From: Methanococcoides sp. AM1
GTDB taxonomy: Archaea; Halobacteriota; Methanosarcinia; Methanosarcinales; Methanosarcinaceae
Assembly: GCF_900774055.1 (NCBI RefSeq)
Contig: NZ_CAAGSW010000001.1
Span: forward strand, 203,797-267,796
DNA length: 64,000 nucleotides
Direction: 5' to 3'
Position numbers and translations under genes: made by a program. The notes beneath the pieces are model-generated. The model did not search any database. It was not told the DNA's origin and worked only from the letters and a program-made list of their open reading frames with translations. Of this stretch, positions 1 to 64,000 are shown piece after piece. Position 1 is the first letter of the stretch. Each line of letters begins with the position of its first letter.

Positions 1-434
1 TCGAGATGATAAGGGCTGACGATGGATACGCAGGTGAACTTGGAAAACGACTTGATGAAAGAAGGCTTTACAAACGTGCTCTTCATGTTGGCATTGATGC
101 TGTTGGTGAGAACGTCCTGCGTTACAGGGGAAAGGTCGACAGGGTGGAAAATGAGATCGCTGAGATGGTTGGTATCGACAGCAGCGAGATCCTGATCGAT
201 ATCCCAAAGCGGCCGGAGATAGCAGAGATGAAAGCACTGATCAAGGTCGACGGGAAGATGCTGAGACTTGATGAAGCCTCCAATATTGTGGCTACGATAG
301 AGAATGCCCATCAGGATAACTGGAGAATGGGCGTATACACCATTAAGGAACACAGGGATACTGTCAGGAAAGCTGCACAGGAATTCTTTGATACAAAGAA
401 GGGAACAAAGCAGTTCAGACTTACAGACCTATGA
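1..434 (+). CDS. HD-superfamily phosphohydrolase, C-terminal part (5' truncated by window)
   Basis: The frame is open from the first bases and ends at TGA 432-434, so the gene begins outside the window. About 143 residues are visible. They match the C-terminal region of COG1078-type HD phosphohydrolases (dGTPase-like, usually about 400 residues): a helical stretch with a DERRLYKRA segment, then a conserved tail after the catalytic HD core. The metal-binding H...HD residues are not in the window. The next gene starts 10 bp downstream, so it may share a transcript with the LpdD-like and ubiX genes. The family assignment rests on general resemblance of the tail. Confidence 0.7.
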   Translation, partial: EMIRADDGYAGELGKRLDERRLYKRALHVGIDAVGENVLRYRGKVDRVENEIAEMVGIDSSEILIDIPKRPEIAEMKALIKVDGKMLRLDEASNIVATIENAHQDNWRMGVYTIKEHRDTVRKAAQEFFDTKKGTKQFRLTDL

Positions 435-443
435 GGTGGTACT

Positions 444-800
444 TTGCAGGAAATGAGGATACAAACAAGCAGAGGAGAACTTTTACTTGAACATCGGATC
501 ATCGGCAAAGACATGATGATAGCCCTTACAGGTGGTAAAGGTCACATTGGAGCAGTGGCTGTGGGTTACTATGACAGAATTCCAGGACATGCATCCTCAT
601 CGGTGATCACACTTCCATCCCACAGGGATGATGCTATCGCTCTTGATGCTGCAAGGCGTATAAGTTCGGTCACACATACCACAACAGTCGTTACCGTCGG
701 AATAAATTTTGAGAATATCACCGTTGAAGAGATCGAAGAAGTGCTGTCCGCTTCGAACGAACTGATCAATGAGTTCATGGAATCACTGAAGGAGAATTAA
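444..800 (+). CDS. Probable prenylated-flavin chaperone (LpdD-like domain) next to ubiX
   Basis: This is a 118-residue cytosolic protein starting at TTG 444. The start is supported by GAGGTGG just upstream at a normal spacing; an ATG lies at 453. The HIGAVAVGYY segment near residue 34 and the overall length resemble the short archaeal PF21758 (LpdD-like) proteins. UbiX follows 2 bp after the stop. In bacterial decarboxylase operons LpdD accompanies UbiX/UbiD-type enzymes, so a role in prenyl-FMN handling or UbiD-enzyme maturation is inferred. The family name is recalled from sequence character and was not searched. The co-operonic position with ubiX is the strongest functional clue. Confidence 0.55.
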   Translation: MQEMRIQTSRGELLLEHRIIGKDMMIALTGGKGHIGAVAVGYYDRIPGHASSSVITLPSHRDDAIALDAARRISSVTHTTTVVTVGINFENITVEEIEEVLSASNELINEFMESLKEN

Positions 801-802
801 GA

Positions 803-1360
803 ATGGCGATGGAGATAGTTATCGGGATAAGTGGCGCATCCGGTGCACAGTATGGTGTCCGCCTGCTTGAGCTTCTGGCAGATATGGACATAGATACACA
901 TCTGATACTCACAAAGGCTGCAGAGAAGATCATCGAAGTCGAGACCGACCTGACAATCGAAGGCATAAAAGAATTGGCAACATCAGTACATGATGAAAAT
1001 GACTTCACCGCACCCATAGCAAGTGGATCTCACCCTTTTGCAGGCATGATCATAGCACCCTGCAGCATGAAAACACTTGCATCGGTGGCAAACGGAACCT
1101 CAGATAACCTCATTGCACGCACAGCCGATGTGTGCCTTAAGGACAGGAGAAAGCTCATCCTAATGACCAGGGAGACCCCACTCAGTGGTATCCACATAGA
1201 GAATATGCTAAAAGCACATAATGCCGGAGCAATCCTGCTACCCGCATGTCCTGCATATTACAACCGACCGGAATCCATCGATGACCTCATCAATTTCATG
1301 GCAGGACGAGCACTCGACCTTATAGGTGTCGACAATGATGCCTACAAACGCTGGAAGTGA
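803..1360 (+). CDS. ubiX: Flavin prenyltransferase UbiX
   Basis: This 185-residue protein has the usual UbiX length. It opens with the flavoprotein-type ISGASGAQYG nucleotide-binding loop (about residues 8-17). It also carries the IIAPCSMKTLA motif (about 88-98), the MTRETPLS motif (about 113-120) and the LPACPAYYNRP region typical of UbiX/Pad1. The enzyme attaches a dimethylallyl group to FMN to make prenyl-FMN, the cofactor of UbiD-family decarboxylases. A UbiD homologue (the AMPD candidate at 61378-62643) lies in the same window and would need this cofactor. The start ATG is 2 bp after the previous stop, so the two genes are translationally close. Confidence 0.95.
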   Translation: MAMEIVIGISGASGAQYGVRLLELLADMDIDTHLILTKAAEKIIEVETDLTIEGIKELATSVHDENDFTAPIASGSHPFAGMIIAPCSMKTLASVANGTSDNLIARTADVCLKDRRKLILMTRETPLSGIHIENMLKAHNAGAILLPACPAYYNRPESIDDLINFMAGRALDLIGVDNDAYKRWK

Positions 1361-1526
1361 TTTTAGATCTCTCCGGCACAGGCAATGTATATTGATAGAA
1401 CATGAAACCTTTGTCAATAACAAAATGAACAATATTCGTACAATGATCATTGAAATTAAGCAATAAATTGCCAAAGATGCAAAACCTGATAGTTAAGTAT
1501 ATCTACTATGACTTCTATTTAGGGGA

Positions 1527-1571
1527 ACGTGCTTCCAAAGGCACTGCATGCGAGGTCTTTTGCATGCAATG
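1527..1571 (+). other. Two small hairpins in the leader of tRNA-Pro
   Basis: In the 219 bp gap after ubiX there are two adjacent perfect inverted repeats: GTGC/GCAC (1529-1532 with 1541-1544) and TGCATGC/GCATGCA (1545-1551 with 1562-1568). They lie between an AT-rich promoter-like stretch (about 1490-1505) and the mature tRNA-Pro. They may be a structured 5' leader of the tRNA precursor or a small RNA. No coding frame is visible. Confidence 0.35.
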
Positions 1572-1579
1572 AACATGAT

Positions 1580-1657
1580 GGGATAGTAGGGTAGCCTGGT
1601 CGATCCTCGAGCGTTTGGGACGCTTGGACTGCGGTTCAAATCCGCGCTATCCCACCA
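1580..1657 (+). tRNA. tRNA-Pro (anticodon TGG), CCA encoded
   Basis: The acceptor stem GGGATAG pairs perfectly with CTATCCC at 1647-1653, followed by discriminator A and an encoded CCA (1655-1657). The anticodon stem GAGCG/CGCTT closes the loop TTTGGGA, giving anticodon TGG. The T arm is TGCGG-TTCAAAT-CCGCG. No intron is needed to fold it. A TATA-like stretch lies near 1495-1505. Confidence 0.95.
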
Positions 1658-1772
1658 AATTTCAAACTTTTTTAATTAACATTTATCACTGACATTTACA
1701 ACATGCTATCGAGATGTCATTTTTGGCGTATTTGGATTAGTTTTATTTATTATGCAGTAGTCAGAAATTCTC

Positions 1773-2057
1773 ATGGTTATGGCAAAAATAAAGTTATTTG
1801 CAAATCTCAGGGAGTCAGCAGGAGAATCTGAACTGGAGATGCAAGGAGATAACGTACAGGAGATCCTTGATGGCCTTCTCAAAAGATACCCTCAGCTCCA
1901 GGAACTGATATTCAATGATGCCGAAGGGAACAGGGAACTTCGAAGCTACATTAACATACTCATAAATGGAAACAACATCCTGCATCTTGAAGGGCTGGAT
2001 ACCATTGTCAATGATGACGATGAGATCGCAATATTCCCACCGGTATCGGGTGGCTGA
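1773..2057 (+). CDS. MoaD/ThiS-family ubiquitin-like sulfur carrier (SAMP-like)
   Basis: The protein has 94 residues, or 92 if the in-frame ATG at 1779 is used. It has a beta-grasp pattern: KIKLFANLRESAG near the N-terminus, ILINGNNI in the middle, and DEIAIFPPVSGG at the end. The C-terminal diglycine is the residue pair that is adenylated and thiocarboxylated in MoaD, ThiS and archaeal SAMPs. Candidate roles are molybdopterin/tungstopterin sulfur donation, tRNA thiolation or protein modification. No E1 (MoeB) or MoaE gene is adjacent, although a MoaB-type gene lies at 4477-5010. The gene is monocistronic or leads into the crcB pair 41 bp downstream. Confidence 0.9.
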   Translation: MVMAKIKLFANLRESAGESELEMQGDNVQEILDGLLKRYPQLQELIFNDAEGNRELRSYINILINGNNILHLEGLDTIVNDDDEIAIFPPVSGG

Positions 2058-2098
2058 TCATCTTAAGAAGCTTACTACATTGAACTTCAATTCCAAAA

Positions 2099-2491
2099 AT
2101 GACACTCCCGGAACGAACACAGGACCTGGCAAGTATAGCATTCGGAGGATTTTTAGGTGCTGTTTCCAGATATGCAGTTTCATCCAGCACGCTCTCACCT
2201 AATGGAACACTGGCCGTGAATGTGGTTGGAAGCCTTCTTCTGGGAATGATGATGTATGATTATGATTACCTTGGTCACATAAGCCAGAGGACACGGCTTA
2301 CATTTGGCACAGGCTTCATGGGAGCTTTTACGACCTTTTCTACTTTCGCCGTTGAAACCTACACGCTTGGAGGGACCTCTGCGATCTTTAATATAGGAAG
2401 TAATCTCGCACTGACCCTATTAGCAGTGTTCCTCGGAAGAGGCATTATCGTCTACCTGTTCAGGAGGAAAGGAGATGCCCACAGGAATTGA
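2099..2491 (+). CDS. crcB: Fluoride channel CrcB/Fluc, first subunit
   Basis: This 130-residue membrane protein has four predicted helices. It has the CrcB signatures FGGFLGAVSRY (about 15-25), LAVNVVGSLLLG (about 39-50) and the TFGTGFMGAFTTFSTFAVE motif (about 69-87) that lines the fluoride pore. Fluc channels export fluoride as dual-topology dimers. A second crcB copy overlaps its 3' end by 17 bp, which suggests a heterodimeric channel made of two oppositely oriented subunits. No fluoride-riboswitch motif was recognised in the 41 bp upstream. Confidence 0.95.
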   Translation: MTLPERTQDLASIAFGGFLGAVSRYAVSSSTLSPNGTLAVNVVGSLLLGMMMYDYDYLGHISQRTRLTFGTGFMGAFTTFSTFAVETYTLGGTSAIFNIGSNLALTLLAVFLGRGIIVYLFRRKGDAHRN

Positions 2492-2840
2492 AGCAGTGCT
2501 GCTGGTGGGACTTGGTGGCTCCATAGGATCCTGCCTAAGGTATCTTGTATCAGGGGTCGTACCGCTTTTGAAAGGACTTCCCACGGGAACCCTTCTTGTG
2601 AATGTCATCGGGAGCACCATACTATCCACATTGACATTTCTCTCAGTACCATACGCCAGCTTTCACCTTATCAACATAGGGATCCTCGGCTCCTTCACAA
2701 CGTTCTCAACCTTTGCATACGAAAGCTTCAAGCTGCTGGAAGAGGGTCGCACAGCACTATTTGTGTCTAATATTACACTCAATCTTTTGCTTTGTCTTTC
2801 AGGGGTTTACATCGGACAGCAGATAGCAAGTTTAATCTAA
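2475..2840 (+). CDS. crcB: Fluoride channel CrcB/Fluc, second subunit
   Basis: This 121-residue membrane protein is paralogous to the preceding gene. It carries VGLGGSIGSCLRYLVSG at the N-terminus, TLLVNVIGSTIL (about 38-49) and the GILGSFTTFSTFAYE pore motif (about 69-83). The ATG at 2475 lies inside the upstream crcB and is preceded by GAGGAAAGGAG, so the two are translationally coupled. Tandem crcB genes usually encode the two halves of one heterodimeric fluoride exporter. Confidence 0.95.
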   Translation: MPTGIEAVLLVGLGGSIGSCLRYLVSGVVPLLKGLPTGTLLVNVIGSTILSTLTFLSVPYASFHLINIGILGSFTTFSTFAYESFKLLEEGRTALFVSNITLNLLLCLSGVYIGQQIASLI

Positions 2841-2862
2841 TTTGAAAAATAGAGATTAACAT

Positions 2863-3183
2863 ATGACATCAGCTATTCTCAGAATATACCTTAGTGAGAA
2901 CGATTGCTGCGATGGAAAACCTGCACATGAGATGATACTTGAATTTATGAGAGATTCAAATATCTCCGGTGCAACCGTTCTTCATGGTATCGAAGGATAC
3001 GGAGTTCATAGCAAGATACATACAACAAGCATCCTGAGACTTAGCACAGACCTGCCGATCATTGTGGAAGCAGTCGATTCCGAAGAAAAGATAAGAAAGA
3101 TCCTCCCTGAACTTTGCAGGATGATCCCAAAAGAACTTATCACCTTGCAAAAAGTAGAGATCATTTCAGGGGAGAATATCTGA
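2863..3183 (+). CDS. DUF190 protein linked to CrcB fluoride channel
   Basis: This 106-residue protein begins TSAILRIYLSE and contains the GATVLHGIEGYG stretch (about 37-48) and the DLPIIVEAVDSEEKI segment typical of DUF190 (PF02641), a small PII-like ferredoxin-fold family. DUF190 genes are recurrent neighbours of crcB and are thought to regulate or support fluoride export. No membrane segment is visible. It starts 22 bp after the second crcB and is probably the last gene of a crcB-crcB-DUF190 operon. Its molecular role is not established for the family. Confidence 0.88.
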   Translation: MTSAILRIYLSENDCCDGKPAHEMILEFMRDSNISGATVLHGIEGYGVHSKIHTTSILRLSTDLPIIVEAVDSEEKIRKILPELCRMIPKELITLQKVEIISGENI

Positions 3184-3197
3184 AGGAATTCTGAACA

Positions 3198-3464
3198 TTA
3201 GCGGTAAAGTACTACTGAGTGCCCCCTTACATCAATGATCGTTGCCCTTGTGGCATATGCAAGCTTTTCAGCAATGCCGTCAATTCCATCCTCTTCCTCG
3301 TAAGAAGCACTCTTTAAGACCTTAACTTTGACAAGATGCCGATCTTTAATTAGTTTCTTCAGTTCGATTATCAGTTGGTCGGAAACCCCGCCTTTGCCTA
3401 CATTTAACATAGGCTTTAAGTGGGTTGCTTCAGACTTTAGTTTGTACAGCTTTTCTTTATCCAT
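3198..3464 (-). CDS. YhbY/CRM-domain RNA-binding protein
   Basis: This 88-residue protein is a single CRM domain. It has the hallmark GKGGVSDQLI loop (about 23-32), equivalent to the GxxG motif of YhbY, after a LKSEATHLKPMLNVG lead-in. A charged KDRHLVKVKVLK strand follows, and it ends in DVRGHSVVLYR. YhbY-type proteins associate with pre-50S ribosomes and archaeal homologues are stand-alone like this one. It ends 14 bp from the convergent DUF190 gene. Function is inferred from the family. Confidence 0.88.
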   Translation of the reverse strand: MDKEKLYKLKSEATHLKPMLNVGKGGVSDQLIIELKKLIKDRHLVKVKVLKSASYEEEDGIDGIAEKLAYATRATIIDVRGHSVVLYR

Positions 3465-3555
3465 AGGAACCTACACAAAATTTATGCCAATTATACCTTG
3501 CGGCAGTATTTGCATATAGTAATGCAAAATAGCTGACTTTAATTAAAGAAAAGGT

Positions 3556-4257
3556 TTATTCAGGCTTCTCAATACTTACATTACTGCCATCGATCTCAAA
3601 ATCATACCAGGGAGTGGGTTTTGGAGTAATACCCAATATCCTGATAGAATAACCGGAATCGTTTTCCTTTATTTCTATCATCCCATCAAAAAGCTGTTTC
3701 AGGGTAGCTACTGTCTGTGCATCATGCATTTCGCCTTCCACAATGAAGATACCAAAGGAATTTGATGCTTTAATACGACCTGTGAAAACATGTAAGAACC
3801 TGAATAATGTCTGAAGATTGGAATACATCAGGATAGTAGAAAGGGAATTGATACAAAATCTCAACCCAGGGGCTTCTTTCTTAACAAGGAACTCCTCGAA
3901 ATACTGACCGATCCTTACCCCGATCCCTGTGAGATCCACAGGACTGGCTGCCCTTTTTATGTGCTCTTTGTCCGATGCAGGGATACCAAGTGTTTTCGTT
4001 ACGCAATCAACAACACCGAGATTTGCAGTGTCAATATCCAGGCCGCTATCAGAGAACCATTCCAGTACACGTTCCCCGGTCTCACGTGTAGAGACAATAA
4101 TAGAAGAATCGCCCTCTTTAAGCCCGTTATATATTATAGTATTAACGAGATCATCTTTTCCGCTCATAGGAGGACCGATAAGCATCAGGTTGGTACCCTC
4201 TTTAACACCACCGATCAGATCGTCAAGTTCCTTGATACCAAACAAATATTCAGTCAT
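3556..4257 (-). CDS. KaiC/RadA-superfamily ATPase-like protein with atypical Walker A
   Basis: The 233-residue protein opens with a typical archaeal KaiC-like start (FGIKELDDLIGGVKEGTN) and a P-loop at about residues 30-38. The P-loop reads GPPMSGKD: the Ser/Thr after the lysine, which normally coordinates magnesium, is Asp. The FCINSLSTILMY segment (about 141-152) sits where the Walker B strand is expected, with Asn-Ser in place of the acidic residue. It may therefore bind nucleotide weakly or be a non-hydrolysing regulator. Related Methanosarcinales proteins are annotated only as RecA-superfamily ATPases. It stands alone on the minus strand. Confidence 0.75.
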   Translation of the reverse strand: MTEYLFGIKELDDLIGGVKEGTNLMLIGPPMSGKDDLVNTIIYNGLKEGDSSIIVSTRETGERVLEWFSDSGLDIDTANLGVVDCVTKTLGIPASDKEHIKRAASPVDLTGIGVRIGQYFEEFLVKKEAPGLRFCINSLSTILMYSNLQTLFRFLHVFTGRIKASNSFGIFIVEGEMHDAQTVATLKQLFDGMIEIKENDSGYSIRILGITPKPTPWYDFEIDGSNVSIEKPE

Positions 4258-4476
4258 GTAAACCTTCCCAGGGCAGATTGATCCCTTTCAACGCATGAAA
4301 TTACAGGTATTTTATTTGAACTGCACATAGCCAACAAATGACTGCAACCATATCTGCATCAAACTATAACAATTAAGCTATATGAATTATGAATACATCA
4401 TAATGATATTAATAATATATCTTTTGCATGGACTGTACAAATATATTGAACATATGTCCTCATGCACTATTAATGT

Positions 4477-5010
4477 TCACCTTATGTGTTTTACAACATG
4501 ACCTGCTTCCGGAAGGATGATCTCTGAGAGAGCAAGTTCCACTGCACCTGGCGATCCGGGAAGACAGAAGATCGCTTTGTCCCCCATAATTCCAGCAGAT
4601 GCACGGGTCAGTATCACTGCAGAACCGATCTGATCAATGCTCTTGTATCTGAAAAGTTCTCCGAATCCGGGCATCTGCTTCTCGAACATTGGCACCAGGG
4701 ACTCGATAGTAACATCTGTAGGAGTAAGACCAGTGCCACCGGTAGTAACAATAATATCTGTTTCTTTTTGCAGGGCATCCAGAACAGCCTTCTTTATATC
4801 AGTGGTTTCATCAGAAACAAGCTCATACCCCAGTACATGATGACCAGCTTTTTTCACAAGTTCCACCATCAATTCACCGGATATATCCTCAGCGTCTTCG
4901 GGAGATCGGGCTGATCCATATTTGGCAAACCTTGAAGTAGATATTGAGATCAAATAAAAACCAAGACTTTTTCGGGCATCTTTCTTGTGCTCATGAGTAA
5001 CAGAGTTCAT
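4477..5010 (-). CDS. moaB: MoaB/Mog-type molybdopterin adenylyltransferase
   Basis: The core carries YLISISTSRF near the start, the TTGGTGLTPTDVTIE motif (about 90-104) that binds molybdopterin, and a FCLPGSPGAVELAL motif near the C-terminus, as in MoaB/MogA. It would adenylate molybdopterin before metal insertion (Mo or W, as used by formylmethanofuran dehydrogenase). The frame is open to 5058, but the ATG at 5010 (MNSVTHEHKK) gives the usual length of 177-178 residues. AT-rich TATA-like stretches at about 5025-5065 support a start near 5010. The gene is monocistronic. Confidence 0.9.
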   Translation of the reverse strand: MNSVTHEHKKDARKSLGFYLISISTSRFAKYGSARSPEDAEDISGELMVELVKKAGHHVLGYELVSDETTDIKKAVLDALQKETDIIVTTGGTGLTPTDVTIESLVPMFEKQMPGFGELFRYKSIDQIGSAVILTRASAGIMGDKAIFCLPGSPGAVELALSEIILPEAGHVVKHIR

Positions 5011-5160
5011 ATGGCAAATTATAGGCATGCAATATATATTGATTTCCAGAAGATACATTTTTGAATATAAATACTAAAGATGCTTCCAAAACCCGGATAT
5101 ATAAGATGTAATTTAGTATAGCACAGGAAAAAAGGAAAATACATTTTCTATTGATAAGAC

Positions 5161-5167
5161 TTATAAA
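5161..5167 (+). promoter_or_regulatory. TATA box for the L10e transcript
   Basis: TTATAAA lies 172 bp upstream of the L10e start. With the usual 22-27 bp archaeal spacing, transcription would begin near 5186-5192, giving a long leader of about 145 nt before L10e. The leader contains the short open frame at 5194-5298. Confidence 0.5.
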
Positions 5168-5193
5168 CCCCTAAGTAGTAGGGGGATGCACCA

Positions 5194-5298
5194 TTGACAC
5201 ATTTACAACTTAAAGATTTTCAAGACGCGTTGCCAACATATATAGGACAGCGATTCGCTGACCATATCAAAAAAGCAGGAAACTCAATGCGTTCTTAA
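5194..5298 (+). CDS. Candidate 34-residue leader peptide upstream of L10e
   Basis: A TTG-initiated frame of 34 codons (TAA at 5296-5298) lies in the L10e leader and would start within a few bases of the predicted transcript 5' end. It encodes a mixed-charge, non-hydrophobic peptide beginning THLQLKDF and ending KKAGNSMRS. The codon pattern looks protein-like and not random, but no family is recognised. It could be a conserved small protein, a translational attenuator for the ribosomal protein, or a remnant of a longer gene. The evidence is only the open frame and its position. Confidence 0.3.
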
Positions 5299-5332
5299 GA
5301 TCTCACAGATCATATTAAGGAGGTTCAATCTC

Positions 5333-5851
5333 ATGGTAAGAAAACCAGCAAGTATGTACAGAAACGTAAAATCACGCTCAAACACAAGACGAAAATATAT
5401 GGGCGGTGTTCCAGGCAGTCACGTAATCCACTACGATGATGGAAACAAGACAGCTGAATTCCCGGTGAAGATCACACTGATCTCAGAAGAAAGATGCCAG
5501 ATCAGGCACACAGCTCTCGAAGCTGCACGTATCACTGCAAACAGATCAATGACAACAGCAGCAGGTCGTGCCGGCTACCACATGAAGCTCAGAGTATATC
5601 CTCACGAAGTTCTCAGAGAGAACAAGCAGGCTACCGGAGCAGGAGCGGACCGTGTATCCAGTGGAATGAGAGCAGCATGGGGAAAGAACGTAGGTACTGC
5701 AGCAAGAGTTTCTGCAGGACAGAAAGTATTCACAATATCTGTTAACAAAGAGCACTTCCCAATGGCAAAAGATGCTCTCCGAAAAGCTGGCCAGAAACTG
5801 CCAACCCCTGTGAGGATCGTTGTCGATCAGGGTATGGAACTGGTACAGTAA
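5333..5851 (+). CDS. rpl10e: 50S ribosomal protein L10e (uL16 family)
   Basis: This 172-residue protein has the standard archaeal L10e length. It starts [10 protein letters not shown] and contains the [16 protein letters not shown] segment and the basic [14 protein letters not shown] region that corresponds to the uL16 loop reaching the peptidyl-transferase centre. It assembles late into the large subunit. An AAGGAGG ribosome binding site precedes the ATG. The aIF2-beta gene follows 32 bp downstream, probably on the same transcript. Confidence 0.97.
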
Positions 5852-5883
5852 ACAGAACACTGATCAAAAAAGAGGGTATCAAC

Positions 5884-6495
5884 ATGGATGATTACGAAGC
5901 GCTATTGGAAAGGGCAATTGAAAACCTGCCAGATGTGGAAACTACGGATGTTCGTTTCGTAATTCCCGAACCCAGGATATTTGTGGAAGGTAAGACCACC
6001 GTCCTTGAGAACTTTGGGAACATTGCGGACGTACTGAACAGGGATCCGGACCACCTTATGAAATACCTCACAAGGGAAATGGGAACTGCCGGAAAGCTTG
6101 ATGGAAGCCGTGCAATATTCCAGGGAAAGTTCCCAAGAGAGAATATCAAATCAAATATCGACGCCTACGTTGAAGAGTATGTCATATGCTCCGAATGTAA
6201 TCGCCCGGATACCCAGCTTGTCAAATCCGACAGGATAATGATATTAAAGTGCTCAGCTTGTGGTGCACACCGTCCTGTTAAAAAGAGGAGGACCACAATT
6301 GCAACACCCCGCGATGCAGTCGAAGAGGGCGAGGAGTACGAGGTCAGGATCGATGCCGTTGGTTCAAAAGGAGACGGAATCGCTAAACTTGCCAAATTCA
6401 CCATATTTGTCCCAGGCGCTGCAAAAGGCGATGTCGTAAAGATCAAGATCAAGAGGATCAGCGGGAACCTTGCATTTGCAGAACGCGCTTCTTAA
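5884..6495 (+). CDS. Translation initiation factor aIF2 beta with C-terminal TRAM domain
   Basis: The 203-residue protein has a normal aIF2-beta core (about 1-140), including the [12 protein letters not shown]...[12 protein letters not shown] zinc-binding pair of CxxC motifs (about 99-130). A TRAM domain follows at about 146-201 ([20 protein letters not shown], then [10 protein letters not shown]). aIF2-beta is part of the trimer that delivers initiator tRNA to the small subunit. Fusion to a TRAM RNA-binding domain is known in Methanosarcinales and some other euryarchaea. It sits 32 bp after L10e. Confidence 0.95.
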
Positions 6496-6545
6496 GCAGC
6501 GTTCTTTGATCACAAACATCATTGATCTAACCCTTTCCAAAAATG

Positions 6546-6576
6546 TCTGCCCGGGACAAAACTGTCCAGGGGCAGA
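6546..6576 (+). terminator. Strong hairpin after aIF2 beta
   Basis: TCTGCCC followed by GGGACA pairs with TGTCC and GGGGCAGA around an AAAC loop, giving a near-perfect 12-13 bp stem 51 bp after the aIF2-beta stop. There is no following T-run, so it may be a processing or stability element and not a classical terminator. Confidence 0.5.
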
Positions 6577-6609
6577 TAACAAAGGAAACAGGATATAAAG
6601 AGGGTTTAG

Positions 6610-6837
6610 ATGGACCGGAAACCAATTTCAAGACCAGAGTTCGATGAACTTATTGAAAGCGGGTTTCCAGACAATGATGTTATATTCTTTACAGAACGAA
6701 ACTGGCAAACCCGGTTTCGGAGTTCATTTTTTAGATATAACAAATATCAACAATGCCTAACCGACGGTTTATACAAATGTAAAAGAGACTTCTTAAAGAT
6801 CATCAGTATAATACATATCCAAAAGGCATTCCAATAA
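6610..6837 (+). CDS. Doubtful 75-residue open frame, unknown
   Basis: An ATG frame begins just after a TATA-like GATATAAAG (about 6593-6601), which is too close for normal initiation unless the transcript is leaderless. The first 40 residues look protein-like (ISRPEFDELIESGFPDNDV). The remainder is rich in Lys, Phe and Ile and looks like random AT-rich sequence. It may be the intact start of a decayed gene or a spurious frame. No family is recognised. It lies 47 bp before the radical SAM gene. Confidence 0.22.
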   Translation: MDRKPISRPEFDELIESGFPDNDVIFFTERNWQTRFRSSFFRYNKYQQCLTDGLYKCKRDFLKIISIIHIQKAFQ

Positions 6838-6884
6838 AATATGATGCAAAGGGTTGTAAGACCCGACATAAAGAGGAATTTGAA

Positions 6885-8096
6885 ATGGCTAACACTGACA
6901 GAAAAACAGATTCGGACCAAAGTGAAAAAGATATTACAGTACTTTCGGTTCCAGGCCTTACAATTGACCTGAAGCATCAGAACGGTTTTTTACAACTGGA
7001 AGCAAAAGGACATTTACGCGGTGTTTGCTCCCCTTTCCTGAAAAAGTTCAATTCCACCCTTCAAGCTGAAAAACCAGCCCTTGTTGAAAAAGACAGGGTC
7101 ATAGCATCCACATGGCTACCACCCATACCCGGAAAAGTATTCAAAAGGCTTCTTTTTGCAGAAACACAGATCGCACTTGGGAAATATATTCCTGAAACGG
7201 TGTCCTTTGAGATCACAAGGAACTGCAAGTGTAACTGCGACCACTGTTTGATCAGTGGTGGTGGTGGGGACCTCGATGTCGATACTGTGAAAAGGACCAT
7301 CGATGATGCCCTGGACATGGGCGCTGTTGTCATCACATTTACCGAAGGAGATCCCCTTCTTCGAGAAGATATATTCGAACTTATTGATTACGTTGACAAG
7401 GACCGTGCCATTGTCAACATGTATACACCTGGCACAAATATGACACCGGAAGTTGCTGAGAGGCTAAAAGAGGTCGGACTTCACAACCTTCTGGTGAGCA
7501 TATATTCCACTGTTCCTGAAGAACACGACGACGTACGAAAGCTGGAAGGCGCTTTTGAAAAAGCGACCAGTGCCATCAGATACGGACTCGATGCAGGGCT
7601 GCTAGTTACAATGTGCACCCACGTTTCCCCGAAGAACATGGAGAAACTGAAATCAATGTACCAGTTCGCAAAGGAGCTCGGAGTGCATGAGTTCTCATTG
7701 TGGGAATCCGTACCAAAGAAACCCGAAGACCCCGTGATCACAGATGAGGACCGGGAAGTCATAATGGAAATGTACCGCAGGATAAATGCCACCGAGGACG
7801 GACCCAGAATATTTGCAAATACGTACTTTGAAGGCGAGATGCTGGGATGCATGGCTGGCCAGCGCTGGTTGCATGTCTGCGTGGAAGGATCGGTCAAACC
7901 CTGTCCCTACATACCATTCAGTTTCGGGAACATCAAGACAGATGACCTCAGGACGATCTGGAGCAGGATACGCAAGGTCAGTGATTTTAAAGGAGAGAGG
8001 CACTCCTGCCTGATGCAGGAGAAAGATTACCTGAAGCTTGTATCGAAGATCCCCGAAGATGCAGAGGTCCCATACGACTTCGATCTTATCAGGTAA
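6885..8096 (+). CDS. Radical SAM protein with SPASM-like C-terminal cysteine region
   Basis: This 403-residue protein has the radical SAM cluster motif CKCNCDHC (about 111-118; C-x3-C-x2-C) after an N-terminal extension of about 100 residues. The GGGGD glycine-rich stretch, EGDPLLRED and an LVSIYS strand follow as in the SAM barrel. Near the C-terminus further cysteines (GCMAGQRWLHVCVEGSVKPCP, then HSCL) resemble a SPASM/twitch region that binds an auxiliary 4Fe-4S cluster. Substrate and pathway are unknown. The downstream genes are aminoacyl-tRNA synthetases and give no obvious context. It resembles the peptide- or heme-modifying branch of the superfamily, but I cannot place it. Confidence 0.85.
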   Translation: MANTDRKTDSDQSEKDITVLSVPGLTIDLKHQNGFLQLEAKGHLRGVCSPFLKKFNSTLQAEKPALVEKDRVIASTWLPPIPGKVFKRLLFAETQIALGKYIPETVSFEITRNCKCNCDHCLISGGGGDLDVDTVKRTIDDALDMGAVVITFTEGDPLLREDIFELIDYVDKDRAIVNMYTPGTNMTPEVAERLKEVGLHNLLVSIYSTVPEEHDDVRKLEGAFEKATSAIRYGLDAGLLVTMCTHVSPKNMEKLKSMYQFAKELGVHEFSLWESVPKKPEDPVITDEDREVIMEMYRRINATEDGPRIFANTYFEGEMLGCMAGQRWLHVCVEGSVKPCPYIPFSFGNIKTDDLRTIWSRIRKVSDFKGERHSCLMQEKDYLKLVSKIPEDAEVPYDFDLIR

Positions 8097-8164
8097 CCGA
8101 TATATACGTTCAGCTATTCAAGGATAATAACTAAATCTTAAGCGGAATTTGACAGAGGCAGCAC

Positions 8165-9463
8165 ATGAATATGAAACTTGACCCCTGGGGTTCAGTCAAT
8201 ATTGACGATTACTCAAAATTGTTCGATGAATTCGGCATCCTTCCATTCGAGGATATTTGCTCTGAACTCCCTGACCCACACAGGTACATGCGCAGGAAGA
8301 TAATCTTCGGGCACAGGAGCTATGACCTGATAACAGATGCAATGAAGAACAAGGATCCTTTTGCGGTCATGAGCGGGTTCATGCCAACCGGAGGCGGCCA
8401 TCTGGGACACAAGATGGTCATGGAAGAGATCATCTGGCACCAGAAAATGGGAGGTGGCGCGTTTGTGGGCATTGCAGACAGGGAAGCCTACTCCGTAAGG
8501 GGCGTTTCATGGGAAAAATGCCGTCAGATCGGAATTGAAGATTACATCGTAAGTCTTATAGCCCTTGGTTTTGAGCCAAACGGCCACATATACTTCCAGT
8601 CAGAATCCGATAACGTCAAGGAACTTACGTTCGAACTCGGCGCAAAGACCAACTTCTCCGAGCTAAGTGCCATCTATGGATTCAGTGGTGAGACAAGCGT
8701 GTCACACATGACAAGCACACTTTCACAGAGTGCGGATATACTCCAGCCACAGCTCTCAGAGTATGGTGGCCCAAAGCCTACGGTAATTCCAGTAGGTGCT
8801 GACCAGGACCCACACATGCGCCTGACACGTGGTATCGCACACAAGATGAACATGTTCAGGATCGAAGGACGTGAAGATAAGAACAAGGACAAATACTTCA
8901 GTGTTCGTAGCAAGGCTGCTCCTGAAGGTGCACTTGCAGATGTCGCGGAAAGACTGCCATGGGATACAAAGCTTTTCGAGGGACATGTCGATGTCTTCGG
9001 AGCTGATGACTATAACAAACTCCTGAATACTGTAAGGGAAGTTGAGATCGAATACGGAGGCTATGCTTTTGTGCCGCCTGCTTCTACTTACCACAGGTTC
9101 ATGTCAGGACTGCAGGGAGGTAAAATGTCCAGCAGTGTCCCTGAGAGTATCATTTCACTAAAGGAAGATCCAAAGGAAGCTGCAAAGAAGGTCAAACGTG
9201 CCAAGACCGGCGGCAGAATGACACTTGAAGAACAGAAGAAGCTTGGAGGAGATCCAAATAACTGTTCTGCCTTTGAACTCCTTATGTTCCACCTCGTCGA
9301 AGACGATAAGGAACTGGAAGAGATCTACGATGAATGTGTTTGCGGAAAACGTATGTGTGGCACCTGCAAAGCCCTTGCTGCAGAACTGATGACCGAATTC
9401 CTGACAGAACATCAGGAAAAGCGTGAGCTGGCAAAGGACCGGCTGGACGATTACGGATTATAA
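8165..9463 (+). CDS. trpS: Tryptophanyl-tRNA synthetase
   Basis: This 432-residue class I synthetase has the archaeal/eukaryal TrpRS features. The HIGH-equivalent [10 protein letters not shown] lies at about 76-85, [15 protein letters not shown] is present, and [12 protein letters not shown] (about 318-329) is the KMSKS loop. The archaeal-type MNMKLDPWG start has an alternative ATG at 8171. It charges tRNA-Trp. [12 protein letters not shown] cysteine cluster near residues 396-406 is present, as in many euryarchaeal TrpRS. pheS begins 23 bp downstream, so the two are probably co-transcribed. Confidence 0.96.
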
Positions 9464-9486
9464 ACCCAAAAAGGACCCTGACCGAC

Positions 9487-10974
9487 ATGAGCAACTATAA
9501 ACTTACTACGAATGAAAAAAATGTGCTGCTCGCACTGGATGAACTTGCATCCACCACCCCGGAAGATCTTGCAGAAAAAGCATCCATGAAAGTGGAAACT
9601 GCAATGCAATCCGCTTTTTTGCTCTCAGAGAACGGACTGGCAGAAGTAAATGATACAATTACTGAACTTTACGCACTGACAGAAGAAGGTCGTACCTATG
9701 CAAAGGAGGGACTTCCTGAGCGCCAGCTGATCAACGCGATCAGCGAACCGACAGCTATCGATGAGCTAAAAGAAAAGCTTTCACCAAAGATGGTGGGTAT
9801 CGCAACAGGATGGCTTCGCAGGAAAGGCTGGGCTAACATCGAGAACGGCATGATAGTCCCATCCGGTGATGCAGGAGAAGCAGAAGCAGAAGACGAAAAA
9901 GTGCTTGCAAGATTTACAAAGGAAGCACATACTATTGAAGAGCTTGAAACCGATAACAAGATCATAAAGGACCTTATCAAACGCAAGCTTGTTTCAAAGA
10001 CCGAAGAAAAGGACCGTAAAGTCTCTATCACAGATGCCGGAACCGAACTTGTGAAAGCAGGCATCACCATTGAAGAGGAGATCACACAGATCACATCCCA
10101 GCTATTGAAGAGCGGGGAATGGAAGAACAAGAACTTCAGGCCTTACAATATCCAGACACCTCCAAGACCGGTTTATGGTGCAAAAGTACATCCATACCAG
10201 CGCCTTATCGACCAGATGCGCCAGATCTTCCTTGAAATGGGATTCACCGAGATCAAAGGAGATGTCGTACAGAGCTCATTCTGGAACTTCGATGCACTGT
10301 TCCAGCCACAGGACCACCCTGCCAGAGAGATGCAGGACACGTTCCACCTGTCAAGCCGTTCAGAGCTTCCTGAAGACTACACTGACGGAATAAGGGACAT
10401 GCACGAACATGGTGGCGACCTCCAGTCCACCGGATGGGGAGGTAAGTGGAGTGAGGATATTGCAAAACGCGATGTATTGAGAACCCACACCACTGCTGTT
10501 ACTATCAAGTACCTTGCAGACAACCCGAACCCTCCGGTAAAGGCATTCTGTATTGACAGGGCATACCGCCGTGAGACCATCGATCCCACACACACACCCG
10601 AGTTCGAGCAGCTCGAAGGTGTGATCATGGACGAGAACATGTCATTTGCGAACCTGCTTGGCTGCCTTGAAGAGTTCTATCACAGGATGGGATTCGAGGA
10701 TGTCAGGTTCAGGCCGGGATACTTCCCATACACAGAACCAAGTGTGGAACCTGAAGTATACATTGACGGACTTGGCTGGGTAGAACTCGGTGGAGCCGGA
10801 GTGTTCCGTAAGGAAGTCACCGAACCTCTCGGTATCAAACAGCCTGTTCTTGCATGGGGTCTTGGTGTCAGCCGTGTGGCAATGCTCAAACTCGGACTCA
10901 AGGACCTGCGTGAACTGTACCAGGCAGACATCGAATGGTTACGCAAGAGCCAGGTGTGCCAGCTAAAAGATTGA
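9487..10974 (+). CDS. pheS: Phenylalanyl-tRNA synthetase alpha subunit
   Basis: The 495-residue protein has the archaeal/eukaryal PheRS-alpha layout. N-terminal winged-helix DNA-binding-like domains (about 1-200) precede the class II catalytic core, with [14 protein letters not shown], the [19 protein letters not shown] motif 2 region (about 274-292), and the motif 3 GAGVFRKEV...[13 protein letters not shown] near the end. It pairs with a beta subunit that is not in this window. It follows trpS after 23 bp and is followed by a clear terminator. Confidence 0.96.
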
Positions 10975-10997
10975 AGAAAAGAATCAACATGACATCG

Positions 10998-11025
10998 GCG
11001 GCCCTGTGCCGCTTAATCTTTTTTT
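10998..11025 (+). terminator. Terminator after pheS
   Basis: A GCGGC/GCCGC stem with a CCTGT loop is followed after a few bases by seven T residues at 11019-11025. It lies 24 bp after the pheS stop, between convergent genes. Confidence 0.7.
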
Positions 11026-11040
11026 GAACTATATCCGATA

Positions 11041-12180
11041 TTAGACCCTGTTCTTTATCTTAAGCAATATCTTTGCAAAAAGTGAGCGTTTCATTTCCAC
11101 CGCATTTGAAGGACAGAGCTCACGGCAACAATAGCAGAGAATACATTTATTGTGGTTGATCTTCAGCTGACCATCTTTCTGTTCGATAGCATGCGGCGAG
11201 CAGTTCAAAACACAGGTGCCACACAAAGTGCATTTCGAAGTATTGATAAAAGGCTTGATAATGAATAGTTTCCCAAGTCTGCTGAGAAGGAATGGAGGCA
11301 CCTTTTGAATATGGGTCGTAGCTGACATCTTGAACTTCATACTCACATCATCAATAGGAACTCCCAATACTTCCGGATCCAGAGTACCATATCCCCTCTG
11401 AATTGCTGCTTTGTTTGTCGGGACTTCCATTGGATCAAGACCAATAACCTTTGAAGCTATTACATCCAGGGATACACAATCGAAACTTGCCATCACCATA
11501 CCTATATTCACAGGTGTACCTTTTGAAGGACCATTGCCTTCCATCCCCACAACACCATCCATTAAAGCAAGATGAGGGGGCCTTGCTGAATGAATATCCA
11601 CTACGGCCTCAGAGAAAAGGTCCACTTTACCAAGCAGATGGGCTTCTTTTCTTATTTTTAAAGGGACAGCACCGAACATATTCTTGACAGAACCTGTAAA
11701 AATGGTCAGTTCATGGGTCTTAAGTTTTGGAAGTGATATCACCACATCTGCATCCACCACAGGCTTTGCAATGTAGAGCTGAGAAAAGTGTGATGGATCG
11801 GGAACATCAACGACCTCATAACCGGATGTCTCAAAGCTCAGAACCTCGGCACCTGCTGTTTGGGCAGCTTCCCTTATGCCGGAGATATCCAGAGCTTCAT
11901 CAGTAACTCCCGGATGGGTTATGCCCGCCCCATCCCCTACAATGGGAATACCTCCTGCCTCCAAAACAAGTTCACACATTGCAGACACAATGGCAGGATG
12001 TGTGGTGACCGCTTTCTCAGGAGGAGTTGCAGCAAGCAGGTTAGGCTTTAGAAGTACCCGCGCACCCGGGAAGATAATGGTCCCAAGCCCGCCGACAAGG
12101 TCAATTGCTTCCCTGACAGCTTCTTTGGCTTGCGAGTAATCTTCACAGCGTACTATGGATACCTGAGTTCCCGGGTTCAT
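11041..12180 (-). CDS. DUF362 protein with C-terminal two-cluster ferredoxin domain
   Basis: From the ATG at 12180 the product has 379 residues; a TTG 27 bp upstream would extend it. The DUF362 domain (about 5-300) carries PGARVLLKPNLL, HPAIVSAMCELVLEAGG and VISLPKLKTHELTIFTGSVKNMFG. The C-terminus has two 4Fe-4S motifs, CTLCGTCVLNC and CILCYCCRELC. DUF362-ferredoxin proteins are common in anaerobes and their reaction is unknown; a redox or Fe-S role is inferred. It is the last gene of a minus-strand operon with LarE, a GNAT and DUF531, 5 bp after DUF531. Confidence 0.88.
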   Translation of the reverse strand: MNPGTQVSIVRCEDYSQAKEAVREAIDLVGGLGTIIFPGARVLLKPNLLAATPPEKAVTTHPAIVSAMCELVLEAGGIPIVGDGAGITHPGVTDEALDISGIREAAQTAGAEVLSFETSGYEVVDVPDPSHFSQLYIAKPVVDADVVISLPKLKTHELTIFTGSVKNMFGAVPLKIRKEAHLLGKVDLFSEAVVDIHSARPPHLALMDGVVGMEGNGPSKGTPVNIGMVMASFDCVSLDVIASKVIGLDPMEVPTNKAAIQRGYGTLDPEVLGVPIDDVSMKFKMSATTHIQKVPPFLLSRLGKLFIIKPFINTSKCTLCGTCVLNCSPHAIEQKDGQLKINHNKCILCYCCRELCPSNAVEMKRSLFAKILLKIKNRV

Positions 12181-12185
12181 ATCTT

Positions 12186-12746
12186 TTAGTAGCCCCTGTC
12201 CTTGCAAGTGTCTTTCAGCTTCTTTCTGGTGTTAACGATCCCCATAATGTAGGAAGGGATCGTCCCGATAGCCGTGCAGGTCTCAAGAGATATCCCTTCA
12301 CATGTGATGTCAAGATGGTGATCCGAAAAGGAGAACAATTTTTTGGGCAGACCTTTCCTGCCAAGCCCGACAAGCAGAAGATAGGACTGGTTGTGCTCCA
12401 CCCCATCAGCGATCTCTTCGGGAGTTACAGCGTATTTTTCTTCAGGCTTTGAACTGGTTATCACAGCAGTTCCGAACTGGGACTGGAAGCCCTTCTTTGG
12501 AAGATCGAAGACGAACAGACGGTTGCTTTCATGAAGCAATTTCAGGTATTTTCCTGACTCACCGATAGTCGTCTTGTCCATTACATATTCCACAAGTTCT
12601 TCCGGGGTCATCTTGAAAGGAAAATCAAAAAGGCAAAGGGTAAATCCATAAGCGTAACAAATTGGCGCAGCCCTTGCAATTGCACGGTAATGGGCATCAA
12701 GCACCTTAATTTTATCATAAGTATTCACAATACCAAGCGTTAACAC
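12186..12746 (-). CDS. DUF531 archaeal protein
   Basis: The 186-residue protein starts at GTG 12746, preceded by GAGGT at good spacing. It matches my recollection of the archaeal DUF531 family: TLGIVNTYDKIKVLDAHYRAI at the N-terminus, LFVFDLPKKGFQSQFG in the middle and GLGRKGLPKKLF followed by the HLDITCEGISLETCTAIG stretch. The C-terminal IGTIPSYIMGIVNT region resembles SPOUT-type methyltransferase knots, but this is only an impression. It starts 3 bp after the GNAT gene and ends 5 bp before DUF362, so it is operonic. Confidence 0.7.
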   Translation of the reverse strand: MLTLGIVNTYDKIKVLDAHYRAIARAAPICYAYGFTLCLFDFPFKMTPEELVEYVMDKTTIGESGKYLKLLHESNRLFVFDLPKKGFQSQFGTAVITSSKPEEKYAVTPEEIADGVEHNQSYLLLVGLGRKGLPKKLFSFSDHHLDITCEGISLETCTAIGTIPSYIMGIVNTRKKLKDTCKDRGY

Positions 12747-12749
12747 AAT

Positions 12750-13184
12750 TCATACCTCATCCGTTTGAATGCACATAACATGCTGTTTACATCTGTCAAA
12801 TCTATCGCATTCCCGACAATCATCCCATAAGTTAACTTTCTCGGACATCGGTAGTTCAATAAAACCTAATTTCCTGAAAAAGATAGGCGAAGTCGTCCTG
12901 ACGTAGATCCTCTCCTTATTTACACTTTCGAAAATTGAGGAAACCATCTTTGAACCGATCCCGTTACCACGATAATTGGGATGTACTGCTATAGAATGTA
13001 TCTCACAGCAGCTCCTGTCCGCCAAAGCTGCAACACCCACGATCTTGCCATTGGCCTCTGCAACGATAAAATCATCGATGGGGACTTCATCCATGTCAAG
13101 GAAATATGTTGAAAGAAGACACTGTACAGACTCCCCATCCTTCTCACCAGCTTCCCTGATAGCCACGTCAATATATTCAGACAT
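12750..13184 (-). CDS. GNAT N-acetyltransferase with cysteine-rich tail
   Basis: This 144-residue single-domain GNAT has the acetyl-CoA-binding V-x-P-x-[YF]-R-G-x-G-I-G motif (VHPNYRGNGIGSKMV, about 74-88) and a FFRKLGFIELP motif. The last 25 residues carry five cysteines (DDCRECDRFDRCKQHVMC), unusual for a GNAT and suggestive of metal or Fe-S binding. Similar cysteine-tailed GNATs occur in euryarchaea, some annotated as ArgA-like. It starts 2 bp after the larE stop in the same operon. Substrate unknown. Confidence 0.85.
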   Translation of the reverse strand: MSEYIDVAIREAGEKDGESVQCLLSTYFLDMDEVPIDDFIVAEANGKIVGVAALADRSCCEIHSIAVHPNYRGNGIGSKMVSSIFESVNKERIYVRTTSPIFFRKLGFIELPMSEKVNLWDDCRECDRFDRCKQHVMCIQTDEV

Positions 13185-13186
13185 TC

Positions 13187-14008
13187 TTATAGTACCTCGT
13201 CCATGCTTCCACTTCTGAAACCTTCCATGTCAAGCGTGATATATGAATAGCCCAGTTCTTTGAAACGGGAAAGCAATAGGTCCCTTTTTTCATGAACAAC
13301 AGGGAAATCGTCCGGCAATACCTCAATACGTGCAATGTCATCATGTTCGCGGACCCTGACATGCGTGATCCCGAGGGACAGAAGGAACTCTTCTGCACGT
13401 TCTATTCTCCTGAGGGATTCATTTGTTACTTCTACACCATAAGGCAGTCTTGATAGCAAACAGGCATTAGATACCTTATCGGCAACTTCAAGTCCCAGAT
13501 GGCGAGCTATCTGACGCACTTCCTTTTTTGTAACGTCGAACTCCGTATAAGGAGTTAGGACCAGATCCCCTGCCTCATTTATTGCAGCCCAGCCCGGCCT
13601 GCGGCCGGTGATCTCGGAAGCATTGGTTCCTTCGATCAGCACATTCAGGCCTTCCCGGTCCATCACATCTTTCAATGTTTTCATGACGAGTTTCTTACAA
13701 TAATAACATCTATCCTGATCGTTCTGTCTGATCATTTCATCGGACAGCATATCGTGTTCCAATACGATATGGCGGATCCCGATCTGTTTTGCAGTCCTCT
13801 TCGCATCCTCCAGTTCACTTTGGGGGATCGCGCAGGAATCAAGCGTCACTGCAAGGGCATTGTCGCCCAATACTTCAAAAGCAAGGGCTGTCAGTGTTGT
13901 ACTATCTACGCCTCCGGAAAAAGCAACCAGTACTTTTTCTTTTTCAGCTATCGCTCTTTTGATCTTTTCGATCTTTTCGGAAAGGGATGGATATTCAGAG
14001 ATGCTCAC
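13187..14008 (-). CDS. larE: LarE-type ATP-dependent sacrificial sulfur transferase / PP-loop ATPase
   Basis: This 273-residue protein has the PP-loop VAFSGGVDSTTL (about 28-39), the DRCYYCKK motif (about 103-110), GTNASEITGRRPG, and the NACLLSRLPYG segment (about 183-193). The last of these carries the cysteine whose sulfur is given up in LarE. LarE thiolates the nicotinic-acid adduct during synthesis of the nickel-pincer cofactor of lactate racemase. No LarB or LarC is nearby, so a different sulfur-insertion substrate is possible. It is the first gene of the larE-GNAT-DUF531-DUF362 operon. Confidence 0.88.
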   Translation of the reverse strand: MSISEYPSLSEKIEKIKRAIAEKEKVLVAFSGGVDSTTLTALAFEVLGDNALAVTLDSCAIPQSELEDAKRTAKQIGIRHIVLEHDMLSDEMIRQNDQDRCYYCKKLVMKTLKDVMDREGLNVLIEGTNASEITGRRPGWAAINEAGDLVLTPYTEFDVTKKEVRQIARHLGLEVADKVSNACLLSRLPYGVEVTNESLRRIERAEEFLLSLGITHVRVREHDDIARIEVLPDDFPVVHEKRDLLLSRFKELGYSYITLDMEGFRSGSMDEVL

Positions 14009-14119
14009 AATAGTTCCAAAGTTCCATATGGATAAATAAGTAGTGCAAGCTGCAAAATAGGGCAGTATACAGATAAAGTTTTATTAATTTAACAATATAA
14101 ATGAAGTAACTTACTAATC

Positions 14120-14584
14120 ATGATCATGATGGCTCTGGGGATGAAGAGCTTATTTACAACAAGAGAAAAAGGTGAAAAAGTGGAAAATGAATGGCAGATC
14201 GACTTGAAATTACCGGATATCGGAGCCATGGCCACACTTCTGGCAACCTCCATATGCTCTGCAATACTGGGTGCTGCGGAGATCGCATACACGATGGTGT
14301 GGATAACCGCAGCCTATGAACGCCATGGGAAGAGCTTCTTTATAGACCTGATCAACGCAAATGACCTTACATGGACTGCTGAATTTATAGTTGTAGCAGG
14401 ATCATTGCTACTACTTTCATCGATAGTTTTCCTGATAACCATGTTCTATTCCCTGGTAGAGCTAAATGCATTGAGAAAACCGGAAAAGACTGTCAGGATG
14501 AATATCGTATTTATACTGTTCATCATTGGGTTGATACTGCTGTTCATAGCACTCACTTCTGCCCTGATCCTGAGATACATGTGA
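14120..14584 (+). CDS. Small membrane protein upstream of ChlI/ChlD-like pair, unknown
   Basis: The protein has 154 residues, with a short cytosolic lead (DLKLPDIG) and three hydrophobic helices (about 35-60, 90-112 and 125-150). No family is recognised. It ends 42 bp before the ChlI-like AAA gene on the same strand and probably shares its transcript, which suggests a membrane partner for the AAA/VWA pair. Methionines at residues 1, 3, 4 and 8 make the exact start uncertain. Confidence 0.7.
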   Translation: MIMMALGMKSLFTTREKGEKVENEWQIDLKLPDIGAMATLLATSICSAILGAAEIAYTMVWITAAYERHGKSFFIDLINANDLTWTAEFIVVAGSLLLLSSIVFLITMFYSLVELNALRKPEKTVRMNIVFILFIIGLILLFIALTSALILRYM

Positions 14585-14626
14585 TCAGTAAAACATCTAG
14601 CTAAAAATTCACAGGATGGAAATATC

Positions 14627-15751
14627 ATGAGCTTTACCAATATCACAGGCAGCATAAAGGAAGTCCCGAAACCTAAAGAAGAGAAGAGGACCAGGTTTGA
14701 GGACATAAAGAAAACAGCGACCAAAACCAAGAGGGTGATGTATCCCATCTCTGCCATTGTCGGACAGGAGATGATGCTTCGGGCACTGATCCTGAACGCC
14801 ATTAATCCTTCTATTGGCGGTGTGCTGATAAGAGGACAGAAGGGAACCGCAAAATCAACCGCTGTAAGGGGACTGGCAGAGATCCTTCCGGAGATAGAGG
14901 TCATTGAAGGGTGCAAATACAACTGCGACCCCCTTGACCCCGAAAAGTTCTGCTGGGAATGCAATGATAAGCAGAAGAAAGGAATGATCAAGATCGAAAA
15001 GTCACCCATGAAAGTGGTTGACCTGCCGGTGGGTGCCACAGAGGACAGGGTAGTAGGTAGCCTTGACATCGAAAAAGCGGTTAAGGAAGGAGTGCAGGCC
15101 TTTGAACCCGGCATCCTTGCAAATGCTAACAGGAACCTCCTGTATGTGGATGAGATCAACCTTCTGGATGACTTCGTTGTGGATGCCTTACTGGACGCCG
15201 CAGCAATGGGTGTGAATACCGTTGAAAGAGAAGGTGTCAGTGTCAGCCACCCTGCCAATTTCATCATCGTTGGAAGCATGAACCCTGAAGAAGGGGAACT
15301 TCGACCACAACTGCTGGACAGGATAGCCCTGCAGGTGGAAGTTGAAGGTATTGCAGATATCGAGCAGCGCATAGAGATCATTGAAAGAAGGAACCAGTTC
15401 AACAAGGACCCACAGCAGTTCAGAAGGGACTTTGAGAACGAACAGGAGAAGCTGCGTACAAGGATAATCAAGGCAAAGCAGTTGCTCGGAAGGATCACTA
15501 CAACACGTGAGAACCTAAGGACAATTGCACAGATCTGTGTGGCATTCAATGTTGATGGCCACAGGGCTGATATCATGATCGAGCGTACTGCACGTACAAA
15601 TGCGGCTTATGAGAATCGTGAAAGGATCACAAATGAAGATATTATCGAAGCCGCTGAGATGGTCCTCCCCCACAGGATGCGAAAGAAACCTTTCGAAGAA
15701 GAGGAATTCAGCGCCGAACAACTTCGTGCTGTGGTAAATGGAACTGTCTGA
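14627..15751 (+). CDS. ChlI/BchI-like AAA ATPase (magnesium-chelatase family)
   Basis: The 374-residue AAA protein has Walker [10 protein letters not shown] (about 66-74), Walker [11 protein letters not shown] (about 172-181), a sensor [17 protein letters not shown] segment and a helical lid. Between the Walker motifs is a cysteine-containing insert ([13 protein letters not shown]) seen in ChlI-like proteins of methanogens. Together with the VWA protein 14 bp downstream it should form a MoxR/chelatase-type motor that works on metal insertion or protein remodelling. The archaea of this group make no chlorophyll; cobalt or nickel tetrapyrrole work is possible but no large CobN/ChlH subunit is present here. 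Confidence 0.9.
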
Positions 15752-15765
15752 TAAGGGTATAACGG

Positions 15766-17364
15766 ATGAAGGATAAATCTGCTGCTTCCCGTATGCGAAG
15801 GGAGCTTGACCGGGAATATGACATGAAGATATTCAATCCCGGAAGGCTCGTTCTCAGCATCAGGTTACCGCTGGAGGAACTTTCACAGATCAGTGGGACG
15901 GATACATTAGCTGTGCATGAGAAATTGCTTTCCAGAACTGAAAAACTGCATCCGGAAGATGTGGAAGACATTTTCATAATCTCTGATAACGACCATGTTG
16001 TTGTAGAACCGGTGTCTTTTTTCAATTCAATTGAAGATGAGGTCAGCGTCCCGATATCTCCTGTTGAAGAACCAGAAGAAGAAGCTGAAGCCCTCCCCAT
16101 TGCTGACCCGATCGAAATTATGAGCATAGAGGTCACCGAAGAGAGTGATGGATGTAGTGATGAAGATATCCAGGTTCATCTTGTTCCAACAGAATACGAA
16201 CCATGTGTTGAGACCGGACCGAGAAGGATCAGAAAAAAGGCCCCGGTACTTGTCAAAAAGACCAACAATAATAGTAACGAGGAAACAAAGGCTGTTTTCA
16301 GGGCTCCTGAGACAGCATTACAGGCCGTTTCGAAAGACACTGTACCGACAGAGATCCAACCAGCGGAAGAGAAACAGGAGGAGGAAAAAGTACAGGCAGA
16401 TCCTGATGCAGGTGTAAAGTTAGAAGAAGAAGCAGAAACCCCTTCATTAAAAGTAACACCTGCAAACAGTGAGAAGAAAGATCCTTTAGAGGATGAGAAG
16501 GTCGTTAGCAAGATACTCACCGATTTTGCCAGGAACAAACAAAAGAAAAAGGTCGTATCAGGCAGGCTCAAATCAGGAAGGCGTGCGGAAGTACTTACCA
16601 AGAGCAAGCGTGGCAGGTATGTAAGGTACCGGATGCCCGGTGACAAGATAACTGATATTGCTATTGCTCCCACTATCCGTGCAGCAGCACATCATGCTGT
16701 GGACGGGAAGATCGTTGTCAAAAAGAGCGACATGCGGGAAAAGATAAGGCGTCGGAGAATATCCACACTCATTAACATCGTCTTTGATACGTCCGGTTCC
16801 ATGGATGAGAGCGAGAAGATAAAGATCACAACTGATGTTGTACTTGCATTGCTAAAGGATGCATACCAGAGAAGGGACCGTGTTTCGCTTGTCACATACA
16901 GCGGAAGGGCAGCAGAACTTGTACTGCCGTTCACATCATCGGTAGAAGCTGCAAAGAGGTATCTGGAAATGGTCCCGTTCGGAGGCACGACCCCAATGGT
17001 ATCAGGGATGCTTACCGGACTTGAGACGCTGCTCCAGGAGCTGAAACGTGAACCTGCTGCAGTCCCTATTATGATACTGGTCACTGATGGTACGGCAAAC
17101 GTCCCGATGCATCTTGGAGGCAATATTAAACGGGAACTTATGCAGATGTGCAGGAGGGTCGCAGACAAGAAGGTCAACATGCTGGTAGTTGATATCAGCA
17201 ATAATGGCAGCGTACTTGCCGAAGGTCTGGCAGAGGTTGCCGGTGGCAGGTATTACCATCCAGTACTTTTAAGTAAGGAAACACTTTATTCTGCAATAAA
17301 AGAGGAACGTGACGATCTGACGGATATTGCATCTTCTGCTTCGCCTGAAGTGATTGGAACATGA
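15766..17364 (+). CDS. ChlD-like VWA-domain protein
   Basis: This 532-residue protein is the partner of the AAA gene 14 bp upstream. An acidic, low-complexity region (about 90-240, many Glu and Pro) leads to a basic segment (KKKVVSGRLKSGRRAEV, about 262-278). A C-terminal von Willebrand A domain (about 335-520) has an intact MIDAS motif FDTSGSMDES and a later VTDGTANVP. This matches the ChlD/BchD architecture, except that the N-terminal AAA-like half of classical ChlD is replaced by the acidic linker. It probably binds the AAA hexamer through metal-dependent VWA contacts. Confidence 0.88.
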   Translation: MKDKSAASRMRRELDREYDMKIFNPGRLVLSIRLPLEELSQISGTDTLAVHEKLLSRTEKLHPEDVEDIFIISDNDHVVVEPVSFFNSIEDEVSVPISPVEEPEEEAEALPIADPIEIMSIEVTEESDGCSDEDIQVHLVPTEYEPCVETGPRRIRKKAPVLVKKTNNNSNEETKAVFRAPETALQAVSKDTVPTEIQPAEEKQEEEKVQADPDAGVKLEEEAETPSLKVTPANSEKKDPLEDEKVVSKILTDFARNKQKKKVVSGRLKSGRRAEVLTKSKRGRYVRYRMPGDKITDIAIAPTIRAAAHHAVDGKIVVKKSDMREKIRRRRISTLINIVFDTSGSMDESEKIKITTDVVLALLKDAYQRRDRVSLVTYSGRAAELVLPFTSSVEAAKRYLEMVPFGGTTPMVSGMLTGLETLLQELKREPAAVPIMILVTDGTANVPMHLGGNIKRELMQMCRRVADKKVNMLVVDISNNGSVLAEGLAEVAGGRYYHPVLLSKETLYSAIKEERDDLTDIASSASPEVIGT

Positions 17365-17421
17365 TCGTAACGGTCCGGGGCTGTTAATATGGCCTGACCT
17401 AAATTTAAAGGGCACGATAAT

Positions 17422-17994
17422 ATGTTAGAAGTTCTTCAGGAATCACTCCGGAAAGCACCTATTGTGAACAGAGGCGAATACCCTTATTTTATTCACCCCA
17501 TATCAGATGGCGTACCATCACTTGAGCCTGAACTGCTCGATGAGATCGCTGAACATATGATCAGTATCGCAGGTACCGATTATGACAGGATAGTTTCTAT
17601 CGAGGCAATGGGCATTCCCCTTGCAACTACCCTGTCCCTGAAGACAGGCATCCCATTCTCCATTGTAAGGAAAAGGCAATATGGACTCGAAGGAGAGGTC
17701 ATCCTATCCCAGAGCACCGGGTACTCAAAGGGAGAACTGTACATCAATGGTGTGAAGAAGGGAGAAAAGGTGCTTGTGGTCGATGATGTGATCAGTACCG
17801 GAGGTACACTAAAAGCACTTTTGCCGGCCCTTGAGAAGATGGGAGCACAGATCACTAACGTGATCGTTGTTATCAGCAGGGGCGATGGTGCCATTAAGAT
17901 GCACGACATGGGCTATGAGATCGACACCCTTGTTAAGATAGATGTTGACCGGAACGGAGTCTCCATTCTGGAGGTGGCTGGTGAGCAGCAGTGA
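17422..17994 (+). CDS. hpt: Hypoxanthine/guanine phosphoribosyltransferase
   Basis: The 190-residue protein has the methanogen HPRT sequence pattern. The PRPP-binding loop [15 protein letters not shown] (about 114-128) is intact, [12 protein letters not shown] is present, and the N-terminus [21 protein letters not shown] is highly characteristic. It salvages hypoxanthine and guanine. The stop overlaps the GTG start of dph2 by 14 bp, indicating coupled translation. No regulator is adjacent. Confidence 0.93.
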
Positions 17995-18976
17995 AGCCTT
18001 CGACTTCAGGATCGAACATATTATTGATGTTATAAGGGACGTACAACCTGCAATTATCGGATTGCAGTTCCCTGAGGGATTTAAAAGACGTGCACCTGCT
18101 ATCGCATCACAGATAAGTGAAGCTACCAGTGTTGATATACTGATCTCTGCAAACCCCTGTTATGGGGCATGCGATCTTGATATTGCTATCCTTGACAATG
18201 TTGACCTTTTATTCCATTTCGGCCATGCTCAGCTTGATGATAACAGATACAGTGAGAAGGTCATTTTTATTGAAACACGCTCCGATGCTGACGTGACGGA
18301 AGTTGTCAGGAAAGCCATTCCTGAGATAAAAGGCAAGCGAGTAGGAGTGCTTACTACAGTACAACATATACAGAAGCTGCCGCAGGTTTGCGACATCCTT
18401 GCATCCGAAGGAAAAGAATGCCTGATAGGAAGAGGGGACAGCAAGATAGCATATGCAGGACAGGTTCTCGGATGTAATTTCTCAGTGGCTGACGGGCTCG
18501 AATGTGACGAGTTCCTCTACATCGGTAGCGGACAGTTCCACCCCCTTGGCGTTTCACTGGCCACCGGAAAAAGGGTATTGATCGCGGATCCGTTCTCAAA
18601 TGAGGTGCGTGAGGTCGAGCCCAGAAAGATACTAAAACAGCGCAGTGCAGTTATTGCTAATTCACTGGATGCGGAAACCTTCGGGATACTGGTGTCAACG
18701 AAGCCCGGCCAGAACAGAATGACACTTGCAAGGCAATTGAAAGAGCTTGCTGAGAAGAAAGGCAAGACCGCATATATACTTACAATGGACCTGATAACGC
18801 CTGACCAGATGTTGCAGTTCAAGGTGGATGCTTTTGTGAGCACCGCCTGCCCAAGACTTGCAGTTGATGAGGTTGGCAGGTTCTCTGCACCTATGCTCAC
18901 CCCGCAGGAGTTCGAGATAGTGATAGGAGAGCGCGAGTGGGAAGAGATCACTTTTGATGAGATAAGGGGAGAGTAA
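17981..18976 (+). CDS. dph2: Diphthamide biosynthesis radical enzyme Dph2
   Basis: The GTG at 17981 with GGAGGTGG just upstream is chosen over an in-frame ATG at 17942, which lies deep inside hpt; this gives 331 residues. Three conserved cysteines of archaeal Dph2 are present: NPCYGACD (Cys60), VLGCNFSV in the middle domain, and [10 protein letters not shown] in the C-terminal domain. Together they hold the 4Fe-4S cluster for non-canonical SAM cleavage. The enzyme transfers the 3-amino-3-carboxypropyl group to the translocation factor aEF2. A METTL5-like methylase follows 7 bp downstream. Confidence 0.95.
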
Positions 18977-18983
18977 GGAAGCG

Positions 18984-19589
18984 ATGAAACAACGCAAGCT
19001 GGAGATACTTCTTGAAAAGGTGAGAAGTTTTGACTCCCCGGATGTTACGCTTGAACAATATTCGACCCCTTCCGTACTTGCTGCGGAACTGCTCCATTTC
19101 GCGTTCATGAAAGGCGATCTTGATGACACTGTCTACGACCTGGGCTGCGGCACAGGGATGCTGGCGATCGGGGCAAAGATACTTGGCGCCAAACGGGTTG
19201 TCGGCTTTGATTCCGACCCTGCTGCCCTTGATATTGCAAGGGAGAACGCAGAAAAGCTCGGTGTTGAGGTGGAATTTGAGTGCCTGGATGTCAGGCAGGT
19301 CAGGGGACATGCACATACCGTTGTGATGAACCCACCGTTCGGAGCACAGGTAAAGGGAAGCGACAGACCGTTCCTTTCAACTGCCATGAAAGTTGGGGAT
19401 GTGACGTATTCCATACACAATCGTGGAAGTCTGGCCTTTGTCAAAAAATTTATAGAACCTGCTGTAATAACAGAATGGTATAATACAGGGTTTCCAATAA
19501 AACGAACCTTTAAATTCCATAAAAAAGATGTAGAAAGAATTGAGGTAGAAATATACAGGATAACAAAGATAAGTGACCAGGACGATTGA
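18984..19589 (+). CDS. METTL5-like SAM-dependent N6-adenine methyltransferase
   Basis: The 201-residue Rossmann methyltransferase has motif I YDLGCGTGMLAIGA (about 49-62), an acidic FDSD loop, and the catalytic NPPFG motif (about 115-119) typical of N6-adenine enzymes. The N-terminal LEQYSTPSVLAAELLHFA matches the archaeal/eukaryal METTL5 family, which methylates small-subunit rRNA. It lies 7 bp after dph2, so the pair links two translation-modifying activities. Confidence 0.88.
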   Translation: MKQRKLEILLEKVRSFDSPDVTLEQYSTPSVLAAELLHFAFMKGDLDDTVYDLGCGTGMLAIGAKILGAKRVVGFDSDPAALDIARENAEKLGVEVEFECLDVRQVRGHAHTVVMNPPFGAQVKGSDRPFLSTAMKVGDVTYSIHNRGSLAFVKKFIEPAVITEWYNTGFPIKRTFKFHKKDVERIEVEIYRITKISDQDD

Positions 19590-19619
19590 GCAAAATAAAC
19601 TGGCATATCTAATCTACAA

Positions 19620-19624
19620 GAGGG
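19620..19624 (+). promoter_or_regulatory. Ribosome binding site that points to an ATT start for csl4
   Basis: GAGGG lies 6 nt before the ATT at 19631, in the frame of csl4. No ATG, GTG or TTG occurs in that frame between the upstream stop (19610) and the GTG at 19739. Confidence 0.45.
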
Positions 19625-19630
19625 ATTCCT

Positions 19631-20530
19631 ATTAGAATAAGAAACCGTAAGAAAACGACCAGAAGGAACATTAAATCTTCAAATGAAGAGACCAAGGTCG
19701 AAGAAGAAACAGCAAAAGCTGCCAGCGAAAAGGTAGAAGTGGCAGAGAAAAAGACCGGGGACAGGGAAAACAACAGGACTCCTAAGAGAGAAAACGCCCC
19801 CAGGAAAGACAGCAGAGATTCCAGAAGGGATAACAGAGATTCCAACAGGGACAGCAGAGGACCCAGGAAGGATAACAGAGACTCCAGGAAAGACAACAGG
19901 GGCAGATCCAGACCTAAGCCGGAACCAGAGCCTGAACCTGAAGTTGAGGAGCTTGAACACATATCTGCTGAAGAGAAGACCTTTGTACTGCCAGGAGACC
20001 TTATCGGCACTACAGAAGAGTTCGAAGGCGGAGACAACACATTTACGGTCAGGGGAGATATACACTCACTCGCTACCGGACATGTAATGGTCAACAAGAA
20101 ACGCAGGAAGATCACTGTCAAACCAACCACAAGCGTACCTCCGACCATGGGAAGAGGAGATATTGTTGTTGGAACGATCATGAACGTGCGCGATTCCATG
20201 GCACTTGTGCAGATCGGCGCTATCAAAGGAAACGATGACCGAGAGTTCATCAATCCGGGCATCGCTGCGATCCACGTGTCCAATGTGAAGGAGTCATACG
20301 TCAAGGAAATGTCACAGGAGTTCTCCGTTTCAGATGTTGTCAAGGCAAAGATCATAAACACCGACAACATGAGGATGACAACTGCTGGCGATGAACTTGG
20401 AGTAATGACCGCAACATGTTCAAATTGTGGTACCACACTTAAGCTCGATGGCGATAAACTGAAGTGCCCTGAGTGCGGACATGTTGAAACACGCAAGTTG
20501 TCTTCAGGCTACGGCACAGGTATAATTTGA
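19631..20530 (+). CDS. csl4: Exosome subunit Csl4 with a long charged N-terminal extension
   Basis: The conserved Csl4 core begins near FVLPGDLIGTTEEF (genomic about 19984), has an S1-type domain (GRGDIVVGTIMNVRDSMALVQI), and ends with a zinc ribbon (CSNCGTT, CPECGH). Csl4 caps the archaeal exosome and recruits it to membranes or substrates. Before the core is an 80-115 residue disordered extension rich in Arg, Asp, Asn and Ser with repeated R-D-S/N units. A GTG at 19739 would give 263 residues. The frame stays open upstream to 19613 and a good GAGGG site points to ATT 19631 (299 residues), so the start is unresolved. Confidence 0.9.
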   Translation: MRIRNRKKTTRRNIKSSNEETKVEEETAKAASEKVEVAEKKTGDRENNRTPKRENAPRKDSRDSRRDNRDSNRDSRGPRKDNRDSRKDNRGRSRPKPEPEPEPEVEELEHISAEEKTFVLPGDLIGTTEEFEGGDNTFTVRGDIHSLATGHVMVNKKRRKITVKPTTSVPPTMGRGDIVVGTIMNVRDSMALVQIGAIKGNDDREFINPGIAAIHVSNVKESYVKEMSQEFSVSDVVKAKIINTDNMRMTTAGDELGVMTATCSNCGTTLKLDGDKLKCPECGHVETRKLSSGYGTGII

Positions 20531-20563
20531 TCAGATCACATAATCATTGCAGGAGATCATTCA

Positions 20564-20839
20564 ATGGAACTTAAGATCTTAGAGAAATCAGAAGATGAAA
20601 TGAAACTTGAGATAGCAGGAGAAAGTCATACCCTCCTGAACATGCTCAAGATCATTCTTCTTGAGGACGACCGTGTCCATACGGCATCATATGACATGAA
20701 ACACGTTACTATCAGTGAACCGATCCTGTTCGTCAAGACCGAGAACGCTGATCCTATAGATGTTGTCAAGGATGCTGTTGCAACACTGATCAAAGAGTGC
20801 GACGAGTTCATCTCAGTCTTTAACAAGGCTGTTGCATGA
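20564..20839 (+). CDS. rpoL: DNA-directed RNA polymerase subunit L
   Basis: This 91-residue Rpb11/AC19-family protein has the typical ESHTLLNMLKIILLEDDRV heterodimer helix (about 20-38) and an AVATLIKECDEFISVFNKA C-terminal helix. It pairs with subunit D in the RNA polymerase assembly platform. It follows csl4 by 33 bp, a conserved archaeal gene order. Confidence 0.96.
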   Translation: MELKILEKSEDEMKLEIAGESHTLLNMLKIILLEDDRVHTASYDMKHVTISEPILFVKTENADPIDVVKDAVATLIKECDEFISVFNKAVA

Positions 20840-20917
20840 ACCTTTTTTCTTTTTGTGACTTACAGTAATAGTTTATACTTTACAAAAAATACGGCTGCAT
20901 TACTAGCCCGACCCTGA

Positions 20918-22081
<1,164 letters not shown>

Positions 22082-22168
22082 GGGTAGCCTCACTTTCTCT
22101 TTTCTTTCTATTTTCACATAACCGCCAGTTGCAGCACCCTTGAAATCGCAACCAGCAAACCAAAACAG

Positions 22169-22175
22169 CTATAAT
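22169..22175 (+). promoter_or_regulatory. TATA-like element for tRNA-Gly
   Basis: CTATAAT lies about 32 bp upstream of the mature tRNA-Gly 5' end, placing a transcription start a few bases before the tRNA. Confidence 0.4.
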
Positions 22176-22206
22176 CTAAAAAGAATAACAGAAGATAGTA
22201 CATTGT

Positions 22207-22278
22207 GCGGCTGTGGTTTAGAGGCTATGACCTGAGCTTCCCAAGCTTGGAACCCGGGTTCGATTCCCGGCAGTCGCA
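22207..22278 (+). tRNA. tRNA-Gly (anticodon CCC), CCA not encoded
   Basis: The acceptor GCGGCTG pairs with CAGTCGC at 22271-22277 (one G-T pair). The T arm is CCGGG-TTCGATT-CCCGG. The anticodon loop TTCCCAA is closed by a 5 bp stem with G-T pairs, giving anticodon CCC. Discriminator A at 22278 is followed by TGG, so CCA is added post-transcriptionally, unlike the tRNA-Pro at 1580. The 3' end borders the AT-rich island at 22.3-24.6 kb. Confidence 0.92.
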
Positions 22279-22448
22279 TGGTTTTCTGATAGTGATTTTA
22301 GTTGTTGTTCCAGTGAAGCTACTCTTGCTTCGAGGTCTGATTGAGCAGTTGGTTGTACAATTTTTATATCGGCATCGAATTTTTCGTCGAGAGATATTAC
22401 AAACAAAGGCTTCACATTGCGATTAGAACAATTAAAAATCGAAGGGAG
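22218..22448 (-). pseudogene. Integrase-like 3' remnant overlapping tRNA-Gly
   Basis: An open minus-strand frame runs from just after the stop of the island gene at 22449 to a TAA inside the antisense of tRNA-Gly. It has a short conserved-looking part (VKPLFVISLDEKFDADIKIV), a coiled-coil stretch (DLEARVASLEQQLKSLSE) and then the antisense-tRNA peptide (AGNRTRVPSLGSSG). Archaeal tyrosine integrases often end in a coiled coil whose 3' coding end overlaps the tRNA attachment site, so this is read as the leftover C-terminal piece of such an integrase. No catalytic residues remain. Confidence 0.4.
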
Positions 22449-23399
22449 TTAATCAAAAAGATTAATAATTTCCTCCCCAAACTTTTTAGAGTCATATGTC
22501 ATTGTCCCCCTTGATGCTGGTTTCTCCAAACTTAAATCCGTACGAGATACAACATTCATGAACTTCGGAAGCTGGCATGATCCTAATGCTCTAAAGAATT
22601 CAGACCCACGTTCACATTCTGATAGTTTAAAATCGTCCATAATTTGTACATAGTTCATAAAATTATTGGGAGTTAATAAACTAGACAAATCTTGAACTTT
22701 ATCAAGAAGATCACCTTTTCCTAATTTTCTTTGTAGTTGAACTTTTCTATGCTTTAATTGTTTTTCTTTGACCCAAGAATGAGGATTTCTATCATTAAGT
22801 ATTTCTGATTCAAGCTTCACCATTTCTTTAACATAGTCTGGCACATTGGTATTAATTCGATCTGCTACATGCACTCTCGCAGTCATCGGAAATTCTTCAA
22901 TGTCAATTTCAGAAAATGCCATCCTCAGACCTTCTGGATTTTTTAATTGTGCGGACAATTCGTATTTCACTTTATCAGTTAATGGTTCTGGAGATGACCT
23001 AGTGTTAACTAGGCTTTTTAAGAAGCTATCATCCATACGATATGAAATTTCTACACTAAATAAATCAAACTTCAAAGCTGGCTTTAAATCTATAATGCAT
23101 CTGTCTTCTTTTTCATATACATTATCTTTTATAACTTCTGGAAAAGGAGAAAAACCAGTTGTTTTGATATCATAAACTTTTGATTTTGGTAATTCTAAAG
23201 TTCCATTTGTTAATCCATTCATCCATTTCGAAAATCTACCATCCACTTTCATATGAGTTGTATGAATTCCAAACCCATTCATGCACTCTAATCGTAAAGA
23301 ATTTTTTTTCTCTACATTCATTTTATTTGATACTTTTTCTGAAATATGCGCAAGTGAATTAAGATCTTTGATTGTCTTTAGTGCCATCAATTCAGTCAT
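22449..23399 (-). CDS. Unknown island protein B (316 residues)
   Basis: The start ATG at 23399 (TELMALKTI) is preferred because it overlaps the upstream gene's TGA by 8 bp; an in-frame start 51 bp upstream is less likely. The protein is mixed alpha/beta, lacks signal peptide and membrane helices, and has a Lys/Arg-rich helical segment (VKEKQLKHRKVQLQRKLGKGD, about 213-233). No family is recognised. Base composition is clearly more AT-rich than flanking genes, and the gene lies directly after tRNA-Gly. It forms a two-gene unit with the protein encoded at 23392-24414. Confidence 0.75.
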   Translation of the reverse strand: MTELMALKTIKDLNSLAHISEKVSNKMNVEKKNSLRLECMNGFGIHTTHMKVDGRFSKWMNGLTNGTLELPKSKVYDIKTTGFSPFPEVIKDNVYEKEDRCIIDLKPALKFDLFSVEISYRMDDSFLKSLVNTRSSPEPLTDKVKYELSAQLKNPEGLRMAFSEIDIEEFPMTARVHVADRINTNVPDYVKEMVKLESEILNDRNPHSWVKEKQLKHRKVQLQRKLGKGDLLDKVQDLSSLLTPNNFMNYVQIMDDFKLSECERGSEFFRALGSCQLPKFMNVVSRTDLSLEKPASRGTMTYDSKKFGEEIINLFD

Positions 23400-24414
23400 T
23401 TGAACACCTCCTAATGGACAATAAATCTCTAACTGATATGCTGGTGTCAATTTCAGAGTTTATTGTAGTCCTAATTTCAACTGGGTCCCCACACTCTTGA
23501 TTCAATAAATCAGTTGCATGTATTTTTATTGCAAGTTGACAAATTCCCTTATTAATTGTAACATTTAACAACGGATTCGAAAAGTATGCTTTATTAATTG
23601 AATACGTTTCAAAGTATTCATTTAATGGTTTTAGTACTAATTTTTCAAGGCTGTTTTGTTTGTAGAATATTGACATAAATAGAGTGATGAATGCATCTGC
23701 AAAATTTTCATCACTCATAGCCTTAGTTAATTTTTCATCTAAATCTTCAATATATTTTGTCATTGACATTTTTTCTTCATTTAATTCCAGCATCAAATCT
23801 ATAGTATTAGAATGACTTGGAAACTTTAACTTTAAATCAATTAGTCCCTCGTTAAATATATTTGTAATATTTTGGATTTCATCCTTTACATCTGAAGGCA
23901 TATCAACTATGCAATGATTGTCTTCTAATTCTTCAATATCAAAAAATACAGTTGTCTTACCTTGAAGCATTATCTCGATTTCATCACTAAGCATAGAATC
24001 ATCATCGATATAAATTACAGAAGGCACCTGAGATGCGTTTACAATAGTACTAAATATAGTACGCCTTTCATGAAAAGAATAAATTATTCTATTATCTTTA
24101 ATAAAATGGACTTTCAAGCTTCCAGGATGATAATAATCGTTAGTTGATTCTGTAGATAATATGCCTCCAAGGTATCCATCAACTTGAAAATCTCTGACAA
24201 TAATCTGATTATTTTCAAAAATTGCTTTGTTGATATCTGAATTGTGAATTTCGAGTAATGAATTAAATCCATCTATTTCAAGTTGAATTTCATCAGGATT
24301 ATCTCCATCCCACAATATAAAAAAAGGAACATCTTCTCCTTGTATGATATCATTAGCCAAAAAAACGTCACTGATTTTAGTGTCGTATTCAATGTTTTCT
24401 ATATCTTTTAGCAT
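23392..24414 (-). CDS. Unknown island protein A (340 residues)
   Basis: This acidic, beta-rich N-terminal half includes VPFFILWDGDNPDEIQLEI and HPGSLKVHFI, followed by a helical middle (about 180-260). No signal peptide, membrane segment or nucleotide-binding motif is visible, and no family is recognised. It is the first gene of a coupled pair with protein B. AT-rich DNA, codon usage unlike neighbours and tRNA linkage point to horizontal acquisition. An accessory or defence role is a guess based only on location. Confidence 0.75.
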   Translation of the reverse strand: MLKDIENIEYDTKISDVFLANDIIQGEDVPFFILWDGDNPDEIQLEIDGFNSLLEIHNSDINKAIFENNQIIVRDFQVDGYLGGILSTESTNDYYHPGSLKVHFIKDNRIIYSFHERRTIFSTIVNASQVPSVIYIDDDSMLSDEIEIMLQGKTTVFFDIEELEDNHCIVDMPSDVKDEIQNITNIFNEGLIDLKLKFPSHSNTIDLMLELNEEKMSMTKYIEDLDEKLTKAMSDENFADAFITLFMSIFYKQNSLEKLVLKPLNEYFETYSINKAYFSNPLLNVTINKGICQLAIKIHATDLLNQECGDPVEIRTTINSEIDTSISVRDLLSIRRCSND

Positions 24415-24641
24415 AAATATACCTAGTCAACAATGACTTTTTTTTTACAAATAGTTATCTTTTAATTAGTTGCTTAATTAAAAATAATTAGTTGTTTTAA
24501 AACTGACTTACTATAGGTTGAACTATACTTAGCAAATCCTTTCACAAATAAACAAACTCACCACACTAAACCCAGCACCCAAGAATTTCCACAATGCCAC
24601 CCCCCAAAGAATAATATAATAATTCTGATAGATTATATTGC
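24415..24641. other. AT-rich intergenic region at the distal edge of the island
   Basis: This 227 bp stretch is very AT-rich and holds the promoter region of island protein A (minus) and of the rhodanese operon (plus; TATA-like AATAATATAATAATT near 24610-24624). I looked for a direct repeat of the tRNA-Gly 3' end marking a second attachment site and found none. Confidence 0.5.
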
Positions 24642-25904
24642 ATGGGGGAAATCACAACTAGCGAATTAGCTGAAAACCTGCACAATTATAAGATAATTGA
24701 TATCAGGCCTATCGATGCCTACAATGGCTGGAAGGAGCGGGGAGAGGCCAGAGGCGGGCACATAAAAGGTGCAAAGACGCTGCCTTACAAGTGGTTACAC
24801 TATATTGACTGGATAGAGATCGTCAGGAATAAAGGGATCCTGCCGGAAGATCCCCTGGTCATTTATGGGTATGACAGGCAGAAGACAGAAGAAGTGGCAA
24901 GGCAGTTTGGGAAAGCCGGCTACCCTGATGTAACTGTTTTTAACTTTTTTCTTGAATGGACGGAGAAAGGTCTGCCAATGGAGCATCTTGCAAGATATCG
25001 ACAGCTGGTCTCAGCGGACTGGCTTAACCGGTTGATAACCACAAATAACGCTCCTGAATATAGCAATAATAAGTTCGTTTTGTGTCATTCTCACTACAGG
25101 AGCCCTGCCGATTATGAGGAAGGACATATTCCGGGAGCAATATCCATTGACACGCTCTCTCTTGAATCTCAGGAAACATGGAATCGTCGCTCTCCTGAAG
25201 AAATAAAGGAAACCCTGGAAAGCGCGGGTATAACCCATGATACAACGGTCATTATCTATGGAAAGTTCTCTGCACCAAGTTATGATGATCCGTTCCCGGG
25301 AAGCAGCGCAGGCCATCTGGGTGCAATGAGATGCGCATTCATCATGCTTTATGCCGGTGTAAAAGATGTTCGCATACTTAATGGCGGACTTCAGTCATGG
25401 CTTGATTCAGGTTATGATATCACCCGGGAGTCTGCTGAGAATAATAAAGTGTCTTTTGGAGTTGAAATCCCTCAAAGACCGGAAATTATGGTTGATCTTG
25501 AAGAAGCAAAAGAGATCCTTTCTTCCCCTGACAAGAACCTGGTGTGTGTTAGAAGCTGGAGAGAATACATTGGGGAAGTGAGTGGGTACCACTACATTAA
25601 GAAGAAAGGAAGGATCCCGGGAGCGGTATTCGGGGATTGCGGAACAGATGCTTACCACATGGAAAACTACAGGAACCTTGACCACACCATGCGCGAAGCT
25701 CAGGAAGTTGCAGACATCTGGGAAGAGAGCGGGATCACTCCCGAAAAGCGCAATGCGTTCTACTGCGGAACCGGGTGGAGGGGAAGTGAAGCCTTCTTTA
25801 ACGCGTGGCTTATGGGCTGGGATAAAGCAGCGGTCTATGATGGCGGATGGTTTGAATGGAGCAACAACGATCTTCCTTTTGAAACAGGGGTCCCCGAACA
25901 ATGA
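24642..25904 (+). CDS. eanB: Three-rhodanese sulfurtransferase, probable EanB (hercynine to ergothioneine)
   Basis: This 420-residue cytosolic protein holds three rhodanese folds (about 1-115, 125-275 and 280-418). Only the last has an active-site loop with cysteine: YCGTGWRGSEA, Cys375. The first two have VIYGYDRQ and VIIYGKFSAP at the equivalent place, without cysteine. EanB of anaerobic ergothioneine synthesis is a rhodanese-family enzyme that puts sulfur on hercynine from a cysteine persulfide, and is encoded next to an EgtD-type methyltransferase. Here the EgtD homologue starts in a 4 bp overlap, and SufS and SufE follow. The specific EanB call rests on that context plus the loop sequence. 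Confidence 0.75.
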   Translation: MGEITTSELAENLHNYKIIDIRPIDAYNGWKERGEARGGHIKGAKTLPYKWLHYIDWIEIVRNKGILPEDPLVIYGYDRQKTEEVARQFGKAGYPDVTVFNFFLEWTEKGLPMEHLARYRQLVSADWLNRLITTNNAPEYSNNKFVLCHSHYRSPADYEEGHIPGAISIDTLSLESQETWNRRSPEEIKETLESAGITHDTTVIIYGKFSAPSYDDPFPGSSAGHLGAMRCAFIMLYAGVKDVRILNGGLQSWLDSGYDITRESAENNKVSFGVEIPQRPEIMVDLEEAKEILSSPDKNLVCVRSWREYIGEVSGYHYIKKKGRIPGAVFGDCGTDAYHMENYRNLDHTMREAQEVADIWEESGITPEKRNAFYCGTGWRGSEAFFNAWLMGWDKAAVYDGGWFEWSNNDLPFETGVPEQ

Positions 25905-26863
25905 TCATAGAAGATTTCATGCCACAGACAGGAGATAGCTCTATCAGGGAGAAACTTGCAGCCTGCCTGAGAGCAGATCCTAAAACACTTCCTTCAATGT
26001 TCTTCTACGACCATCATGGATCCGAATTGTATGAGAAGATCACTAAATTAGAAGAATACTATCCTCCAAAGATCGAGATCCCATTGCTCAGGTCAACTGC
26101 TCAAAAATTGAAACATGAGATGCAAGACTGCGATCTCGTAGAACTGGGAAGTGGGGACTGTTCGAAGATTTCAGTCTTCCTCGATGAAGTACCAAAAGAG
26201 ATCCGTCAGACCATCGTATATTATCCGGTTGACGTCTGCAAAGATTCCATCGAGAAATCTGCCTGTAATCTTCAGGATAAATATCCTGAAATGAAGATCC
26301 ATGGGATCACCGCTGATTTCCTTGAGCATATTGAGAAGATCCCGGGGAAAAGAAAACGGTTCTTCTGCTTCTTCGGAAGCACTATCGGTAATTTTACCGA
26401 GGCAAGGGCAATGGAATTCATGACCGATCTTGGCAAAGTCATGAATAAGAACGACAGGCTTCTCCTTGGAGTGGATATGGTAAAAGATATTGGCATCATT
26501 GAAAAAGCATACAATGATAGCAAGGGGATCACTGCAGAATTCAATAAGAATATATTGAATGTTACAAATGAACATCTTGAGACCGATTTCGACCCGGAGG
26601 AATTTGAACATGTTGCATTCTTCAACAGGGAATATTCCCGGATCGAGATGCACCTGAAGGCAAAGGACGATCTGGAAGTAGCAAGCCCCATTCTGGATGA
26701 GAAGATAATCCTCAAAAAAGGCGAGACCATCCACACAGAGAACTCTCACAAATACACTGTTGACGGCATCAAAAGAATGGCAGAGGCTGCCGGGCTTTCC
26801 GTAGAGAACATCTTTAGCGATGATAAAAAATGGTTCTCCCTTGTTGAAATGGTGAAAAGATGA
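25901..26863 (+). CDS. eanA: EgtD/EanA-type L-histidine N-alpha-methyltransferase
   Basis: The 320-residue protein has the PF10017 signature: FFYDHHGSELYEKIT and EEYYPPKIE (about 33-60), motif I LVELGSGDCSK (about 78-88), YYPVDVCKDSI, and FFGSTIGNF. The TENSHKY segment provides Glu280 and Ser282, matching the Glu/Ser pair that binds the histidine imidazole in mycobacterial EgtD. It would trimethylate histidine to hercynine. Overlaps of 4 bp on both sides (ATGA) couple it to the rhodanese gene before and the cysteine desulfurase after. Confidence 0.88.
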   Translation: MIIEDFMPQTGDSSIREKLAACLRADPKTLPSMFFYDHHGSELYEKITKLEEYYPPKIEIPLLRSTAQKLKHEMQDCDLVELGSGDCSKISVFLDEVPKEIRQTIVYYPVDVCKDSIEKSACNLQDKYPEMKIHGITADFLEHIEKIPGKRKRFFCFFGSTIGNFTEARAMEFMTDLGKVMNKNDRLLLGVDMVKDIGIIEKAYNDSKGITAEFNKNILNVTNEHLETDFDPEEFEHVAFFNREYSRIEMHLKAKDDLEVASPILDEKIILKKGETIHTENSHKYTVDGIKRMAEAAGLSVENIFSDDKKWFSLVEMVKR

Positions 26864-28041
26864 CAGATTTTGCAAAAGATTTCCCGATACTTTCACAAAA
26901 GGTGTACGGGAAAAGACTGGTCTATCTTGATAACGCAGCAACGACCCAGAAACCGGACTCTGTGATCGATACGATGTCTGATTTCTATAGGACAGATTAT
27001 AGTAATATCCACAGGGGTCTGCATTACCTGAGCGAGGTCTCAAGTGAAAGGTATGAGGAAGCACGAAAAAAGGTCAGTGACTTCATCGGTGCCCGCAACC
27101 CGAGTGAAGTGACATTCACTTCCGGAACCACCGGTTCCATTAATCAGGTCGCACGCTCGCTTGAGCCTTCCTTAAAAGGAAACGAAGTTCTGGTAACCGG
27201 TGTGGAACACCACTCAAATATCGTACCTTGGCAGCTTGCAGGAGCAAATGTAAAGGCAATCCCGATGGATGACGATTGCAAATCGCTGATAGACTCTATG
27301 GAGATCACGAACAAAACAAAATTGATAGCCATAGCTCATGTATCAAATGTTCTTGGTTCTGTAAACGAGATCAAAGAGATCACTGAGATTGCAAAGGATC
27401 ACGACATCCCGGTCCTTGTTGATGCAGCCCAGTCAATACAGCATTTGCCTCTTGATGTAAAAGAGATCGGTTGCGACTTTTTAGCTTTCTCAGGCCATAA
27501 GATGTATGCATCTACCGGTGTTGGAGTGCTTTATACAAGCGATCGCTTCAGTGATATTATGCCGGCAATAGGCGGAGGGGGCATGATCGATAAGGTAACT
27601 CTTGAAAGATCAACATACCTGGATCCTCCTTTGAGGTTTGAAGCAGGCACACCGGATATTGCAGGAGCAATAAGTATCGGTGCAGCAATTGACTACATGC
27701 AAAAAACAGGCATGAATAAAATAAAAAAGCATGAGCATGAGGTATATTCCTACGCCAGGGACAAACTGCTGGAAATAGATAATGTGACAGTTTATGGGAA
27801 TACCACCCAGATGTGCGGAGCTGTCTCATTCGATCTGGACAATATTCATCATTATGATACAGGATTGATCTTAGACAAGATGGGGGTTGCTGTCAGGACC
27901 GGACATCATTGTGCCCAGCCACTGATGAAATTCCTCGGGGTAGAAGGCACAGTGAGAGCAAGTTTTGCATTGTATAACACAAAAGAAGATGTTGACATGC
28001 TAATTGAAGGAATAAAGAAAGTAGAGATGATGTACAAGTGA
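26860..28041 (+). CDS. sufS: SufS-type cysteine desulfurase
   Basis: This 393-residue class V aminotransferase-fold enzyme has the PLP lysine Lys214 in SGHKMY and the group II catalytic cysteine Cys351 in RTGHHCAQP. VEHHSN and VDAAQS motifs are also intact. It makes a persulfide from cysteine and passes it to SufE. In this operon the likely final acceptor is the rhodanese encoded first. ATGA overlap with the EgtD homologue and GTGA overlap with sufE indicate a single translationally coupled unit. No SufBCD genes are adjacent, so Fe-S assembly is a less likely primary role. Confidence 0.93.
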   Translation: MTDFAKDFPILSQKVYGKRLVYLDNAATTQKPDSVIDTMSDFYRTDYSNIHRGLHYLSEVSSERYEEARKKVSDFIGARNPSEVTFTSGTTGSINQVARSLEPSLKGNEVLVTGVEHHSNIVPWQLAGANVKAIPMDDDCKSLIDSMEITNKTKLIAIAHVSNVLGSVNEIKEITEIAKDHDIPVLVDAAQSIQHLPLDVKEIGCDFLAFSGHKMYASTGVGVLYTSDRFSDIMPAIGGGGMIDKVTLERSTYLDPPLRFEAGTPDIAGAISIGAAIDYMQKTGMNKIKKHEHEVYSYARDKLLEIDNVTVYGNTTQMCGAVSFDLDNIHHYDTGLILDKMGVAVRTGHHCAQPLMKFLGVEGTVRASFALYNTKEDVDMLIEGIKKVEMMYK

Positions 28042-28454
28042 ACGATGCTATCCAGGATGAGATCATAGAACAATTTGACGGCCTTGAATGGTTTGACAAA
28101 TATGGTCTCCTTATTTCTTTTGCTAAAGAACTCGAACCGATGGATGAAGAATTTAAGGTGGAAGAAAATTCGATCAGCGGATGCCAGTCCAAAGTCTGGA
28201 TCAGAAGTTATACTGAAGATGGCAAATTGATCTTTGACCTCGATAGTGATGCGATGATAACTAAAGGGATAATTGCTCTTGTAGCTAAAGTAGTGAACAA
28301 TCGGTATCCTCAAGAAATATTAGATACTGATCTCTATTTTATTGACAAAATTGGATTGAAGTCAAATCTCTCTCCTGCGAGATCGAATGGACTGGAGTCG
28401 ATCATCACCAGGATAAAAGAGATTGCTGAAAAAGAAGCTAATTTGAAAAGTTAA
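28038..28454 (+). CDS. sufE: SufE-type sulfur acceptor
   Basis: The 138-residue protein has the SufE motif ISGCQSKVWI with acceptor Cys49, after the usual LISFAKEL and EEFKVEENSI segments. It accepts persulfide sulfur from SufS. GTG start overlapping the sufS TGA. It is the last gene of the four-gene sulfur operon. The final 20 residues are Lys/Glu rich. Confidence 0.9.
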   Translation: MNDAIQDEIIEQFDGLEWFDKYGLLISFAKELEPMDEEFKVEENSISGCQSKVWIRSYTEDGKLIFDLDSDAMITKGIIALVAKVVNNRYPQEILDTDLYFIDKIGLKSNLSPARSNGLESIITRIKEIAEKEANLKS

Positions 28455-28970
28455 AAAGGATAGGAATAGTTTCAGAGTATATGGCCCTGCAGAGATCCTT
28501 ATTTTCGCCAAAGAACAGCAACCCGGTTTGGTGACAATTTTACAATGATATTTTACGCGAAACCGTGGCATCTGCACCCAATCCAATGAACTTCACAGTT
28601 GTTCCTGACAATGTGCTTTTCGAAAGCTGTGTTGTTGAGGGATGATCGCAGACTAAACCCGACCCTCCTCTTCGCACAAAGAAGGATGTGCCCTACCCCT
28701 GACCCTTGTGCTGACATACCATACACAGGGTCGGGAAGGAATACGTGATCACTGGCGGCCTGTCATTGATCAGAAGCTTATCTGAAGAGGTGTTATGTAG
28801 TGATCTTTTCCGCAGTGCTTCTGGTGGAGGGTGTGGCGGGGCTGCTGGATGTGCTATTTGGGGTGTCGGGGTTGGCCAGAGGTTTTGGCGTGGTTCATTT
28901 GTTTAGTGCAGAGTATTATATTATTATCCAAATACATAAATAATTATATATGCTTATAAACCTACAAGCC
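28455..28970. other. Gene-free region with paired inverted repeats and degraded-looking frames
   Basis: No confident gene lies in this 516 bp. CCCGACCCT (28658-28666) pairs with AGGGTCGGG (28727-28735), and GACCC(T)TGTG (28701-28710) pairs with CACAGGGTC (28724-28732). The two stems share the right arm and so compete. A plus frame from ATG 28481 reads 17 codons to TGA 28532-28534, then 37 more codons to another TGA, as if a gene had decayed. A GTG frame at 28800-28943 would give a 47-residue hydrophobic peptide. The 28800-28900 stretch is more GC-rich than its surroundings. Confidence 0.4.
28953..28960 (+). promoter_or_regulatory. TATA box for the cohesin/PKD protein gene
   Basis: CTTATAAA at this position predicts transcription from about 28980, just at the GGAGGG ribosome binding site. 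The out-of-frame ATG at 28971 would then lie upstream of or at the transcript 5' end and is unlikely to be used. Confidence 0.5.
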
Positions 28971-28979
28971 ATGAGAGAA

Positions 28980-28985
28980 GGAGGG
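28980..28985 (+). promoter_or_regulatory. Ribosome binding site indicating an ATC start
   Basis: GGAGGG is 7 nt before ATC 28993, the first codon of an otherwise classical signal peptide (KLITIIAIFLLLLVLG). The next standard start in frame, TTG 29029, would remove most of the signal peptide. Confidence 0.5.
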
Positions 28986-28992
28986 AGTATCC

Positions 28993-30327
28993 ATCAAACT
29001 CATCACAATAATTGCTATATTTTTACTTTTGCTTGTTCTTGGCAGTTTCAATTCAACTGCATCAGACATAACACTTGAACCATCATCTCAGATCGTCACA
29101 ACCGGTGAAAACTTTACAGTGGATGTTTTTATTACACCGGATACTGCAATTGCAGGATTACAGTTCGATCTCGAGTTTGACAGCTCAAAAATACAGATAG
29201 ACAGCGTATCCGAAGGCAGATTCTTAAGCCAGAATGGGGCTTCAGCATTTTTCAACGAAGGAAACATAGACAACAATGCCGGAATACTTTCAGATGTTTA
29301 CGGGTCGATAATTGGCCCTTCAAGCATCTTAGGCCCTGAGTCATTTGCAATCATCACAATGAGTGTAAAGGACCAGGTTACAAGCACATCAACAATTAGT
29401 CTGAAAAATGTGATAGTAAGTGACCCATCAGGAAATCCTATAGATGTCTTGATCAATGATCTGACCCTGACCATTAACGAAGGACCTGTAGCAGTTGCCA
29501 ATGGGCCCTCCGAAGTTAATGAAGGTGATATATTATCTTTTGATGCCTCGGGTTCCTATGATCCGAATGGTGTTGAAATAACATCATATGAATGGGACTT
29601 CAGTGATGGAACAGCAGCATCCGGCCTGGAAGTCACACACGCTTATAAAAACAACGGCATCTATACGGCAACATTGACAGTAACCGATGATAAAGGTGCA
29701 TCTGCATCTGACACACTTACAGTAACGGTAAACAATGTTGCACCAGTTGTGGATGCAGGACCGGACCAGACAGCTAATGCAGGTAATGAAGTCCGTTTTT
29801 CAGGAAACTTTGATGATCCCGGAATTCTCGATACCCACATAATTTCATGGGACTTCGGAGATAGTGAAATTGCAGAAAGTGCATTAACACCTGCTCACAC
29901 TTATGCTGATAAAGGTGTTTATAACGTGATCCTGACCATAACTGATAATGATGGTGCATCTACATCAGATACAGCAACGGTCACAGTGGCAGCACCTGAG
30001 ATCAACACCATTTCTATTGACAGCACCAACATGTCAGTTGTGGAAAACTACAATTTCTGGAAATGGACCCGGATATACGCCACAGCAGAAGTAAAGATTG
30101 TTGATTCCACCGGCAGTCCTATCGATGGTGTAGTAGTCTCCGGCCAGTGGAGTGGTACGACCAGCGATAGTGATTCCGGAGTAACTGACAGCAATGGAAA
30201 GGTTACTGTAGACTCAAAGAAAGTGTGGGGATCCGGACCAAGAACATTTACCTTTACGGTAGACGGCGTTTCCCATAACATCCAATGGGACGGCGAGACA
30301 AGATCCGGCACGATCACATATCAGTGA
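28993..30327 (+). CDS. Secreted cohesin-like / PKD-repeat protein, apparently starting at ATC
   Basis: From ATC 28993 the product has 444 residues. A signal peptide (Lys then about 15 hydrophobic residues, cleavage near STASD) leads into a cohesin-like beta domain (about 25-160; FTVDVFITPDTAIAGLQFDLEFDSS). Two PKD domains follow (about 162-245 and 248-335) with the WDFSDG and WDFGDS motifs. A C-terminal Ig-like domain (about 345-444) completes it. No membrane anchor or sorting motif is visible at the C-terminus. It is probably a cell-surface or extracellular adhesion or complex-forming protein. No dockerin was seen in the window. Confidence 0.85.
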   Translation: MKLITIIAIFLLLLVLGSFNSTASDITLEPSSQIVTTGENFTVDVFITPDTAIAGLQFDLEFDSSKIQIDSVSEGRFLSQNGASAFFNEGNIDNNAGILSDVYGSIIGPSSILGPESFAIITMSVKDQVTSTSTISLKNVIVSDPSGNPIDVLINDLTLTINEGPVAVANGPSEVNEGDILSFDASGSYDPNGVEITSYEWDFSDGTAASGLEVTHAYKNNGIYTATLTVTDDKGASASDTLTVTVNNVAPVVDAGPDQTANAGNEVRFSGNFDDPGILDTHIISWDFGDSEIAESALTPAHTYADKGVYNVILTITDNDGASTSDTATVTVAAPEINTISIDSTNMSVVENYNFWKWTRIYATAEVKIVDSTGSPIDGVVVSGQWSGTTSDSDSGVTDSNGKVTVDSKKVWGSGPRTFTFTVDGVSHNIQWDGETRSGTITYQ

Positions 30328-30341
30328 AAGCATTTGTATTC

Positions 30342-30375
30342 ATGAGGAGAAAGGAGTAAACTCCTCATTTTTATT
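30342..30375 (+). terminator. Terminator after the PKD protein
   Basis: ATGAGGAG (30342-30349) pairs with CTCCTCAT (30361-30368) and is followed by a T-rich run, 15 bp after the stop. The following 170 bp to the next gene hold only AT-rich promoter-like sequence. Confidence 0.65.
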
Positions 30376-30544
30376 ATTAAACGCACTCATAACTCCCTCC
30401 ATTCTCCACCCCCCTCCTCCTCTGGAGCTGACTATTCCGAACAGATATAACATTTAATTTTTCATTAAATAGATAGTAAAATAATTCCAGATCCCACCAC
30501 ACATCTCCGATATTATTATACCCTCGGGCATCCTATCTATTAAT

Positions 30545-31129
30545 ATGCCATATCCAGTTGCGCATGTTATGTTCTTCGTGCTCTGCATCTGTGCAATAGC
30601 AGTCTATACACCCCTTGTGGCACTCCTTCGCAGGGATATTTCATTCAAAGAGATCAGACATATCCTGTTGCTGCTGTTAATAGGAGCTTTTTTTGCACTG
30701 TACCCGGACATCACTGCTGCTTATAACATCATTGTGAATGGTACCCTAGAACACACCCTGATCGGACCGATCCCAACACATTCACTGCTGTTCAGTTCCT
30801 CTGCACTCCTGTTTGGAGCGATTATTGGATATATGGTATATCGGGAATTTAGCAAGGCTGCATATATGGGGTTTTTTGCCGAATCTGCATCCCTTTCACA
30901 TCTATTGCTGGATGATCTTGCCGGAGGAAACATAAACTATTATTACCCAATATCCAGTAGAACGATTAGCGTGTTCTCATATATGGATGTAGGATTAGCA
31001 TGTGGTAATCTCATAAATTATATGCTCGCATCCTATGTAGCAATTCTCTTTATCGCCGTTGTGATAATGATGGCATTGTTTGCATTGAACCACCTTGGTT
31101 TTGAGTTCAGGTATCGATCTGAAAAGTGA
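30545..31129 (+). CDS. YdjM/DUF457-like membrane protein (predicted metal-dependent hydrolase family)
   Basis: This 194-residue protein has about five hydrophobic helices. IPTHSLLFSS (about 76-85) and SLSHLLLDDLAGG (about 118-130) resemble the THS...HLxLD metal-site motifs of the YdjM/DUF457 membrane-bound hydrolase family, followed by the NYYYPISSRT segment that replaces the usual PF motif. A TATA-like sequence precedes it (TATTATTATACC about 30510-30521). The reaction of the family is not established. Confidence 0.65.
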   Translation: MPYPVAHVMFFVLCICAIAVYTPLVALLRRDISFKEIRHILLLLLIGAFFALYPDITAAYNIIVNGTLEHTLIGPIPTHSLLFSSSALLFGAIIGYMVYREFSKAAYMGFFAESASLSHLLLDDLAGGNINYYYPISSRTISVFSYMDVGLACGNLINYMLASYVAILFIAVVIMMALFALNHLGFEFRYRSEK

Positions 31130-31200
31130 TGAACTGCTGACTTCTCACTTTTTCCAGCAACCATGACAAAATATTTCAATGTTGAACACATTGTAAATTT

Positions 31201-32463
31201 ATGACATCCAAACAAACGGCACTGGCAATCTTGCTTCTAGCATTCGCATTAACGTGCATCGGCTGCATCGAAAATACACAGGCAGACCCTGATACCACCA
31301 TAAATGCGCAATCTGTTGAGGAATATGACCTTGCTGCTGCGAACAATGCTTTTGCCTTTGACCTGTACTCTGAATTACAGGAAGGCAAGGATGGGAACAT
31401 GCTCATTTCTCCTTACAGTATCTTCACTGCAATGGCTATCTGTTATGAGGGTGCTGAGGGAACTACACAACAGCAAATGGCAGAGGTACTTTATTATCCG
31501 CTTGACAGGTCTGTCATGAGACTGAGCGCCAAAGAGTATATCGATACCGTGAACCGGAATTCCGATGACTATGAACTAAAAACTGCAAATGCAATCTGGT
31601 TACGGGAGGACCAGCAGCTTGTAGCTGACTATGAAAATAACATAGAGGAATATTACAATGGGAACGTCGATAAACTCGATTTTGAAGGGGAGCCTGAAGA
31701 GTCTGCAAAAACAATTAATGAGTGGGTCGAAGAACAGACCAACAACAAGATAAAAGACATAATCGACGGGCAGTCATTTGACGGGTATACCAAACTCGTG
31801 GTCACAAATGCTATTTATTTCAATGGAAGGTGGCAGGAGGACTTCGTGGAATTCAGGACGAACAAAGAACCTTTCCACCTGACAGAGGGTGAGGAGATCC
31901 AGGTGGACATGATGTATGATCAAAGAAAAGCCAGTTACGGGGAAACCCCGGAAGCAAAGATACTGGAACTTCCATACAAAGGGAATGACCTTTCAATGTA
32001 TGTTGTACTCCCGAATGAGAACAACATCGACAATTTTGAAAGCACTTTCACGGTCAACAACTACGATAAGCTCAAAAGGGGAATGAGTGATGAATATGAT
32101 GTCAGGATATGGCTGCCAAAATTCAAATTCCAGACAAAAGAAAAGCTTTCATACCCACTCGTAAAAATGGGATTAACTGATGCTTTCTATGATTTTGGTT
32201 TTACAGGAATAACTGAAGAGACGGACCTGACCATTTCAGAAGTGATCCACCAGACTTATATCGACGTGCAAGAAAAGGGAACAGAAGCCGCTGCTGCAAC
32301 AGCCGTTGAAGCAGTAGACTGTGCCATAGTCGATGAGCCGGTCATAAAAGAGTTCAAGGCAGACCACCCATTCATGTTCTTCATCGAAGACAAAAGAACC
32401 GGATGTATCCTTTTCATGGGGAAGGTTGAACACCCTGAGTACGATCAGGTTGCAACAGCATGA
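31201..32463 (+). CDS. Serpin-family protease inhibitor, probable lipoprotein
   Basis: This 420-residue protein has an N-terminal hydrophobic leader ending in a lipobox-like TCIGC (Cys near residue 22), so it is probably secreted and membrane-tethered. A complete serpin fold follows: NMLISPYSI, AICYEGAEGTTQQQM, TNAIYFNGRW, and the hinge EKGTEAAAATAV (about 359-370) with small residues typical of inhibitory serpins. The fold ends with HPFMFFIEDKRTG and ILFMGKVEHP. The reactive bond lies in the stretch AVDCAIVDEP after the hinge, but I cannot fix P1. Serpins are sporadic in archaea and this gene sits among other accessory surface genes. Confidence 0.92.
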   Translation: MTSKQTALAILLLAFALTCIGCIENTQADPDTTINAQSVEEYDLAAANNAFAFDLYSELQEGKDGNMLISPYSIFTAMAICYEGAEGTTQQQMAEVLYYPLDRSVMRLSAKEYIDTVNRNSDDYELKTANAIWLREDQQLVADYENNIEEYYNGNVDKLDFEGEPEESAKTINEWVEEQTNNKIKDIIDGQSFDGYTKLVVTNAIYFNGRWQEDFVEFRTNKEPFHLTEGEEIQVDMMYDQRKASYGETPEAKILELPYKGNDLSMYVVLPNENNIDNFESTFTVNNYDKLKRGMSDEYDVRIWLPKFKFQTKEKLSYPLVKMGLTDAFYDFGFTGITEETDLTISEVIHQTYIDVQEKGTEAAAATAVEAVDCAIVDEPVIKEFKADHPFMFFIEDKRTGCILFMGKVEHPEYDQVATA

Positions 32464-32536
32464 AAGCAGGATGAAATATTGATAACAAGTAACAGGATGG
32501 ACAGGATCCATACTGTTATTTTGACTTTTATCCCAC

Positions 32537-33013
32537 TTATGTTTCATTTTTCTTTTGTTTCACTTTTCCTTTCTGCTTCCCGGCCATAAATGGCGGTGCA
32601 AGGTCATGCAAGTCCTCAGGAGAATACCTGATGGCAAGAACACGCACGATCCCCAGGACCAGTATAAGCGCTGCAAGGGCAAAGATGAAGCCGGACTCGA
32701 ATTCCTTTGCGTACATTCCCATAGCGATCTCACGCATCACGATCAGGATGGTGGCGTCAGTAACGTATGTCAGTTTGATGCGCTCATGTTCGTGGTAATC
32801 TACAAAGGTGTTGAACAGGTCGATCAGTATGAAGATCGTGAGCACGCTGGAGACCATGTGGTTAAAGCCGACATCCAGTGATGTGAAAACAGTGAATCGC
32901 AGGTCCAGAAGGGTTTTAGCCATTCCTACAACCAATGTCAGAAGAAGGATGTATAGGACAAGGGTCGTTATTGAATCGATTATTTTCCTGAATACTTTTG
33001 TATTGTCTATCAT
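32537..33013 (-). CDS. PsiE-like membrane protein
   Basis: From ATG 33013 the product is 158 residues with four hydrophobic helices and a Lys-rich tail (KQKGKVKQKK). The central HEHERIKLTYVTDATILIVMREIAMGMY resembles the conserved H-x-H...REI core of the phosphate-starvation-inducible PsiE family (PF06146). Function is unknown for the family. A GTG/ATG further upstream in frame (33037) seems less likely. Convergent with the serpin gene. Confidence 0.75.
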   Translation of the reverse strand: MIDNTKVFRKIIDSITTLVLYILLLTLVVGMAKTLLDLRFTVFTSLDVGFNHMVSSVLTIFILIDLFNTFVDYHEHERIKLTYVTDATILIVMREIAMGMYAKEFESGFIFALAALILVLGIVRVLAIRYSPEDLHDLAPPFMAGKQKGKVKQKKNET

Positions 33014-33084
33014 AGTGTTGCCTGGAGGAGGAGTCATTGAACATGAACCTCAGGCGTTGAACAGACAAACGTACATATAGAGCT

Positions 33085-33122
33085 TGTCTGGATAGAATAT
33101 AGATGTCTGGATAGAATATAGA
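33085..33122. repeat. Two tandem copies of a 19 bp unit
   Basis: A 19 bp unit TGTCTGGATAGAATATAGA is repeated exactly twice in tandem (33085-33103 and 33104-33122). It lies in the intergenic region between the PsiE-like gene (minus) and the frameshifted methyltransferase (plus) and overlaps TATA-like sequence, so it could be a duplicated operator or simple slippage. Confidence 0.7.
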
Positions 33123-33262
33123 TGTGTGCAATGAATATATAGAATACATATATATCCTGAATGCTTGCTTTAAAAGATCACTTGCTGATCAGTTATTAGT
33201 AAAACATAGGATAATGAGATAGTATTTAGCTATCATCAAACTCATGCCAGGAAAAATAGGAC

Positions 33263-33942
33263 ATGGCTAATACAACACAATTCATACCGGAAAAATATGA
33301 AAAAATGTTCGCAAAACCATTCCATACTATCAGAATTTCCAGAAAGAAACCATCGATCTGCTAAAGACGGCAAAGCCTGACTGCAATCACTGGCTTGACA
33401 CTGGTTGCGGGACCGGGTCATTGGCTGAACTTGCAATCGACACATTTGAGAATTGTACATTTCACCTGAACGACCCTTCCGAACACATGATAAGGTATGT
33501 GAAGAACAGACTGGAAGGCAACCATGCCGAAAGAGTCTCTTTTCACAACTTCACTACCCTGGACCTGCCCGTGTCTGAAATCCCTGAATGTGATGTCATC
33601 ACAGCGATCCAGTCACATCACTACATGAACAGGGAAGAAAGAGCTGCTGCAACAACAAAATGCTTCGGGATGCTAAAAGAAGGGGGCATCTACGTAACCT
33701 TCGAGAACATAATGCCGGGATCAGAAAAAGCAACCAATCTCGCCCTCGACAGATGGAGGAGATTCCAGCTGGACAATAAAAAAGAGGAAATGGTTGTTGA
33801 AGAGCATCTGAAAAGGTTCAACACAGCATATTTCCCGATCACGATAAAAGAGCATCTTGAGATGTTAAGGGAAACAGGCTTCAGCACATGCGAACTGTTC
33901 TGGACCTCCTACATGCAGGCCGGATTCTATGCTATCAAATGA
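33263..33942 (+). pseudogene. Class I SAM-dependent methyltransferase with a frameshift near residue 21
   Basis: An ATG at 33263 begins a typical start (ANTTQFIPEKYEKMFA). After about 20 codons the reading frame must change at about 33323-33325 to continue as YYQNFQKETIDLLKTAKP and motif I WLDTGCGTGSLAELA. The frame then stays open to 33942 (ELFWTSYMQAGFYAIK). A single-base deletion or sequencing error would explain this. Without correction only a TTG-started 173-residue fragment lacking the SAM loop could be made. The substrate is unknown; the family resembles small-molecule methylases. Confidence 0.75.
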
Positions 33943-34004
33943 TCACTGCTGCCTGCAATGATCATCGCCAAATTGCCTTTAACTAAAATACCCTTATAAA
34001 ATTA

Positions 34005-34520
34005 TCAAACCTCGTTGAACTCATCAGGATATTCAACAACACCTCTTACATCATCCAGTGCACCATCGACCAGCTCCATTGCCATGAATGCCTCGTCCGG
34101 TACATCTTCAAAAGGAGCACGTATGCCCCACTGCGATGCAGGTCTGAAACCAAAGCGTGGATAATATTCGGCATGACCCAGAACAATGACCGACCTGTGT
34201 CCGAGGTTCTCAGCTACAGTAAGTCCTTCCTTTACAAGCGCACTGCCAATACCCTGCTTCTGGAACTTCGGAAGAACGGACATTGGTGCCAGTGAAAGGG
34301 AGTCAAATTCCTTGCCATCATCAACAACTTTGATCGGGAAGAACAGGATATGACCTACGACCTTGCCATCTACCTCGGCAACCAGTGAAAGCTCAGGAAC
34401 AAAATCGGAATGCATCCTCAGGTTTACAACAAGCCTGCCCTCGTTCTCCTGACCAAAAGCATGATCGTTCACCTCTGTGATCGCTATATAGTCTGTATCT
34501 TCTTCTTTTCTGATCAGCAT
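34005..34520 (-). CDS. GNAT N-acetyltransferase
   Basis: From ATG 34520 (LIRKEEDTDY) the product is 171 residues. It has the acetyl-CoA motif LPKFQKQGIGSALV (about 86-99) and the HAEYYPRFGFRPA motif (about 121-133) that marks the YhbS-like subgroup of GNATs. A longer frame to 34604 exists but lacks a matching start context. Substrate unknown. It lies 43 bp downstream of the YigZ gene on the same strand. Confidence 0.88.
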   Translation of the reverse strand: MLIRKEEDTDYIAITEVNDHAFGQENEGRLVVNLRMHSDFVPELSLVAEVDGKVVGHILFFPIKVVDDGKEFDSLSLAPMSVLPKFQKQGIGSALVKEGLTVAENLGHRSVIVLGHAEYYPRFGFRPASQWGIRAPFEDVPDEAFMAMELVDGALDDVRGVVEYPDEFNEV

Positions 34521-34563
34521 AATATGATCCCCAAAAAAAGATAGATTACCTGAAATAAATAGT

Positions 34564-35184
34564 TTACTTGTAAGAGTGAGAACAGCCATTGATATATGCC
34601 ACATTAGCCCTGTTCCTTGTCAGGTCCGTGACCTTTGAGATGAGATCGTCCTCAGTGCCTTTTCTCACTTCAACAGATAGCTCCACGATATCGGTGTAGT
34701 TCTCATCCACAATGTTGCCGCATTCTTCGATGAGCTTCTTCACAGTCTGGATATCGGAATAGGTGACCTTCAACTTCAGGGCCACCATCTCATGCACTTC
34801 AATGATGCCGGCTTCTTCGATAGCAGCTACCGCTGCCTCCCTGTAGGCTCTGGAAAGACCTCCGAATCCCAGTTTTATGCCACCGAAATAACGGGTCACC
34901 ACAACTGCCACATTGCTCAGCTCTTTAAGCTCCAGCACCCTGAAGACCGGCTTCCCGGAACTGCCTGCAGGCTCGCCGTCATCGTCATATTTTGCCACAA
35001 GAGTGCTTCCGTTCTTGATCAGGTAAGCAGAAACATTGTGGTTGGCATCAGTATATCGCTCCTTAACGGCAAGCACAAAAGCCTTCGCATCTGCTTCATT
35101 CATTATGGGAGATGCGTGGCCTATAAAGACCGAGTTCCTGAACTCCTTCTGGGAAACACCATCAGACCTGACCGTTCGATACAA
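34564..35184 (-). CDS. YigZ/IMPACT-family protein
   Basis: The TTG at 35184 (YRTVRSDG) is preferred. It matches the usual YigZ start and length (206 residues) and follows an AT-rich TATA-like stretch by about the distance expected for a near-leaderless message. The frame is open to 35277. The N-terminal UPF0029 domain shows FIGHASPIMNEADAKAFV, KYDDDGEPAGSSGKPVF (about 68-84) and VVVTRYFGGIKLGFGGLSRAY (about 97-117). A C-terminal ferredoxin-like DUF1949 domain follows. Homologues affect translational control; the archaeal role is unknown. Confidence 0.88.
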   Translation of the reverse strand: MYRTVRSDGVSQKEFRNSVFIGHASPIMNEADAKAFVLAVKERYTDANHNVSAYLIKNGSTLVAKYDDDGEPAGSSGKPVFRVLELKELSNVAVVVTRYFGGIKLGFGGLSRAYREAAVAAIEEAGIIEVHEMVALKLKVTYSDIQTVKKLIEECGNIVDENYTDIVELSVEVRKGTEDDLISKVTDLTRNRANVAYINGCSHSYK

Positions 35185-35312
35185 AGGATCACCAGCACAA
35201 CGATTGAATATTAATAACGGTAAACATCTATCATTAGACCTGTAGAAGAAATTCGATACAATACCGTGCAAGCTCAAGAGATAGCTGATGATACATAAAA
35301 TAGAGGGATGAG

Positions 35313-36446
35313 ATGTTATACCGCAAATTTGGAAGAACAGGAGAGGACGTTTCAGTACTTGGTTTTGGGTGTATGAGGTTCCCTGTTATCGATGGAAAAG
35401 ACGACCAGATCGATGAAGAGCAAGCAACCAGGATGATAGAATACGCCATCGAACAGGGTGTGAACTATTTTGACACAGCTTATCCATATCACGAAGGAAA
35501 AAGCGAACCATTCGTGGGCAAAGTGCTGAGCAGCGGTTATCGTGAAAAGGTCTACCTTGCAACAAAACTGCCGCTATGGCTGGTGGAAACAAGAGAGGAT
35601 ATGGACCGCTATCTTGACGCTCAGCTTCGCAGGCTTCAGACAGACTACATTGATTTCTACCTCATGCACGGATTTACCAGAGGCCACTGGGAAAAGATGA
35701 AAGAACTGGGCATGTTCGACTTTATTGAAAGTGCAATATCCGCCGGTAAAATAAAGTATATAGGATTCTCCTTCCATGACGATCTTGGGGTATTCAAAGA
35801 GATTGTGGACGGCTATGACTGGGACTTTTGCATGATACAGTACAACTTCATGGATGAGAACTACCAGGCAGGAAAGGAAGGTCTGCACTACGCTGCCGAT
35901 AAAGGTCTTGGTGTTGCTATCATGGAACCACTGCGTGGCGGAAGTCTTGTGCAAATGCCAGATGAAGCACAGCAGATATGGAACAGTGCAGATGTTAAAC
36001 GCACACCTGCAAACTGGTGTCTTCAATATCTCTGGGACCAGCCACAGATAAGCATCGTCCTGAGCGGGATGAGCAATTTCGAACAGCTGGAGCAAAATAT
36101 CGCCTATGCAGAAGAAGGAATTGCAGGATCGCTTTCTGAGAAAGAGCATGAGCTTATCGGGAAAGTTAAGGACGTATATCTTGAAAAGATCGAAGTGAAT
36201 TGTACCGACTGCAAATATTGCCTGCCGTGTCCTTCCGGAGTGAACATCCCGGCTGCGTTTACCTATCTGAACAGTGCTTCCATGTACGGGAATCTTGAAA
36301 AAGCACGTCTGCACTACGATCTGTTCGTACCTGCGGAAGAAAGGGCATCCGGATGTGTTGAATGCGGACTTTGTGAACAGAAATGTCCACAGCACATTTC
36401 GATACAAAAAATGTTGAAACACGTTTCAAAGATTCTTGAGAACTGA
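35313..36446 (+). CDS. Aldo/keto reductase with C-terminal 4Fe-4S domain
   Basis: This 377-residue protein starts LYRKFGRTGEDVSVLGFGCMRFP, the usual AKR entry. The YFDTAYPYHEGKSE motif (about 52-65) carries the catalytic Asp and Tyr. The C-terminus adds two cysteine clusters: NCTDCKYCLPCPSG (about 296-309) and CVECGLCEQKCPQH (about 349-362), as in ferredoxin-type AKRs of anaerobes. It probably reduces a carbonyl or reverses that reaction with electrons from an Fe-S carrier. Substrate unknown. The gene stands alone. Confidence 0.93.
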   Translation: MLYRKFGRTGEDVSVLGFGCMRFPVIDGKDDQIDEEQATRMIEYAIEQGVNYFDTAYPYHEGKSEPFVGKVLSSGYREKVYLATKLPLWLVETREDMDRYLDAQLRRLQTDYIDFYLMHGFTRGHWEKMKELGMFDFIESAISAGKIKYIGFSFHDDLGVFKEIVDGYDWDFCMIQYNFMDENYQAGKEGLHYAADKGLGVAIMEPLRGGSLVQMPDEAQQIWNSADVKRTPANWCLQYLWDQPQISIVLSGMSNFEQLEQNIAYAEEGIAGSLSEKEHELIGKVKDVYLEKIEVNCTDCKYCLPCPSGVNIPAAFTYLNSASMYGNLEKARLHYDLFVPAEERASGCVECGLCEQKCPQHISIQKMLKHVSKILEN

Positions 36447-36535
36447 AGAAGTAACATACACTCAAAAAAATTCATATAGAATTAAGTAATCATAATGATA
36501 ATCATAATTTATTTTTTTTTAGAAGGCAGTCCTAA

Positions 36536-38533
36536 ATGACAAGTCATATAGAGAGCGTCACTATGCATGATGCATTGAATGCGGAAGAAAATAAATGCGA
36601 CTTCCCCATCGAGATCATCAGCGACATATCCTATATCTTAGATTCGGAAGGTGTTATAGATTATATCAGTCCCCAGATAAGCAAATACGGACTGGATCCG
36701 GAAAGGATGTATGGCACTCCTTTTTTGAACTATATCAATTCATCCGACCGTGAGACTCTGGCATCCGGATTCCAGAAAAGGATGACGGAAAACACATCTA
36801 TTGACACATTATTAAGGGTTTTTGACCAGGATGGGAAAGAACACTGGCTTAAGAACCATGCCGAATTCCAGAGAGGAAGAAATGGGAAACCATTCCGGAT
36901 CATCGGCATCATGAAAGATGTTACTGACCACATCGCAATGCAAAAAGAGCTGCAGATATATCGTGATAGATTTGATGATAAACTCAAAGATCAAAATGCT
37001 GATCTGATAAGATCCAATGAAAACCTTAAACAGGAAATTGATGACCTGAAAGAAGGAGAAGAGAGAATTGTCAGCCTGAGCCAGTTCCAGCAAACCGTTA
37101 TTGAGAACGCGGATATATGGCTTGATGTGCTTAACAGGGATGTAGAGGTAGTAATATGGAACAATGCTGCAGAAACGATCAGTGGTTACAAAAGGGACGA
37201 GGTTGTCGGCAGCACGAAGATCTGGGACCAGCTGTACCCGGATAAAGAATATCGCAATGAGGTCTTTTCAACAATTTCCAGGATCATAGAAGAAGGATTG
37301 GAGATATCCAACCTGGAAACTACTATCACAAGAAAAAATGGGGAAAAGCGTGTAGTCTCATGGAACTATAAGAAACTCCTGAACTCAAAAGGAGAGAACA
37401 TCGGAACGATTGGCATCGGTAATGACATCACAATAAGAAAAGAAGCAGAGGAGATGCGAATAAAGAATTTCCATTTCATGCAGGAACTCATTGATGCCAT
37501 ACCTGCACCTATTTGTTACAAAGATAAAGAAGGGATATATCTTGGATGCAACAAGGCATTTGAGAACTTTTCCGGTATCGAAAAAGAACAGATAATTGGA
37601 AAAATTACCTCAGAACTACAGATTGATATCCAGATCGCTGAATCAGATTGTACGGACATGGAACTGATCGAGACCGGAGGATCAAGGACCTATGAAAAAG
37701 AAGTGATCTACGCCAGCGATAAGAAAAAGCACAATGTTATGGTCAATAAATCTGTTTTTACTGACATAAAAGGAGATGTCCTCGGAGTTATCGGCGTAAT
37801 TATTGATATCACGGACCGCGTCAGGTCTGAGATGATCCTGAAAGAGTATGCTGAACAACTTGAGCGTTCCAATGAACTTAAAGATATATTCACGGACATC
37901 ATGCGTCATGATCTGCTCAACCATGCAAATGTGGTCAACGGATTTGCATACATGCTCCTGCAAATTGAAAAGGATGAGAACAAGATAAAGAATCTGGAGA
38001 ACATCGAGGACAGTAACCGTAAACTTATGGAACTCATCGAATCTGCGGCATCTTTTGCAAAGTTTGAAACGATCGATGAGATCAATTTCGAGCCAATAGA
38101 ACTTGCAGGAATGTTAAAAGGTGCTATAAAGCATTTCCAGTACCATGCCAACCAGAAGAACATCGTTATCGATTTTCCGGTACACGGAGAATACAATGCG
38201 TTAGCCAATCCTATGATAGAAGAAGTGTTCGCAAATCTGATATCAAATGCTATCAAGTATGGGCCTGATAACTCAAAAGTTATTGTAGATATCATCAATG
38301 AAGATCGGAATTGGAAAGTCACAGTTACCGATTTTGGAGATGGGATCCCGGATGATGAAAAATCACTGATATTTGACCGTTTCAAACGTGTGGACAAAAA
38401 GGGAGTGAAAGGAACCGGGCTCGGACTTGCCATTGTTAAAAGGATAGTTGACCTGCATGAAGGAGATCTCAGCGTGGAAGACAATATCGTAGCTAATGGG
38501 ACTGTGTTCGGAGTAACTTTCAGAAAAGCATGA
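36536..38533 (+). CDS. Multi-PAS sensor histidine kinase (first of a tandem pair)
   Basis: This 665-residue protein has no signal peptide or membrane helix. PAS domains lie at about 20-135 (YILDSEGVIDYISPQI), 185-305 and 315-435, with a coiled coil at about 140-180. The phosphoacceptor helix is FTDIMRHDLLNH (His458), followed by a HATPase domain with VFANLISNAIKYG (about 562), FGDGIPDDEKS and GTGLGLAIVKRIV. It senses an intracellular, possibly redox or ligand, signal. No response regulator is adjacent. The gene downstream is a longer paralogue. The call of three PAS domains is from motifs, not a profile search. Confidence 0.92.
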   Translation: MTSHIESVTMHDALNAEENKCDFPIEIISDISYILDSEGVIDYISPQISKYGLDPERMYGTPFLNYINSSDRETLASGFQKRMTENTSIDTLLRVFDQDGKEHWLKNHAEFQRGRNGKPFRIIGIMKDVTDHIAMQKELQIYRDRFDDKLKDQNADLIRSNENLKQEIDDLKEGEERIVSLSQFQQTVIENADIWLDVLNRDVEVVIWNNAAETISGYKRDEVVGSTKIWDQLYPDKEYRNEVFSTISRIIEEGLEISNLETTITRKNGEKRVVSWNYKKLLNSKGENIGTIGIGNDITIRKEAEEMRIKNFHFMQELIDAIPAPICYKDKEGIYLGCNKAFENFSGIEKEQIIGKITSELQIDIQIAESDCTDMELIETGGSRTYEKEVIYASDKKKHNVMVNKSVFTDIKGDVLGVIGVIIDITDRVRSEMILKEYAEQLERSNELKDIFTDIMRHDLLNHANVVNGFAYMLLQIEKDENKIKNLENIEDSNRKLMELIESAASFAKFETIDEINFEPIELAGMLKGAIKHFQYHANQKNIVIDFPVHGEYNALANPMIEEVFANLISNAIKYGPDNSKVIVDIINEDRNWKVTVTDFGDGIPDDEKSLIFDRFKRVDKKGVKGTGLGLAIVKRIVDLHEGDLSVEDNIVANGTVFGVTFRKA

Positions 38534-38759
38534 AATATCCTTAATGATCAAATTGATCAAAAATAGATTTACGATAACAGACCCGGCAGTAATTATCATA
38601 CAGTTTTGATTCTCAACTTTATAGGTCACAGATTGTACATTAGCAGAAATTCTCTGCAATTATTATTGGGCCGACACGTATTGCTTTTTCAGACCAGACA
38701 AATATAGTTATATACTTCATCAGAGCATAATAATATTCTGTTTTGTTTTTCATTGCTCA

Positions 38760-38765
38760 GGGGGG
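38760..38765 (+). promoter_or_regulatory. Ribosome binding site indicating an ATC start for the second kinase
   Basis: GGGGGG lies 6 nt before ATC 38772 (then AAG ACA GAT), in frame with the kinase. The stop TAA at 38766-38768 is just upstream, and the first standard start in frame is GTG 38814, which lacks a good site. Confidence 0.45.
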
Positions 38766-38771
38766 TAAGCT

Positions 38772-41522
38772 ATCAAGACAGATACCATAGACTATGTTTC
38801 CATAGAAGATCTGGTGAACAAAGGGAAGGAAAAATATCAATACCTGATCGAGAACACCAATGATATAGTTTACATCACAAATGCAGAAGGTATCATTCTT
38901 TACATCAGTCCCCAGATCAAACGATATGGATTGGATCCTGAAGAGATGGAAAACAGCCCTTTTGCAGATTATATCTATCCAGAAGATTGTGAAAAGTTAA
39001 CCTCAGATTTCCAAAAAGCAATGATGGAAAAAAATGCCCCAACCAGCATCTTCAGATTATCTGACAGTGAGGGGAATGTACACTGGATCGAGAACTACCC
39101 ACACTTCCAGAGCGATAAAGATGGCAACTCCAGGGGATTGATCGGCGTACTTCGAGATGTGACCAGACAAAAGCTTGTAGAAGATGAGCTCAAACAGTAT
39201 CGTGATCATCTCGAAGAGCTCGTAGAAATAAGAACATCTGAACTGAAAAAAGCCAATGAACAGCTCAAAATGGAGATAGTTGAAAGAAAACGTGCTGAAG
39301 AGAATTTAAAAGAAAAAGAACAGCACATAACCACTCTTTTTGATGTTGCTCCGATAGGGATCGGACTTTCATGTGACAGGAAGATACTGTATGCCAATGA
39401 AGAGGCTTACAACATACTTGGATACTCAAAAGAAGATATCCTCGAAAAGGACACGCGCATGTTCTACCCATCTGATGAACATTACAGGCTCGTCGGGGAA
39501 GAAGTGGAGGCTGTTATAAAGGAAAAACGCACGAGAACTACACAAACCCAATTCATGCATAAAGATGGAAGGATCATTGATATTTCCATGAAACTTGCAC
39601 TTCTGGATCCTGAAGATAATCCCAGGAGGATAATATACACATTGCAAGACATTACGGAAATAAAAAATTACGAGAAAGCTATCAAGGAAAAGGAAGCAAA
39701 GATCAGAAGTGTATTCCTTGCAACACCGACAGGAATTGGAGTGGTTTGGGACAGGGTTTTCAGAGATGTTAATGACAATATGTGTGAACTGGTGGGATAT
39801 TCAAGAGAGGAAATTGTGGGAGTTAATACAAGATTTCTTTATCCTGATGATGAAGAATACAACAGGATCGGCAATATATTGAAAGGGTTTGGCAAAGATA
39901 AAGCTCCGATCCAGACACAGGGTAAATGGATACGAAAAGATGGGAAAAAAATTGATGTTGCCTTCACTTTTGCCCTTATAGATCCAAAGGACCCTCCGGC
40001 AGGAATTACTTTTACAGTAGAAGATATCACTGAAAAATTACTGGCTGATGAAAAGATATGCAACCTGACACAGTTCCAGCAGACTGTTATTGAAAATGCA
40101 GATATCTGGCTCAACGTTCTTAACGAAAATGCAGAAGTTGTTATATGGAACAAGGCTGCAGAAAAGATAAGTGGATACTCCAGAAAAGAGATTATTGGTA
40201 CTACTAAGGTATGGGACCTGGTATATCCGGAAAAAGAATATCGGGATGAGATATTTGCAGAGGCCAAAGCCATTTTAGAAGAAGGTAAGCGAGTAGCAGG
40301 GTTTGAGACCACCATCACAAGAAAAGATGGAGAGGAGCGCATAATATCATGGAACTCGAGAAACATTGTTAATGAAAATAGAAAATTCATAGGGTCGATA
40401 GCTATTGGAAATGATGTTACGCAACTCAAAGAGGCTGAAAAGGTCCAGAGAACATATTTCCATTTCCTGCAGGAACTTATAGATGCTATCCCCTTACCTG
40501 TGTTCTACAAGAATAAAGATGGGATATATCTTGGATGCAACAAAGCATTTGAGGATTTTATAGGAATTAAAAAAGAAGAGCTTGTAGGAAAAACTGTTTT
40601 TGAATTGTGTCCTGATGATCTTGCACCAAAATATTATGAAAAGGACAACGAACTTTTTGAAAAGGGTGGAATACAGATCTATGAGTCATGGTGCGAATCA
40701 GTAGATAGTTCAAGACGTAGAGTGATGTTCAACAAATCCTTATTTACGGACCTCAATGGAGAAATTGCCGGGCTTGTCGGAGCAATTATTGATGTGACAG
40801 AGATAAAGGAAACTGAGGAAATGCTCAGGAAATATGCAAAACAACTTGAGAACTCAAATGAATTTAAAGATATTTTCACAGACATCCTCAGCCATGATCT
40901 TCTGAACCATGCAACTATCATAGATGGATATACTAATCTTTTGCTTATCGAAGAAGATGATGAAAATAAGTTACAGAAACTTGACAGAATTGATAACACA
41001 AATCAAAAGCTCATCGAAATTATAGAATGTGTGGCAGCTTTTGCCAAATTGGAATCAACGGATGAGATCGATTTTGAACCTGTGGATATTACAAAGATCC
41101 TGAATGATTGCAGACTTCATTTTGAATACCAGGCAGCCCAGAAAGAAATGAAGATCATACTTGGAACAAAAGGCAGGTATGATGCACTTGTAAACCCGAT
41201 GATAGAAGAAGTTTTTGCAAATCTTATATCAAACGCTGTAAAATACAGTCCTGAAAATGAAAATATCAAAATTGACGTGAAAGACCAGAAGGAATACTGG
41301 AAGGTCACAGTCGCGGATTCAGGAAAAGGAATTGCTGATAAGGACAAAGACCTGATATTCGACCGTTTCAAGCGAGCAGCAGGAAATTACAAAATAAAAG
41401 GAAGTGGGATTGGGCTTGCAATTGTCAAGAGGATAGTTGAACTCCATGGAGGAGAAGTTGGAGTAGAGGACAATCCGGAAGGGGCTGGCAGCGTATTCTG
41501 GGTAACATTAAAAAAAGCGTAA
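38772..41522 (+). CDS. Multi-PAS sensor histidine kinase (second of the pair), apparently starting at ATC
   Basis: From ATC 38772 the product is 916 residues; GTG 38814 would give 902. The N-terminal PAS (about 25-140; IVYITNAEGIILYISPQI) is closely related to the first PAS of the preceding kinase. A coiled coil (about 140-190) and four more PAS units follow (about 195-310, 320-425, 435-550 and 560-690). The phosphoacceptor helix is FTDILSHDLLNH (His708) and the HATPase domain (about 790-916) carries VFANLISNAVKYS, DSGKGIADKDK and GSGIGLAIVKRIV. It appears to be the first kinase with two inserted PAS domains. Soluble, no adjacent response regulator. Confidence 0.92.
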   Translation: MKTDTIDYVSIEDLVNKGKEKYQYLIENTNDIVYITNAEGIILYISPQIKRYGLDPEEMENSPFADYIYPEDCEKLTSDFQKAMMEKNAPTSIFRLSDSEGNVHWIENYPHFQSDKDGNSRGLIGVLRDVTRQKLVEDELKQYRDHLEELVEIRTSELKKANEQLKMEIVERKRAEENLKEKEQHITTLFDVAPIGIGLSCDRKILYANEEAYNILGYSKEDILEKDTRMFYPSDEHYRLVGEEVEAVIKEKRTRTTQTQFMHKDGRIIDISMKLALLDPEDNPRRIIYTLQDITEIKNYEKAIKEKEAKIRSVFLATPTGIGVVWDRVFRDVNDNMCELVGYSREEIVGVNTRFLYPDDEEYNRIGNILKGFGKDKAPIQTQGKWIRKDGKKIDVAFTFALIDPKDPPAGITFTVEDITEKLLADEKICNLTQFQQTVIENADIWLNVLNENAEVVIWNKAAEKISGYSRKEIIGTTKVWDLVYPEKEYRDEIFAEAKAILEEGKRVAGFETTITRKDGEERIISWNSRNIVNENRKFIGSIAIGNDVTQLKEAEKVQRTYFHFLQELIDAIPLPVFYKNKDGIYLGCNKAFEDFIGIKKEELVGKTVFELCPDDLAPKYYEKDNELFEKGGIQIYESWCESVDSSRRRVMFNKSLFTDLNGEIAGLVGAIIDVTEIKETEEMLRKYAKQLENSNEFKDIFTDILSHDLLNHATIIDGYTNLLLIEEDDENKLQKLDRIDNTNQKLIEIIECVAAFAKLESTDEIDFEPVDITKILNDCRLHFEYQAAQKEMKIILGTKGRYDALVNPMIEEVFANLISNAVKYSPENENIKIDVKDQKEYWKVTVADSGKGIADKDKDLIFDRFKRAAGNYKIKGSGIGLAIVKRIVELHGGEVGVEDNPEGAGSVFWVTLKKA

Positions 41523-41570
41523 ATCATAATTAATACGGAGTACTATTTATTGAGAACGGAGGGAATTAAA

Positions 41571-41804
41571 GTGGAAGATTTTACAAAAGAAGAACTTGCA
41601 AAATACAACGGTAAGGATGGAGCAAAGTGCTACATGGCTTATCAGGGAAAAGTCTACGACGTAACTGAAAGTATGCTATGGGATGATGGAGATCACCAGG
41701 GAATGCATGAAGGCGGTATAGACCTTACCGATGAGATGGACGACTCCCCTCATGATGATGACGTCATGGAAGAGATCCCTGTTGTTGGAACATTGATAGA
41801 TTAA
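41571..41804 (+). CDS. Small cytochrome b5-like heme/steroid-binding domain protein
   Basis: GTG 41571 has GGAGGG 6-7 nt upstream, giving 77 residues; a TTG at 41550 is less likely. The whole protein is one cytochrome b5-like fold (FTKEELAKYNGKDGAKCYMAYQGKVYDVTES). The usual HPGG heme-ligand region is GDHQGMHEGGIDLT, which keeps a His-x-Gly-Gly-like element. Such short proteins occur in anaerobic bacteria and archaea, and whether they bind heme is uncertain. It follows the second kinase by 48 bp and is followed by a hairpin terminator. Confidence 0.85.
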   Translation: MEDFTKEELAKYNGKDGAKCYMAYQGKVYDVTESMLWDDGDHQGMHEGGIDLTDEMDDSPHDDDVMEEIPVVGTLID

Positions 41805-41816
41805 AGATCTTTTTTG

Positions 41817-41838
41817 AGGGATGGATGATCCCTTTTAA
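41817..41838 (+). terminator. Hairpin terminator after the b5-like gene
   Basis: AGGGAT (41817-41822) pairs with ATCCCT (41828-41833), followed by a short T-run, 12 bp after the stop. The remaining 150 bp before the cysteate synthase gene is AT-rich, with a TATA-like AAATATATAAG near 41957-41967. Confidence 0.55.
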
Positions 41839-41988
41839 GGACATGACTGAAATGCCCACACGTATTTTTTTACACTTTTTTCAAATATATTGCCTAATCG
41901 TCCATCGTGCATACCATAACAAACCCAAAGCGGTAATTTATGCCTATTTAATGGAAAAATATATAAGCAGATTCTCCGACTTGAACTC

Positions 41989-43242
41989 ATGAACAAGTAT
42001 GTCGTGAAATGTCCTGAGTGTAAAGAAGTGCAGGATCCGTATGCATTACATTGTCCAAATGACGATGCATTGCTGCGCACAGAGTATTCTAAGAAACAGA
42101 TCGAACCGGCAGACATGCCCGGGATCTGGAGATATTACGACTGGCTCCCGGTAAACGGCATAATCGAGGAAGGTTCCGGCAGACCTGTGACATACAGAAG
42201 TGAGGAGTTTGCAAAAGAGCTCGGACTTAGCGACCTGAACATCACTTTCAATGGCTATTGGCCTGAAAAAGAAGCTTTCATTAGAACATGCAGCTTCAAG
42301 GACCTCGAGTCCTTCCCCACAATGCAGCGCTTAATTGAGAATAATGAAGAACGTATAATGGTAGTCGCATCTGCCGGCAATACCGCCAGGGCATTTGCAC
42401 ATGTGGCATCCATAACAGGGCAGAAATTACTGCTGATAGTACCAAAGAACAGCACACATCGACTCTGGACAACGGATGAGAACTCGTCCTCCATCTGTAC
42501 GGTGACCGTGGATGGGGACTATTACCAGGCTATTGCAATGGCAGAAAAGATAGCAGCAAGAGATGATTTTGTAAGCGAAGGTGGTGCTCGAAACGTTGCC
42601 AGAAGGGATGGGATGGGGACCGTGATGCTGGATGCAGTACTTACTACCAAAAGCCTACCACACCACTATTTCCAAGCAGTTGGAAGCGGAACAGGCGGGA
42701 TCTCAGCCTGGGAAGCATCGATCAGGCTCCTTGAAGACGGTCGTTTTGGCAACAACATGCCAAGGCTTCATCTTGCGCAGAACCTGCCATGTGCACCACT
42801 CTACTCATTATGGACAGGCATTGAACTTACAGGCCGCTGTCCTGAAGAAATGCATGATGATGTACTCTACAACAGGAAGCCGCCATATTCAGCGATCGGC
42901 GGTGTGAAAGATGCACTGGATGATACGAACGGAATGATCTACGGGATAAGTAACAAGGAAGCTGAATCTGCGCAGAACCTCTTCGAGGAAAGTGAAGGTA
43001 TCGACATACTGCCGGCACCCGGTGTTGCCTGTGCTGCACTGATCAAGGCTGTGGATTCTGGCGAGATCAAAACTGATGATCAGATCGTACTGAACATAAC
43101 CGGAGGGGGACAAAAACGACTGGAAGAAGAATTCCCGACACAACAACTGGAGATCGGTCTTACTGTATCCCCCACAGACCCGGATGCGGAGAGAAAGATA
43201 CTGGAAAAGGTATCCGAACTTTTCGGGAAAGGAGGTTACTGA
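41989..43242 (+). CDS. Cysteate synthase (coenzyme M biosynthesis)
   Basis: This 417-residue threonine-synthase homologue opens with a zinc-ribbon-like VKCPECKEV and continues with WRYYDWLPVNG. The PLP site is expected in the SFKDLESFPT segment (about 102-111; SFKD lysine), and SAGNTARAFAHV plus VGSGTGGISAW (about 232-242) bind the cofactor phosphate. In Methanosarcinales and Methanomicrobiales this enzyme replaces the phosphate of O-phosphoserine with sulfite to give cysteate. It is the first gene of a six-gene plus-strand cluster that ends in comD-comE. Confidence 0.92.
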   Translation: MNKYVVKCPECKEVQDPYALHCPNDDALLRTEYSKKQIEPADMPGIWRYYDWLPVNGIIEEGSGRPVTYRSEEFAKELGLSDLNITFNGYWPEKEAFIRTCSFKDLESFPTMQRLIENNEERIMVVASAGNTARAFAHVASITGQKLLLIVPKNSTHRLWTTDENSSSICTVTVDGDYYQAIAMAEKIAARDDFVSEGGARNVARRDGMGTVMLDAVLTTKSLPHHYFQAVGSGTGGISAWEASIRLLEDGRFGNNMPRLHLAQNLPCAPLYSLWTGIELTGRCPEEMHDDVLYNRKPPYSAIGGVKDALDDTNGMIYGISNKEAESAQNLFEESEGIDILPAPGVACAALIKAVDSGEIKTDDQIVLNITGGGQKRLEEEFPTQQLEIGLTVSPTDPDAERKILEKVSELFGKGGY

Positions 43243-43243
43243 T

Positions 43244-44008
43244 ATGAGCAATTCTATCAAGCTGACGATCATCGGAGGCGTTAACAAGGATGGTACAAAG
43301 GAACTGGTGGAAAGAGTTGAACTAAATCCGGGAGATATCCTCGGAATAGTCGGCCCCACGGGTTCCGGAAAAAGTACACTCATCGATGATATCGAACAAC
43401 TTGCACAGGGTGATACGCCAACCAGACGCAGGATACTTATCAATGATGAAGAACCGGACACAAAAATGAGGGTTGATCCTCGCCTGAAACTTATAGCACA
43501 GCTTTCACAGAACATGCATTTCCTTGCTGACATGAGCGTTTCTGAATTCCTGCAGATGCATGCCAGAAGCCGTGGAAAAGACCCTGAGCTTATGCACAAG
43601 GTCATCGAGCTGGCAAACATACTTACAGGAGAACCCATCCACGAAGAGGACCAGCTTACCGTCCTGAGTGGTGGACAGTCACGTTCCCTCATGACCGCTG
43701 ACATAGCAGTGATCAGTGATTCACCCATCGTGCTTATCGATGAGATCGAGAACGCAGGGATTAAAAAACAGGAAGCATTGGACCTTCTTGCAGGTGAAGG
43801 GAAGATAGTAGTGGTAGTCACACACGACCCTGTACTGGCACTTATGGCATCCCGCAGGATAGTCATAAAGAACGGAGGGATGACCGATATAATCACAACG
43901 AGCGCTGAAGAGAAGAATGTCGGAGATCGTGTCTCAGAAGTTGATAACTGGTTGATGGACCTTCGCGAGATCATTAGGCGAGGGGAGATCGTGGAAGGTG
44001 TCGTATGA
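43244..44008 (+). CDS. ABC-type ATPase of unknown role in the coenzyme M cluster
   Basis: ATG 43244 (SNSIKLTI) with AAAGGAGG upstream gives 254 residues. Walker A is GPTGSGKST (about 38-46). The signature LSGGQSRSL (about 142-150) and Walker [11 protein letters not shown] (about 163-172) are intact, and the VTHDP switch histidine is present. No transmembrane partner is adjacent, so it is probably a soluble ABC protein like AtwA or SufC and not a transporter. It overlaps the next gene (GTPase) by 4 bp. The position between cysteate synthase and comDE suggests a part in coenzyme M synthesis or cofactor loading; that is inference. Confidence 0.85.
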
Positions 44009-44703
44009 AATTAGTAGTTGTTGCAGGAACCCCGGGATCCGGAAAAACGTCTGTATTATTGCATACCATACAGGCCCTGAAAAGGCGTGGCAACAAGCCT
44101 GCAGTCGTCAAGGTCGACTGCCTCTGGACAGATGATGACAAGAGATTTGGAAGGCTTGACGTGCCAATTCGAGTAGGTCTTGCAAGGGATATGTGCCCTG
44201 ATCATTTTACAATCTATAATACAGAGCCCATGCTGCAATGGGCAGAAGAGGAAGGTGCAAACGTCCTGCTCAATGAGACCGCAGGACTATGCTTAAGGTG
44301 TGCACCATATCCGGATTCATGTCTGGCGGTCTGTGTCATCGATGTGACCACCGGTCCGAACACACCACTGAAAGTCGGACCACTGCTAACAACAGCCGAT
44401 ATCGTGGTCATGACAAAGGGCGACATCGTCTCACAGGCAGAACGTGAGGTATTCAGGGAAAGGGTACTGGAAGTCAACCCTGAATGTATGGTTGTAGAAG
44501 CTAACGGGCTTAGTGGAAAAGGCGCCATCGAACTTGCAGAGCTAATAGAAGATTCTGTTGAAGCAGGAAAAGATATGGAACTCAGGTATAACCCCCCACT
44601 TGCGATCTGTACCCTTTGCAGCGGTGAAAAACGTGTTGAGCGCAAGTACCACATGGGAGTTCTCCGACACCTTGATGGATTCATGGAATATAAGGGAGAG
44701 TGA
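44005..44703 (+). CDS. CobW/UreG/HypB-like GTPase in the coenzyme M cluster
   Basis: This 232-residue protein opens with a P-loop GTPGSGKTS (about 8-16). A switch-like [17 protein letters not shown] (about 90-106) has three cysteines that could bind metal or an Fe-S cluster. MTKGDI (about 135-140) sits at the NKxD position, and a C-terminal CTLCSG adds another cysteine pair. This is the SIMIBI G3E-like class that delivers nickel, cobalt or Fe-S. It overlaps the ABC ATPase by 4 bp and the Fe-S protein starts 3 bp later, so the three are one functional module. Confidence 0.82.
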
Positions 44704-44706
44704 ACA

Positions 44707-45333
44707 ATGGAAGAGATCGTTGAGCTGCTTCCCGGATATAATTGCGGCAAATGCGGATACAAGCAATGTCGTGATCTTGCAGATAACATGAGAAAAGCTG
44801 AGGACATCGGCCTCTGCCCATTCATGGGAAAGCAACAGTTTGCTAAGAACAGGAAGAAGCTGAAGGAACTGTTAAAGGACAGGTCTGACGGAACCAATAT
44901 TATTGGTGTGATCGACGGCCTCGAGGCAGATTTTACCCTTGCACCACTGTCCGGTGAACCAACTTGCCGGGAGGATATTCATCCTATCGACGGCACCGAG
45001 CTCAAAGCAGGCGATCTTGTAAGGTACAGACCGCTTGGTTGCCCTATAACCCATTTTGCAAAGGTCATTGAAGCATCCCGAGGAATGAACACCATCCACA
45101 TGGTAGGACCACTCCAGCGTCTTGGAAATGAAGATGTTGAATTTATCGATGCAGGGATATGCCTGATATTCGCTTTTGATGGAAAGGTCGAAAAAGGACG
45201 CATCCCGAGAGTAGGTGAGACTGTGAAGTTCATCCCCACGCATTGCATGATGCAGAAAGTTCATTCAGGTATCATAGTGGGAGTGGAAGAAAGGAATGTA
45301 AGGATCGAAGCCATCGACCTGAAAGTGTGGTGA
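44707..45333 (+). CDS. Fe-S domain protein in the coenzyme M cluster
   Basis: The 208-residue protein opens with a PF04060-type 4Fe-4S motif (YNCGKCGYKQC, then LCPF at about residue 38), like the domain in CO-dehydrogenase/acetyl-CoA-synthase corrinoid subunits. The remainder (about 65-208) is a beta-rich domain (DLVRYRPLGCPITHFAKVIEA, VGETVKFIPTHCMMQKV) that I do not recognise. It is 3 bp after the GTPase and 4 bp before comD. Probably it carries electrons or a cluster for the ABC/GTPase pair; unproven. Confidence 0.8.
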   Translation: MEEIVELLPGYNCGKCGYKQCRDLADNMRKAEDIGLCPFMGKQQFAKNRKKLKELLKDRSDGTNIIGVIDGLEADFTLAPLSGEPTCREDIHPIDGTELKAGDLVRYRPLGCPITHFAKVIEASRGMNTIHMVGPLQRLGNEDVEFIDAGICLIFAFDGKVEKGRIPRVGETVKFIPTHCMMQKVHSGIIVGVEERNVRIEAIDLKVW

Positions 45334-45337
45334 GAAC

Positions 45338-45835
45338 ATGGACCCAAGCATATCGGTATTCAATGGAATGAGAATGATAGGCATCGACCTTGTTGTCAGT
45401 GTACCCTGTATCAACCTGAAGGATATACTTCCAATGATAGACAGCGACCCAAACATGATCCATGTGCCTGTGACCCGTGAAGAAGAAGGTGTAGGCATCT
45501 GTGCCGGCGCTTACATGGGAGGAAAGGTTCCGGCAATGCTCATGCAGAACTCAGGACTTGGAAACTCCATCAACGCACTTGCATCCCTGAACAAGCTGTT
45601 TCACATCCCCCTGCTCCTTATCATGAGCCACAGGGGTGTAGAAGGTGAAACTATCTGTGCCCAGGTACCTATGGGTCAGCTTACTCCATCTTTACTTGAT
45701 GCACTTGACATACCATATGTAGTGCCTAGCATAGACAATGTGGAAGAAACAATACTTCATGCATGGAAGATCGCATCTGAAAAAGGAAGGCCTGTTGCAG
45801 TCCTTCTGGAGATCGGATTCTGGGAGGCAGAATGA
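45338..45835 (+). CDS. comD: Sulfopyruvate decarboxylase alpha subunit
   Basis: This 165-residue protein is the PYR-domain half of a thiamine-diphosphate enzyme. VPVTREEEGVGICAGAYMGGK (about 42-62) contains the Glu that contacts the thiazolium, and SHRGVEGE follows. With ComE it decarboxylates sulfopyruvate to sulfoacetaldehyde in coenzyme M synthesis. It overlaps comE by 4 bp (ATGA). A fused ComDE exists in some methanogens; here the subunits are separate. Confidence 0.95.
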   Translation: MDPSISVFNGMRMIGIDLVVSVPCINLKDILPMIDSDPNMIHVPVTREEEGVGICAGAYMGGKVPAMLMQNSGLGNSINALASLNKLFHIPLLLIMSHRGVEGETICAQVPMGQLTPSLLDALDIPYVVPSIDNVEETILHAWKIASEKGRPVAVLLEIGFWEAE

Positions 45836-46395
45836 AACGCTTCGACGCGATCTCAATGATAGCCAAAAAGGCAGAAGAGAAAGATTCACTCATAGTATGT
45901 AACATCGGATATCCCTCAAGGGAACTGCATCACCTGAATGACAGGGCGGGGAACTTCTACATGCTTGGCTCCATGGGCCTTTCATCCTCCATTGGACTCG
46001 GACTTTCCCTTTCGGTTCCGGAGAGACATGTTATCGCAATAGACGGAGATGGCTCTGTCTTAATGAACATGGGCACTTTTGCAACCATTGCACACCAGAG
46101 ACCTGACAACTACCTGCTTGTTGTGATAGACAACGGCACTTATGGTTCGACCGGGGACCAGCCTACGGCCACATCCCTTGGAACTGACCTTGGTGCTATT
46201 GCAAAAGGAGCAGGGATACAGGAAGTTCATATAGTCGATAATGAAGATGATCTGGAAAATATGCTCAAAAAAGTTGACAGGGGAGTTCTGGTTGTACGTG
46301 TGGATGCCGGAAATGCAACCGTGCCTGTGATCTGCCTGTCCCCTGAAGAGATAATCGAGCGCTTCATGACTGAATGTGCCCGACCATCTGAGTAA
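45832..46395 (+). CDS. comE: Sulfopyruvate decarboxylase beta subunit
   Basis: The 187-residue protein is the PP-domain half of the thiamine-diphosphate enzyme. LGSMGLSSSIGLGL and the diphosphate/Mg motif AIDGDGSVLMNMGTF ... VVIDNGTYGSTG (GDG-x26-N, about 63-100) are intact. Its last 32 bp overlap the convergent MMP16 gene on the other strand. It is the final gene of the cysteate synthase-to-comE cluster. Confidence 0.95.
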   Translation: MKRFDAISMIAKKAEEKDSLIVCNIGYPSRELHHLNDRAGNFYMLGSMGLSSSIGLGLSLSVPERHVIAIDGDGSVLMNMGTFATIAHQRPDNYLLVVIDNGTYGSTGDQPTATSLGTDLGAIAKGAGIQEVHIVDNEDDLENMLKKVDRGVLVVRVDAGNATVPVICLSPEEIIERFMTECARPSE

Positions 46396-47641
46396 GTCTG
46401 AAAGAACCTTCCAGGATCTTTTCTTTTAATTTTTCTGAAAGCTCCAATGCTCTCTTTTTGTCAGACTGGCGCAAGACAATCGGAACGTTCGCCGAATGCT
46501 CACCTAGCTCGAAATTGATGGAACCCATCTTACCGGTGAATACATCCCCCACACACAAAGTTGTGCACAGGCCACAGTTAAAGCATGCATACCGATCAAG
46601 CCTAACCTCGTCCTCATCAAAGCTTATGGCGGCCATAGGACAATTCTCCTGAGGTTCGCATAAAGCACAATTGATACATTCTTCCGGATCGAACGTTACT
46701 TCCAGATCCACATCCTCCCACACATCGCCATAGGTGGAATAACCCACACATGCCCTTTTGTCCACAGCCATTACTGACATCTTGATCTGCCTGTCACGCT
46801 CTGCTATTGCATCCACTACTGAAGGATCGGTCACAGCTATGGGTACAGCCCATGAAACAATGCATTCCGGACCAACTGACGTGAAAAAACCACCCATGTA
46901 TTCAGGGTCCATATCGTGCATATCCGCAAAAGCCGCAAGATTTGGTTTTTCTTTAGCACTACGGGTACCGGCACCCAGTATGAACCCTTCTGAGCCGTTC
47001 ATAAGGATGCGTGTTCCAATACCAATGGACCGAAGAAGCGGGTCGTTCTTTACAGGATTGATCTGCCCACATCCGGAGATCGTGGCCTCTGTGAGCCTTG
47101 GTCCGAAGTCGATCGCATGGAATATGGAAGATACGGTATCATCAGAGGTGTTAACAAAAGCTGAATAGTTCTTGAAAGCATGCCGGGTACCATACATCAT
47201 GGCATATGGCATATCGTCAAGTGTAACTTGTGTCGTGAAGGTTACATCACCATCAGTGACTACCTTCACATCAACCGGATTGCCTGCTGCAAGATCACGG
47301 AAAAGATGTCCGGCACCATAGTGGTGATCATCCAAACTGTGATCGGTACCAAAGAGCATCAGATCAAGGATACCAAGCCTTTCATTGGGACAGGGACCTA
47401 CATGAGCAGGAACCCCGTTCATATAGACTTCCTTCGCACGCAGGAAACTGCAGGGCGCGTCCACAGGAAATGAAAGGATCGCATAGGTCCCACTCATGAT
47501 CGCACGTGTCGCTGCTGTCACAACATCCACGTTTTCGATATTTTCCCCGCGATCTGCAAGTTCACATACCTCCTGTGCAGTAAGCACAATAGCTTCACCT
47601 TTTCCGATGCTTTCATTTATACTTTCAATGCTACGCTCCAT
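46364..47641 (-). CDS. mmp16: Methanogenesis marker 16 metalloprotein (COG1900/DUF39 with ferredoxin tail)
   Basis: This 425-residue protein has a DUF39 domain (about 1-310; FPVDAPCSFLRAKEVYMNGVPAHVGPCPNERLG) followed by two 4Fe-4S motifs: CINCALCEPQENCP (about 325-338) and CFNCGLCTTLC (about 352-362). The related Methanosarcina DUF39 protein inserts sulfur into aspartate semialdehyde to make homocysteine. MMP16 is the methanogen-specific paralogue, and its place beside comDE suggests the analogous sulfuration of sulfoacetaldehyde to coenzyme M. Its 3' end overlaps comE by 32 bp. The role is inferred, not shown here. Confidence 0.85.
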   Translation of the reverse strand: MERSIESINESIGKGEAIVLTAQEVCELADRGENIENVDVVTAATRAIMSGTYAILSFPVDAPCSFLRAKEVYMNGVPAHVGPCPNERLGILDLMLFGTDHSLDDHHYGAGHLFRDLAAGNPVDVKVVTDGDVTFTTQVTLDDMPYAMMYGTRHAFKNYSAFVNTSDDTVSSIFHAIDFGPRLTEATISGCGQINPVKNDPLLRSIGIGTRILMNGSEGFILGAGTRSAKEKPNLAAFADMHDMDPEYMGGFFTSVGPECIVSWAVPIAVTDPSVVDAIAERDRQIKMSVMAVDKRACVGYSTYGDVWEDVDLEVTFDPEECINCALCEPQENCPMAAISFDEDEVRLDRYACFNCGLCTTLCVGDVFTGKMGSINFELGEHSANVPIVLRQSDKKRALELSEKLKEKILEGSFRLTQMVGHIQS

Positions 47642-47659
47642 AGTAACCCTCCAGATTAC

Positions 47660-49660
47660 TTATTCCACATCCCCGCCCGCAAATAGCGGATCTGCTTTTG
47701 AGATCATTTCAGGCGTACCCATCAGTACGACCACGTCACCTGAGATCAGGGAAATATTAGCATCCGGACTTGCAAGAATTTCTGAGTTCCGTCGGATCGC
47801 AAGTATCGTTACGCCATATTTCTTTCTCAGGCCAAGCTGAGTTAGTGTTTTTCCAACCACATATGAAGATGCCTTTACCCTTACATTCGTAATGTTCATT
47901 TCCGGAATATCAACTTCCATGTCATAGATGTTCATCGTACCTGACAACGTCCTGAACATCTCATAACCGTCTGATCGTATCTCTGAAACCAATTTATCGA
48001 TCTCATCCTTTGGAATAAGATATCTCTTCATCAATCTTACAAAAATCTCGATGGATGTCTCAAACTCCTCCGGAATGACCTCATTTGCACCCAGTGAATA
48101 CAAAGGTTCCATTTCCTGCAGATACTGCGTACGCGTAATAATGTGCAGATTGGGATTTAATTTCCGGGAAAGTGCAACCGTTCTTCGGGTTCCCGCCGGA
48201 TCGGATATACATACCACAAGTACCCTTGCATTCTTGATGTCCGCATGCTCCAGTACACCTTTCTGGGAAGAATCACCATAATATACCAATTCACCTTTTA
48301 GCTGTTCCTTTCTCACGGTTTCCGGATTGGTGTCGAGAACTATATAAGGAATTCCTGCCACTGTTGCTGCCTTTGCAACGGTCCTGCCATTGAACCCAAA
48401 TCCTGCAATGATCAGATGATCTTCAAGATGGGTCTTTTTGCTCAGAACATCCTCCATCGCCCCGGGGTGAAAACCACATTTGAGCTTTGATGGCAGAGGT
48501 AGGTTCACTACCCTGTCCGCGACCCTGGGTGAAAGTGACATGACAGATGAAGTTACTGCCATTGTAAGGATAGAAACCACAAGGAACAGCTGGTACACAT
48601 TCTGATCAAGAATACCATATTCCAAACCGAATCTGGACAGAACGAATGAGAACTCACCAACCTGTGCAAGTGCAAGTCCGCCCAGAATTGCTGTACGCAT
48701 AGGAAATCCAAGTAAGTAGGATGCAAAGCCAGCTATGACTGATTTTAACAGCAGTACCCCGGCAGCCACAAGTATGAACAATACCGGAGCCTCAAAGAAG
48801 TGACCGATGTCAAGCAGCATCCCTATGGAAATAAAGAAGAAGCTCATGAAAATATCACGGAAAGGAATGAGATTACTAAGTGCCTGATGGCTGTACTCGG
48901 ATTCAGAAATGATCAAACCTGCAAGAAAAGCACCTAATGCCAGGGACAGGCCCATGCTGGATGTCAGCCATGCGACTGAAAGGCATACGACAATGATGCT
49001 CAGGAAGAAAAGCTCTGAATCGCGGGTCTTTGTGATCTGATAGAGAACGGTTGGAACGATCCACTTCGCACTGGCCATGACCAGAACGACCAGGCCTATA
49101 CCTTTTGCAATTATGGGAAGAAGTGCTGCATCTCCGGCAGAACCCACCCCTGCTAAGAACGGAGTCACCAGAATCATTGGAACCACAATAACATCCTGAT
49201 AAAGCAGGATTGCAAGAGACAAACGTCCATGAGGAGCATGCAACTCGCCCCGCTTCTGCAAAAGCTTGAGCACGATAGCCGTACTACTAAGAGAGAACAA
49301 AAAACCAATAAAAACAGATTCCGCAAAACCGGCCCCTATCCACGAAGATATGAAATATACAACTGCTATTGTAAGCAGCACCTGAATGGAGCCACCGATC
49401 AGAACAGCCCGCTTTATGCTCCAGAGATCCTTTAAAGATAGCTCAACACCGATGGTAAAAAGCAACAGTACGATACCGATCTCGGCAAGTACTTCTACTT
49501 CTTCAATGGCATCTATGAGACCATAGCCATGAGGACCTAATAGCATACCCGTGAAAAGAAATCCGACAATTATGGGTATATGAAGACGGTGACAGAAATA
49601 AAGGATCGCAATGGAAAGACCGAAAATGATTGTAAGATTATTTATTATGAAAGATTCCAT
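47660..49660 (-). CDS. CPA2-type K+/H+ antiporter with TrkA domains (KefB-like)
   Basis: This 666-residue protein has about 12 membrane helices at about 5-385 with GFLFTGMLLGPHGYGLI and the LFSLSSTAIVLKLL/ALGAFLAGLIISES ion-path motifs. A cytosolic TrkA-N (RCK) domain follows (about 415-535; IIAGFGFNGRTVAKAA NAD-binding loop) and a TrkA-C domain (about 585-660). It probably exchanges potassium or sodium for protons under NAD(H) or ligand control. Stand-alone on the minus strand; the unrelated MMP16 gene begins 18 bp downstream. Confidence 0.95.
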   Translation of the reverse strand: MESFIINNLTIIFGLSIAILYFCHRLHIPIIVGFLFTGMLLGPHGYGLIDAIEEVEVLAEIGIVLLLFTIGVELSLKDLWSIKRAVLIGGSIQVLLTIAVVYFISSWIGAGFAESVFIGFLFSLSSTAIVLKLLQKRGELHAPHGRLSLAILLYQDVIVVPMILVTPFLAGVGSAGDAALLPIIAKGIGLVVLVMASAKWIVPTVLYQITKTRDSELFFLSIIVVCLSVAWLTSSMGLSLALGAFLAGLIISESEYSHQALSNLIPFRDIFMSFFFISIGMLLDIGHFFEAPVLFILVAAGVLLLKSVIAGFASYLLGFPMRTAILGGLALAQVGEFSFVLSRFGLEYGILDQNVYQLFLVVSILTMAVTSSVMSLSPRVADRVVNLPLPSKLKCGFHPGAMEDVLSKKTHLEDHLIIAGFGFNGRTVAKAATVAGIPYIVLDTNPETVRKEQLKGELVYYGDSSQKGVLEHADIKNARVLVVCISDPAGTRRTVALSRKLNPNLHIITRTQYLQEMEPLYSLGANEVIPEEFETSIEIFVRLMKRYLIPKDEIDKLVSEIRSDGYEMFRTLSGTMNIYDMEVDIPEMNITNVRVKASSYVVGKTLTQLGLRKKYGVTILAIRRNSEILASPDANISLISGDVVVLMGTPEMISKADPLFAGGDVE

Positions 49661-49746
49661 TAAGCCTTCCCCCGAATAAATATCAGAGATATCCTGATGT
49701 AATCTCTGTTTCAGGTAATATATAAGATAATAAGATATTGAAATAG

Positions 49747-49778
49747 ATAAAAAGACAGGTCATATTAGAGATATGACC
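49747..49778 (-). terminator. Terminator for the unknown minus-strand gene at 49796
   Basis: GGTCATAT (49758-49765) and ATATGACC (49771-49778) form a perfect 8 bp stem. Read on the minus strand the hairpin is followed by TTTTTATC, 18 bp after the stop codon at 49796. Confidence 0.6.
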
Positions 49779-49795
49779 ATCCGGACCTGAAAGTA

Positions 49796-50932
49796 TCAGG
49801 AACTCTCTACACCAAGAAGGCTTGCAAGTTCCAGACCTTCACTTCCAAACTCTGAAAGCTGGTCGAAAAGTTCAGTCTTACTCACATATTTCTCAGTACG
49901 GGTTCCATCATTCTGCTCGATCTTTATTGTGATCTCATTTTCAACATACCCTCGATCAATGCATTCGTTGATGATGTCCGTGAACTGTTCAGCTATGAGC
50001 TTCAGGCAATCGAATGTCTGGTTGTTACGAATAGCATCTTCGCCATCGATCATAAGCTTGACAAGGGTCTTCCTCTTAACATGAGACCGTATATAATCTT
50101 TAACCGCATCGAGCATTGATCTTACATTCTCTTCTTTGACAGAGTTCATGAGTGCCGGGTCTGCAGTGGTCTCATTGCCATCATAATAGATAACAAGGGA
50201 ATCTCCACCCATATCGACCTTTAAACGCTTGGTAGCTTTCTTGTTAACGAACATTGCACTAATGTGATGATCATCAAAATCAAGGGTCGAAAGACGGAAA
50301 TCGGATACATCTTCCAGCTTCACTTTATCTTCCTTGTATATGATACCGGACCTTGTCCAGGTCGGCAAAAAGAGAGTGCCGAATAATCCTCTTATTGTTG
50401 CAGAGCTATCGGTGAAGGTAAGTTCTGACTCATATTCCATTCCGGCAACAGTGGACGTAAGCTTACCCCGCAGAACATTCCGGTCCATGGAAGCAAAATA
50501 CTTTTCTGTTGTGCCATAAACGCCACCTTCAAAGAAGGGATCGAGTATGGAGAGGATCTGTCGTTCCACATCATCCAGTCCGGCATCAATATCCTTGTTA
50601 ATACTCTCGATCTCGGAAAGCATGGCACCTGAACTCTTGTTGAAAGAAGCCTCACATGCATCAAGAATGGAATTCCTGTAATCAAGGAGATCTTTTACTT
50701 CAAATTCTCCAGTGGTCTTGTCAATGAAATCCAGGATATTACTATTAGTGGACTCCAGTTCCCCAGATCCGGTCTCCAGAGAAATTCGCCTGCCTATCAG
50801 ATCATCGTTCTTCTCAATGGAAGCATTCTCAATAGGAAGGACTTTGCTGGATGTGTAAACAAAATCCTGAAGGTCCTGTATAACATCCCTCTGGATAGAT
50901 AATTCATTAGAATCTTGAAATGTATATTTCAT
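49796..50932 (-). CDS. Conserved-looking protein of unknown function (378 residues)
   Basis: ATG 50932 preceded by GGGGAG is chosen over TTG 50944. The protein is acidic and helical in the first half (about 1-160, many Asp/Glu/Ser), with a beta-rich centre (about 165-260; ATIRGLFGTLFLPTWTRSGIIYKEDKVKLEDVSDF). A helical end follows (LVKLMIDGEDAIRNNQTFDCLKLIAEQF). No signal peptide or membrane segment is visible and no family is recognised. The central FGTLFLPTWTRSG segment looks like an ordered domain. It is monocistronic with its own terminator. Confidence 0.8.
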   Translation of the reverse strand: MKYTFQDSNELSIQRDVIQDLQDFVYTSSKVLPIENASIEKNDDLIGRRISLETGSGELESTNSNILDFIDKTTGEFEVKDLLDYRNSILDACEASFNKSSGAMLSEIESINKDIDAGLDDVERQILSILDPFFEGGVYGTTEKYFASMDRNVLRGKLTSTVAGMEYESELTFTDSSATIRGLFGTLFLPTWTRSGIIYKEDKVKLEDVSDFRLSTLDFDDHHISAMFVNKKATKRLKVDMGGDSLVIYYDGNETTADPALMNSVKEENVRSMLDAVKDYIRSHVKRKTLVKLMIDGEDAIRNNQTFDCLKLIAEQFTDIINECIDRGYVENEITIKIEQNDGTRTEKYVSKTELFDQLSEFGSEGLELASLLGVESS

Positions 50933-51031
50933 GCGGCTCCCCAATTCGACTAATTCTTATTGGGTTAATTCTTATAGTGCAAACGTTAAATAGATTGCGT
51001 AGGCAGCAGCGATTCTGCTGCCCCTATCAGA

Positions 51032-51985
51032 TTATCCAAGAACTGCCCTTACAGGGTCAAGTATCTCATTGATGTACTTGCCGGCACCGTTCTTCAGGTC
51101 CATTGGGTGAAGACTTCCGTCTGCAAATACTGTCTCAAGTTCTGCATAGCTCTTGCATACAAGGTCGCCACCAAACTTTTCCGGCCTTTCGAAGACGATC
51201 TCATCGTAGCGGGGCATTATGTGATACTTGAATAGCTCAAGCATCGGATTATCTTCAATAACACCTGCAGGACAGAATGCTTTCTTAAGCTTCTTAGTAA
51301 TGGATGCTGCATCATCATCCACTGAAATGTAGTTCTCGTTGGATGATGACATTTTAGTACCATCCAGTCCGAGAAGTATAGGAGTGTGGATACATAAGGG
51401 GGCCTTGAAGCCAAGTCCTGGAAGACCTTCCCTTGCAAGCATGTGGATCTTTCTCTGGTCAATACCACCTACTGCAACATCTACTCCGAGAAGTGCGATA
51501 TCGACAGCCTGCATGATCGGGTAGACCATCTGGGAAACCTTTGGATCTTCCATCTTTCTTCCGACCTCATCCATGCTTCTCTTCGCCCTGTTCAGTGAAG
51601 TGGACTGGGTGAGCTTGAGCACATTGAGCATGTATTCGGGAGAAAGCTGGAAATCAGAGCCATATACGAAATTAGTCTTTTCCGGATCAAGTCCCAGTGC
51701 AAGGAAACATTCCTTGTTGTAGTCCGCAGTCTTGCGCACTTCTTCCATGGTACCTTTCTGGTTCAGGTAGGCATGAACATCCGCAAGAAGAACAGTGATC
51801 TCGAATCCTGCTTTCTGAAGGTCCATCAGCTTGTTCACAGTAAGAACGTGACCCATGTGGATCTTCCCACTAGGTTCGTAGCCGGTATATGCTGAAGGGT
51901 GTTCCTTGGTTTCCAGCAATGTTGTAAGCTCCGCTTCTGTGACAATCTCCTGTACATTTCTTTTAATAAGGTCGATCTTTTCCAT
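51032..51985 (-). CDS. tyrS: Tyrosyl-tRNA synthetase
   Basis: The 317-residue archaeal/eukaryal-type TyrRS has YEPSGKIHMGHV (HIGH-equivalent, about 36-47), VDVAVGGIDQRKIHMLAR, and GTKMSSSNENY (KMSKS loop, about 209-219). It charges tRNA-Tyr. An AT-rich promoter region precedes the ATG. The neighbour upstream is thg1, divergent in function but also a tRNA enzyme. Confidence 0.96.
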   Translation of the reverse strand: MEKIDLIKRNVQEIVTEAELTTLLETKEHPSAYTGYEPSGKIHMGHVLTVNKLMDLQKAGFEITVLLADVHAYLNQKGTMEEVRKTADYNKECFLALGLDPEKTNFVYGSDFQLSPEYMLNVLKLTQSTSLNRAKRSMDEVGRKMEDPKVSQMVYPIMQAVDIALLGVDVAVGGIDQRKIHMLAREGLPGLGFKAPLCIHTPILLGLDGTKMSSSNENYISVDDDAASITKKLKKAFCPAGVIEDNPMLELFKYHIMPRYDEIVFERPEKFGGDLVCKSYAELETVFADGSLHPMDLKNGAGKYINEILDPVRAVLG

Positions 51986-52108
51986 GAATTCACCTTCGAT
52001 GTCATAGTATAACTATAAAATGACCACTATGAATGATGGAACCTTAAACTCAGGTCATGACCATATAGGTTACGGTACATCAGCAGCCAATATAGGGCAG
52101 CACACCCA

Positions 52109-52837
52109 TCAGCGACCCAAATATTTTTTCAAAAAATCATCCCCTTCCTCAGACGAGAACATGGGAATATCCCAATCCTGGACCACTTTAGACCTTTTGC
52201 TCCGGGTCTTTTCATTTTTCACGGGGTCAAAACCGGTCTTATGATACTCGGTCTTGTGTATGACAACACCCCTTTTTTGCCATGATGGGACCTTATCAAG
52301 GTTTATGCCACGCTGGAACAGCATCTCATGTATATACTGAGCTTTCTTGCCCCTGATAGCAGCCGCAGCTTCACTTTCGTTCAGGCCTTCCGAACGCAGC
52401 GTGTAGTACCCATATGAACTTACACAATTTCTCCAGGCCTCGTTCTGGCGCCAGATCAGGTACTCCGGGACCTGCCCTTTTTCGATCGGAATGATCCGGG
52501 AATCAAAGGACACAGGCTCGTCGAGACCCATCTTTATGGTAAAAGCACTGCTAAGGTAGCTGGCGACCACAGAATCAAGCTTCTCTACCCTGCCATCAAA
52601 AGGCAGGTCAAAGAAAAGAATGCTCGCCTCATCAGAAAAAGTATATGCTAACGCTGCACTCATTCCGCTTTTTTTGAAGAAAAGTTCCAGAGAATCTGCC
52701 ATGGCAGATGCAAACCTTTCATCATACGGCTTTTCGCAACCAAGCCGTGACAGCGTATGTTTGAACGTCCTGCCATCAACGCGTATGATAACAGGAGGAA
52801 TGCAGCGCAGACCTGAATAGATCTCCCGCTGTTTCAT
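52109..52837 (-). CDS. thg1: tRNA(His) guanylyltransferase-like Thg1
   Basis: This 242-residue 3'-5' polymerase has metal-site motifs IIRVDGRTFKHT (about 17-28) and YTFSDEASILFF (about 65-76). The KGQVPEYLIWRQNEAWRNCVSSYGYY region (about 120-145) is typical of Thg1, with RGKKAQYIHEMLFQRGINL. Archaeal Thg1 homologues add G-1 to tRNA-His or repair tRNA 5' ends. The frame is open throughout: there is no in-frame amber codon, unlike the M. acetivorans gene where pyrrolysine was reported. The PRC-barrel gene ends 8 bp before it. Confidence 0.93.
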   Translation of the reverse strand: MKQREIYSGLRCIPPVIIRVDGRTFKHTLSRLGCEKPYDERFASAMADSLELFFKKSGMSAALAYTFSDEASILFFDLPFDGRVEKLDSVVASYLSSAFTIKMGLDEPVSFDSRIIPIEKGQVPEYLIWRQNEAWRNCVSSYGYYTLRSEGLNESEAAAAIRGKKAQYIHEMLFQRGINLDKVPSWQKRGVVIHKTEYHKTGFDPVKNEKTRSKRSKVVQDWDIPMFSSEEGDDFLKKYLGR

Positions 52838-52845
52838 GAGAAGTA

Positions 52846-53118
52846 TCAGTCTTCTTTTTCTTCCTCTTTTGCAGGTTTCTTGAACCTTTTAACGATATCA
52901 CGTATGAGGACAATATCCCCTGTAGTTACCACCCAGCGGTATGGAAGGATGACCCCTCTTGTTGCAACATCGAAGATGTCACGGTTGATGTCTGAAAGAG
53001 CAAGGCCGGAAACGACCCTCTCATCCACATCAAAAACGAGATCGTTCACTTTTCCCACATACGTACCCTGATTCGTATACACATTTAACCCAAACAGTGA
53101 TGTTATATCTGCGCGCAT
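52846..53118 (-). CDS. PRC-barrel domain protein
   Basis: The 90-residue protein is a single PRC-barrel (ITSLFGLNVYTNQGTYVGKVNDLVFDVDER), with YRWVVTTGDIVLI closing the barrel and a charged tail (KKPAKEEEKED). In archaea short PRC-barrel proteins are common and one class works with the CdvB/FtsZ division machinery; the role of this one is unknown. It is followed by thg1 after 8 bp on the same strand, so the two are likely co-transcribed. Confidence 0.88.
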   Translation of the reverse strand: MRADITSLFGLNVYTNQGTYVGKVNDLVFDVDERVVSGLALSDINRDIFDVATRGVILPYRWVVTTGDIVLIRDIVKRFKKPAKEEEKED

Positions 53119-53397
53119 GATAGCCCCTGTTGTATTGATCTATTGAAATTGTAAATATGATTTACATGTTGATAATATATATAAAATGCGTACTCTTACG
53201 CCCTAAAACATTCCGAGCAAAATTAATAAAAAAGGTATTAAAAGCTACACATATGTGTGTTAAAATTCCCTCTGCATGCATTTCTAATTGCAAAAAATGC
53301 CTCTGCTGTTCGATTTGATTTTAAACCTACTTAATGCACCAAAAATTATCTAACGAGAATGCCCATATATTTATACAGTTGGGCTCTTTTCTAATAT

Positions 53398-53823
53398 ATG
53401 GTCAGTGGGTTCGCAGATATTTGGATTTCTATGATAAAGAATAATTTCCAGATGCTTGGCTTGGATGACTCAAAACCTAGAGGGATAATTATTCTTGGAA
53501 TCCTTTTCGGTTTGGGTGCAGTACTCCAAATCATTTTCAGTTTTACAGGATACCCGCTATATGTTATGGGTTATTCCTTACAGTCAGGATTTGCGATTTA
53601 TGTTTACCTCCTTTATGCGTTGGTTTCTGTGAGTCTGGCATACGGATTCCTTAAATTGAAAAAAGTCGCATTTTATTTTGCAATCCTGTGGTTTTTGTGG
53701 GGTGCAGCCAATGGAATATCCAATTACCTGATGCTGGCAGATTTAGAGGTGATTGCAGATGGTGCTCTCAGCTTTGTATTTTTAGCTTATATATATTCAA
53801 AAAAGAGATATTTTGTGAATTGA
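53398..53823 (+). CDS. Small four-helix membrane protein, unknown
   Basis: This 141-residue protein has hydrophobic helices at about 28-50, 62-85, 88-110 and 118-136. The ATG at 53398 directly follows a TATA-like TTATACAG (about 53372-53379), consistent with a leaderless message. No family is recognised. The 280 bp upstream and 198 bp downstream are AT-rich with no other feature seen. Confidence 0.7.
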   Translation: MVSGFADIWISMIKNNFQMLGLDDSKPRGIIILGILFGLGAVLQIIFSFTGYPLYVMGYSLQSGFAIYVYLLYALVSVSLAYGFLKLKKVAFYFAILWFLWGAANGISNYLMLADLEVIADGALSFVFLAYIYSKKRYFVN

Positions 53824-54021
53824 TATTCATTATTATTCTATAAGCATACTATTTATCAAAGAAGAACCACTTTCCACAATTTGCTATTTTTAATTGTTGC
53901 ATTCGCTTACAAATACTAATGACTTAGCACCAAACTTTTAACAAAACCTAAAGCTTTACTCTTAGAAACGCACCATAATTAAATAGAAGTATAGCTGAAA
54001 AGTCCAGAGGGGCAAAAGAAC

Positions 54022-54783
54022 ATGCTTACAAGCACCTACATACATATTCCCGGCATAGGGAAAACAATTGAAAAACGCATATGGGAGAGCGGGCACTCCC
54101 AGTGGGACGAATACCTGGAACACCAGGACTACATTTCAATACCTGCAACGAGAAAAGAGAGGATCGAAAAGGGGATCAGTGAATCGAAGGATCACCTTAA
54201 GATGAGGGATTTTGAATACTTCGCCAATTGCCTCCCGGGTGCAGAACACTGGAGAGCTTTTGAGCATTTCTCGGATTCTGTCGCTTATGTTGATATTGAG
54301 ACTACCGGCCTGTCTGCAAATAGTTCCTGCATTACCGTGGTCGGGATCTACGACGGAAAGGATGCGAAAACATATGTCAAAGGCATTAACCTTGATGATA
54401 TCGTGGAAGAGCTGGAAAAATACGAGCTTCTGGTCTCATTTAACGGAGCGCGCTTCGACCTGCCGTTCATCAAGCACGAATTCCCTGAAATAAATTTCAA
54501 CCAGCTTCACGTCGATCTTATGTATCCGCTGCGCCGCATTGGACTCACAGGAGGACTTAAGGCCATCGAGAAAAAGCTGGGGATACAGCGAACTGATGAT
54601 ACGGTCGACATCACCGGCTTCGATGCGGTAAGGCTGTGGCATGAATACGAGCATGGAAATGAGGAATCACTTGACCTTCTTCTTGAATACAACCGGGAAG
54701 ATATTGTCAACCTAAAGACCATTATCATGCAAACGTACCCGCAGTTCATCGAAAGGACATTCCAGAAAACCCTCGGAAAATGA
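54022..54783 (+). CDS. YprB-like ribonuclease H-fold exonuclease
   Basis: The 253-residue protein has a helical N-terminal region (about 1-80) including the IPGIGKTIEKRIWESG helix-hairpin-helix-like stretch. A DEDD exonuclease domain follows: AYVDIETTGL (Exo I, about 88-97), SFNGARFDLPFIKHEF (Exo II, about 139-154), and YNREDIVNLKTI (Exo III, about 226-237). This is the RNase_H_2/YprB family. It lies 49 bp before uvrC on the same strand, suggesting a repair or RNA-processing link. Confidence 0.85.
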   Translation: MLTSTYIHIPGIGKTIEKRIWESGHSQWDEYLEHQDYISIPATRKERIEKGISESKDHLKMRDFEYFANCLPGAEHWRAFEHFSDSVAYVDIETTGLSANSSCITVVGIYDGKDAKTYVKGINLDDIVEELEKYELLVSFNGARFDLPFIKHEFPEINFNQLHVDLMYPLRRIGLTGGLKAIEKKLGIQRTDDTVDITGFDAVRLWHEYEHGNEESLDLLLEYNREDIVNLKTIIMQTYPQFIERTFQKTLGK

Positions 54784-54832
54784 GATCAATCGTCATTCTT
54801 TTACTGCAATATACGAAGGATGATCAAGTATA

Positions 54833-56638
54833 ATGAAACCGGACATATCCAATATTCCTAACCTGCCGGGCGTCTACCTGATGAAGGACGGCTCCGACAA
54901 CATCATCTACATCGGAAAGGCAAAATCCCTGAAGAAAAGGGTCAGCCAGTACTTCCAGTCCGGAAAGAACCATTCTTCAAAGACCAGGGCAATGGTCAGG
55001 AAGATCGAGGACATCGACTACATTGTCACCGATTCCGAAGTTGAGGCATTGATACTTGAGGCCAATCTTGTAAAGAAGAACAGGCCGCATTACAACATCG
55101 ACCTGAAAGATGACAAACGTTATCCTTACGTCAAGGTCACGGTCAACAAGAAATTCCCGAGGATATTCATAACACGCAAGAGGCTAATGGACGGAGCCCT
55201 TTATTTCGGGCCTTATACAAACGTCAAGCCTGTACGCCGTACACTTGACATGATCTCGCAGGTGTTCAGGATCAAGCGGTGTAACCGGAAGGTAGACGGG
55301 AAGAGAACACGTCCCTGTCTTAATTATCATATCGAACGCTGCTATGCGCCATGCAACGGTTCCATTTCAGAAGAAGAATACCGCAGGAACGTTATGGAGG
55401 CAGTGAAGTTCTTCAAAGGGGAGACCTCAGGAATTATCAATTCCCTTCAGGAAAAAATGCAGGAGCATGCAAAAGCACAGGAGTTCGAAGCTGCTGCTGT
55501 GATGCGTGACCAGATAGCCGCCCTCAAAAGCCTGTCCGAGCAGCAGACAGCTACCGCCGGCAACAATGACAGTGACCTCATAGCCACGGCAGCTGATGAG
55601 GATAACATATTCGTGCAGATATTCTATATCCGTGACGGGAACATGGTCGGTAAGGCTGACTTCTCACTTTCATGGGGAGATGCAGCGGGAAATATCACCA
55701 GGATCGTCGCGGAGTTCATTAAGCAATATTACCAGGATGCACCGGTGCCTCCGGAGATCCTTGTGCAATATCCTATACCTGAAAAAGAACTTATCACAAA
55801 ATGGCTCTCCGAAAAAGCATCCAGAAGTGTCAGTATACAGGTGCCTGCAAGAGGAGATAAGAAAAAACTACTCGACATGGCTGCAAGGAATGCGGTCATG
55901 ACAATGGAACAATCACATATCAAGAGAAGTGACAGGGAAAATGCCCTGCAGGCACTGGTACAGCTTCGTGATGAACTCTCACTTCCTACCCTGCCGGTAC
56001 AAATAGAGGGCTTTGACATATCCAACATATCAGGAACTGATGCCGTAGGATCACTTGTAGTATTTAACAATGGAATGCCTGCAAAGGATAAGTACAGGCA
56101 TTTCAACATCAAGACCGTAAAGGGCATCGATGACTTTGCCATGATGGCAGAAGTGGTCAAACGCCGGTACAAGAAGCAGAAAAATGAGGACAACAAAATG
56201 CCTGACCTGATCCTCATTGACGGTGGCCCGGGACAGGTTGGTGCAGCAATGGGATCGCTTAAGGAACTGGGACTGGACATCCCCCTGGTCGGTCTGGCAA
56301 AAAGGTTCGAGCACATCATTGTCCCGAAGGAAGGGGAGGATGATGTTGTCATACTTCCACATACTTCTGATGCGCTCAGGATGCTCATGCAGGTAAGGGA
56401 TGAATCCCACCGCTTTGCAGTTTCTTCACATCGGAGAAGAAGGACTGCAAGGTTGTCCCATTCGGAACTGGATTCAATACCAAGCATCGGTTTGTCCAGA
56501 AAGAAAGCACTATTGAACCATTTTGGGTCCATTGAGAAGATAAGACGGGCGTCTGTGGAAGAGCTTGCGGAAATAGAAGGTATCAGCGGAGGGCTTGCTG
56601 AGAAGATCGCAGAGCATTTCAAGAACAAGCAGGATTGA
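54833..56638 (+). CDS. uvrC: Excinuclease ABC subunit C
   Basis: The 601-residue protein has the full UvrC layout. A GIY-YIG nuclease (GVYLMKDGSDNIIYIGKAKSL, about 12-32) is followed by the cysteine region (KRCNRKVDGKRTRPCLNYHIERCYAPC), the UVR motif (AKAQEFEAAAVMRDQIAALKS, about 215-235), and the RNase H-like nuclease (IEGFDISNISGTDAVGS, IDGGPGQVGAA). A C-terminal helix-hairpin-helix completes it. It makes both incisions in nucleotide excision repair. UvrA and UvrB are not in this window. Bacterial in origin, as usual in methanosarcinal genomes. Confidence 0.97.
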   Translation: MKPDISNIPNLPGVYLMKDGSDNIIYIGKAKSLKKRVSQYFQSGKNHSSKTRAMVRKIEDIDYIVTDSEVEALILEANLVKKNRPHYNIDLKDDKRYPYVKVTVNKKFPRIFITRKRLMDGALYFGPYTNVKPVRRTLDMISQVFRIKRCNRKVDGKRTRPCLNYHIERCYAPCNGSISEEEYRRNVMEAVKFFKGETSGIINSLQEKMQEHAKAQEFEAAAVMRDQIAALKSLSEQQTATAGNNDSDLIATAADEDNIFVQIFYIRDGNMVGKADFSLSWGDAAGNITRIVAEFIKQYYQDAPVPPEILVQYPIPEKELITKWLSEKASRSVSIQVPARGDKKKLLDMAARNAVMTMEQSHIKRSDRENALQALVQLRDELSLPTLPVQIEGFDISNISGTDAVGSLVVFNNGMPAKDKYRHFNIKTVKGIDDFAMMAEVVKRRYKKQKNEDNKMPDLILIDGGPGQVGAAMGSLKELGLDIPLVGLAKRFEHIIVPKEGEDDVVILPHTSDALRMLMQVRDESHRFAVSSHRRRRTARLSHSELDSIPSIGLSRKKALLNHFGSIEKIRRASVEELAEIEGISGGLAEKIAEHFKNKQD

Positions 56639-56803
56639 AAGTCGACAGTGGACAGGATCGATACTAATACAGCCTCATGCATTATTCAGGGACGGATGAA
56701 AAAGAGACACACTTAAACTCAGGCTTTGAAACTGAGATAGTATTTTATTACCGAAGTATCTTAATGTCGAAACCGGATATTACATACAGAACAGCAAAAG
56801 GTG

Positions 56804-57505
56804 ATGGAAGTTAATTCTATAGAAGAACAGATCAAGGATACAAAGAAGGAACTGGAGGAAATGCTTGCATACCCTGATGAAAAGCTGATCGATATCATCA
56901 AGGAAGTAGGTTTTGAATGTGACCTCTGTGCAAGGTGCTGTACTAAAGAGTTCAACGACCATGTTTTCCTGCTCGACAAGGATACAGAGTTCATTAAAAG
57001 TATTGATCCGGGCCTTATCAAGCCTGCACCTTATTACGAGTTCTGCGACCAGAACGGGCGATTCTATGTTTCAGGATACGCACTGAGAACAAAGGAAGAT
57101 GGAAGCTGTGTCATGCTTGAGAACAAAAGATGTACTATGTATGACAGAAGGCTCACAATCTGTCGGCTCTACCCTTACATGCTCCACAGGGAAACAGATG
57201 AGGAAGGAAACCTTGACTGGAGACAGATATCCGGACTTAACGAGCATGGGTGCTACCACTCCGAAATATCGGATGATGAAGCTGAAAAGATAGCTGCAGA
57301 CACTAAAGCATATGAGGAAGCATACCTTCGTCAGCAGATCGAATTCTTTGAGAAAGTCAGGGATCACTTCAAAAAGAACGGACTTCGCCATGTCAAATCG
57401 ATCTATGACAGGAAGATGCGTGCTTTTTCCAAAGGCGAAGAGATCGAAGTTTACGTATATTACAAGGACGAACTCGAGCTTTCACGAGCATCCATTGATG
57501 ACTGA
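56804..57505 (+). CDS. YkgJ-type cysteine-cluster protein
   Basis: ATG 56804 with AAAGGTG just upstream gives 233 residues. After a coiled-coil-like N-terminus (about 1-30) there is the CDLCARCCTKE motif (about 42-52), then CVMLENKRCTMYDRRLTICRLYP (about 104-126), typical of the YkgJ (PF03692) zinc/iron-chelating family, with another cysteine at HGCYHSE. Some members bind an Fe-S cluster; the function is unknown. The last third is helical and charged. Confidence 0.88.
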   Translation: MEVNSIEEQIKDTKKELEEMLAYPDEKLIDIIKEVGFECDLCARCCTKEFNDHVFLLDKDTEFIKSIDPGLIKPAPYYEFCDQNGRFYVSGYALRTKEDGSCVMLENKRCTMYDRRLTICRLYPYMLHRETDEEGNLDWRQISGLNEHGCYHSEISDDEAEKIAADTKAYEEAYLRQQIEFFEKVRDHFKKNGLRHVKSIYDRKMRAFSKGEEIEVYVYYKDELELSRASIDD

Positions 57506-57511
57506 ATTTTT

Positions 57512-58627
57512 TTACTTGACCCAGTTGCCGCTGAGCTTGCCGTCCCTTGCCATCCTTCCCAATACCTTATGAACCGGGTCACTGATGGGCGACGGAACTA
57601 TGTTCTCATAAGGGGTGGATGGAAGCGGGGCCAGGTAATGTGCCCTTACCTTTCCACCTTTGCGGCATATCCATTTGATCTGTTCAAGTGTGCTCTTCTG
57701 ATCCTCTTCACGCTCATCCGGAAAACCAAAGATGAAATCCACGATCGGGGTTATTTCATGCTCAAAGCAGCGTTCAATTGCAACTGTGACATCATCTGAA
57801 GTATGGCCGCGGAGCATTTCTTTCAATATCCTGTCACTACCGGATTGTGCACCCATGCTGATCGTTCTGTTGGTGCAGTACCGGTCGATCAGGTCCAGGC
57901 CCTCGTGAGTTGTGAATTCCGGACGGATCTCTGAGGGAAAGGTTCCGAAATATATATTTTTGTCTCCCATTGAATGTAGCTGTGACAGAAGTTTCTCAAC
58001 CTTATCAAAACGTGGATGGACCCCATCGCCTCCATAAGCAAAAGCATTCGATGAAGTGAAACGCAGGTCACTGTAGTGTCTTGCGAACTTCAATATGGAA
58101 TCAATACTCCGATGTCTCATTCGGTTGCCAAATAAACGAGGGGTCTGGCAGTATTTGCATTTCCACGGGCATCCCCTGCTGATCTCAATAGGAGCACGTA
58201 TGCCTTCCGGATCAAAGCATGGATAAGCATCAAGATCCACGGATTCACGTTTTTCAGTATACTCCACATTACCGTTCTTTCTATATGCTATTCCCCTCAC
58301 ATCAGAAGGACTGTTTCCGCTAAGAAGTGTCCTTACAAGTTCCGGAAGCGTTTCCTCCCCTTCCCCGATAACAACATAATCGAAATGTTCAAGGGTATCC
58401 TCCACAGAACCGGATGGATGAGGACCTCCTGCAATGTAAATGGAATCGGTGGAAGAATCGTCGACCTCTGCGAAGATATCTTCTTTCTGTTTAGTTGCAA
58501 AGCTGTATATCATGATACCATCATGAGGCTGCTTCACAACCGTGTTATCGGGAACAAGGGGTAAAAGTGCTGCAAGGCTGTAAGTGTTCTTCTGCATCAA
58601 CCTGAAACAAATATCCACACATCTCAC
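57512..58627 (-). CDS. B12-binding radical SAM protein (TIGR04013-like)
   Basis: The 371-residue protein has a cobalamin-binding-like N-terminal domain (about 1-115; IYIAGGPHPSGSVEDTLEHFDYVVIGEGEETL). The radical SAM motif CPWKCKYCQTP follows (about 153-163; C-x3-C-x2-C), then TFPSEIRPEF and FIFGFPDEREEDQ. This arrangement matches a group of methanogen B12/radical SAM proteins of unknown substrate. GTG 58627 and GTG 58618 are both possible starts because a GAGGTGAG site overlaps them. It follows the M50 protease by about 1 bp and is probably the last gene of the mevalonate operon transcript. Confidence 0.85.
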   Translation of the reverse strand: MRCVDICFRLMQKNTYSLAALLPLVPDNTVVKQPHDGIMIYSFATKQKEDIFAEVDDSSTDSIYIAGGPHPSGSVEDTLEHFDYVVIGEGEETLPELVRTLLSGNSPSDVRGIAYRKNGNVEYTEKRESVDLDAYPCFDPEGIRAPIEISRGCPWKCKYCQTPRLFGNRMRHRSIDSILKFARHYSDLRFTSSNAFAYGGDGVHPRFDKVEKLLSQLHSMGDKNIYFGTFPSEIRPEFTTHEGLDLIDRYCTNRTISMGAQSGSDRILKEMLRGHTSDDVTVAIERCFEHEITPIVDFIFGFPDEREEDQKSTLEQIKWICRKGGKVRAHYLAPLPSTPYENIVPSPISDPVHKVLGRMARDGKLSGNWVK

Positions 58628-58628
58628 C

Positions 58629-59750
58629 TCAATTCATGACCAGAGTTAACGGCACTAATGTAAAACACAGGATCCCCAGTATAAAAGTGAGAATTCCAAG
58701 TGCCATCCTTTTGTTGTCAAGTATTATTTCATCATTTAAGGGTTTTGGATGACCGGCCAGAGCAAAGAGTAAAAGGAAGAATGACCAGAACAACCAGATG
58801 CCTCCATTTTGCTCAAGAACGAAGATCACATACAACGCAAGAGCACCCAGTACCATCGGCATCATGAGGGAGACTTTCCTGGCACGCTCACCTACCATGG
58901 CGCGCATGATATGACCGCCATCAAGCTGCCCTGATGGCAACAGGTTAAGAACAGTTACGAGCATGCCCACCCATCCTGCAAATGCAACCGGATGCATCAT
59001 TTCGGAGGTAGTTCCCATGATCCGGGTTATCGCTTCGAACAGAAGTGGAACCTGAATATCGATCATGATCGTACCAGGATCAGCAGGAAACTCCACCGGC
59101 GGCAGTGAAAGACCTATGAAGGTCACGATCACAGATGCTACAATACCTACAAGCGGACCTGCAACTGCTACATCGAACAATGCCCTGCGGTTAGGGATGA
59201 TACCGCGGTGTTTTATTACGGCGCCCATGGTACCGATAAAAGTAGGAAAGGGAATAAAATACGGAAGCGAGGTTCGCATACCATGCATCTTTGCAGCCAT
59301 GTAGTGTCCCATCTCATGGGACCCCAATACGAACATTATCGCCAGGGTGAAAGGCAGGCCTTTTATGAAACCGGAAGGTTCGCTGAATATATCCACCCCG
59401 AACATTGCTGCACCGGCTAACATGGTTGTAAATACAGTAGCTATTGCCAGCACCACATTGATCCAGATGCGTTCGGGAACATCATGAATAGGAGATGCGA
59501 TCAGCACATCCTCACCAAGCTCGGACACCAGAGTAAAACGATATCCTTTTGCTCCAAACTTGCCCCATAAACTATTGTTAATGGTTTGCTTATCCGTGGT
59601 CGGAACGCCATAGAAGTATATGTCTCCATCAACATATCCCACTTCATAGACCTTAAAAAAAGGATGGACATCCCCGTAAAGGTTCATGACCAAAGCTTCT
59701 ATTTGCTGATCGTCCAGATGCCCGGAATGAGAGTCGTTTTTTTCCATCAT
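58629..59750 (-). CDS. Site-2-protease family (M50) membrane metallopeptidase
   Basis: This 373-residue protein has an N-terminal soluble part (about 1-85) and then about seven membrane helices. The zinc motif is SHEMGHYMAAK (HExxH, about 147-157), and the third ligand region is NLLPSGQLDGGHIMRA (about 269-284), both typical of M50. It is an intramembrane protease for regulated proteolysis. It lies between the phosphomevalonate dehydratase small subunit and the radical SAM gene on the same strand. Confidence 0.92.
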   Translation of the reverse strand: MMEKNDSHSGHLDDQQIEALVMNLYGDVHPFFKVYEVGYVDGDIYFYGVPTTDKQTINNSLWGKFGAKGYRFTLVSELGEDVLIASPIHDVPERIWINVVLAIATVFTTMLAGAAMFGVDIFSEPSGFIKGLPFTLAIMFVLGSHEMGHYMAAKMHGMRTSLPYFIPFPTFIGTMGAVIKHRGIIPNRRALFDVAVAGPLVGIVASVIVTFIGLSLPPVEFPADPGTIMIDIQVPLLFEAITRIMGTTSEMMHPVAFAGWVGMLVTVLNLLPSGQLDGGHIMRAMVGERARKVSLMMPMVLGALALYVIFVLEQNGGIWLFWSFFLLLFALAGHPKPLNDEIILDNKRMALGILTFILGILCFTLVPLTLVMN

Positions 59751-59765
59751 GTCACACTAATGATC

Positions 59766-60176
59766 TCACTTATCCGGGATATCAATGTAGCCATTGCTGC
59801 TGTCTACCCTTATATGATCGCCGTCTGAAAGGACCTTATATGGGTCTTCTTCCAGCCTGTCCACAAGAGGAATATCTGATATGATGGCACCAACTGCCAC
59901 TATGGGCTCGGAATCTATGTTGATCATGCCTGCTGGCGCTACATTGTTCTTTTTCAGCTGGTAGATCACATATGACCCGACAGTAGAACCTTTTCCATGA
60001 GGGAACACCAGGATCTTGTCCTTGATGCACTTGCCATAGATAGCATGTGAAGGGTCCACCACAACTCCGGTCTTTGGGTCAACATTACCTAAGAATGAGA
60101 GTGCATCGGTTGACAGGAGTACCTCACCTTCTGCGACACCCCTTGCGATAGTACGGCATTTGATCTTAATTGTCAC
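59766..60176 (-). CDS. Phosphomevalonate dehydratase small subunit (DUF126)
   Basis: GTG 60176 (TIKIKCRTIARGVAEGE) with AAGGTGG upstream gives 136 residues. The frame is open to 60251, but that part lies inside the large-subunit gene. GKCIKDKILVFPHGKGSTVGSYVIYQL (about 69-95) is the swivelling aconitase-like small domain of COG1786. With the large subunit it dehydrates 5-phosphomevalonate to trans-anhydromevalonate phosphate, as shown for the Aeropyrum enzyme. The two genes overlap by 11 bp. Confidence 0.9.
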   Translation of the reverse strand: MTIKIKCRTIARGVAEGEVLLSTDALSFLGNVDPKTGVVVDPSHAIYGKCIKDKILVFPHGKGSTVGSYVIYQLKKNNVAPAGMINIDSEPIVAVGAIISDIPLVDRLEEDPYKVLSDGDHIRVDSSNGYIDIPDK

Positions 60177-61353
60177 CACCCACCTTTTTGATACATTCTT
60201 CAAGACTACCGATCCTTGCGGCAACCTTGCACATTCCCGGAACATATGCAAGCGCTTTTCCTGAGTTCACCATCATGCAATTATGCCCTTCCGTAGCAGG
60301 GGACACGACCATACATGTGTCACAGAGCACTTTTGCCCCACTCTGCTCGATCTGTTTAACAAGTTCAGCGTTCTTCTCGGCAACTTCCCTTGAAGTACAT
60401 ACCCATAGTTCCTTGTCAATTCCTTTTCCTTCCAGAAGCCTGGCAATATTCTCCAGCTCATCTGCTGAACAATGTGGACAGCCAACTGCCGCAATATCGC
60501 ACTCCAGATCATCGGCGCCTCCGATGACTTCTTCGTAGACCTCATCTATCTGGCTGCGTTCGATCACGATCCGATCTTCAGGATTCGCAAAACCGACCTT
60601 TTGTGCTTCAGGTGTTATGTCCTCAACGTGATACAGTGCAACTGCTCCGGATGCTGCCATTGCTGCACCCAGTGCTTTGAGGTTGTCAGATGATGGGGTT
60701 GAGGCCATGTAGAAAATAGGAACCCTGTTGCCCACATCTTTTCCTGCAAGATAACCCAGTGCACCGTAATCAGAACCTGATAGTTCACATTCCACGGTCA
60801 CGGAAACTGTGGGCACACGATTCTCATCAAGATGGTAACCATAGTTCGCTGTCTTTCCCACAAGTGCTGCGGAAAGTGCAGACGGACCGCCTTCACGGTT
60901 TGTGCGTGCGCCGATAACTGAATTTGCATAGGATACAGCAGAGGATTCACTCCAGGCAAGGTGGTCACCATAGGTAGCTGAAAAACCTTCAAGATAATAA
61001 GGAGTGCATGTGCACATGGAACGGATACCAAGACTTTCGTATGCCTTAATTACCTCCACCTGCTTCTCAGCAAAATCCGGTTCAATGCCCATATCCCGCC
61101 AGCGCTGCATATCCATGCCAGCAGGGTTCAGGATAGAAGGCACTTTTACCTTGCCATTGAGGTCAGATATCCATTCAAGTCCCGCATCTCCTATGGTCTT
61201 ATAGGAAACTCCCGCTATCTGTGCGCTCTTGACAGGTATAAGGCTGTCAGCACCATAGATATCACCAAGTGCGACAAGGATCTCCATTGCTTTCTGCAAG
61301 GTTTCCCCGTCCTCACCGTTCAGGGTCCGTTCTTCTTCTTTTGTAAGATGCAT
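60166..61353 (-). CDS. Phosphomevalonate dehydratase large subunit (aconitase X, DUF521)
   Basis: The 395-residue protein has aconitase-X features: HLTKEEERTLNGEDGE, then cysteine segments CTCTPYYLEG (about 113-122), VGCPHCSADE (about 291-300) and CDTCMVVSPATEGHNCMMVNSGKA (about 343-366) for the Fe-S cluster. It is the catalytic subunit of the archaeal phosphomevalonate dehydratase. It begins 24 bp after the UbiD-family decarboxylase gene and overlaps the small-subunit gene by 11 bp, giving all three enzymes of the archaeal mevalonate shunt in one operon. Confidence 0.93.
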   Translation of the reverse strand: MHLTKEEERTLNGEDGETLQKAMEILVALGDIYGADSLIPVKSAQIAGVSYKTIGDAGLEWISDLNGKVKVPSILNPAGMDMQRWRDMGIEPDFAEKQVEVIKAYESLGIRSMCTCTPYYLEGFSATYGDHLAWSESSAVSYANSVIGARTNREGGPSALSAALVGKTANYGYHLDENRVPTVSVTVECELSGSDYGALGYLAGKDVGNRVPIFYMASTPSSDNLKALGAAMAASGAVALYHVEDITPEAQKVGFANPEDRIVIERSQIDEVYEEVIGGADDLECDIAAVGCPHCSADELENIARLLEGKGIDKELWVCTSREVAEKNAELVKQIEQSGAKVLCDTCMVVSPATEGHNCMMVNSGKALAYVPGMCKVAARIGSLEECIKKVGGDN

Positions 61354-61377
61354 GTTATTTTCCGCTTAGCTTAAGAT

Positions 61378-62643
61378 TCATTCCGGCATCTTAGCACGCT
61401 CAAAATTCTCTTTTTCTGCAAGCACTTTCGTGGCATCGATACCAACCTTGGTGGTAGTGCCATCAGGTGCGCCTCTGGGGTCAAGTGAACTGCCGCGCAC
61501 GTTCGGTATTATCATCATATCAGAATCACCCTTTACACGTGTCGCAATGGCAAATTCCACATCCTGCATGTCGAAGATGTCAATATCTTCGTCCACAATT
61601 ACAACATGCTTGAGACTTGTGTGCGCTGCAAATGCCGCCATGATAGCATTCTTGGCATCACCTTCGGTCTGTTTCTCGATCTGCACAACAGCATGCAGGT
61701 AACAGCAACCGCCTTCGGTGAGCACGACATTCTTTACAGTAGTTACTTCTGAAACAGCATTGTAGATCTTTGGCTCATAGGGCACACCCATCATGAGAAG
61801 GTGTTCCGGGCCTGCAGGGAGGATGCCGTGATAGATAGGGTCACGCCTGTGCATGATCTTTGTAATGCGGATCACCGGTTCCTTGCGCACAAGGTCGTAT
61901 GTTCCTGTAATGTCCACGAAAGGACCTTCATCCACCCTTTCCACAGGATCGATGTACCCTTCGAGTATGATCTCTGCATGTGGTACTTTGACACCATTCT
62001 CACATTCGAACAGTTCCACAGGAGCACCGCGAAGGGCTGCTGCATACTCGAATTCCTTTCCTGCAGGTACACGAGTCGTGGAAGCAAAAGTGATGACAGG
62101 ATCTGCACCAAGGACGATGGCAACTGGAAGTGGTTCGTTGTTCTCGGATGCCTTCTTGTGCAGGACGAAGCTATGGCGCGGTGGAACAAGGCGTGCAGCC
62201 AGTTTGTCCTTTCCTACTACCATGAGCCTGTGGATAGATGCATTCATCATCCCATCGTACTCAGAAACCACAACACCTGCAGTAATGTAAGGCCCGCCGT
62301 CCTTCTCAAAGTGTGTCATAAGAGGGAGCTTTGAAAGGTCAACCTCCTCAGTTATGACCTCCTGTGTCGGGGATGAGTCAACTAGCTTCACTTCTCCATC
62401 CGGACGAACTTCAGAAAGCTTCTGGATAATACCATCCTTTGGTACACCGAACATGTCAGCAAGCTCATCCCTGGAACCGAGAAGGTTCATGATGGCCTTC
62501 TGGCCGTCAATGTCGTGGAAAAGTATAGGACCATTGCTCTTCTTTGCAAGTCTTGGTGCTTCGAATACCTTCGAAACAGTATCATTGACCTCAACAAGCC
62601 TGTCGCTTGCCCTTAGATGATCGATAAAATCTCTGAAACTCAT
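61378..62643 (-). CDS. UbiD-family trans-anhydromevalonate 5-phosphate decarboxylase
   Basis: ATG 62643 (SFRDFIDHLR) gives 421 residues, the usual UbiD length; the frame is open to 62682. Features include ITAGVVVSEYDGMMNASIHRLMVVGKDKLAARLVPPRH (about 130-168), GADPVITFAS, and EFPFVDITGTYD-like GPFVDITGTYD (about 246-256). It is a prenyl-FMN-dependent decarboxylase; here it is directly upstream of both phosphomevalonate dehydratase subunits, so its substrate is most likely trans-anhydromevalonate phosphate, giving isopentenyl phosphate. The cofactor maker UbiX is at 803-1360. Confidence 0.92.
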   Translation of the reverse strand: MSFRDFIDHLRASDRLVEVNDTVSKVFEAPRLAKKSNGPILFHDIDGQKAIMNLLGSRDELADMFGVPKDGIIQKLSEVRPDGEVKLVDSSPTQEVITEEVDLSKLPLMTHFEKDGGPYITAGVVVSEYDGMMNASIHRLMVVGKDKLAARLVPPRHSFVLHKKASENNEPLPVAIVLGADPVITFASTTRVPAGKEFEYAAALRGAPVELFECENGVKVPHAEIILEGYIDPVERVDEGPFVDITGTYDLVRKEPVIRITKIMHRRDPIYHGILPAGPEHLLMMGVPYEPKIYNAVSEVTTVKNVVLTEGGCCYLHAVVQIEKQTEGDAKNAIMAAFAAHTSLKHVVIVDEDIDIFDMQDVEFAIATRVKGDSDMMIIPNVRGSSLDPRGAPDGTTTKVGIDATKVLAEKENFERAKMPE

Positions 62644-62707
62644 TGTATCGATATAGTAAAAAGTGTCTCTCGATAAATACATTGTCGTCTTTTTTTAAAT
62701 TCAGCCC

Positions 62708-62715
62708 TATATAAG
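62708..62715 (+). promoter_or_regulatory. TATA box upstream of the first stem-loop element
   Basis: TATATAAG lies about 27-32 bp before the sequence that begins the stem-loop element at 62742, at the correct archaeal spacing for transcription of that element on the plus strand. No gene follows on that strand. Confidence 0.4.
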
Positions 62716-62741
62716 TACGTAAAAAAGAGAAATACCTTCAG

Positions 62742-62848
62742 AAAAAGGAGTTGCTCCCATCGATGATGAAAATGGGTTTGGAAATCAGAACGAAAGGAAG
62801 CCGATGGGAGCTGTTGGAAGACAACACATAGAACTACACATAGAAACG
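62742..62848 (+). ncRNA. Stem-loop element copy A (candidate small RNA)
   Basis: GCTCCCATCG (62753-62762) pairs perfectly with CGATGGGAGC (62802-62811) around a 39 nt loop. A second small hairpin TGTTG/CAACA (62812-62816 with 62822-62826) follows directly. A very similar arrangement occurs at 63019. A TATA box at 62708-62715 is suitably placed. No protein-coding frame fits. Direction and extent are inferred from the TATA box and the conserved arrangement. Confidence 0.55.
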
Positions 62849-63018
62849 CATTATAGTATAAATATTAATGCTTTTAGCTAATTTATATAATCTAAATGAA
62901 TAACTTAATATTAGTAAAGAAATTGTATCCGGATGATATCAGTATATTAGAAACCAGCTACAATAGTAAACACTGTTTTGAATTGAAAATTATGAAAGTT
63001 TTACAAAATTTGTGATCA

Positions 63019-63118
63019 TGAAAAGGAATTGCTCCCATCAATGAGGAATTGATCAGAAATCAAATAAATTAAGTGATGGGAGCGGTTGTAACACTGACCA
63101 TAGAGAGATTCATAGCAT
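63019..63118 (+). ncRNA. Stem-loop element copy B (candidate small RNA)
   Basis: GCTCCCATCA (63031-63040) pairs perfectly with TGATGGGAGC (63074-63083). Compared with copy A the tenth pair has changed from G-C to A-T, a compensatory change, and the flanks share GGAxTTGCTCCCATC and two CATAG units downstream. A second weaker hairpin GGTT/GACC follows in the same place. The inner loop differs in length and sequence. A promoter is less clear than for copy A. Confidence 0.55.
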
Positions 63119-63192
63119 AAATAGTAATGGGTATGGATAATAGGTTTTATTTAAAAGGGTAACTTTTTCTGCAAAGAATAGCTGACAACTTA

Positions 63193-63657
63193 TCAATCCA
63201 GATCAAGAGATTCATTGATCCTATGTAACGCTTCTGCAACCAGCATTTGTACATCGGTCATATGCTCATCGGACACTTCCCCGTTTTCTGTTTCGATCAG
63301 TTTTTTAAGATCTGTCACGATCTTATGGATGATCAGGATCATTTCATCTTTGCTGATAAGTCCTGCATAATAGGCATAAAAGAAAGTTGTACCACTGCGC
63401 TGGACCTTATGCTTGAAAGCAGCATGTGCATTAGAAACTTCCTGCCTTGTGTACGGTTCATCCACGAACGGAACCAGATCAGGCAGGTTCTGGCCGATCC
63501 AGGTCATTTCGGAACGGTTTGAGAGATTCTTGAAGTCTGCGCATAAACGGGCAATGATCCATTCACGTGCAGTAAGATGCGTGGTCTGTTTAAGGAAGCG
63601 TGTCACATCCGAGTAACTCTTATTCTCCAGTTTTGTGAATTTCTCATATTTGTTCAT
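63193..63657 (-). CDS. DUF5806-like archaeal protein
   Basis: This 154-residue helical protein has LTAREWIIARLCADFKN (about 29-45), MTWIGQNLPDLVPF (about 51-64), YTRQEVSNAHAAFKHKV and TTFFYAYYAGLISKDE (about 94-109). It resembles the haloarchaeal/methanosarcinal DUF5806 family from memory of the aligned pattern. Function is unknown; the AREWIIARLCADF helix looks like a DNA- or protein-binding helix. It stands alone downstream of the stem-loop elements. Confidence 0.65.
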   Translation of the reverse strand: MNKYEKFTKLENKSYSDVTRFLKQTTHLTAREWIIARLCADFKNLSNRSEMTWIGQNLPDLVPFVDEPYTRQEVSNAHAAFKHKVQRSGTTFFYAYYAGLISKDEMILIIHKIVTDLKKLIETENGEVSDEHMTDVQMLVAEALHRINESLDLD

Positions 63658-63901
63658 TTCATCCCCTCAATGACCGATAACATGTATGTATTGCAACCAG
63701 ATAAATACTTCCTTATGGCAATCCAGCTTTAGCAAAAAAAGAGATGACAAGTGCCAAGGTATAAAATTATTTAGAATTGAAATTCGTTAATTACAATGGA
63801 TCAGGATCAGAGACAGCGTTCCTGAATAAGTTTGCCTTTTGTTAGAGGCCATATTTACCCTGAAAATTGTATTTATCTGCCTTTTACCCACTTAGCCCTT
63901 T

Positions 63902-64000
63902 ATGCGCTTACACTCTGTTGTCCTGAAAGATATTTTCAGACGCAAGAACAAACTTGCGATCGCAGTACTGGGAGTGATCGTTGCCACATCTGCTATTGTA
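63902..64000 (+). CDS. ABC transporter permease (MacB/FtsX type), N-terminal part
   Basis: An ATG at 63902 opens a frame to the window end (33 residues visible): basic KDIFRRKNKLAI leads into a hydrophobic helix (AVLGVIVATSAIV). This is the usual cytosolic start and first helix of MacB/FtsX-like permeases, often beginning with a R-R-K-x-R motif. The gene continues outside the window. AT-rich TATA-like sequence at about 63760-63800. Confidence 0.6.
   Translation, partial: MRLHSVVLKDIFRRKNKLAIAVLGVIVATSAIV

Follow-up and report, generated by a model that had tools for sequence, protein, structure and literature searches.

A four-gene eanB-eanA-sufS-sufE operon for probable oxygen-independent ergothioneine synthesis in Methanococcoides sp. 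AM1

Introduction

Four overlapping open reading frames of Methanococcoides sp. AM1 raise the question of whether an archaeal operon could encode ergothioneine synthesis without oxygen together with its own sulfur supply. Which donor brings sulfur to EanB in vivo has been a matter of dispute. The earliest work on EanB had IscS plus cysteine as sulfur donor. Later work reassigned the role of IscS to polysulfide, the catalytic cysteine being buried: Cys412 ends a 13 angstrom tunnel, which is the basis for arguing that IscS has no access to it, and polysulfide was named the direct donor of the Chlorobium limicola enzyme from in vitro experiments (PMC9103826). EanA and EanB of Methanococcoides are already published, and the passage concerned names these two proteins alone, SufE being mentioned nowhere in the paper (PMC7278568). 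EanB together with SufE was found in none of the papers searched, among which reviews covered the principal EanB studies (Burn 2017, Leisinger 2019, Cheng 2020).

Results

The four open reading frames were found at positions 24642-28454 on the plus strand of the window (the whole 64,000-nucleotide stretch of DNA analysed), in the order EanB, EanA, SufS and SufE:

24642-25904, plus strand: eanB, predicted three-rhodanese ergothioneine synthase, 420 aa
25901-25904, plus strand: eanB/eanA overlap, 4 bp, ATGA
25901-26863, plus strand: eanA, predicted EgtD-family histidine N-alpha-methyltransferase, hercynine formation, 320 aa
26860-26863, plus strand: eanA/sufS overlap, 4 bp, ATGA
26860-28041, plus strand: sufS-type cysteine desulfurase, EanB-linked clade, 393 aa
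28038-28041, plus strand: sufS/sufE overlap, 4 bp, GTGA
28038-28454, plus strand: sufE-type sulfur acceptor, EanB-linked clade, 138 aa, GTG start

These reading frames and their Pfam and NCBIfam matches bear out the original prediction of an operon for a rhodanese protein, an EgtD-type methyltransferase, SufS and SufE, and the 4-bp start/stop overlaps that it described are seen at all three junctions. Such overlaps would be consistent with translational coupling, and the abutting coordinates of eanB and eanA are alike in most Methanosarcinaceae operons. No SufB, SufC or SufD scaffold gene, such as a SUF Fe-S assembly operon would carry, was found near the operon. SufB sits on another contig and separate IscS-NifU-like genes are located elsewhere in the genome, so other sources exist for Fe-S assembly. 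An Rfam scan returned one tRNA and nothing else.

The product of the first gene contains three rhodanese stretches according to Pfam and matches EanB 6ktv with a phmmer E-value of 7.6e-175. Over its whole length it is 61% identical to the crystallised C. limicola enzyme and about 41% identical to YnjE. A check set beforehand was whether the protein groups with thiosulfate sulfurtransferases or with EanB, and the tree placed it with the characterised EanB and not with YnjE (support 100/99). Furthermore, the top match of the predicted structure was EanB 6h98 (E 1.7e-56, 59% identity), while YnjE followed at a distance (E 4.9e-38, 37% identity). Residues 335-349 form a loop that is conserved although modelled with low confidence. 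Alignment of the active site, as originally proposed, found Cys375, Tyr316, Thr377 and Arg380 all kept, corresponding to Cys412, Tyr353, Thr414 and Arg417 of C. limicola; these positions are invariant among 86 homologues, and Cys375 is the predicted persulfide cysteine. The YCGTGWRGSEA loop noted originally is indeed present and intact at Cys375, but it is not diagnostic, because E. coli YnjE carries an identical FYCGTGWR loop and the same tyrosine. The loop was therefore dropped as proof of EanB, and the four catalytic residues, also found in YnjE, are necessary but not sufficient; it is whole-length similarity and the tree that identify the protein. Together with the predicted structure, they assign it to EanB.

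The second gene product was recognised by Pfam as a histidine-specific methyltransferase (E 2.7e-105) and by the egtD equivalog model TIGR03438 of NCBIfam with 349.4 bits, above the cut-off of 290.9. The histidine-binding set of M. smegmatis EgtD, consisting of Y56, N166, Y206, M252, E282 and S284, has its counterparts in Y53, N164, Y204, M250, E280 and S282, all six identical in the window and in 25 relatives. The Glu280/Ser282 pair, singled out earlier as histidine-binding, thus aligns with Glu282/Ser284 of EgtD. From the curated model and the pocket residues, EanA is predicted to be an EgtD-family histidine N-alpha-methyltransferase that makes hercynine.

SufS is a class-V aminotransferase in Pfam and scored 509 bits against TIGR01979 of NCBIfam, whose SufS cut-off is 475. 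It keeps the counterparts of E. coli K226, C364, H123 and R379, leaving the PLP lysine and the persulfide cysteine intact. Neither Pfam nor NCBIfam detected a fused metallopterin domain of the kind that defines MES, the protein being free at 393 aa. SufE matched PF02657 with 140.6 bits (E 2.7e-41) and fell short of the NCBIfam SufE/CsdE equivalog cut-offs. Its Cys49 corresponds to E. coli Cys51, a cysteine kept in 25 of 25 linked SufE proteins, and the gene is single-copy, the sole sufE of the genome. In the trees, all EanB-linked SufS proteins grouped in a single clade (100/98), which excluded even the other SufS encoded in their own genomes and held after the addition of 27 more outgroup rows. 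Likewise, all EanB-adjacent SufE proteins formed one clade (100/100), and housekeeping SUF proteins lay outside both. One Thermoplasmatota SufE was placed by the tree in this clade, and its locus, read afterwards, adjoins SufS and EanA.

EanB was present in 23 of the 393 genomes of the phylum, and all 23 carried the identical four genes in identical order, an arrangement far beyond chance; within Methanosarcinaceae, EanA always neighbours EanB. SufE above the cut-off was found in 24 of the 393, namely these 23 and one genome (G373) with EanA-SufS-SufE in an operon cut by a contig end, so that in this phylum SufE never occurred without an EanB-type operon. EanB-negative genomes of the same genera had neither SufE nor the operon-type SufS, only a core SufS (about 37-44% identity). 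Beyond the phylum, this four-gene order is shared by Thermoplasmata and by members of six bacterial phyla (Omnitrophota, Aminicenantes, Phycisphaerae, Syntrophomonadaceae, Elusimicrobia and Fibrobacter), and an eanB-sufE arrangement occurs in Caldithrix, Ignavibacteria and Gemmatimonadetes. The pairing of eanAB with SufS/SufE thus recurs in many unrelated anaerobes. The EanB-adjacent SufE is the only SufE in 16 of the 17 genomes having one, and in another class SufE is found in 8/8 EanB genomes against 89/245 overall (p = 2.5e-4, uncorrected for relatedness).

The linkage is not universal. In Bacteroidota and Chlorobi, most EanB loci had no linked SufS/SufE, and this holds for the group to which the characterised enzyme belongs; EanB can therefore work without a linked pair. 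In one such genome (G414), which may be incomplete, neither SufE nor SufS was found. SufE as an EanB-specific protein in all archaea was ruled out, since many Thermoplasmatota carry an ordinary SufS-SufE pair. The four-gene operon as the ancestral EanB arrangement was also set aside: a quick tree hinted at it, but the careful tree left the EanB root unresolved.

Discussion

Co-occurrence and the distinct EanB-linked SufS and SufE clades together indicate a SufS/SufE subfamily that would be dedicated to EanB. Strict co-occurrence, the repeated linkage across phyla and the distinct clades lend weight to the original prediction that SufS-SufE form a dedicated sulfur supply. Transfer from SufS to SufE is established in E. 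coli, as is the persulfide chemistry of EanB in C. limicola. In the proposed pathway EanA would trimethylate histidine to hercynine, SufS would transfer the sulfur of free cysteine to its own catalytic cysteine, and Cys49 of SufE would take it over and pass it to Cys375 of EanB, either directly or by way of a very transient carrier; EanB would then place it on C2 of the hercynine imidazole to give ergothioneine. The operon very probably makes ergothioneine without oxygen. We infer both the ergothioneine product in Methanococcoides sp. AM1 and the SufE-to-EanB step, and we consider it likely that this is a complete oxygen-independent operon with a dedicated SufS/SufE supply that includes such a transfer, direct or by a short-lived carrier.

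The strongest alternative, which we regard as unlikely, is that SufS and SufE feed EanB indirectly, with polysulfide or a small-molecule persulfide (e.g. on coenzyme M) entering the tunnel and no protein-to-protein transfer. As an in vitro donor polysulfide performs best, IscS has been reinterpreted, and the cysteine lies in the 13 angstrom tunnel (PMC9103826), which would hinder SufE as well unless the tunnel opens. However, SufE shields a persulfide and passes it to a protein, and a distinct SufE subfamily beside EanB, even where SufS is unlinked, would be needless for a pure polysulfide generator. In addition, in M. tuberculosis the SufE-like Rv3284 binds and activates SseA, a neighbouring rhodanese-type sulfurtransferase, which offers a parallel to SufE acting on EanB, although SseA is a thiosulfate sulfurtransferase with no ergothioneine role described (PMC12375888).

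The product itself could be another C2-thiolated histidine derivative; Leisinger 2019 reportedly suggests that other heterocycles may be substrates of related enzymes. This seems improbable, as all six histidine-pocket residues of EgtD are retained, and so are the Cys, Tyr, Thr and Arg of EanB, which shares 61% identity with an enzyme crystallised with hercynine. Less probable still is an Fe-S assembly module, made up of SufS and SufE and co-transcribed by chance: they are homologous to the E. coli SUF pair, with the same enzyme types and catalytic residues, and SufB exists elsewhere in the genome, but they lack nearby SufBCD, are linked to EanB and fall in clades of their own, and the EanB-negative genomes have no SufE at all and so evidently make Fe-S clusters without it. 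A YnjE-type general sulfurtransferase, the next closest solved structure with the same catalytic loop and tyrosine, is scarcely credible given the tree split, the identities and the constant neighbourhood of EanA in Methanosarcinaceae.

Comparison with known systems places the relay in context. The C. limicola system (Clim_1148/Clim_1149) has both enzymes and the catalytic residues in common with the window, which adds the linked SufS and SufE not seen in the EanB group containing that enzyme. MES of Caldithrix abyssi also makes ergothioneine anaerobically, with sulfur that a desulfurase takes from cysteine and that is proposed to move along a persulfide relay, but it is a metallopterin-dependent single fusion of a molybdopterin domain and a NifS/IscS-like desulfurase, whereas the window combines a rhodanese synthase with separate SufS and SufE (PMC9516567). 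Methanococcoides vulcani, probably of the same genus as the window, has orthologous EanA and EanB genes (SAMN04488587_0183/_0184), so that the EanA/EanB half in Methanococcoides is already in print (PMC7278568). The sulfur-supply half, which the original prediction had called a would-be notable addition, appears new among the papers searched.

It is also possible, though we lean slightly against it, that most anaerobes other than Bacteroidota and Chlorobi depend physiologically on a dedicated relay from SufS to SufE to EanB for the sulfur of anaerobic ergothioneine synthesis, that this relay spread as a unit between bacteria and archaea, and that polysulfide stands in for it in vitro or in particular lineages. 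The SufS/SufE subfamily accompanies EanB through archaea and a wide range of bacterial phyla. It suggests a specific protein donor and has a parallel in the desulfurase fused to MES; the donor question becomes testable with three purified proteins. Furthermore, the eanB-eanA-sufS-sufE signature may aid in finding oxygen-free ergothioneine producers, and in the archaeal case SufE would probably serve small-molecule synthesis, not Fe-S assembly.

Operon architecture and identity of its enzymes

The operon is real and conserved, and its composition of four genes joined by 4-bp overlaps, as held in the original prediction, was confirmed, with each start codon overlapping the preceding stop by 4 bp at all three junctions.

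24642-28454 (+), eanB-eanA-sufS-sufE, with products of 420, 320, 393 and 138 aa in that order

Pfam and NCBIfam matches (three rhodanese stretches, EgtD above its curated cut-off, a SufS-family desulfurase above cut-off, and SufE) agreed with the families first proposed. The source genome, of a methylotrophic methanogen, comprises 2.48 Mb in 46 contigs and is 99.9% complete. Other features were observed around the operon:

20927-22081 (+), SepSecS-family PLP protein upstream of the operon
22449-24414 (-), overlapping pair of ORFs (333 and 340 aa) between tRNA-Gly and the operon, where GC is low (34%)
29029-30327, PKD/cohesin-like protein near the serpin
31201-32463 (+), full-length serpin (Pfam, 3.9e-116), here in a methanogen

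The first belongs to a family whose members in methanogens are usually SepCysS, of tRNA-dependent cysteine synthesis. The two overlapping ORFs, with zero matches in Pfam, NCBIfam and PADLOC, possibly form a small island.

All top solved-structure matches of the window EanB were C. limicola EanB (E 7.6e-175; 61% identity), followed by the E. coli sulfurtransferase YnjE (8e-85; about 41%). A careful tree that also included 46 further EanB-like and five YnjE-type proteins, its bootstrap not fully settled, placed it with C. limicola EanB (support 100/99) apart from the YnjE-type proteins, against a grouping with sulfurtransferases. Its AlphaFold model (pLDDT 88) likewise matched EanB crystal structures first, the hercynine-bound form among them. 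The equivalents of C. limicola Cys412, Tyr353, Thr414 and Arg417 are kept and are invariant across 86 homologues, but YnjE also carries them, so the cysteine loop used in the original prediction does not alone identify EanB. Residues 335-349 (25644-25688; DAYHMENYRN) are among the most conserved of EanB, yet have pLDDT under 50; speculatively, this modelled stretch could be a mobile lid above the active site.

The methyltransferase passes TIGR03438 and keeps six of six EgtD histidine-pocket residues (Y56, N166, Y206, M252, E282 and S284 of M. smegmatis EgtD), as do 25 relatives, in line with the proposed EgtD-family enzyme and its histidine-binding pair. Ergothioneine is very probably the product of the operon.

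Association of SufS and SufE with EanB

Five lines of evidence agree that SufS and SufE belong with EanB, as had been proposed. The four genes are contiguous in 23/23 EanB-positive genomes of four genera (393 genomes of the phylum searched), all of one family, so that counts overstate independence, although presence still varies inside genera. SufE passed the cut-off in only 24 genomes of the phylum, these 23 and G373, in which EanA-SufS-SufE meets the end of its contig. Another genome, G055, has a sub-threshold SufE piece at a contig start with YdjM-like and serpin-like genes behind it, the same neighbours as in the window. Within these genera, neither SufE nor the operon-type SufS occurs in EanB-negative genomes, where the only SufS is a core one (about 37-44% identity).

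The same order was found in Thermoplasmata (locus L086; contig ends truncate L081 and G1034) and, among bacteria, in Omnitrophota, Aminicenantes, Phycisphaerae, Syntrophomonadaceae, Elusimicrobia and Fibrobacter. In addition, eanB-sufE occurs in Caldithrix, Ignavibacteria and Gemmatimonadetes, and eanB-sufS-sufE in one Ignavibacteria. All these genomes were mostly assembled from metagenomes. Among 17 genomes with such arrangements, the EanB-adjacent SufE is the sole SufE in 16. Across the class to which an Ignavibacteriales genome belongs, SufE is present in 8/8 EanB genomes vs 89/245 overall (p = 2.5e-4, kinship ignored). The linked pair is absent at most Bacteroidota EanB loci; SufE lies elsewhere in 6/7 such genomes tested, and was not found elsewhere in the seventh, G414. 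Six loci (L074, L078, L079, L080, L104 and L111) have eanB-sufE with no eanA match in the surrounding DNA examined; either eanA is located elsewhere or the EanB substrate differs.

EanB-linked SufS proteins (n=19) formed a single clade (100/98) that excluded 33 others, among them further SufS from these genomes; the clade persisted after adding 27 more outgroup rows, mostly Omnitrophota (SH-aLRT 93). EanB-adjacent SufE (n=25) also formed a single clade (100/100). When Thermoplasmatota SufE were added, the sole extra member was that of locus L324 (100/99), which adjoins SufS and EanA; because the tree was built from SufE sequence alone, it tests the SufE-EanB link independently.

Other sources for Fe-S assembly exist in the source genome, since IscS adjoins a NifU-like gene (L058), SufB lies on a different contig and a second SufS is present at L057:

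7465-8643 (-), core SufS, divergent from the adjoining YcaO-TfuA
9000-10280 (+), YcaO
10285-10935 (+), TfuA

YcaO-TfuA thioamidates methyl-coenzyme M reductase, and the core SufS may be its sulfur source.

Proposed route of sulfur delivery to EanB

In the most probable scheme, EanA would convert histidine to hercynine, SufS would remove sulfur from cysteine with SufE as acceptor, SufE would, as we infer, pass it to Cys375 of EanB, and the loaded Cys375 would attack imidazole C2. The EanB step is established in C. limicola and the SufS-SufE step in E. coli. In M. tuberculosis a SufE-like protein activates a neighbouring rhodanese-type enzyme (PMC12375888), and desulfurase-to-rhodanese transfer has precedents in a desulfurase-rhodanese fusion and the ABA3-STR18 pair (PMC8931425). 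The main objection to a SufE relay is that polysulfide, not a protein persulfide, may be the direct donor: C. limicola EanB was initially fed by IscS and cysteine and polysulfide was later shown as direct donor, with a 13 angstrom tunnel leading to Cys412 and keeping it beyond the reach of IscS (PMC9103826, review), and SufE would meet the same tunnel. No paper found in our literature search mentioned EanB together with SufE, and supplements of the primary EanB papers might show neighbouring genes. EanAB was already known to be present; what appears new is the dedicated SufS/SufE subfamily.
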